From a virus: a stretch of DNA of 20,440 nt. Under the pieces are notes generated by a model that was not told the origin of the DNA, made no database searches, and saw only the letters and a program-made list of their open reading frames with translations. The translations under genes were made by a program, and so were the position numbers. Of the stretch, positions 1-20,440 are shown one piece after another (positions within the stretch are counted from its first letter, which is position 1; every line of letters begins with the position of its first letter). The DNA lies in IMG/VR virus record IMGVR_UViG_3300037847_000950, positions 30,417-50,856 of that record. One strand, written 5' to 3'.

Positions 1-320
1 TTAAGAAGGAAATATATCAAGCCTGTAGAGATATGGTAGATCTTGAAGATAGATTTCTTAATCTTGTATTTAAGATGGGAGACATAGAAGGACTAACACA
101 GCGAGAAATGAGTCAGTATATAAGATACATAGCTGATCGAAGATTACTTCAACTAGGACTCAAGCCTAACTACAATGTAAAAGATAATCCTTTAGGGTGG
201 CTAGACGATGTACTAGGGGTAGAACACCAAAACTTCTTTGAAGGTCGTGCAACTTCTTACATGAAAGCAGGGTTAAGAGGTAGTGTAGATTCTTTGAACT
301 TTGCAGAGTTAGTGCAATGA
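1..320 (+). CDS. nrdB: Ribonucleotide reductase small (R2/beta) subunit, C-terminal part
   Basis: This is the 3' end of a gene that begins before the window; the frame is open from base 3. R2 subunits carry the diiron/tyrosyl-radical cofactor that lets the large subunit reduce ribonucleotides to deoxyribonucleotides, supplying dNTPs for phage replication in the cytoplasm. The visible 105 or so residues match the C-terminal part of class I R2 proteins as I recall them: a helix with YIRYIADRRL, then QLGLKPNYNVKDNP, the W-D motif after NPLG, and an NFFEGRATSYMKAG segment close to the end. The metal ligands and radical tyrosine lie upstream and cannot be checked. The protein ends NFAELVQ, a short tail of the sort that docks on the large subunit. 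The stop overlaps the next start as ATGA. Function is fairly sure; the subclass is not. Confidence 0.78.
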   Translation, partial: KKEIYQACRDMVDLEDRFLNLVFKMGDIEGLTQREMSQYIRYIADRRLLQLGLKPNYNVKDNPLGWLDDVLGVEHQNFFEGRATSYMKAGLRGSVDSLNFAELVQ

Positions 321-526
321 AGGAAGGAAACATATTATCTTTTAGGATTCTGATTAATTATAACGGAGATGTGGTAACCGAACTCAGTGGGCTACCTGAA
401 GATAAAATTGATGAAGTCTTTAAAGACCATGATAAAGTTTTAATAAGAAAAATAATTAAGGAAGGCCGTTTAAAATTAGAAACTATACATGCGTATCTTG
501 AAAATGAATTGGATGCTTTGAAATGA
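317..526 (+). CDS. Hypothetical protein, 69 aa, coupled to nrdB
   Basis: I do not recognise this small protein. It is charged and soluble-looking, with no membrane segment, Cys pair or obvious motif. The N-terminal third could form beta strands (FRILINYNGDVVTEL) and the C-terminal half (from about residue 27) is Lys/Glu-rich and probably helical. Its ATG overlaps the stop of the reductase gene (ATGA at 317-320), and no strong Shine-Dalgarno stands upstream, so it is probably translated by coupling. Its own stop overlaps the next start in the same way (523-526). The position suggests an accessory of the nucleotide-metabolism block, but that is context only. Confidence 0.72.
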   Translation: MKEGNILSFRILINYNGDVVTELSGLPEDKIDEVFKDHDKVLIRKIIKEGRLKLETIHAYLENELDALK

Positions 527-684
527 TAAACGAATTATTTAATTTTTGTGTTTATGTATTGCAAGTAATAGGCGAAATGACAGGCTGGGGATATGAGTTA
601 GCAAATATTATTATATTTGTAATAATACAACCAGCTTTAATATTATTATTTTTTTTACTTTGGATTAGGCAACTAAATTTATAG
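523..684 (+). CDS. Small membrane protein, 53 aa
   Basis: The reading frame runs from the ATG that overlaps the previous stop (ATGA, 523-526) to TAG at 682-684. It gives a 53-residue protein with one strong hydrophobic segment at about residues 27-48 (NIIIFVIIQPALILLFFLLW), flanked by an acidic/aromatic stretch (GEMTGWGYEL) and a basic C-terminus (WIRQLNL). A single-pass inner-membrane protein is likely. I recall small proteins with a similar 'ANIxIFVIIQP' pattern in other marine phages, but no function. The last 20 bases overlap the end of the convergent minus-strand gene at 665-868. A lysis or membrane-remodelling role is possible but unsupported. Confidence 0.66.
   Translation: MINELFNFCVYVLQVIGEMTGWGYELANIIIFVIIQPALILLFFLLWIRQLNL
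665..684. other. Convergent 3' overlap of the two transcription blocks
   Basis: The plus-strand 53-aa gene ends at 684 and the minus-strand 67-aa gene ends at 665, so their last 20 bases are shared on opposite strands. No stem-loop with a U-tract is visible on either strand here, so how transcription is stopped between the blocks is not apparent. Confidence 0.6.
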
Positions 685-868
685 TAGAGTTTTGAGAAGT
701 ATAATTTTTTAACTGTACTTGTCCATCTGCAAATTCATAGTACACGGTTCGGAACACCGTTTGTAAGCGATGCTCCTCCCCATGCTTTCTATCGTACCTA
801 ACCACTTCAGTATTATTATGTTTAGCCCATGTGCTTACAGGCATAGCTGCTGATGCTGGCTCTATCAT
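665..868 (-). CDS. Hypothetical protein, 67 aa, last gene of the late block
   Basis: This is the terminal gene of the long minus-strand series. I do not recognise it. The protein is polar, with a basic/His segment near the middle (RYDRKHGEEHR) and a beta-prone C-terminal half (VFRTVYYEFADGQVQLKNY). It has no membrane segment. Its ATG overlaps the stop of the preceding gene by four bases (ATGA at 865-868). Its 3' end overlaps the convergent 53-aa plus-strand gene by 20 bases. Confidence 0.65.
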   Translation of the reverse strand: MIEPASAAMPVSTWAKHNNTEVVRYDRKHGEEHRLQTVFRTVYYEFADGQVQLKNYTSQNSTINLVA

Positions 869-1089
869 TTAATTGACTGCAAGTGCATTTTATGTTTACA
901 CATTATCTTTTGACTTGTTTCTAATACAACATCAGAATGTTTATTTAGTATTTCAAACAATGCTTTAGATAAATCTAAATCATTTGAACCTGCTATAGCT
1001 TCAGCTACATGAGCTACAACATCTGCATTTGTTTTTATAACACTTGTTTCAGGTAATTCAGGCCCACCAAAAAAATCTTCTACACCCAT
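865..1089 (-). CDS. Hypothetical protein, 74 aa
   Basis: No family is recognised. The N-terminus carries a Gly/Phe/acidic stretch (GVEDFFGGPELPET). The rest is probably helical (VVAHVAEAIAG, LDLSKALFEILNKHSDVV) and ends in a Lys/His-rich tail with one Cys. It looks like a small soluble helical protein. The start overlaps the stop of the tiny gene at 1089-1175 (TAATG) and the stop overlaps the start of the 67-aa gene (ATGA), so it sits inside a coupled chain. Confidence 0.68.
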   Translation of the reverse strand: MGVEDFFGGPELPETSVIKTNADVVAHVAEAIAGSNDLDLSKALFEILNKHSDVVLETSQKIMCKHKMHLQSIK

Positions 1090-1175
1090 TATTGATTATT
1101 CCTTTTATCTTTTTGTTGTTTAATCCATTCAGCTATTTCTTTTTTTGTTTTTGTTTTCTGTTGGACTTGCTTCAT
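1089..1175 (-). CDS. Tiny basic ORF, 28 aa
   Basis: A 28-residue frame fills the otherwise empty space between the 104-aa and 74-aa genes. It starts one base after the upstream stop (TAA-C-ATG) and its TAA shares a base with the next ATG (TAATG). An AAGGTG sequence lies ten bases before the start. The peptide is Lys/Gln-rich and probably one amphipathic helix (KKEIAEWIKQQKDKR). The exact fit to the junction spacing used throughout this block is the main evidence that it is real. It is too short to identify and could be a spacer that only passes ribosomes on. Confidence 0.48.
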   Translation of the reverse strand: MKQVQQKTKTKKEIAEWIKQQKDKRNNQ

Positions 1176-1176
1176 G

Positions 1177-1491
1177 TTACCACTTCACCTTATGCGACCA
1201 GTAACGAGCAGAAAGTTTAGAAGGATTAGAGTCTTGGGCATTATGTCTAGCATAGTAAGATCTTTTACGTGCTTTATCTTTAGCAGTTTTAGGATTCTTA
1301 CCTGCTCCTCTAACGCCTTGTTGACCAAACCGTATAGTTTTTATTTTGTCACCAACTTTTGCTACGACTACATGAGATTTAGTAGGATGATTAGGAGTTC
1401 TTTTAGGTTTGTTATAGCCAGAGACTCCTGCATTTTTTAACCGTGAGTCTTTTTTCTTAGCTTTACTTCCTTTTTTATATTCTTCTCTCAT
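1177..1491 (-). CDS. Lys/Arg-rich small protein, 104 aa, marine-virus family
   Basis: A strongly basic, probably cytoplasmic or virion-associated protein. The N-terminal 35 residues are Lys-rich and low in complexity. Then comes a compact segment, HPTKSHVVVAKVGDKIKTIR, with FGQQGVRGAGKNP, and a C-terminal part with RKRSYYARHNAQ and LSARYWSHKVKW. I recall closely similar 'SHVV... IRFGQQG... ARHN... YWxHKVKW' proteins in many marine phages and some algal viruses, where they are uncharacterised; I will not assign a DUF number. It is the last of three consecutive basic genes. Start at 1491 overlaps the previous stop (ATGA, 1488-1491). Nucleic-acid binding is plausible from charge but is inference. 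Confidence 0.76.
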   Translation of the reverse strand: MREEYKKGSKAKKKDSRLKNAGVSGYNKPKRTPNHPTKSHVVVAKVGDKIKTIRFGQQGVRGAGKNPKTAKDKARKRSYYARHNAQDSNPSKLSARYWSHKVKW

Positions 1492-1730
1492 CGTTTTTTC
1501 CCCTTATGCAGACCATGCCTTGCATGTTGTTTACCTTTTGCAGTTGCTTCTCGTTTCTTTTTATTAGCCGCTGCAAGTTTTTTACGTCCTGCCGCAGTAG
1601 ACTTTAATTTCTTAATAGTTTTAGAAGGTGCATAGACTTCACCAGTTTCTGAAGACTTTTTACCACTAGGAGTTCTCCATTTCTGTTTAGTCCATTTCTT
1701 TAAAGACTTTTGAGATTTTTTAAGTGCCAT
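1488..1730 (-). CDS. Lys-rich small protein, 80 aa
   Basis: About 35% of residues are Lys or Arg (23 K and 5 R counted in 80). The N-terminus has a recognisable pattern, LKKWTKQKWRTPSGKKS, followed by a helix-prone stretch (GRKKLAAANKKKREATAKG) and a His/Lys tail (KQHARHGLHKGKKR). I recall small phage and algal-virus proteins with 'SLKKWTKQKW', possibly the DUF5872-type group, but cannot confirm it. Function is unknown; a DNA-binding or condensing role would fit the charge. It starts on the last base of the preceding stop (TAATG, 1730) and overlaps the next gene as ATGA. Confidence 0.74.
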   Translation of the reverse strand: MALKKSQKSLKKWTKQKWRTPSGKKSSETGEVYAPSKTIKKLKSTAAGRKKLAAANKKKREATAKGKQHARHGLHKGKKR

Positions 1731-1921
1731 TATTTATATCCACCACCTTTTGCTTTATACTGTTTAGCCAGCATCTGAGCCTTACGTGCGCTCCATTGTC
1801 CGGGCTTGCCTCCTTTAGAACCTGCTTTAATTTTATTAAATAGGTTTTTTCTCATAGTAGGTTTAGTATAATTACCAGCTTTATTAACGGTAGATTTTTT
1901 CTTGGTCTTTTTAGTGGTCAT
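1730..1921 (-). CDS. Lys-rich small protein, 63 aa, 'GQWSARKAQ' family
   Basis: The first 14 residues are nearly all Lys/Thr. They are followed by a conserved-looking core, NKAGNYTKPTMRKNLFNKI, then GSKGGKPGQWSARKAQMLAK and a Gly/Lys tail (GGGYK). I recall this 'AGNYTKPxxRKxLFNxIKAG...GQWSARKAQ' family as common in marine phages and without known function. It is the first of the three basic genes in transcription order. An AGGATAA sequence lies just before the ATG and the previous stop is four bases away, so initiation may combine a Shine-Dalgarno with coupling. Confidence 0.75.
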   Translation of the reverse strand: MTTKKTKKKSTVNKAGNYTKPTMRKNLFNKIKAGSKGGKPGQWSARKAQMLAKQYKAKGGGYK

Positions 1922-1925
1922 AAAA

Positions 1926-2111
1926 TTATCCTGTTACTTCTTGTTTAAGTACTTCAGCTATTACAGGAGTTCCTGAAGGAACACAATAGCTTTGAAGTTG
2001 TTCAGTTTTTCTTATTAGTTGAGCAGTTAAAGAACACTGTTCTCTATTATCGAATACTTGAATATATTGTGGGGTTGTGTTTAAAATAATTACAAGTATA
2101 AATTTTGCCAT
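1926..2111 (-). CDS. Small two-Cys protein with hydrophobic N-terminus, 61 aa
   Basis: The N-terminus (KFILVIILN) is a short hydrophobic stretch that could be a minimal signal or anchor. The rest is polar, with Cys26 and Cys43 and a YCVP motif at 42-45. The next gene upstream (2152-2367) has the same plan: short hydrophobic start, one central Cys, and YCVP near the end. The two are probably distant paralogues, and the Cys pair could form a disulphide if exported. A GGAGGT lies at 2129-2134, 17 bases from the ATG, which is too far for normal use; nothing closer is good, so the start is uncertain. Function unknown. Confidence 0.65.
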   Translation of the reverse strand: MAKFILVIILNTTPQYIQVFDNREQCSLTAQLIRKTEQLQSYCVPSGTPVIAEVLKQEVTG

Positions 2112-2151
2112 AGTTTGTAGATCTTATTACCTCCATTAGTTGTAGTTTAAT

Positions 2152-2367
2152 TTAATCCCAAAACTGTGTAGTTTTAGGAACTGTTACAGGCACACAATAC
2201 GCTGAGATATTATGCTGCCTATTTCTTCTATCGTATTGATTTACATTGCCGTGTTCTATTGCATGAGCAAATGTATTACAGCGATAGACGTTTCTAAAAT
2301 ACCACCCCTCACCATCTAACGTGTTACCATTAATGATAACAACTAACATAAAAGCCATTATTGTCAT
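2152..2367 (-). CDS. Small two-Cys protein with hydrophobic N-terminus, 71 aa
   Basis: It has a hydrophobic start (MAFMLVVIING), a polar aromatic middle and Cys30 and Cys58, the latter in a YCVP motif shared with its 61-aa neighbour. The middle is rich in Asn, Arg and His (EHGNVNQYDRRNRQHN). The first ATG (2367) overlaps the preceding stop as ATGA; a second ATG four codons on would give a tighter signal-like N-terminus. The placement directly after holin-like and coiled-coil membrane genes suggests an envelope or lysis accessory, but no spanin lipobox is visible. Function unknown. Confidence 0.66.
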   Translation of the reverse strand: MTIMAFMLVVIINGNTLDGEGWYFRNVYRCNTFAHAIEHGNVNQYDRRNRQHNISAYCVPVTVPKTTQFWD

Positions 2368-2834
2368 TTAAATATTGCGATAACTAATGCAATTATTATT
2401 GCAGCAACTATTAAACCTATTCCGCTTACTGAAGTCCAAACAAAAAGATCGTGTAATAATTGTTTTCTTTGTTTACGTTTTTCTATTACAGCTTTAACTG
2501 ATGCTTCATGTTGAGCTTTAGATTCTGCTATTACTTGGAAGTAATCATCTACAAATTTTTGATGATCTCTAGAAAGTACTGCCATGTTTCTTAGCTCTTC
2601 GTGAAACCTTTCCATTTGTCTTTTAGCCATAGCTAATTTCATAGCCTCCTGTGGTGTCAAAGGTTGTACTAAAGACTCACGTTTTTCTATTTCTAATTTT
2701 TGCATGCCTGAATTAATAGCTTGCATTCTATCTAGTACAGAACTTATATGCCCACCAGATTCTTTGACTTGACCAATCAATCCATTTACAGCACTTAATG
2801 CTGCTGTTACCGCTGCAATGGATTCAAATATCAT
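2364..2834 (-). CDS. Coiled-coil protein with C-terminal membrane anchor, 156 aa
   Basis: Residues 1-22 are weakly hydrophobic and helical. Residues 45-125 are a long charged, probably coiled-coil region (KLEIEKRESL, AKRQMERFHEELRNM, EKRKQRKQLL). Residues 130-155 are a strong membrane segment (VSGIGLIVAAIIIALVIAIF) ending in Lys. A tail-anchored inner-membrane protein is likely. I recall similar proteins beside holin-like genes in marine phages, without a known role. The position after the endolysin and holin-like gene makes a lysis accessory or i-spanin-like role possible, although classical i-spanins have the membrane segment at the N-terminus. Both ends overlap neighbours as ATGA. Confidence 0.72.
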   Translation of the reverse strand: MIFESIAAVTAALSAVNGLIGQVKESGGHISSVLDRMQAINSGMQKLEIEKRESLVQPLTPQEAMKLAMAKRQMERFHEELRNMAVLSRDHQKFVDDYFQVIAESKAQHEASVKAVIEKRKQRKQLLHDLFVWTSVSGIGLIVAAIIIALVIAIFK

Positions 2835-3205
2835 TTCTTTTTATTCATTATGCCTATGACAGATCTAACTCCAAATGATGCTGCTACTATTACACTTAAA
2901 GCATAGTGATACCACTCAGGCATATTTTGTAATACTCTAAAACCTTCTTCGACATATGGAACTGTAGCAGGTATAAATGCTAATACGAGCGGTATACTAA
3001 ACAATATTGTTAGCCATTCATCCTTCCAAGACTGTTGGGACGATCTAGCCATAGCTGTTTCCCAATCTGCTACTGACTCAGCTTGTTTAACCATAACTGC
3101 TGCTTCAGCTTCTGCCTTGGCTTTAGTCTTAGCAACTTTACCTTCTAGCCAAGTCTGCCCTAAGCCAGCTACAGATTTAACAATAGCTCCTACTCCTAGT
3201 GCCAT
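2831..3205 (-). CDS. Holin-like membrane protein (GTA_holin_3TM-like), 124 aa
   Basis: Probably a holin that opens the inner membrane for the nearby endolysin. It has a weakly hydrophobic N-terminus (1-20), an Ala/Lys/Glu-rich amphipathic helix (21-50), the polar segment SSQQSWKDEW (55-64), then two membrane segments at about 64-84 and 99-119, ending in NKKK. The order 'amphipathic helix, SxxSWxDEW, two hydrophobic segments' is what I associate with the three-segment holins of gene-transfer-agent release (PF11351 type). The gene lies one short gene downstream of the M15 endolysin, the usual holin position. Its start overlaps the previous gene by ten bases. The 61-aa protein at 16942-17127 is an alternative holin. 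Confidence 0.66.
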   Translation of the reverse strand: MALGVGAIVKSVAGLGQTWLEGKVAKTKAKAEAEAAVMVKQAESVADWETAMARSSQQSWKDEWLTILFSIPLVLAFIPATVPYVEEGFRVLQNMPEWYHYALSVIVAASFGVRSVIGIMNKKK

Positions 3206-3399
3206 ATCTCTTTCTCCGTTTTTAATTCAGGTGTAGAATTAATATTTTCTTCTTCTAAAAGTTTTGCAATAGCTTCTTGTTGTTCTTCAAACATTAATCT
3301 AAAGTCTTCTAATCCCATTAACGAATCGCCTGTCTTAGCCTGATGCTTGAGATAGATAGAGTACAACATTATTAATAATGATTCAGGGTACAGTACCAT
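3196..3399 (-). CDS. Hypothetical protein, 67 aa, between endolysin and holin-like genes
   Basis: I choose the ATG at 3399 because it shares a base with the endolysin stop (TAATG) and has GGAG six bases before it. The frame also has an upstream ATG at 3411 and a TTG at 3417, both less well placed. The protein starts with a moderately hydrophobic helix (PESLLIMLYSIYLKH) and continues with an acidic helical part (EDFRLMFEEQQEAIAKLLEEE). It could be a peripheral membrane or antiholin-like partner of the neighbouring lysis genes, but no family is recognised. The 3' end overlaps the holin-like gene by ten bases. Confidence 0.64.
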   Translation of the reverse strand: MVLYPESLLIMLYSIYLKHQAKTGDSLMGLEDFRLMFEEQQEAIAKLLEEENINSTPELKTEKEIWH

Positions 3400-3409
3400 T
3401 AATAACTCC
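3397..3409 (-). promoter_or_regulatory. Ribosome binding site deciding the start at 3399
   Basis: GGAGTTATTA sits directly before ATG, with GGAG at 3406-3409 and a six-base spacer, and the TAA of the endolysin gene overlaps the ATG. The same arrangement with one extra T (GGAG at 3775-3778) precedes the endolysin start at 3767. This favours 3399 over the in-frame ATG at 3411 and TTG at 3417. Confidence 0.6.
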
Positions 3410-3767
3410 ATATCCAAGGACGAGGTGAACTTTCTGAATGAGGTATAATATCTAAATGTATAAATCTTCCAGTACCTTTTTGATTAATACCTATTCCTGT
3501 AAAATTATCTCGTATTGCTGCCTCAATCAAAATGTAAGCCTCATTTCCAGAGACCCCTATATCTATAGCCTTACCTGTTGTATGCGCTCCGGGGGCCTTC
3601 TTACGAGCTTCTATGGGGTGATTTGGACACCTATATCCACTAGTGACAGGGAATGCAAAGCCTAACTCTTCTCTAAGGTTATCTATCTTAGCCATGAAAT
3701 AACCATCAATACCTTCTTCTCCACAGTGTTGACATTTAAGTTCGTCTGCTGTAAAATATTTAAACAT
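3399..3767 (-). CDS. Peptidase M15-type endolysin (D,D-/L-Ala-D-Glu-carboxypeptidase fold)
   Basis: A single-domain zinc peptidase of the M15 family (M15A/M15_3 type) that cuts peptide stems of peptidoglycan, here probably the lysis enzyme. The zinc ligands are visible: His62 and Asp69 in GAHTTGKAIDIG (H-x6-D) and His104 in RFIHLD. The upstream SGYRCPNHP (43-51) and the final RPWIWSY are typical of the family. At 122 residues it is a complete minimal domain with no cell-wall-binding module and no signal peptide, so release should depend on a holin. A CxxC (12-15) near the N-terminus may stabilise the fold. The start at 3767 shares a base with the LysM gene stop and has GGAG seven bases upstream. 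Confidence 0.9.
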   Translation of the reverse strand: MFKYFTADELKCQHCGEEGIDGYFMAKIDNLREELGFAFPVTSGYRCPNHPIEARKKAPGAHTTGKAIDIGVSGNEAYILIEAAIRDNFTGIGINQKGTGRFIHLDIIPHSESSPRPWIWSY

Positions 3768-4837
3768 TAAATAACTCCTAAATTAATAGCGACAGGACTT
3801 CCTTCTCCCTCACCGCTACCAAAATGTTTACCTATTGTCCTAGCTTGAGCATATAAGCTTGAACCTGCGCTACGAGCATCTTTTAAATAATCCCAAAAAG
3901 AACCATCAACAGCATTATTAAAATTGTATCTATCTAATATTATCGTTTCACCTTTTTCATTTTTAGTAATACCACCTTGACCTATAAGAGTCTTCATAGA
4001 ATATGAAGCATCTCCTAGTTTACTAAGAAAACTTTTATTGCTTCCTACTGCACTAACATCAGAATACTGATTCCCTCCTTCTTCTTGAGTACCATAATCT
4101 TCGTATTCTATAGCAGAAGATCCTCTTTTTTGTGCTGATTTTACGGCTGATCGTAAAGCATCTATTTCAGAAGTTTTTAAATCTTTTTCTGTTAAAGTAT
4201 TTTCACCACCAAAAACATCATAAACAAGCTGCCTTATATTAGTAGGTACTATTGGCTCGTTTCTTTCTGGTTTAGACATAATTGATTTTTTAGTAGGTTC
4301 ATCTTCTCCAAATAAATAATCAGATGCCCTACCAAAAAAACCACGATCATCTTTTAATTTAATATTTTGACCTACGCTTATCTTACTTCTATTCTTTATT
4401 CCTTTATTTAACTCTGCAAGTTGATCTGGTGTCATATTATTACGTTTAGCAATAGCATTAAAGGTGTCGCCTTTTTGAACTTTATAAGACATTTGAGTTT
4501 CTTTTTTAGGCATGGCTTGAGCTTGAGGAAACAAAGAAAAATTTATTCCTTTTTCTTGTGGTCGCCTTCCAAGGTCTTCTTGAGATCTCATAATCTTTGC
4601 TTGTTGTCGAGCATCTACTAATTGATCTTTAACTCTTGTAAGTGGTTGTTTTTCTTTTGCTTTAATAACTTGTGCTTCCATATTAGGACGATCCATACTT
4701 GGGACAATAATAGAACTACCTGCTTGTATCCTATCAGGATTCATAATTTTATTATCTTTTGCAAGTTTACTCCAAGATGTTCCAAATCTTTTAGCTATAC
4801 CACTTAAAGTATCACCCTTTTTAATGTTATATCTCAT
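3767..4837 (-). CDS. Double-LysM peptidoglycan-binding virion or lysis protein, 356 aa
   Basis: Two LysM domains are clear: residues 2-46 (IKKGDTLSGIAKRFG ... IQAGSSIIVP) and 117-162 (VQKGDTFNAIAKRNN ... ISVGQNIKL). LysM binds the glycan strands of peptidoglycan. They are joined by a charged linker of about 70 residues. The C-terminal 100 residues (SFLSKLGDASYSMKTLIGQG, then DRYNFN and a Gly-rich end) resemble a domain I recall from other phage virion proteins, of unknown role. No catalytic motif is visible, so it more likely positions a virion component or the adjacent M15 enzyme than cuts the wall itself. There is no signal peptide. Start 4837 overlaps the 1827-aa gene stop as ATGA, and an AGAGGA lies about ten bases upstream. 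Confidence 0.84.
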   Translation of the reverse strand: MRYNIKKGDTLSGIAKRFGTSWSKLAKDNKIMNPDRIQAGSSIIVPSMDRPNMEAQVIKAKEKQPLTRVKDQLVDARQQAKIMRSQEDLGRRPQEKGINFSLFPQAQAMPKKETQMSYKVQKGDTFNAIAKRNNMTPDQLAELNKGIKNRSKISVGQNIKLKDDRGFFGRASDYLFGEDEPTKKSIMSKPERNEPIVPTNIRQLVYDVFGGENTLTEKDLKTSEIDALRSAVKSAQKRGSSAIEYEDYGTQEEGGNQYSDVSAVGSNKSFLSKLGDASYSMKTLIGQGGITKNEKGETIILDRYNFNNAVDGSFWDYLKDARSAGSSLYAQARTIGKHFGSGEGEGSPVAINLGVI

Positions 4838-7800
4838 GCTGCTTTTTTCCTCTGTAGTGTTTTTAACAATCCACCTGTCCGAATATTTTGTCTAGGATCT
4901 CCTATATCAAACTCACTAGCCCATGTACTTTTAAATTGATTAGGTTCAAATAAAATATAAGAGTACTTAGGCTTTCTATTTTTTGGAGTTTCAAAAATAT
5001 TTTTATATCTTATTGAGTCGAAGCCAAGCTCTTGTATCATTTCTTTAAACTTATTATTTACATAAGCAAGACGTATTTCATTTTTAGAATTAAATAAAAC
5101 TTGATCTGATTGTTCTAACTCAGTATTATTTTGCACCCAATTAGTATACTTAATTGCTTCCTGTTGAGTTTGTTTTATTTTAGGTAAAATTTGATCTACT
5201 TGCAATGAAGGATTAGCATTAACCATTGATTGAATTAAAACTTTAAGTTGATCTTTATCATAAAGAATATCTTGAGCATTCCATGAACCAAAATCATCTT
5301 CAATAGTTAAAGGCTTTGTAACAAATATATATCCTTTTTTTATTTCAAGAGGAGAAACCTGCTCTAAATCATCAGGAGGTAAATCATTTAAATATTTAAA
5401 TCGATCAACCATACTTTTGTTTATAGCTTCAGCCGTACTATTATGAGTATCAATATCAACATCTAAGCCTCTAGCAGCCATAACTTCTGCTTGCTCTAAA
5501 GGCCCTGCATGCATGCCAGTTTCAAAAGGCATAACTGCTGCTTCTTCAGACTCATGTTTAAATCCATTTTTAGTTGCTCTATAAAAAGGATTTTTTTCAA
5601 CAGATTTTTCTAGCAGTTCTTCAAGATTCATTTCTCTTTCTGCAACAGGTACAGCTAAAAGATCAGCTTCTTTTTTAGTAATGTTCGGAAGTCGAGGCGC
5701 AAAAGTATTTAACATATTTATTTCTTCTGCATCTAATCCATCTATTATTTTTTGAGAGTTTTGATTAGCTGAAACAATCCAATCTTTTTTGTATTGATAG
5801 TAATCTGATGGTCTTTCTTTTTCAATCTGCCTTAATGAACGCTCAGTTTTATAAGTTTTATATTTATCTAATGATGAAGAAGGAGTTTGTCTAGCACCAA
5901 TTCTGTCTAATTCTTCTTGTATAAAAAATCTAAAGTCTTGACCTACTTCTAATAAATCTTCAAGCTCTCCTTCTCTTTCATAATTAGCTATCTCATCATC
6001 AGTGTAACCTCTAGCTTTACTAAAATCACGCCCCATAATTAACTGACCTTGTTCATCAATAAACTCAGGAAACTCATCCTTTAATTCAGCCATTGTTTTA
6101 TCATTTTTTTCATCAATTAAAGACCTAGTAGCTCGTTCGATATACTCACCCATTAAAGGATCTTGAGGCATATCAGGATCACCTGCATAAAATGCGCCTT
6201 CTTCAATATTATTTGCAGCTTCATCTATTTTTGATTGTGGAATATTGGAACCCTTCCGAGTTAGTGCTTTAGTAATAACTCTAGCTAATCCACCTACTAC
6301 AAATTTTTGACGATCTTCAACGTCTTCAAAGGCTTCACCAGCTTGTTCATCATATGGTCGGCCTGTCATTTTATCTATGCGCTCATCAGGTTCTTTAGGA
6401 ACACTAGGCACATCTTCTACGATACCGCCCTTTTCAAAAGGTCTACGTGTTTTATCTTTACCTAAATCTCTCCAAAAATCATCGTAGTCTTTTTTAACAT
6501 CTTCTCCAAAAATAGGTTTAATTGCTCCATAGCCCGGAGTTTTAGATCCTAAAATTGCTAAAGGATTTCCATATGCAAAACCTCTTCCAAGATCTTGTCC
6601 TAATGGCCCTGCTAATCCTGATAAAGCTATTAATTCATTACCTCCAGATGCTTCATAAGATTTTGAAACTCTTTGAAATTGATCTAAAAGAATTCCATTA
6701 CCACCCCAACGAGCTACACCTTCAATAAAAATTTCATAAGGATCTTTATCTTTCATATCAGATTTATCAGATCTTACATAATTTAAACCTACTGCACCTG
6801 CTGTCATAGCCAATGCTGTGCCAATAGTTTGAGATGCAGCATAAGGATTTTTTAAACCTCTTGCAAAGTTTTTTAATACAACATTACTAAACGCAGCAGG
6901 ATAACCCATTAACTGAAAAAGAAAAGATGTTTTAGGATCTGAAATTAATGCAGGTTTAATTGCTGCTCTTCCACTAGTATCAAGTATTACATCTCCTGTG
7001 TATCTTGCCGCACCTCTTTTTATATTGGTATAAAATGGATCTTTTTTATTTACTTCTCCACCATTTCTTTCAATGTATTTTAATCCTTCATCTATATCTA
7101 CATTTAACTCATTTAATTGATCTCGAAATGTTCGTATACGAGCAGATGGTGCTAATGAACCATGATCAGCTATAGCTTTTAAATTTCTATGTATCATAGA
7201 TTTTGAAGTTAAAAAAGAAGTTAATTCTACTAGCCTTGTCCAAGGAGTTAATAAATTACCTTTAAAATATGCATTATTAATAGCTCTAAAACCAGCACCT
7301 CCAATAGAAGCATCTGCTAAACGATCAGCACTAGAAGCTGCTGCATTATCTACAAACATAAAGTTTTCACGCATTTCACTAATAACTTCAGGTTCACTTA
7401 AATTATGTTTAAGTCTTAATCTATCAGCCATTAATTTTGTAATATACTGTGTGCCTGCACCAACAGCATTTGCAAAACCTTTACTGCTTTCAACTAAACC
7501 CGCACGTTGCATATTAATCATAACTTCTGTTAAACTAGAAATAGTTGATAAAGGCAATGTAGCCATACGAGTAAAAGTTACATAAGCATCTCTAGTAAAT
7601 TGTCCTCCGGGGCCGTAATCTTTTAAATCATCTCCTGTCATGCTTCTATATAAATCTAATATATCTTCTCTATCTTGAGGACTAAATTCATTTCCTTTAG
7701 CCTTAACTTGATTAGCTATTCCTTTACCTTCTATATTTCTGTATTGTCTATTACCATTTTCATCTAAAAATGTCCTGCTAAGATCTTTACCATCTATCCA

Positions 7801-10317
7801 TTTTGCTTCAAACTCATCAATATTACGAACACCAAATACATTTACTTTAGCATAAGTTCCTGCGGATTGATTAATATAATTATACATTACATTAGCTACA
7901 TTATTATCAAGAAACTCTTCATATTTATTATCATCAGTAATTTTATCAAATTTTCGTTTAGTAAAAAAACTATTACCAGAGCTATGTAATACATCTGATT
8001 TTTTATCTAACATACCTTCAATTATACCATAAGCTTCTTCTAAATTTGCAGCTTCTCCATCTTCAATTAATAGCTTTGCAAAACGATTAGAACCTGCTCC
8101 CCTACGTTCTTGTCTTTTATTAGGAGAAAAAGGAACATATTTTGTACCATAAAAATCTTTAACTAGTGCAGTACGATCCCATAGTCTAGGAAAATATTTT
8201 AAATCTAACCCTGCATCTAAATTAAAATCATCATTATCTTTTGCAACTTTATCTAAAACTTTAGTTCTAATTTCTAATGCAGCTTTATTAATAAAATCGT
8301 ATTGACTTTCACGACCAAGTAAAGCTCTTTTTAATTCTATATTTAAAACATCTTTTGCAACACCCCTGCCTGCTTCAGTTATAGAGTTCATTGCTTGCAT
8401 AAAAGGAGCATATAAACTTCCTGCATATTCTTTAAAAGTTTCATTGTAGTCAGCTCCTACTGCTTCTGCTTCAGAAGTATAAGTTCGATTAGCATCGAAA
8501 CGCATTTTATTTGAAAGCTCTTTTGCATCTTCTGAGTCATCTGTAAATTTAGTAACTACTTTTGTAGGTCTCCCAAATAAATATTTACCATGTATTTTTT
8601 GAACTGTTTTAGACAAAGAAGCTCTAGCACCATCAGGTGTAATCTGGCCTGTTTCAAGTTGTTGATGAATATCTGCTACTTCATCTATAGTTCGTTGCCC
8701 TGAACCGCCTACTTTTTTAACAAAATCTTCTGCAAAATCTAATGAAATTTGTTCAGGCTGTACTGAATCCATCTCTTGTGCCATACGAATTAATGCATCG
8801 TAATGGTCAACAGCTACATCTTCAACTTGACGAGTTGCTTTAGCTTCTACTCCAGCCATAGCTCTTCCAACTTCTAAGTCAATTTCAGCAAGCTCTTCCC
8901 TATCTTCAACTTTTTTAGCTAGGTCAGCTTCTGCTTGAGCTGTTCTTTCTTGTAAAGCTTTTTCTTTTTCAAATTTCTTTTGTTCCTTCCAAGTTTTAAA
9001 ACCTTCCATAGCTTTTTCTCTAAAGGTTCTTTCTGCATACAAAGGACTATTAGCTGTCTCAGCAATAGTTTCCCAACTTGGAAAATCTCTAGAGGCTTCG
9101 TACTCTAACATTTCTTCTACAATGTCATCTTTATCAAACTCGTAGTCTTTAGCTATTTTTTCAACAACACTATCAGGAACAAACCCGCCATAAAGTCTTT
9201 CATCTCTTTTTTCTAAATTTGTACGTCTTGCCGCAGCCCTAGCTTGCTTTTCTTCAAACTTAGATACTTGAGGAACATTATCTTTTATAGGAATATTTAC
9301 TTTTGTTTCTTCAATAAAGTTATCTATTTCATTATAAAAAGGAAGCATCATTTGATCAGGCTCTACTTCTTCTTTTGTTATTGTAGGTCTATCGTCTATA
9401 GCTACTTCATTTTTTAAACTATCTTCAACAATTTCTTCATCAATCATTTTATTGTGTTCAGTAGCCTCTAATTTACTTTTAAATATTTTAGATGCTCCAA
9501 AACCTATCCCAATTCCTGCTCCTTTTAAACCAACAGGTATAGCACCAGCTACCAAACTAGCACTAAGTATATCCTTTGCAATTTCTCCTGAATCTATTTT
9601 ATCTTGGACATCTAAAGCCATATTTAAATTTTGTTGTCCATAACTAGCTATACCACCATACATTGCACCTGCGGGCATACCTTGAGCCATTAATGCTGGT
9701 ACACTAGTACCTAGTAATTTTTTAATTGCAGGTAAATTGTATCTTGTTGCTAATTTTTCAAGTACATTACGACCTAAAAGACCTGCTCCTGTTCCTATAT
9801 AAGTAATTGGATCTTGTGATATTTGATCAAGCCCACCTGTTACAGCATCGTAAGTTTCCCAAAAACCTTTAACTTTTGTATTTTCAAAAATTTCTCGAAG
9901 TATTTGAGCATCTTGTTTAATATCTTCAGGAGCATCTTTTAGTATACTTGCCATAGCCATAGGATTAAAAAGTTGAAGTTGTTCTCTTCGCAAATGATCT
10001 ACAACATCATCATCATCGTAGCCTCCTTTAAGTTGATTTCTTAAAAAATCAGGAACAGGAATGCTAGGATGTGCTATATACTTTGCCATACCTTCAGAAT
10101 TATTAACATATTCTAAAACTCTTTCGCCTAAATCTAATGGCTTATATCCTTTGTACGAAACATTGTTACGAAAATCAGACATAGAATATTCTTCTGGAGA
10201 AGAATTAATATACTCAGATCTGTGTGTAACATTATCTTTCTGCACCTGTGAAGCAGGTTTAACAGGAGGATAAAAAGAACTGTAATCTGTTTCTTGTGTA
10301 TCGTCAATTATTGGCAT
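4834..10317 (-). CDS. Giant internal/ejection-type virion protein with ART-like C-terminus, 1827 aa
   Basis: By size and position this is the large internal virion protein of a podovirus-like phage, likely ejected into the host. Residues 1-165 are polar. Residues 170-280 are Gly/Ala-rich and hydrophobic. Residues 350-520 are charged and probably coiled coil. Residues 600-1180 form a long helical body with LPLSTISSLTEVMIN (921-935), FQLMGYPAAFSNVVLKNF (1134-1151) and a hydrophobic stretch at 1165-1181. Residues 1292-1345 hold a Gly-Gly motif module (FEKGGIV, DERIDKMTGRPY, VVGGLA). Residues 1575-1805 resemble phage ADP-ribosyltransferase-like domains (FYRATKNGF, GMHAGPLEQA, GFDSIRYKN, SYILFEPNQFKS). 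The protein ends in a basic RTGGLL...RKK tail. It starts directly after the previous stop with no good Shine-Dalgarno, implying coupling. The frame is intact. Confidence 0.82.
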   Translation of the reverse strand: MPIIDDTQETDYSSFYPPVKPASQVQKDNVTHRSEYINSSPEEYSMSDFRNNVSYKGYKPLDLGERVLEYVNNSEGMAKYIAHPSIPVPDFLRNQLKGGYDDDDVVDHLRREQLQLFNPMAMASILKDAPEDIKQDAQILREIFENTKVKGFWETYDAVTGGLDQISQDPITYIGTGAGLLGRNVLEKLATRYNLPAIKKLLGTSVPALMAQGMPAGAMYGGIASYGQQNLNMALDVQDKIDSGEIAKDILSASLVAGAIPVGLKGAGIGIGFGASKIFKSKLEATEHNKMIDEEIVEDSLKNEVAIDDRPTITKEEVEPDQMMLPFYNEIDNFIEETKVNIPIKDNVPQVSKFEEKQARAAARRTNLEKRDERLYGGFVPDSVVEKIAKDYEFDKDDIVEEMLEYEASRDFPSWETIAETANSPLYAERTFREKAMEGFKTWKEQKKFEKEKALQERTAQAEADLAKKVEDREELAEIDLEVGRAMAGVEAKATRQVEDVAVDHYDALIRMAQEMDSVQPEQISLDFAEDFVKKVGGSGQRTIDEVADIHQQLETGQITPDGARASLSKTVQKIHGKYLFGRPTKVVTKFTDDSEDAKELSNKMRFDANRTYTSEAEAVGADYNETFKEYAGSLYAPFMQAMNSITEAGRGVAKDVLNIELKRALLGRESQYDFINKAALEIRTKVLDKVAKDNDDFNLDAGLDLKYFPRLWDRTALVKDFYGTKYVPFSPNKRQERRGAGSNRFAKLLIEDGEAANLEEAYGIIEGMLDKKSDVLHSSGNSFFTKRKFDKITDDNKYEEFLDNNVANVMYNYINQSAGTYAKVNVFGVRNIDEFEAKWIDGKDLSRTFLDENGNRQYRNIEGKGIANQVKAKGNEFSPQDREDILDLYRSMTGDDLKDYGPGGQFTRDAYVTFTRMATLPLSTISSLTEVMINMQRAGLVESSKGFANAVGAGTQYITKLMADRLRLKHNLSEPEVISEMRENFMFVDNAAASSADRLADASIGGAGFRAINNAYFKGNLLTPWTRLVELTSFLTSKSMIHRNLKAIADHGSLAPSARIRTFRDQLNELNVDIDEGLKYIERNGGEVNKKDPFYTNIKRGAARYTGDVILDTSGRAAIKPALISDPKTSFLFQLMGYPAAFSNVVLKNFARGLKNPYAASQTIGTALAMTAGAVGLNYVRSDKSDMKDKDPYEIFIEGVARWGGNGILLDQFQRVSKSYEASGGNELIALSGLAGPLGQDLGRGFAYGNPLAILGSKTPGYGAIKPIFGEDVKKDYDDFWRDLGKDKTRRPFEKGGIVEDVPSVPKEPDERIDKMTGRPYDEQAGEAFEDVEDRQKFVVGGLARVITKALTRKGSNIPQSKIDEAANNIEEGAFYAGDPDMPQDPLMGEYIERATRSLIDEKNDKTMAELKDEFPEFIDEQGQLIMGRDFSKARGYTDDEIANYEREGELEDLLEVGQDFRFFIQEELDRIGARQTPSSSLDKYKTYKTERSLRQIEKERPSDYYQYKKDWIVSANQNSQKIIDGLDAEEINMLNTFAPRLPNITKKEADLLAVPVAEREMNLEELLEKSVEKNPFYRATKNGFKHESEEAAVMPFETGMHAGPLEQAEVMAARGLDVDIDTHNSTAEAINKSMVDRFKYLNDLPPDDLEQVSPLEIKKGYIFVTKPLTIEDDFGSWNAQDILYDKDQLKVLIQSMVNANPSLQVDQILPKIKQTQQEAIKYTNWVQNNTELEQSDQVLFNSKNEIRLAYVNNKFKEMIQELGFDSIRYKNIFETPKNRKPKYSYILFEPNQFKSTWASEFDIGDPRQNIRTGGLLKTLQRKKAA
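4903..5595 (-). other. ADP-ribosyltransferase-like domain inside the 1827-aa protein
   Basis: This encodes about residues 1575-1805. In order: FYRATKNGF (where ART-like polyvalent domains often have YRGT or YHGT), GMHAGPLEQAEVMAARG, GYIFVTKPLTIEDDFGSW, GFDSIRYKN and SYILFEPNQFKSTWA with FDIGDP after it. This series matches, from memory, the pattern of phage ART/polyvalent domains, which typically end in 'GYDxIxY.N ... SYIxFDPxQIKS ... FDPxDP'. Which residues would be catalytic is uncertain: R1580 is a candidate for the first conserved position, and no glutamate is securely placed as the catalytic acid. Activity is therefore unproven. Confidence 0.55.
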
Positions 10318-12051
10318 TTATTTTCGACTCGCAGCATATTGAAGTAACTCAAAAACAGAATAAGTAGCATTATCTTGTGGATTTATATGCATACTTTTAT
10401 CAAATAAATGAGAGTATTCTGGAATATTTTGATAAGAAGTAAATGAATCTAATAAAATATCTAGTCTTCGTTTATCAGAATTTTGAAACTCTTGCATAAG
10501 TTCTTTTGAATTTGCAATTCTTTTTATATAAGACTTTGCTATAGTAACTGTTTTATTAGTTTCTTGAACTGTGCCTAAAGCTTCTAAAATTTCTAAAGGA
10601 CTAGGGCTTGACTTTAATGCGCTTCTATCTAATTCTATAGTATCCTTAAACGTGCCGGGATCAGCAACTCTTCTCATATCATTAAATACAACATTTCGAG
10701 ATATTAATTGAGATAACATATCGTCATTAGTTTCATACGATGAAGTTTTAAATGTATTTTCAATAACGGCTCCATTATAAATAATACTTTTATGAAATGC
10801 TCTAACACTAGCAGTATATTCAGCAGGACTCATATCATCTTTACCTGAAATAGCTAAGTATTCACCTAAAAAATTATCATAATCTTTATGTAATTTTTCA
10901 TCACCACCAACTACAGTAGTTAATGTTTTATAACCATTTCTAAATTGTAAACTTAAATCATCAGCTTCACTATCTGTAACCGATGTTATACCACCCGGAG
11001 CTAAACCAATATATGTATACTCTGGTTTAGCACCTATTATTTGACCAGAACTTTTATCATATATAGTTTTCATAACTTCATTTTGAATCATACCAAGTCT
11101 TGTTACTTGTTTTGCTTCAGTTGTAAAATCCATATTATCTTTTAATATTGCTGCATCTTCAGGATTTTTAGCTTCAATACTTACTCTTTTTCTACCATGA
11201 TCATCTTCTTTAGTAATTTTTGTAACTTCTACTGAAGTTTGTCTACCGTTCTTATATATTGTTTTTATGTCATCTTCTCTATCTATTTCATCATAATCTT
11301 GATCTTTTATTAAATATTGATCTAACATTTTAGCATACTCAGTAGCTTCTTTAACATTATAACCTTTATTCATTGCTTGTTGTGCCAACAACATTGCATC
11401 AGCTTTATTAACAAAATCTGATTCAGCTAAAGCAGCAGCTCTTGCTTGTTGTTTTAAAGCAACAGTATCTTTACCTCTAAAGACATTTCCAATACCTTTA
11501 AAAACTGTACCAATAGCACTGTCAGGTATACCATCATTTAATTCAATATATTTATCAAAAGCTGTTTTATCAGCAGTCATTCTATTGGCTGCATCATTAG
11601 CTTTCATATAAGCAGGTAAAGCTACTTCATCAATATATTTATTAGTTTCTTGCCTTACTAAAGAATCAAAACCATCTTTAGTATAATCTTTTTCATCAAT
11701 TACTTCAAGCAATTTTGTTCGAAACTCAGGCTGTAGTTTATCGTACCACCATCCTTTATGGCCTCCTGCATGAGAAGAAGACTCTGCCCAATTTTGACGT
11801 TGTTGAATACCTGCATCTACTGCTTGATTAAACTTAGCTCTTGCTGCTATAATAGGCTCACGTTGCATAAAGTTAAACGCATTTTTAGCCTGACGAGTTT
11901 CCATAAAGTTTTTGACACCGCCCATAACAGCTTGACCAGCAAACTGCCTAAGCATATCTTTTCTTCTTCTACGTCTATCTTCTTCTCGCCTATCTATACC
12001 TTTTTGTTCGCTTCGTCTAGATAGTTCAGCACCTAATTCATCAATAGCCAT
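10318..12051 (-). CDS. Probable internal or tail structural protein, 577 aa
   Basis: I do not recognise a named family. The first 35 residues are strongly charged, with a run of Arg (REEDRRRRRKD). The body is mainly helical and polar, with a His/Gly/Trp patch near residues 92-103 (SSHAGGHKGWWYDK) and a weakly hydrophobic segment around residues 178-190 (SAIGTVFKGIGNVF). There is no signal peptide, membrane segment or catalytic motif that I can see. It lies directly before the giant protein (stop and start abut at 10318/10317) and after the 171-aa gene (abut at 12052/12051) with AGGAG six bases before its ATG. That position fits an ejection or internal core component. Confidence 0.74.
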   Translation of the reverse strand: MAIDELGAELSRRSEQKGIDRREEDRRRRRKDMLRQFAGQAVMGGVKNFMETRQAKNAFNFMQREPIIAARAKFNQAVDAGIQQRQNWAESSSHAGGHKGWWYDKLQPEFRTKLLEVIDEKDYTKDGFDSLVRQETNKYIDEVALPAYMKANDAANRMTADKTAFDKYIELNDGIPDSAIGTVFKGIGNVFRGKDTVALKQQARAAALAESDFVNKADAMLLAQQAMNKGYNVKEATEYAKMLDQYLIKDQDYDEIDREDDIKTIYKNGRQTSVEVTKITKEDDHGRKRVSIEAKNPEDAAILKDNMDFTTEAKQVTRLGMIQNEVMKTIYDKSSGQIIGAKPEYTYIGLAPGGITSVTDSEADDLSLQFRNGYKTLTTVVGGDEKLHKDYDNFLGEYLAISGKDDMSPAEYTASVRAFHKSIIYNGAVIENTFKTSSYETNDDMLSQLISRNVVFNDMRRVADPGTFKDTIELDRSALKSSPSPLEILEALGTVQETNKTVTIAKSYIKRIANSKELMQEFQNSDKRRLDILLDSFTSYQNIPEYSHLFDKSMHINPQDNATYSVFELLQYAASRK

Positions 12052-12567
12052 TTATTGCTCCTTTCCTAATAAACTTGGAGTTTCTGGTAGTTCTTGAAGT
12101 TTTTGTTCAATCTCAGGTTCTACAGAAGGTTCAACAGGATCTTGAAGTCTTCGAAGGACTTCGAAGTTTGTATTCTTACTTAGTAAAGTTTCTGCTTGAT
12201 CTTCAGCATCATCTGGTGCAATAACAAAATCTATGTCTGCTCGTTCTGCTAAAGCCATCAACATATACACAGTAGGCTCAATTAAAAGCATAACTAAGTC
12301 TGGATTCCATTTGCCTTCATTAAAACCTGAAAACAAAAGAGTTTGTGCAATAGCCATAAGAGGCATACCACCCGCTATTAAACCAAGAATTTCTTCGTAG
12401 CTTTCTTCGCTAGTTATTTGTTCAAATATCCATTCAGAAGCTTCTTTTACTGTATTATACTCAGCAGGTTTTTCACAGGGTAACGGATCATCTGGATCTC
12501 TTGTAAGTGATTCTCCGGGGATTGGCCTATTAAAAGCTACCTTATATAGTTCTTCATTTCCTGCCAT
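12052..12567 (-). CDS. Conserved marine-phage-like hypothetical protein, 171 aa
   Basis: An acidic protein with a Pro-rich N-terminus (RPIPGESLTRDPDDPLP, with CEKP after it). It has two hydrophobic helices at about 61-82 (LGLIAGGMPLMAIAQTLLFS) and 89-108 (PDLVMLLIEPTVYMLMAL) joined by GFNEGKWNP, and an acidic Pro/Glu-rich C-terminal tail. I recall similar 'IPG-sL ... WEKPP ... GFxxGKWNPDLxLLLxEPxxYMLMALAE' proteins beside structural genes of marine phages, without an assigned role. The hydrophobic helices may pack in a helical bundle rather than cross a membrane. The start shares a base with the preceding stop (TAATG at 12567). Confidence 0.76.
   Translation of the reverse strand: MAGNEELYKVAFNRPIPGESLTRDPDDPLPCEKPAEYNTVKEASEWIFEQITSEESYEEILGLIAGGMPLMAIAQTLLFSGFNEGKWNPDLVMLLIEPTVYMLMALAERADIDFVIAPDDAEDQAETLLSKNTNFEVLRRLQDPVEPSVEPEIEQKLQELPETPSLLGKEQ
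12142..12166. repeat. Short inverted/duplicated repeat inside the 171-aa gene
   Basis: The 8-base palindrome CTTCGAAG occurs twice, at 12149-12156 and 12159-12166, two bases apart. GAAGTC at 12144-12149 also pairs with GACTTC at 12157-12162 across a 7-base loop, with two weaker flanking pairs. Either arrangement could fold in the mRNA. It lies within codons for an Arg/Leu-rich stretch (FEVLRRLQ), has no U-tract, and may be chance. Confidence 0.4.
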
Positions 12568-14072
12568 TATGCCATACCTCTTGCTAATCTAGCTCCACCC
12601 ATATCCATCATTAATATTCCTAATGCATCATTCATTGCAGCAGAAGAACCATAAGGATTAAGACCAGCTATTGCATTGCCCATTTCATTTAATGGAGTTG
12701 CTGGTGTAATTTGTTGATAAGGGAATGCATATTCAACAGAACCTCTAGAAGGGCCATAATCAGGATCTTCAGGTGATCCATATATAGCTCTATCTGTTAA
12801 TGCTTGAACACCAGTATTTACAAAACTTTCTCCAAGTTTACCTGTAAAACCAGAAACTTTTTCACCAAAGGTTTCACCAGTAAAACCAAGCTTTTGTTTA
12901 GTTCCTTGGAAAAATTTTCCTACGCGAGATGTAGGTGCTTGTGGACTTAACAATGAACTAAAGTCTGGATCTGGTGCTATAAAAGAAGATGCCTCTCCTG
13001 TTATATCCGTAGGGCTAAATCCAGTTCTAAATCCTGAAGCATCAAAAGAAGAAGGAGAATCTGCTAATTGAAACATGTCAGGACGTTTATAAGTAGGATC
13101 AAGTATACTAATAGTTTTACCAGTTGTCGGAACAACTTGATCTACTTTTGGAGCAAATGTAAACGAATCTTTTACGGAAGCAGTTATATTAGGATCTAAT
13201 AATTGTTCAGTAGAAGGCCCATAAAACTGACCTTCAATTGGACTACCATATCCAGCCATATCATATCCTAAAGTTTGTTGTTGCATTTGAACAGTATCAA
13301 TAGCACCAACATCATAATTCAAAGCTGTTTTAGCTGAATCAGGATCAAGACTTAAATTAACATCTCCGGGTTGAGGGCCTGATATTTGCTGCATAGTTCT
13401 AGCCATGCTATCATTTAACTGTGCAGAAATATTTGATTTAGTTATTGCAGTTTGATTAAAATCTAAATTAATACGAGTACCTTGTTGCAAATTTGTAAAG
13501 TCCATATCAGGGTTTAATCGCTGCAATGTACTTTCAGAAAGCCCTGTTGTTTTACTCATTGATTCAAGAGTCATTCCTTTACCTACAGTTATGTTAGATT
13601 TAAAAGGATCGAATATTCTTTTTGCATCTAACTTAATGCCTTCAAAGACTCCTTCTTTACCAAAGAAATTAGCTTTAGCACTAGAAATATTTATACCCGG
13701 AATTTTATTTAATGCAGTTTTACCAAATTCCATAATACCGCTAGTTACAGTCTTATAAGCATTGACTCCTGCTTGGACAAAACCATGCGCTCCTTTAAGT
13801 ACAGTACCTACGCCTTTAACAACAGTACCTAAAGCACCTCCTGAAAGACCTGCAAACTTACCAGTAAGTGATGCCATATTTCCTGCCATTGCTCCAAAGC
13901 CCTTTAAGAGCGCACCTCCTATCCCCGGTAGGATAAACATCATAGCTAACTGTCCAAGAATACCAATCTTGCCCATAAATTTACCAAACTTTTTAAAGGC
14001 TTTCTTGATTCCTTGACCAATTTTCTTAAAAGCTTTTCGTAAACCTTTTCCTATTTTCTTTAAAAATCCCAT
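12567..14072 (-). CDS. Virion protein with cationic 11-residue repeats and LysM, 501 aa
   Basis: The N-terminus (5-37) is three tandem 11-residue units starting KKIGKG, KKIGQG and KKFGKF, a strongly cationic amphipathic helix like membrane-active peptides. A hydrophobic Gly-rich region follows (38-120, including LAMMFILPGIGGALL and repeated KG steps). Residues 160-205 match a LysM domain (ITVGKGMTLESMSKTTG ... LNPD ... LQQGTRINL). The remaining 300 residues are Pro/Ser/Gly-rich, low in order, and include Phe/Pro motifs. I recall proteins with the 'KKIGKGxxKAFKKIG' start in marine phages as structural proteins. Its place between the 924-aa and ejection genes suggests a tail or ejection component that contacts the membrane and peptidoglycan. 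The start lies four bases after the previous stop. Confidence 0.76.
   Translation of the reverse strand: MGFLKKIGKGLRKAFKKIGQGIKKAFKKFGKFMGKIGILGQLAMMFILPGIGGALLKGFGAMAGNMASLTGKFAGLSGGALGTVVKGVGTVLKGAHGFVQAGVNAYKTVTSGIMEFGKTALNKIPGINISSAKANFFGKEGVFEGIKLDAKRIFDPFKSNITVGKGMTLESMSKTTGLSESTLQRLNPDMDFTNLQQGTRINLDFNQTAITKSNISAQLNDSMARTMQQISGPQPGDVNLSLDPDSAKTALNYDVGAIDTVQMQQQTLGYDMAGYGSPIEGQFYGPSTEQLLDPNITASVKDSFTFAPKVDQVVPTTGKTISILDPTYKRPDMFQLADSPSSFDASGFRTGFSPTDITGEASSFIAPDPDFSSLLSPQAPTSRVGKFFQGTKQKLGFTGETFGEKVSGFTGKLGESFVNTGVQALTDRAIYGSPEDPDYGPSRGSVEYAFPYQQITPATPLNEMGNAIAGLNPYGSSAAMNDALGILMMDMGGARLARGMA
13962..14060 (-). repeat. Three tandem 11-residue cationic repeats (501-aa protein N-terminus)
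   Basis: Residues 5-15, 16-26 and 27-37 align as KKIGKGLRKAF, KKIGQGIKKAF and KKFGKFMGKIG. Positions 1-2 are Lys-Lys, position 4 is Gly in all three, position 3 is Ile, Ile, Phe, and the first two units end in KAF. An 11-residue spacing places the hydrophobic residues on one helical face. Confidence 0.85.
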
Positions 14073-14076
14073 AGTT

Positions 14077-16851
14077 TTATCCTATCCTTCCTCGATTAAT
14101 TATACCATCAATAGTTGAAACTAATTGATCTGGAGTTTTTTTAGATTTTTCTGAAACAGAAGTTTCATTAGCAATAGCAGTAGCATACAAAGTTGTCCTA
14201 CGCTGTTGATCATTTTCATAGGCTTGCCTAAGATACGCTGATTGATCTCTCATTTCTTGCCATATAAAATTTTGTTCTGCGCTACTTATTGCAAAAGCCT
14301 GTTGAGCATTAAGTTGATTTGCAGCATTCTGAGCAGCAGTATCTATTGTATTAGCTTTTCTACGCCACTCTATATTAGATTGCTCGACTGCTTGAGCATT
14401 TTGAGCATTCCATATATCTCGTTGATTTTCAATGTTAGCATTGAATTGATCTACTTGTATATTCATTTGTGTATTAAATTTTTGAGCTTCTAAATTATTT
14501 TGAGCATTTATAGCTTTCATTCGATTGCTTTCAGCAATATTAAATTGCTCCATTGCATTGGCTTGGCTAGTATTAAACTGATTCATATTTGCTTCCATAT
14601 TAGCAAAAAACTGATCTGTTTGATTTTTAGAGGTTGCATTAAATTGTTTTGCAGCATTTGCAGCAGCTTGGTTAGAAAGCATTCTTTGTTGCTTTAGTTG
14701 TTGATCTAAAATAGTAGCCTGTTGCCTGTTATTTAAATTAGCCATATCCATTTGCAAAAAATTATTAGCATTAGTAATAGCTAGTTTAGTTTGTTGATCA
14801 GCGGCTGCAAGATCCATAGTAGCCATTGTAGTTGCATTTTGCATAGCAGATTGTTGACGAGCATTAAAATCAGCGAGTGTTGCATTTTGCATAAATTTAC
14901 TATTTGCTAGTTCGACTTGTTGGGCAGCATTAAACTTAGTCATATCTACTCTAGCAACCATTGCAGCATTTTGAACTGCTCGTTGTTGATCTACGCTTAA
15001 TTGAGCTTGATTCATATCCGCAGCTATTTTAGCAGATGTTAAATTTGTTTGCAATCTTGCATTAAGATTAGCCATCTCAGTTTGTTGAGCTGCACTAAGA
15101 TTTTCAGATTCGTTTTGATTCCTAGAAGTTAAATTAGCAAGTCTCATCTGTTGATCGTTGGTAAGATTTGCAAGTTCCATTTGCTGTTTAAAAGCTGCAT
15201 TCTTTTCTAAGAAACTTGCAGCTATCTGTCGATCTTGTATAAGAGCTTGTTGTTCATTAGAAAGATTCTGTGCCGCTCTTTGTTGTAACGCTGTGGCATT
15301 TGACTGAGCAATAGGCATAGCACTTTGTATAATAGCATTAAATAAAGCATCACGGCCTACTGAAGATGCAGACAAACCTCTTTGAGCCATCATTTGTTCT
15401 ACTGCTGCAATAGCTGGTCTAGCCCATGAAGGAGGCTTACCTTCTTCCATACCTGCTACAAGATTTTCCATTTGAGTAGATACTAGAGCCTCTTTAGGAA
15501 GGGCTGCAACGGCTCCTAAAGATTCTTGGCTTTGGCCTTCTATTTTAAAACCTTCAACGTCTTCCATGATTTGATTAGCTACTTCAGGATCTAAATCATG
15601 ATCAGAAGCAAGTTTATCAGCAGCAGCTTGTTTTGCTTTAGCTCCTTGGACTAAACGAGGCTTCATAGAGTTTCCGAAACCAAACTCATTTATAATCTGA
15701 GCAGCTTCACCATCTGGTGCTGGCATTCCTAGTTGAACTTCTCGTTGTTGTTTTTCAGCAGGATCTGTTTGAACTACTTCTGCAACTCTACCTGTAACTT
15801 TATCAACAAAAGCATCATCTGATATAGTAAAGTCTTGTTTCTGTGCCATAGCTTGTTCTTCAGCTAAAGCATCTCGTCTAGCAGTTTCTACTCTGTTTCT
15901 ATCTCGAAACTCAGGGCCTTCAGCTTCTGCTATTTTAGATACTTCTCCTTGCGCTGCTTCTGTTGCAGGTTGAAAAGTTACAATTCTATCAGCCTCGTAA
16001 GTATTAGCATCAGTTCTGTCTGGAGTAGCCGCAGAACCTGCTGTACCTTGAGAAGCAAAAGGTCGATCAGCACTAACTTTTGTAGGATCAGCAATTTGTG
16101 GCATAGTACCATCAGTAGCTAATTGTTGAACATCTGTACTTATACCTGCTTTAAGTTTATCAGCATCTGAAGACTGTTCTGTAACTGCTCCTACATTTAA
16201 TTTAGAAACATCAGGTTTAGTTGGGGTATAAGTAGGATTATCTTCAGTACCTACTCGACCCATTAATTCTCTTGCAGGATCATTTTTTGTAGGATCAGCA
16301 GCTTCCGCAGCCGCTCTATCTTTTGCTGCTTGTTCTGCTTCTGCATTTACTTTATCAACTTCTGCTTGTTGTTCATCAGTAAGTTCTACAGTTTCACTTA
16401 AATTACTTGGATTATTATACTGCCCCATTCTTCCTCTCCCTGTTTCACCTACTTGAACACTTCTACCACGACTATCTACTTTTCTAGTTGTTCTTGCTTT
16501 ATTTCTAAATGGAGCTGATTGTACTTGAGCTTCTCCTGTACCTTCTATTCCACCAACTTGTTCATTTACTCCTTGTACTGCTCCTGACTGCACTTTGTTT
16601 AGCGCATCTAATCGAGCAGACTCTTCAGCAGAAGGCGTACCTATCTTAGATTGATCTATTTGACCTCGTTTTACAACTTCTTCGTTAGAAGGCTTAGGAG
16701 TAGTTGGATTTTTTTGTTTAGGTATTTTTTTACCACCTCGACCCGTCATGATAGCATCTAGTTCACCAAACTGTCTACCGCCTGTACGCACACTAACACG
16801 CCCACCTTTGCGGTAATCTACTCGTTTTTTAGAAGCTCTTTTTCGTGCCAT
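14077..16851 (-). CDS. Gln/Asn-rich hendecad-repeat structural protein, 924 aa
   Basis: Residues 1-45 are basic with Gly-Gly motifs (RKGGRVSVRTGGRQFGE). Residues 50-400 are polar, Glu/Ala/Thr/Pro-rich and probably disordered or extended. Residues 400-525 are helical (DKLASDHDLDPEVANQIMED; WARPAIAAVEQMMAQRGLSA). Residues 530-850 are a long Gln/Asn/Ala-rich repeat with an 11-residue period, predicting a long right-handed coiled coil. The repeat ends in SNIEWRRKANTIDTAAQN. I recall near-identical repeat proteins in many marine podoviruses and myoviruses as virion proteins of uncertain place, often called tail- or fibre-related. Its long rod could span the tail or periplasm. The ATG at 16851 shares a base with the previous stop (TAATG). 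Confidence 0.8.
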   Translation of the reverse strand: MARKRASKKRVDYRKGGRVSVRTGGRQFGELDAIMTGRGGKKIPKQKNPTTPKPSNEEVVKRGQIDQSKIGTPSAEESARLDALNKVQSGAVQGVNEQVGGIEGTGEAQVQSAPFRNKARTTRKVDSRGRSVQVGETGRGRMGQYNNPSNLSETVELTDEQQAEVDKVNAEAEQAAKDRAAAEAADPTKNDPARELMGRVGTEDNPTYTPTKPDVSKLNVGAVTEQSSDADKLKAGISTDVQQLATDGTMPQIADPTKVSADRPFASQGTAGSAATPDRTDANTYEADRIVTFQPATEAAQGEVSKIAEAEGPEFRDRNRVETARRDALAEEQAMAQKQDFTISDDAFVDKVTGRVAEVVQTDPAEKQQREVQLGMPAPDGEAAQIINEFGFGNSMKPRLVQGAKAKQAAADKLASDHDLDPEVANQIMEDVEGFKIEGQSQESLGAVAALPKEALVSTQMENLVAGMEEGKPPSWARPAIAAVEQMMAQRGLSASSVGRDALFNAIIQSAMPIAQSNATALQQRAAQNLSNEQQALIQDRQIAASFLEKNAAFKQQMELANLTNDQQMRLANLTSRNQNESENLSAAQQTEMANLNARLQTNLTSAKIAADMNQAQLSVDQQRAVQNAAMVARVDMTKFNAAQQVELANSKFMQNATLADFNARQQSAMQNATTMATMDLAAADQQTKLAITNANNFLQMDMANLNNRQQATILDQQLKQQRMLSNQAAANAAKQFNATSKNQTDQFFANMEANMNQFNTSQANAMEQFNIAESNRMKAINAQNNLEAQKFNTQMNIQVDQFNANIENQRDIWNAQNAQAVEQSNIEWRRKANTIDTAAQNAANQLNAQQAFAISSAEQNFIWQEMRDQSAYLRQAYENDQQRRTTLYATAIANETSVSEKSKKTPDQLVSTIDGIINRGRIG
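14302..15264 (-). repeat. Hendecad (11-residue) repeat region in the 924-aa protein
   Basis: The first Q of QQ pairs falls at residues 534, 556, 567, 589, 622, 644, 666 and 710, all multiples of 11 apart; one pair at 686 is out of register. Further on, the residue before Asn in FN/WN/LN motifs falls at 737, 759, 770, 792, 803, 814 and 847, again multiples of 11. The two registers differ by an offset. Confidence 0.85.
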
Positions 16852-16961
16852 TACTTTTCCTTTTTAGATTTAACCTTCTTATCAGATTTCTTTTGTCCTA
16901 AAGTAACCCTCATCCATTTCCAAATTTTTTCTCGTTGTGTCTTATTCTTCTTTTTCGTCAT
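16851..16961 (-). CDS. Tiny Lys-rich protein, 36 aa
   Basis: This 36-residue frame bridges the holin-like gene and the 924-aa gene. Its start overlaps the end of the holin-like frame by 20 bases and its TAA shares a base with the ATG of the 924-aa gene. It is very basic (starting MTKKKNK and ending KKVKSKKEK) with a Trp/Arg helix in the middle (REKIWKWMRVTLGQ), so it might associate with membranes or nucleic acid. AGGA lies right against the ATG and GGAG eleven bases upstream, so initiation strength is doubtful. The exact TAATG fit to the next gene supports it being translated. No family is recognised. Confidence 0.5.
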   Translation of the reverse strand: MTKKKNKTQREKIWKWMRVTLGQKKSDKKVKSKKEK

Positions 16962-17127
16962 TCCTAAATATACTCCTTACAGTCTGTGTCTCATAAATAC
17001 GGATACAAGTCCATATTAATGTTGCTAAGGCTGCTAAAGGAGGTAACCAACCCATCAACGCTGAAGCAGTCGTGGATACTGCTAATACATCTACCCCTGA
17101 CTTAACTGCTTCAGTATCTAATGCCAT
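16942..17127 (-). CDS. Small membrane protein, holin candidate, 61 aa
   Basis: Residues 12-46 are hydrophobic, with one clear membrane segment at about 22-42 (SALMGWLPPLAALATLIWTC) and a preceding weakly hydrophobic Ala/Val stretch. The C-terminus is charged (RSIFRNDEKEE). The size and plan resemble small class II podovirus holins (the T7 gp17.5 type), which also lie after the tail-fibre genes, as here. The gene is 13 kb from the endolysin, which would be unusual if it were the only holin; the 124-aa protein at 2831-3205 competes for the role. GGAGAG lies eight bases before the ATG, a good ribosome binding site. The stop lies inside the start of the 36-aa gene. Confidence 0.7.
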   Translation of the reverse strand: MALDTEAVKSGVDVLAVSTTASALMGWLPPLAALATLIWTCIRIYETQTVRSIFRNDEKEE

Positions 17128-17130
17128 CTA

Positions 17131-17301
17131 CTACTCTCCTTTGTCCTTTGCTAGTCCTACATTCAACGCAATCATATCTATAAACTTATAAGCCTTTGCA
17201 ACCCATTCATCGTCTTTAGGTGTAGGAGTTACTGCTGCAACTGCTGAAGCTAAAGCTACTGCTGCTGTTACAATGTTAAATATGTCTACTATTATTTCCA
17301 T
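17131..17301 (-). CDS. Small membrane protein, 56 aa
   Basis: The frame runs from ATG at 17301, immediately after the preceding TAG (TAGATG), to TAG at 17131-17133. Residues 4-25 are a hydrophobic Ala/Val helix (IVDIFNIVTAAVALASAVAA), then TPTPKDDEW, then an amphipathic helix (VAKAYKFIDMIALNVG) and a Lys-rich end. I recall small phage proteins with 'ILNIVTxxVxxASAIAAxTPTPKDD' near holin-like genes. A one-pass membrane protein is likely, perhaps part of the same lysis or membrane cassette as the 61-aa gene three bases downstream. No function is known to me. Confidence 0.66.
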   Translation of the reverse strand: MEIIVDIFNIVTAAVALASAVAAVTPTPKDDEWVAKAYKFIDMIALNVGLAKDKGE

Positions 17302-17562
17302 CTATCCCGGCCCTCCTGATTCCATAGCTGCTTTATGTTTAGCCTTTGCGTCATCTGTAAAGTAAATCTCAGCTAGTTTTTTAACTTCATCTGATTCACC
17401 ACTAACGTCATCGTTAGGTGAGACTACATGACGATGAAAGGTTCTGGATAGTTCTGCACCGTCATCAGTTACTATAGTAGCTGTACGGACTTGTAAAACT
17501 TTCCAATCACCTACATCCACTATTTCTATTTTGTCATCTTTTGTTAATTTTTCTAAAGCCAT
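17302..17562 (-). CDS. Conserved marine-phage-like hypothetical protein, 86 aa
   Basis: A small acidic protein with a beta-rich core: KIEIVDVGDWKVLQVRTATIV, DDGAELSRTFHRHVVSP, followed by an acidic helix (DEVKKLAEIYFTDDAKAKH). I recall the pattern 'DKIEIVG...VQVRTATxIxxDGxELSRxFHRHVxxPxDD' from many marine phages, always beside tail-fibre genes and without a function. It could be a small virion or fibre-associated protein. GGAG lies six bases before the ATG. It follows a 56-base gap after the fibre gene and directly abuts the next start. Confidence 0.77.
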   Translation of the reverse strand: MALEKLTKDDKIEIVDVGDWKVLQVRTATIVTDDGAELSRTFHRHVVSPNDDVSGESDEVKKLAEIYFTDDAKAKHKAAMESGGPG

Positions 17563-17618
17563 TTTATTCTCCTTGTGTGTCGATGCCTACCAATCCAGTA
17601 GACATAAGTTTGAAATTG

Positions 17619-18872
17619 TTAAGCTGCTATATACGATAAACTACCAATTATTCCAAAAGAACCGTCAACATCAGGAGGAGTCCAACCAATATTATCACCT
17701 GACATATAAAGAGTTATCATAGAAACACCATCAGACGCATATGGAACAATCCAAGAATAACTATTATGGAAATCTAAAGCATCCACCATACAAGAACCTG
17801 TTGTTATATGTTTGTTACTATTTGAAGCAGTATTAAAAGGTATACCTGAAATTTGTATGCCTCCAGCAGCACTACCTAAATTAGTAACTGTCAGATGAAA
17901 AGTTAAATGCACTATTCTTCCTACTTTAGTATAAGAACCATTTTGAGCAGACATAGTTGGACTTCCATTAGTAGTTGAGCCTTGCATTACTGGAGTCCAA
18001 TTCCCTTCTTCATAGTCATCAAGGGCGTTGGCTGTACTAGTATCTCCATTAAATGTAATGCCTCCAGATGGCATAACTCTCATTTTTTCTGTAGGAGTTG
18101 ATGATCCATCAGGAGTAGTAAAAAATCTTAAAGCTCCGGGTACATCGTTATTACCAACATCTCCGTAAATTATAGCATCTATATAAGCCGCTGCGTTTTG
18201 CAGATCAGTACCATCAGCAGCTTGAAAAAATATTCCTCCAATTTGATCTCCATTTTGAAGAGCCGTAGAAGATCCATTAGATGTGCCTCTAGAAGAACCA
18301 ATCATAAGATAGGCTCCGTTTGAAGCATTTGTATTTGCAACTAAACCTAAACTAGCTAAATCGTAACTTGTACCTTCTTGAAATAAAGCTGGAGTTACGC
18401 CTGACATATTCCTAGAGGCTGTAGTTCCAAAAAAAACTTTGTCATTTCCAGCGTCCACAAATAAACGATTAGCGTTAGCATCAGACTCAATACGGAAATC
18501 TAAGTCTACAGAGTCTTCGTTAAAAACAGTTTCTGTGGAAGTAATATTAATTCTATTTCGTTCTGTGCCACCTACAGTTGAATGGATTTGTAATATTCCA
18601 TCCTCTGAAGTATTACTAGCATCAGCAATTTGACCTACCATGTAACCAAATCTAGTTACATTTCCTGCATCATCATCAGCATTAAAAGAGATTAAACCAA
18701 TATAATCATTATCAGCAGGACTACCACTGTCTCTTGTTAAAGCTAATCTTGGCCCTGAATTTTCATCAGCGTCTGTGCTTTTTAAAGTAAGAACGTCTGA
18801 GTTATCATCAACAGTAATAGTAATACCGTCATCAAAGTCTACTACGCTTGGTGAAATTTTAGTTATTGACAT
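17619..18872 (-). CDS. Tail-fibre/receptor-binding-type protein, 417 aa
   Basis: A Ser/Thr/Asn/Asp-rich, beta-structured protein of the kind found in phage fibres. Residues 15-160 contain repeated beta segments (ITITVDDNSDVLTLKSTDAD; FRIESDANANRLFVDAGNDK) that resemble fibre shaft pieces. Residues 284-325 carry LDDYEEGNWTPVM ... YTKVGRIVHLTFHL, a motif I recall at the start of C-terminal sandwich domains of marine-phage fibres. The last 100 residues are Gly/Ser/aromatic-rich and probably form the host-binding tip. No trimeric chaperone or S74 peptidase is seen. It follows the other fibre gene by 22 bases with GGAG nine bases before the ATG. Base composition is AT-rich like the genes downstream of it. 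Confidence 0.8.
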   Translation of the reverse strand: MSITKISPSVVDFDDGITITVDDNSDVLTLKSTDADENSGPRLALTRDSGSPADNDYIGLISFNADDDAGNVTRFGYMVGQIADASNTSEDGILQIHSTVGGTERNRINITSTETVFNEDSVDLDFRIESDANANRLFVDAGNDKVFFGTTASRNMSGVTPALFQEGTSYDLASLGLVANTNASNGAYLMIGSSRGTSNGSSTALQNGDQIGGIFFQAADGTDLQNAAAYIDAIIYGDVGNNDVPGALRFFTTPDGSSTPTEKMRVMPSGGITFNGDTSTANALDDYEEGNWTPVMQGSTTNGSPTMSAQNGSYTKVGRIVHLTFHLTVTNLGSAAGGIQISGIPFNTASNSNKHITTGSCMVDALDFHNSYSWIVPYASDGVSMITLYMSGDNIGWTPPDVDGSFGIIGSLSYIAA

Positions 18873-18894
18873 TTATGTTTTCTCCATAATCGCT

Positions 18895-20226
18895 CTAATC
18901 TCGTTTAAGGGGTTCTGTTATTGGTCGTCCGTCTGAATCCGTCCAAGACGTGTCTTTCATGTGCTGATCGTGACGCTCTCCTACAACCATCCATGAGATG
19001 GTGTCTGTGCAAGTGTTGTCTTGAGCGGTAATGGTAAGGATGTTTCCAGAGACAGAACCTTTGACAGGCGTCCACCCAGATTCATTTGAAGTAAAGCACT
19101 GAGTATTTGTATTTAATAAAACAAAAGTGCCTTCGGTCATTCGTCCAGCAGTGTCAAGATTAACCGTTGCAGAACCCCCGACTAAATCTACTGCGCCGCG
19201 ATAAATCAAATCAGCTTGTGGGCCTTCTATAAACGAATGGACTAGCTCATGAGTATCTTTCTTTGCGGGCAAAGGGTGAGTAATTCTAAAAGACCCAGAA
19301 CCTTTTGAGAGCGCACCATGTACCTGTACATCACCATTTTCGTATAGTTGAAGGATGCTTGTGTTTGAGCTAGAAGCTCTGTACGCATAGATCATATAAT
19401 CCGTTGTGCCGCTAAAAACCGTTAAAAGACCAAAACCTGTGTCACTCGGCCCTGTCCAGTTTTGTGCGTAGAAATCTCCACCCGATCCATGCAAACTCAA
19501 AGCAGCATCCAAGTAGTTAGAACCAACCTCGCTGGTAACAATACGCATTCCTGCATCGTGCGTATAATTATTAGAGGTTGTCCCCAGTTGTATCCCACCA
19601 TTGCTAGTTAGCGTCATCTGTGGCGTATCATTTTCATAATTATCACGACCAGCGACGAAATGCAGATGTTGACGTCCGAAGGTATCAAAAGCTTTACCGT
19701 ACATCCCTACAAAGTGATCCTCAGTTCCACTAGAATCTGAGTTTCCAAGCAAAAATGCGCCAGTTTTATCGCCCGCTTCTATGGCCGTATCTGCTCTAAA
19801 AGCAATTATCTCTGCTCCTGTCGCGCTGCTGCTTACAAGTTGATTGCCTAAAAGAACGCCTGTTGGAACGGTGTCAGTGCCGTGAAGTAACTTTCCAGAA
19901 GAATCCAGTCTCATGGTTTCAGTATTGTTATTAGTAGAAAACGTCATTGCCTTATTAGCTGGCTCATACTCAATAGCACATTCAACGTCATCGTCTACAT
20001 CGCCAAACAAAATTCCTGATTCTTGGTCAGCGTCAGTTTTAAAATGTAAAAAGGCTCTGTCTCCAGTTCTACCTATTCTTAACATTGAATCAGCGTTAAA
20101 GGCATCTCCAGAATCTGTACCTATTAAAACTCTTTCACTACTGTCTATAGTTATAGCCGTGGCATTACTAGAATCTGCAATCCCCGGTGTGCTGCTTAGT
20201 TCGACTGGTATTTCAGTTAACGCCAT
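18895..20226 (-). CDS. Tail-fibre-type protein with conserved C-terminal domain, 443 aa
   Basis: The first 120 residues are short beta repeats (ITIDSSERVLIGTDSGDAF; TMRLDSSGKLLHGTD) typical of fibre shafts. The middle is Gly/Ser/Thr-rich. Residues 308-443 form a distinct domain: KGSGSFRITHPLP, LVHSFIEGPQADLIYRG, RMTEGTF, FTSNESGW, and SWMVVGERHDQH, with Cys377 and Cys406. This resembles a C-terminal domain I recall in other phage fibres ('GSFxIxHPL ... LxHSFxEGP/SP ... SWxVxGxRxD'), perhaps a conserved assembly or attachment end. Most of the gene is clearly richer in G+C than the genes downstream of it, while the N-terminal 60 codons are AT-rich, which hints at exchange. GGGAG lies eight bases before the ATG. 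Confidence 0.8.
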   Translation of the reverse strand: MALTEIPVELSSTPGIADSSNATAITIDSSERVLIGTDSGDAFNADSMLRIGRTGDRAFLHFKTDADQESGILFGDVDDDVECAIEYEPANKAMTFSTNNNTETMRLDSSGKLLHGTDTVPTGVLLGNQLVSSSATGAEIIAFRADTAIEAGDKTGAFLLGNSDSSGTEDHFVGMYGKAFDTFGRQHLHFVAGRDNYENDTPQMTLTSNGGIQLGTTSNNYTHDAGMRIVTSEVGSNYLDAALSLHGSGGDFYAQNWTGPSDTGFGLLTVFSGTTDYMIYAYRASSSNTSILQLYENGDVQVHGALSKGSGSFRITHPLPAKKDTHELVHSFIEGPQADLIYRGAVDLVGGSATVNLDTAGRMTEGTFVLLNTNTQCFTSNESGWTPVKGSVSGNILTITAQDNTCTDTISWMVVGERHDQHMKDTSWTDSDGRPITEPLKRD

Positions 20227-20241
20227 ATATTATTCTCCCTT

Positions 20242-20440
20242 TTAAAGGCTCTCAGCCTCGTCACGCTCTTTGCGTGTTTTATAATCATCTCTGCCAGTTA
20301 CCAAGGTTACAAAGTCTGCTTGGTTCGATGGAATTGGATCTGTGAAGCTATCGTCGTTCATAAGCTTTGTAGTCCATTCTGCTTGCATACGCTTCCAGCA
20401 GTTATTCTGCTTTCCTGCTACTGCACCTTCTATCCACTCT
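20242..20440 (-). CDS. Hypothetical protein, C-terminal 65 aa (partial)
   Basis: An open minus-strand frame enters at the right edge (first full codon ends at 20439) and stops with TAA at 20242-20244, 15 bases before the fibre start. The visible part is hydrophilic: EWIEGAVAGKQNNCWKRM, TTKLMNDDSF, DPIPSNQADFVTLVTGRDDY and KTRKERDEAESL. I do not recognise a named family; something similar lies before fibre genes in other marine phages as far as I recall. Composition is as G+C-rich as the first fibre gene. The 5' end is outside the window. Confidence 0.66.
   Translation of the reverse strand, partial: EWIEGAVAGKQNNCWKRMQAEWTTKLMNDDSFTDPIPSNQADFVTLVTGRDDYKTRKERDEAESL

What the first reader, a model, noticed from the sequence alone, without database searches (positions are those of the whole stretch)
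4903..5595. ADP-ribosyltransferase-like domain at the C-terminus of a probable ejection protein
Residues 1575-1805 of the 1827-aa protein carry an ordered set of motifs (YRATKNGF; GMHAGPLEQA; GFDSIRYKN; SYILFEPNQFKS) that I associate with phage ART/polyvalent domains. If the protein is ejected with the DNA, the domain would enter the host at the first moment of infection, like the injected T4 Alt enzyme, but fused to the ejection machinery itself. This is the best candidate here for an undescribed system. The motifs are seen; the family match is from memory; injection and activity are inference.
Basis: partly seen in the sequence, partly recalled or inferred. Interest (0 to 1): 0.75.

Follow-up and report, generated by a model that had tools for sequence, protein, structure and literature searches.

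The report
ADP-ribosyltransferase-like tail on phage ejection protein
A marine virus of bacteria, related to the very abundant HMO-2011 group, carries at the end of one of its internal virion proteins a domain built like enzymes that tag other proteins with ADP-ribose; it is strongly conserved across dozens of uncultured relatives and probably enters the host cell with the viral DNA, although neither its activity nor its delivery has been tested.

Summary
In detail: all four motifs lie exactly where stated (residues 1579-1797 of an 1827-aa protein). The domain is a divergent relative of ART-PolyVal (PF18760), the NAD-dependent ADP-ribosyltransferases of phage polyvalent proteins. It misses the Pfam cut-off (15.6 vs 31.2 bits), but a profile built without its own clade scores it 48.7 bits, against 17.5 for the best of 5000 shuffles. 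A compact relative models confidently (pLDDT 92), with its best PDB match the anti-CRISPR ADP-ribosyltransferase AcrIF11.

Thirty-six non-redundant relatives keep a candidate active site: R1580 (32/36; histidine in most of the wider family), E1599, H1603, D1767, Y1771, N1773, E1776, S1786. Close pairs show dN/dS of about 0.08-0.16. The preceding core is homologous to LUZ24 gp50, a phage particle protein, so virion location is well supported. Injection and catalysis remain inference.

The phage is HMO-2011-like. Seven cultured HMO-2011-type isolates lack the domain; all eight long uncultured contigs whose portal gene was recovered carry both.

Virion-borne ART-PolyVal domains were predicted in 2017, so this is a new variant of a known kind: an arginine-for-histidine clade fixed to an ejection-type protein. 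Most likely it is an injected enzyme modifying a host protein early in infection.

The parts
4834..10317 (-). Gene for the 1827-aa ejection-type virion protein (core plus C-terminal ART-like domain)
   Evidence: ORF; phrog_7348 E 7.5e-104 and phrog_6958 'virion structural protein' E 1.9e-20
6598..8700 (-). Core, residues 540-1240: homologous to LUZ24 gp50 and other LUZ24-/KPP25-like virion proteins
   Evidence: tblastn; extended core profile hits LUZ24 gp50 at 104 bits, E 3e-33
4873..5604 (-). ART-like domain, residues about 1572-1815
   Evidence: PF18760 sub-threshold, clade-free profile, AlphaFold2 model, 36-member alignment
5578..5580 (-). R1580, motif I on strand 1 (histidine in most ART-PolyVal domains)
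   Evidence: R in 32/36 clade members, N in 4; H in 80 and R in 6 of 88 distinct domains of the set
5503..5523 (-). Motif II E1599-x-G-x-H1603-x-G1605 on strand 2
   Evidence: E1599 36/36, H1603 35/36, G1605 36/36
4990..5019 (-). Motif D1767-x-x-x-Y1771-x-N1773-x-x-E1776
   Evidence: D, Y, N 36/36, E 35/36; also invariant across 19 sequences that include histidine-type relatives
4927..4962 (-). S1786-Y-I-L-F-E-P-N-Q1794-F-K1796, last core strand
   Evidence: S, F, Q 36/36, K 33/36
5029..5277 (-). Variable mostly helical insert (about residues 1681-1763) between the central strands and the D motif
   Evidence: Helices at 141-223 of the model; much shorter in relative L047
3767..4837 (-). Next gene, 356 aa: two LysM repeats plus a conserved C-terminal domain; overlaps the 1827-aa gene by 4 nt and is fused to it in relatives
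   Evidence: Pfam LysM, blastp, architectures
10318..16851 (-). Upstream late genes of 577, 171, 501 and 924 aa, probably other internal virion or ejection proteins
   Evidence: Position and weak tape-measure-like hit of the 501-aa protein; inference

Best explanation
The C-terminal ~245 residues form an ADP-ribosyltransferase-fold domain, a divergent arginine-for-histidine clade next to ART-PolyVal, carried by a LUZ24-gp50-like internal virion protein of an HMO-2011-like podovirus. During infection the protein, or the part holding the domain, leaves the virion with the DNA. In the host cytoplasm the domain binds NAD+ through R1580, E1599 and H1603, with D1767, E1776 and S1786 around the reaction centre, and transfers ADP-ribose to a host protein, either for early take-over (as T4 Alt) or against a defence protein (as AcrIF11). 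Shown: sequence kinship, predicted fold (through a homologue), conserved candidate site, purifying selection, core homologous to a phage particle protein. Inferred: ejection, NAD chemistry, target.
For: Clade-free ART profile 48.7 bits vs 17.5 for the best of 5000 shuffles; closest homologue L002 22 bits to PF18760, E 2.9e-4. Reciprocal profile finds ART-PolyVal phage domains, including Tunturi_5. Model core pLDDT above 90 with strands at the motifs; viral fold library returns PolyVal-ART-named proteins. Compact relative (pLDDT 92.4) matches AcrIF11 6kyf (E 9.3e-6) and a cyanophage A4 pre-ejectosome chain 9k3a_B (E 3.6e-5), then PARP4, RES toxins, tankyrase and diphtheria toxin. Candidate site conserved in 36 members. 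dN/dS about 0.08-0.16 in most informative pairs. Core homologous to LUZ24 gp50, annotated as a phage particle protein. AcrIF11 requires D115, and H20/Y46 and D146/E147 in its homologue (PMC12421852). Core and ART in one ORF in about two dozen contigs, adjacent ORFs in others.
Against: Below the PF18760 cut-off. The window's own model matches no solved ART significantly (best E 1.5; PARP4 at 4.8). Motif I histidine is arginine and motif II tyrosine is histidine. The PARP-type glutamate position appears to be serine (S1786; by motif order, from memory). No virion proteomics for this phage or its close kin. The domain is absent from cultured HMO-2011-type isolates, so it is not needed for infection in that group.
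Confidence: 0.6

Rival explanations
1. RES-like or other NAD+-consuming enzyme: the domain has the ART fold but hydrolyses or phosphorolyses NAD+ instead of modifying a target, so the injected protein drains or remodels host NAD+.
For: RES toxins MbcT (6fkg) and P. putida Xre-RES (9r35) are among the fold matches of the compact relative; R1580, E1599 and S1786 are near-invariant, loosely recalling the Arg-Glu-Ser of RES (from memory).
Against: No Pfam hit other than PF18760 pointed to an NAD enzyme, none to RES. AcrIF11, a transferase, is the far stronger match. The order and spacing of the invariant residues follow ART-PolyVal.
Confidence: 0.15
2. Pseudo-enzyme: an ART fold that lost catalysis and now serves as a structural, folding or ligand-binding module of the ejection protein.
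For: H-to-R and Y-to-H changes at canonical positions; R becomes N in one subclade; position between core and LysM part is fixed.
Against: Polar pocket-type residues D, Y, N, E, S, E and H are kept at 35-36 of 36 while the helical insert varies freely, which suits a binding or catalytic site better than a scaffold; relatives without the domain are viable isolates.
Confidence: 0.17
3. The domain works outside the cytoplasm, at the envelope, together with the LysM module that follows it, for example during passage through the periplasm.
For: The domain usually precedes LysM or C-terminal modules, fused or as the next gene.
Against: NAD+ is a cytoplasmic cofactor (general knowledge); in several phages the LysM part is a separate gene (window, L002, L108), so the two need not travel together.
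Confidence: 0.05

Closest known systems
ART-PolyVal (PF18760), Tox-ART-HYD2 clade in phage polyvalent proteins (Iyer et al. 2017, PMC5512222)
   Same: Ordered motifs (strand-1 YH/YR-G/A-T, GxHxG, NPL, GYDGIxYxNxxE, SYIxFxPxQxKS), location in large virion-type phage proteins, nearest by profile
   Different: Below the curated cut-off; strand-1 histidine is arginine throughout most of this clade; long helical insert; fixed behind one particular virion core
AcrIF11, anti-CRISPR ADP-ribosyltransferase (6kyf)
   Same: Best PDB fold match of a compact relative; strand-5 acidic residue needed for activity
   Different: Stand-alone small protein, not part of a virion protein; H/Y/D-E site rather than R/H/D; fold match is for relative L047, not for the window's own model
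Pseudoalteromonas phage vB_Pun_Y3 ORF31 (PMC11654794)
   Same: ART-PolyVal-type domain fused to a structural-type core; that core matches the core of the clade member L110
   Different: ART is N-terminal and histidine-type ('VLYHGS'); the authors treat it as an auxiliary metabolic gene; the window's core profile does not hit it
LUZ24 gp50 and Bruynoghevirus particle proteins
   Same: Homologous core (104 bits)
   Different: 1055 aa, no ART domain detected
T4 Alt
   Same: Proposed logic: ART delivered with the DNA
   Different: R-S-E clade ART, a separate head protein, not fused to an ejection-type protein
Roseovarius Plymouth podovirus 1 vRNAP ART (CBX87992)
   Same: ART-PolyVal domain inside an injected virion protein
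   Different: Canonical histidine; host protein is an N4-type RNA polymerase

Membership tests
ART-PolyVal (PF18760) | Score above the curated gathering cut-off (31.2 bits) | tested here: not met
   15.6 bits for the window domain, 22.0 for L002
ART-PolyVal (PF18760) | Strand-1 histidine of the H-Y-D signature | tested here: not met
   R1580; R in 32/36 of the clade. A Tunturi_5 domain over the cut-off also has R there
ART-PolyVal (PF18760) | Strand-2 tyrosine of the H-Y-D signature | tested here: not met
   H1603 in 35/36; the Tunturi_5 domain at 69 bits also has H there
ART-PolyVal (PF18760) | Strand-5 aspartate of the H-Y-D signature | tested here: met
   D1767, 36/36
ART-PolyVal relatives (superfamily level) | Statistically significant profile relationship | tested here: met
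   48.7 bits vs 17.5 for the best shuffle, own clade excluded
ART fold | Fold match to solved ART structures | tested here: inconclusive
   Own model: none significant. Compact homologue L047: AcrIF11 E 9.3e-6, PARP4 E 1.1e-2
ADP-ribosyltransferase (activity) | NAD+-dependent ADP-ribosylation | not testable with these tools
   Needs biochemistry
Phage ejection protein | Present in the virion | tested here: inconclusive
   By homology only: core matches LUZ24 gp50, annotated phage particle protein
Phage ejection protein | Leaves the virion into the cell | not testable with these tools
   Needs infection experiments
T4 Alt/ModA (R-S-E clade) | Sequence relation to Alt/VIP2-type ARTs | tested here: not met
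   No Alt/VIP2-type Pfam hit; PF18760 is the best biologically meaningful hit
ART toxin-antitoxin pair | Neighbouring eraser or antitoxin (macrodomain or ADP-ribosylglycohydrolase) | tested here: not met
   No PF03747 or PF01661 in 17 records including the window's

The most novel reading that the evidence does not exclude
A large uncultured lineage of HMO-2011-like phages injects, as part of its own DNA-delivery protein, a catalytically active ART of a distinct R-(E)-H-D type that modifies a specific host protein at the first moment of infection, while the cultured members of the group lack it.
Probability: 0.45. Interest if true: 0.68.

Novelty: new variant of a known kind. Interest (0 to 1): 0.5.

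Why it matters
[quoted passage not shown] A word search of that survey found an ADP-ribosyl hydrolase in some members but no transferase. If the domain is active, an uncultured part of this group delivers a host-modifying enzyme with its genome, and the near-invariant residues (R1580, E1599, H1603, D1767, E1776, S1786) give a direct mutational test. It also extends ART-PolyVal to a clade in which arginine replaces the strand-1 histidine, which bears on how ART active sites interconvert.

Tried and rejected
(1) Direct Pfam and NCBIfam hits: only sub-threshold PF18760; other weak hits (UBA_2, Gmx_para_CXXCG, PqqC, slr1796) are not credible. (2) Sequence searches of the PDB with single proteins and profiles: no significant ART hit; a histidine-type profile touched KptA at E 0.27. 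(3) The first profile test wrongly included two close relatives, L083 and L101; repeated without them. The candidate loci were chosen with patterns partly derived from the window's own family and confirmed against Tunturi_5. (4) Isolates carrying the clade: none found among seven HMO-2011-type isolates (HMO-2011, HTVC115P, HTVC104P, HTVC033P, CRP-13, CRP-738, CRP-1) or in LUZ24 and HTVC027P (positive control); bacterial genome contigs gave no relative. (5) Anabaena phage A-4L, perhaps the phage of 9k3a or a relative of it, shows no ART by profile and the structure paper is not held, so that match stays a lead. (6) Toxin-antitoxin reading: no eraser gene found. (7) Reading the PARP-type catalytic glutamate onto S1786 is by motif order only; no coordinates were available to superpose.

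Full report
WHAT WAS CLAIMED AND WHETHER IT IS THERE. The 1827-aa ORF at 4834-10317 (-) and its four motifs are exactly as described, each occurring once. Pfam sees only a weak ART-PolyVal match (PF18760, 15.6 bits, E 0.03, cut-off 31.2; 22.0 bits and E 2.9e-4 in the homologue L002).

FAMILY RELATION. I collected phage ART domains from viral contigs and Tunturiibacter phage Tunturi_5, which has several PF18760 domains over the cut-off. A profile built from these, with every then-known member of the window's own clade removed, gives the window's C-terminus 48.7 bits; the best of 5000 shuffles reaches 17.5 and the reversed sequence 3.9. The score comes mostly from the second half of the domain. 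The first-half motifs are placed by alignment with the closest subfamily, which reads YH(G/A/S)T ... GxHxGT ... NPL ... GYDGIxYxNxxE ... SYIxFxPxQxKS. In the reverse direction, the clade's own profile finds those phage ARTs, including Tunturi_5.

STRUCTURE. The AlphaFold2 model of residues 1541-1827 is moderate overall (pLDDT 74.5, pTM 0.73), but the core blocks exceed 90. Strands fall on YRAT, MHAG, YIFVTK, SIRYK and YILF, with a large helical insert before the D motif. Against the PDB it gives nothing significant; against predicted viral structures it gives ten matches below 1e-3, and PolyVal-ART-named proteins from 2e-3. The histidine-type compact relative L047 models at pLDDT 92.4. It matches the anti-CRISPR ADP-ribosyltransferase AcrIF11 (6kyf, E 9.3e-6), a chain of the cyanophage A4 pre-ejectosome (9k3a_B, E 3.6e-5), and more weakly PARP4, RES toxins, tankyrases and diphtheria toxin. 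The ART fold is therefore reached for the window domain through homology, not by its own model.

CANDIDATE ACTIVE SITE. A further search, whose patterns did not touch motif I, gave 36 non-redundant clade members. R1580 is R in 32 and N in 4; E1599 36/36; H1603 35/36; G1605 36/36; D1767, Y1771 and N1773 36/36; E1776 35/36; S1786 and Q1794 36/36. In the wider set motif I is H in 80 of 88. On a tree built without that column the 36 rows form one group (SH-aLRT 89) with histidine-type domains beside it; R appears elsewhere independently and N once (many long branches, so only the broad pattern is reliable). Close pairs show dN/dS of about 0.08-0.16 in most informative comparisons. AcrIF11 needs its strand-5 acidic residue (D115) and, in a homologue, H20/Y46 and D146/E147 (PMC12421852). 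Equating R1580, H1603 and D1767 with these positions follows motif order and is inference.

THE CARRIER PROTEIN. Residues 540-1240 are homologous to virion proteins of LUZ24-like and KPP25-like phages; an extended core profile hits LUZ24 gp50, annotated as a phage particle protein, at 104 bits. The next gene (LysM-LysM-conserved domain) overlaps by 4 nt and is fused to the ART-bearing protein in relatives. Core and ART share one ORF in about two dozen contigs (some near-duplicates) and sit in adjacent ORFs in others (L118, L131, L133-135, L145, L152, L153). Presence in the virion is thus well supported by homology; ejection into the cell is inferred from the class of protein.

THE PHAGE. Terminase, portal, major head protein, tail proteins, DNA polymerase and primase-helicase are recognisable. 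The portal is 63% identical to Pelagibacter phage HTVC115P and 50% to HMO-2011, so this is an HMO-2011-like phage. Seven isolates of that type (HMO-2011, HTVC115P, HTVC104P, HTVC033P, CRP-13, CRP-738, CRP-1) have neither the clade nor any PF18760 domain (positive control). Of 13 other contigs with the domain, eight held a portal, all 61-81% identical to the window's; the other five are 22-36 kb fragments in which no portal was found.

MECHANISM. Best reading: an injected ART acting on a host protein early in infection, either take-over like T4 Alt or counter-defence like AcrIF11. I put about 0.95 on kinship with ART-PolyVal, 0.85 on virion location, and 0.6 on an active enzyme working inside the host. 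Rivals are an NAD+-consuming RES-like activity, and a pseudo-enzyme. No macrodomain or ADP-ribosylglycohydrolase gene was found in these phages, which argues against a toxin-antitoxin arrangement.

COMPARISON AND NOVELTY. ART domains of the H-Y-D type in polyvalent proteins packaged and injected by phages were predicted in 2017 (PMC5512222), with an N4-type RNA polymerase carrying one. Pseudoalteromonas phage vB_Pun_Y3 ORF31 has a histidine-type ART in front of a core that matches the core of clade member L110. What is new here is the arginine-for-histidine clade, its fixed link to one virion core, and its spread in uncultured HMO-2011-like phages; the 2022 survey of that group mentions an ADP-ribosyl hydrolase but, by word search, no transferase. 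It fails the PF18760 cut-off and two of the three signature residues, so I file it as a divergent relative and not as a curated member.

Noticed in passing
L024:250-2052 (-) (G002:C1 about 7084-7602): In relative G002 the gene after the portal begins with a second, histidine-type ART-PolyVal domain over the Pfam cut-off; the window phage's counterpart (L105:9194-9760) lacks that part. Some of these phages may carry two virion ARTs.
   Followed up: partly
P0003 residues 1720-2150 (L004 large ORF): Extra conserved domain between ART and LysM ('LLIDELQSD...'), seen in P0003 and P0005, without a Pfam match; looks like another polyvalent-protein domain.
   Followed up: no
L013:5395-5844 (HTVC115P gp46): A gene annotated toxin-activating lysine-acyltransferase lies among the late genes of HTVC115P.
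   Followed up: no
PP885688.1 (Tunturi_5), L014-L023: One jumbo phage carries eight ART-PolyVal domain matches in several large ORFs, one of them with arginine at motif I and over the cut-off.
   Followed up: partly
window 1177-1921: Three consecutive small very basic (K/R-rich) proteins of 104, 80 and 63 aa, possibly DNA-binding or virion proteins.
   Followed up: no
window 12567-14072: The 501-aa late protein has a weak LysM-like stretch (residues 161-202) and weak tape-measure hits, so peptidoglycan-binding motifs occur in two of the internal-type proteins.
   Followed up: no
L139, L140, L143, L147: A subclade in which R1580 is replaced by asparagine while the rest of the site is kept; a natural variant for testing the role of that residue.
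   Followed up: partly
PDB 9k3a_B: A chain of a podophage pre-ejectosome structure matches the ART model of L047; whether the authors recognised an ART there could not be checked.
   Followed up: partly
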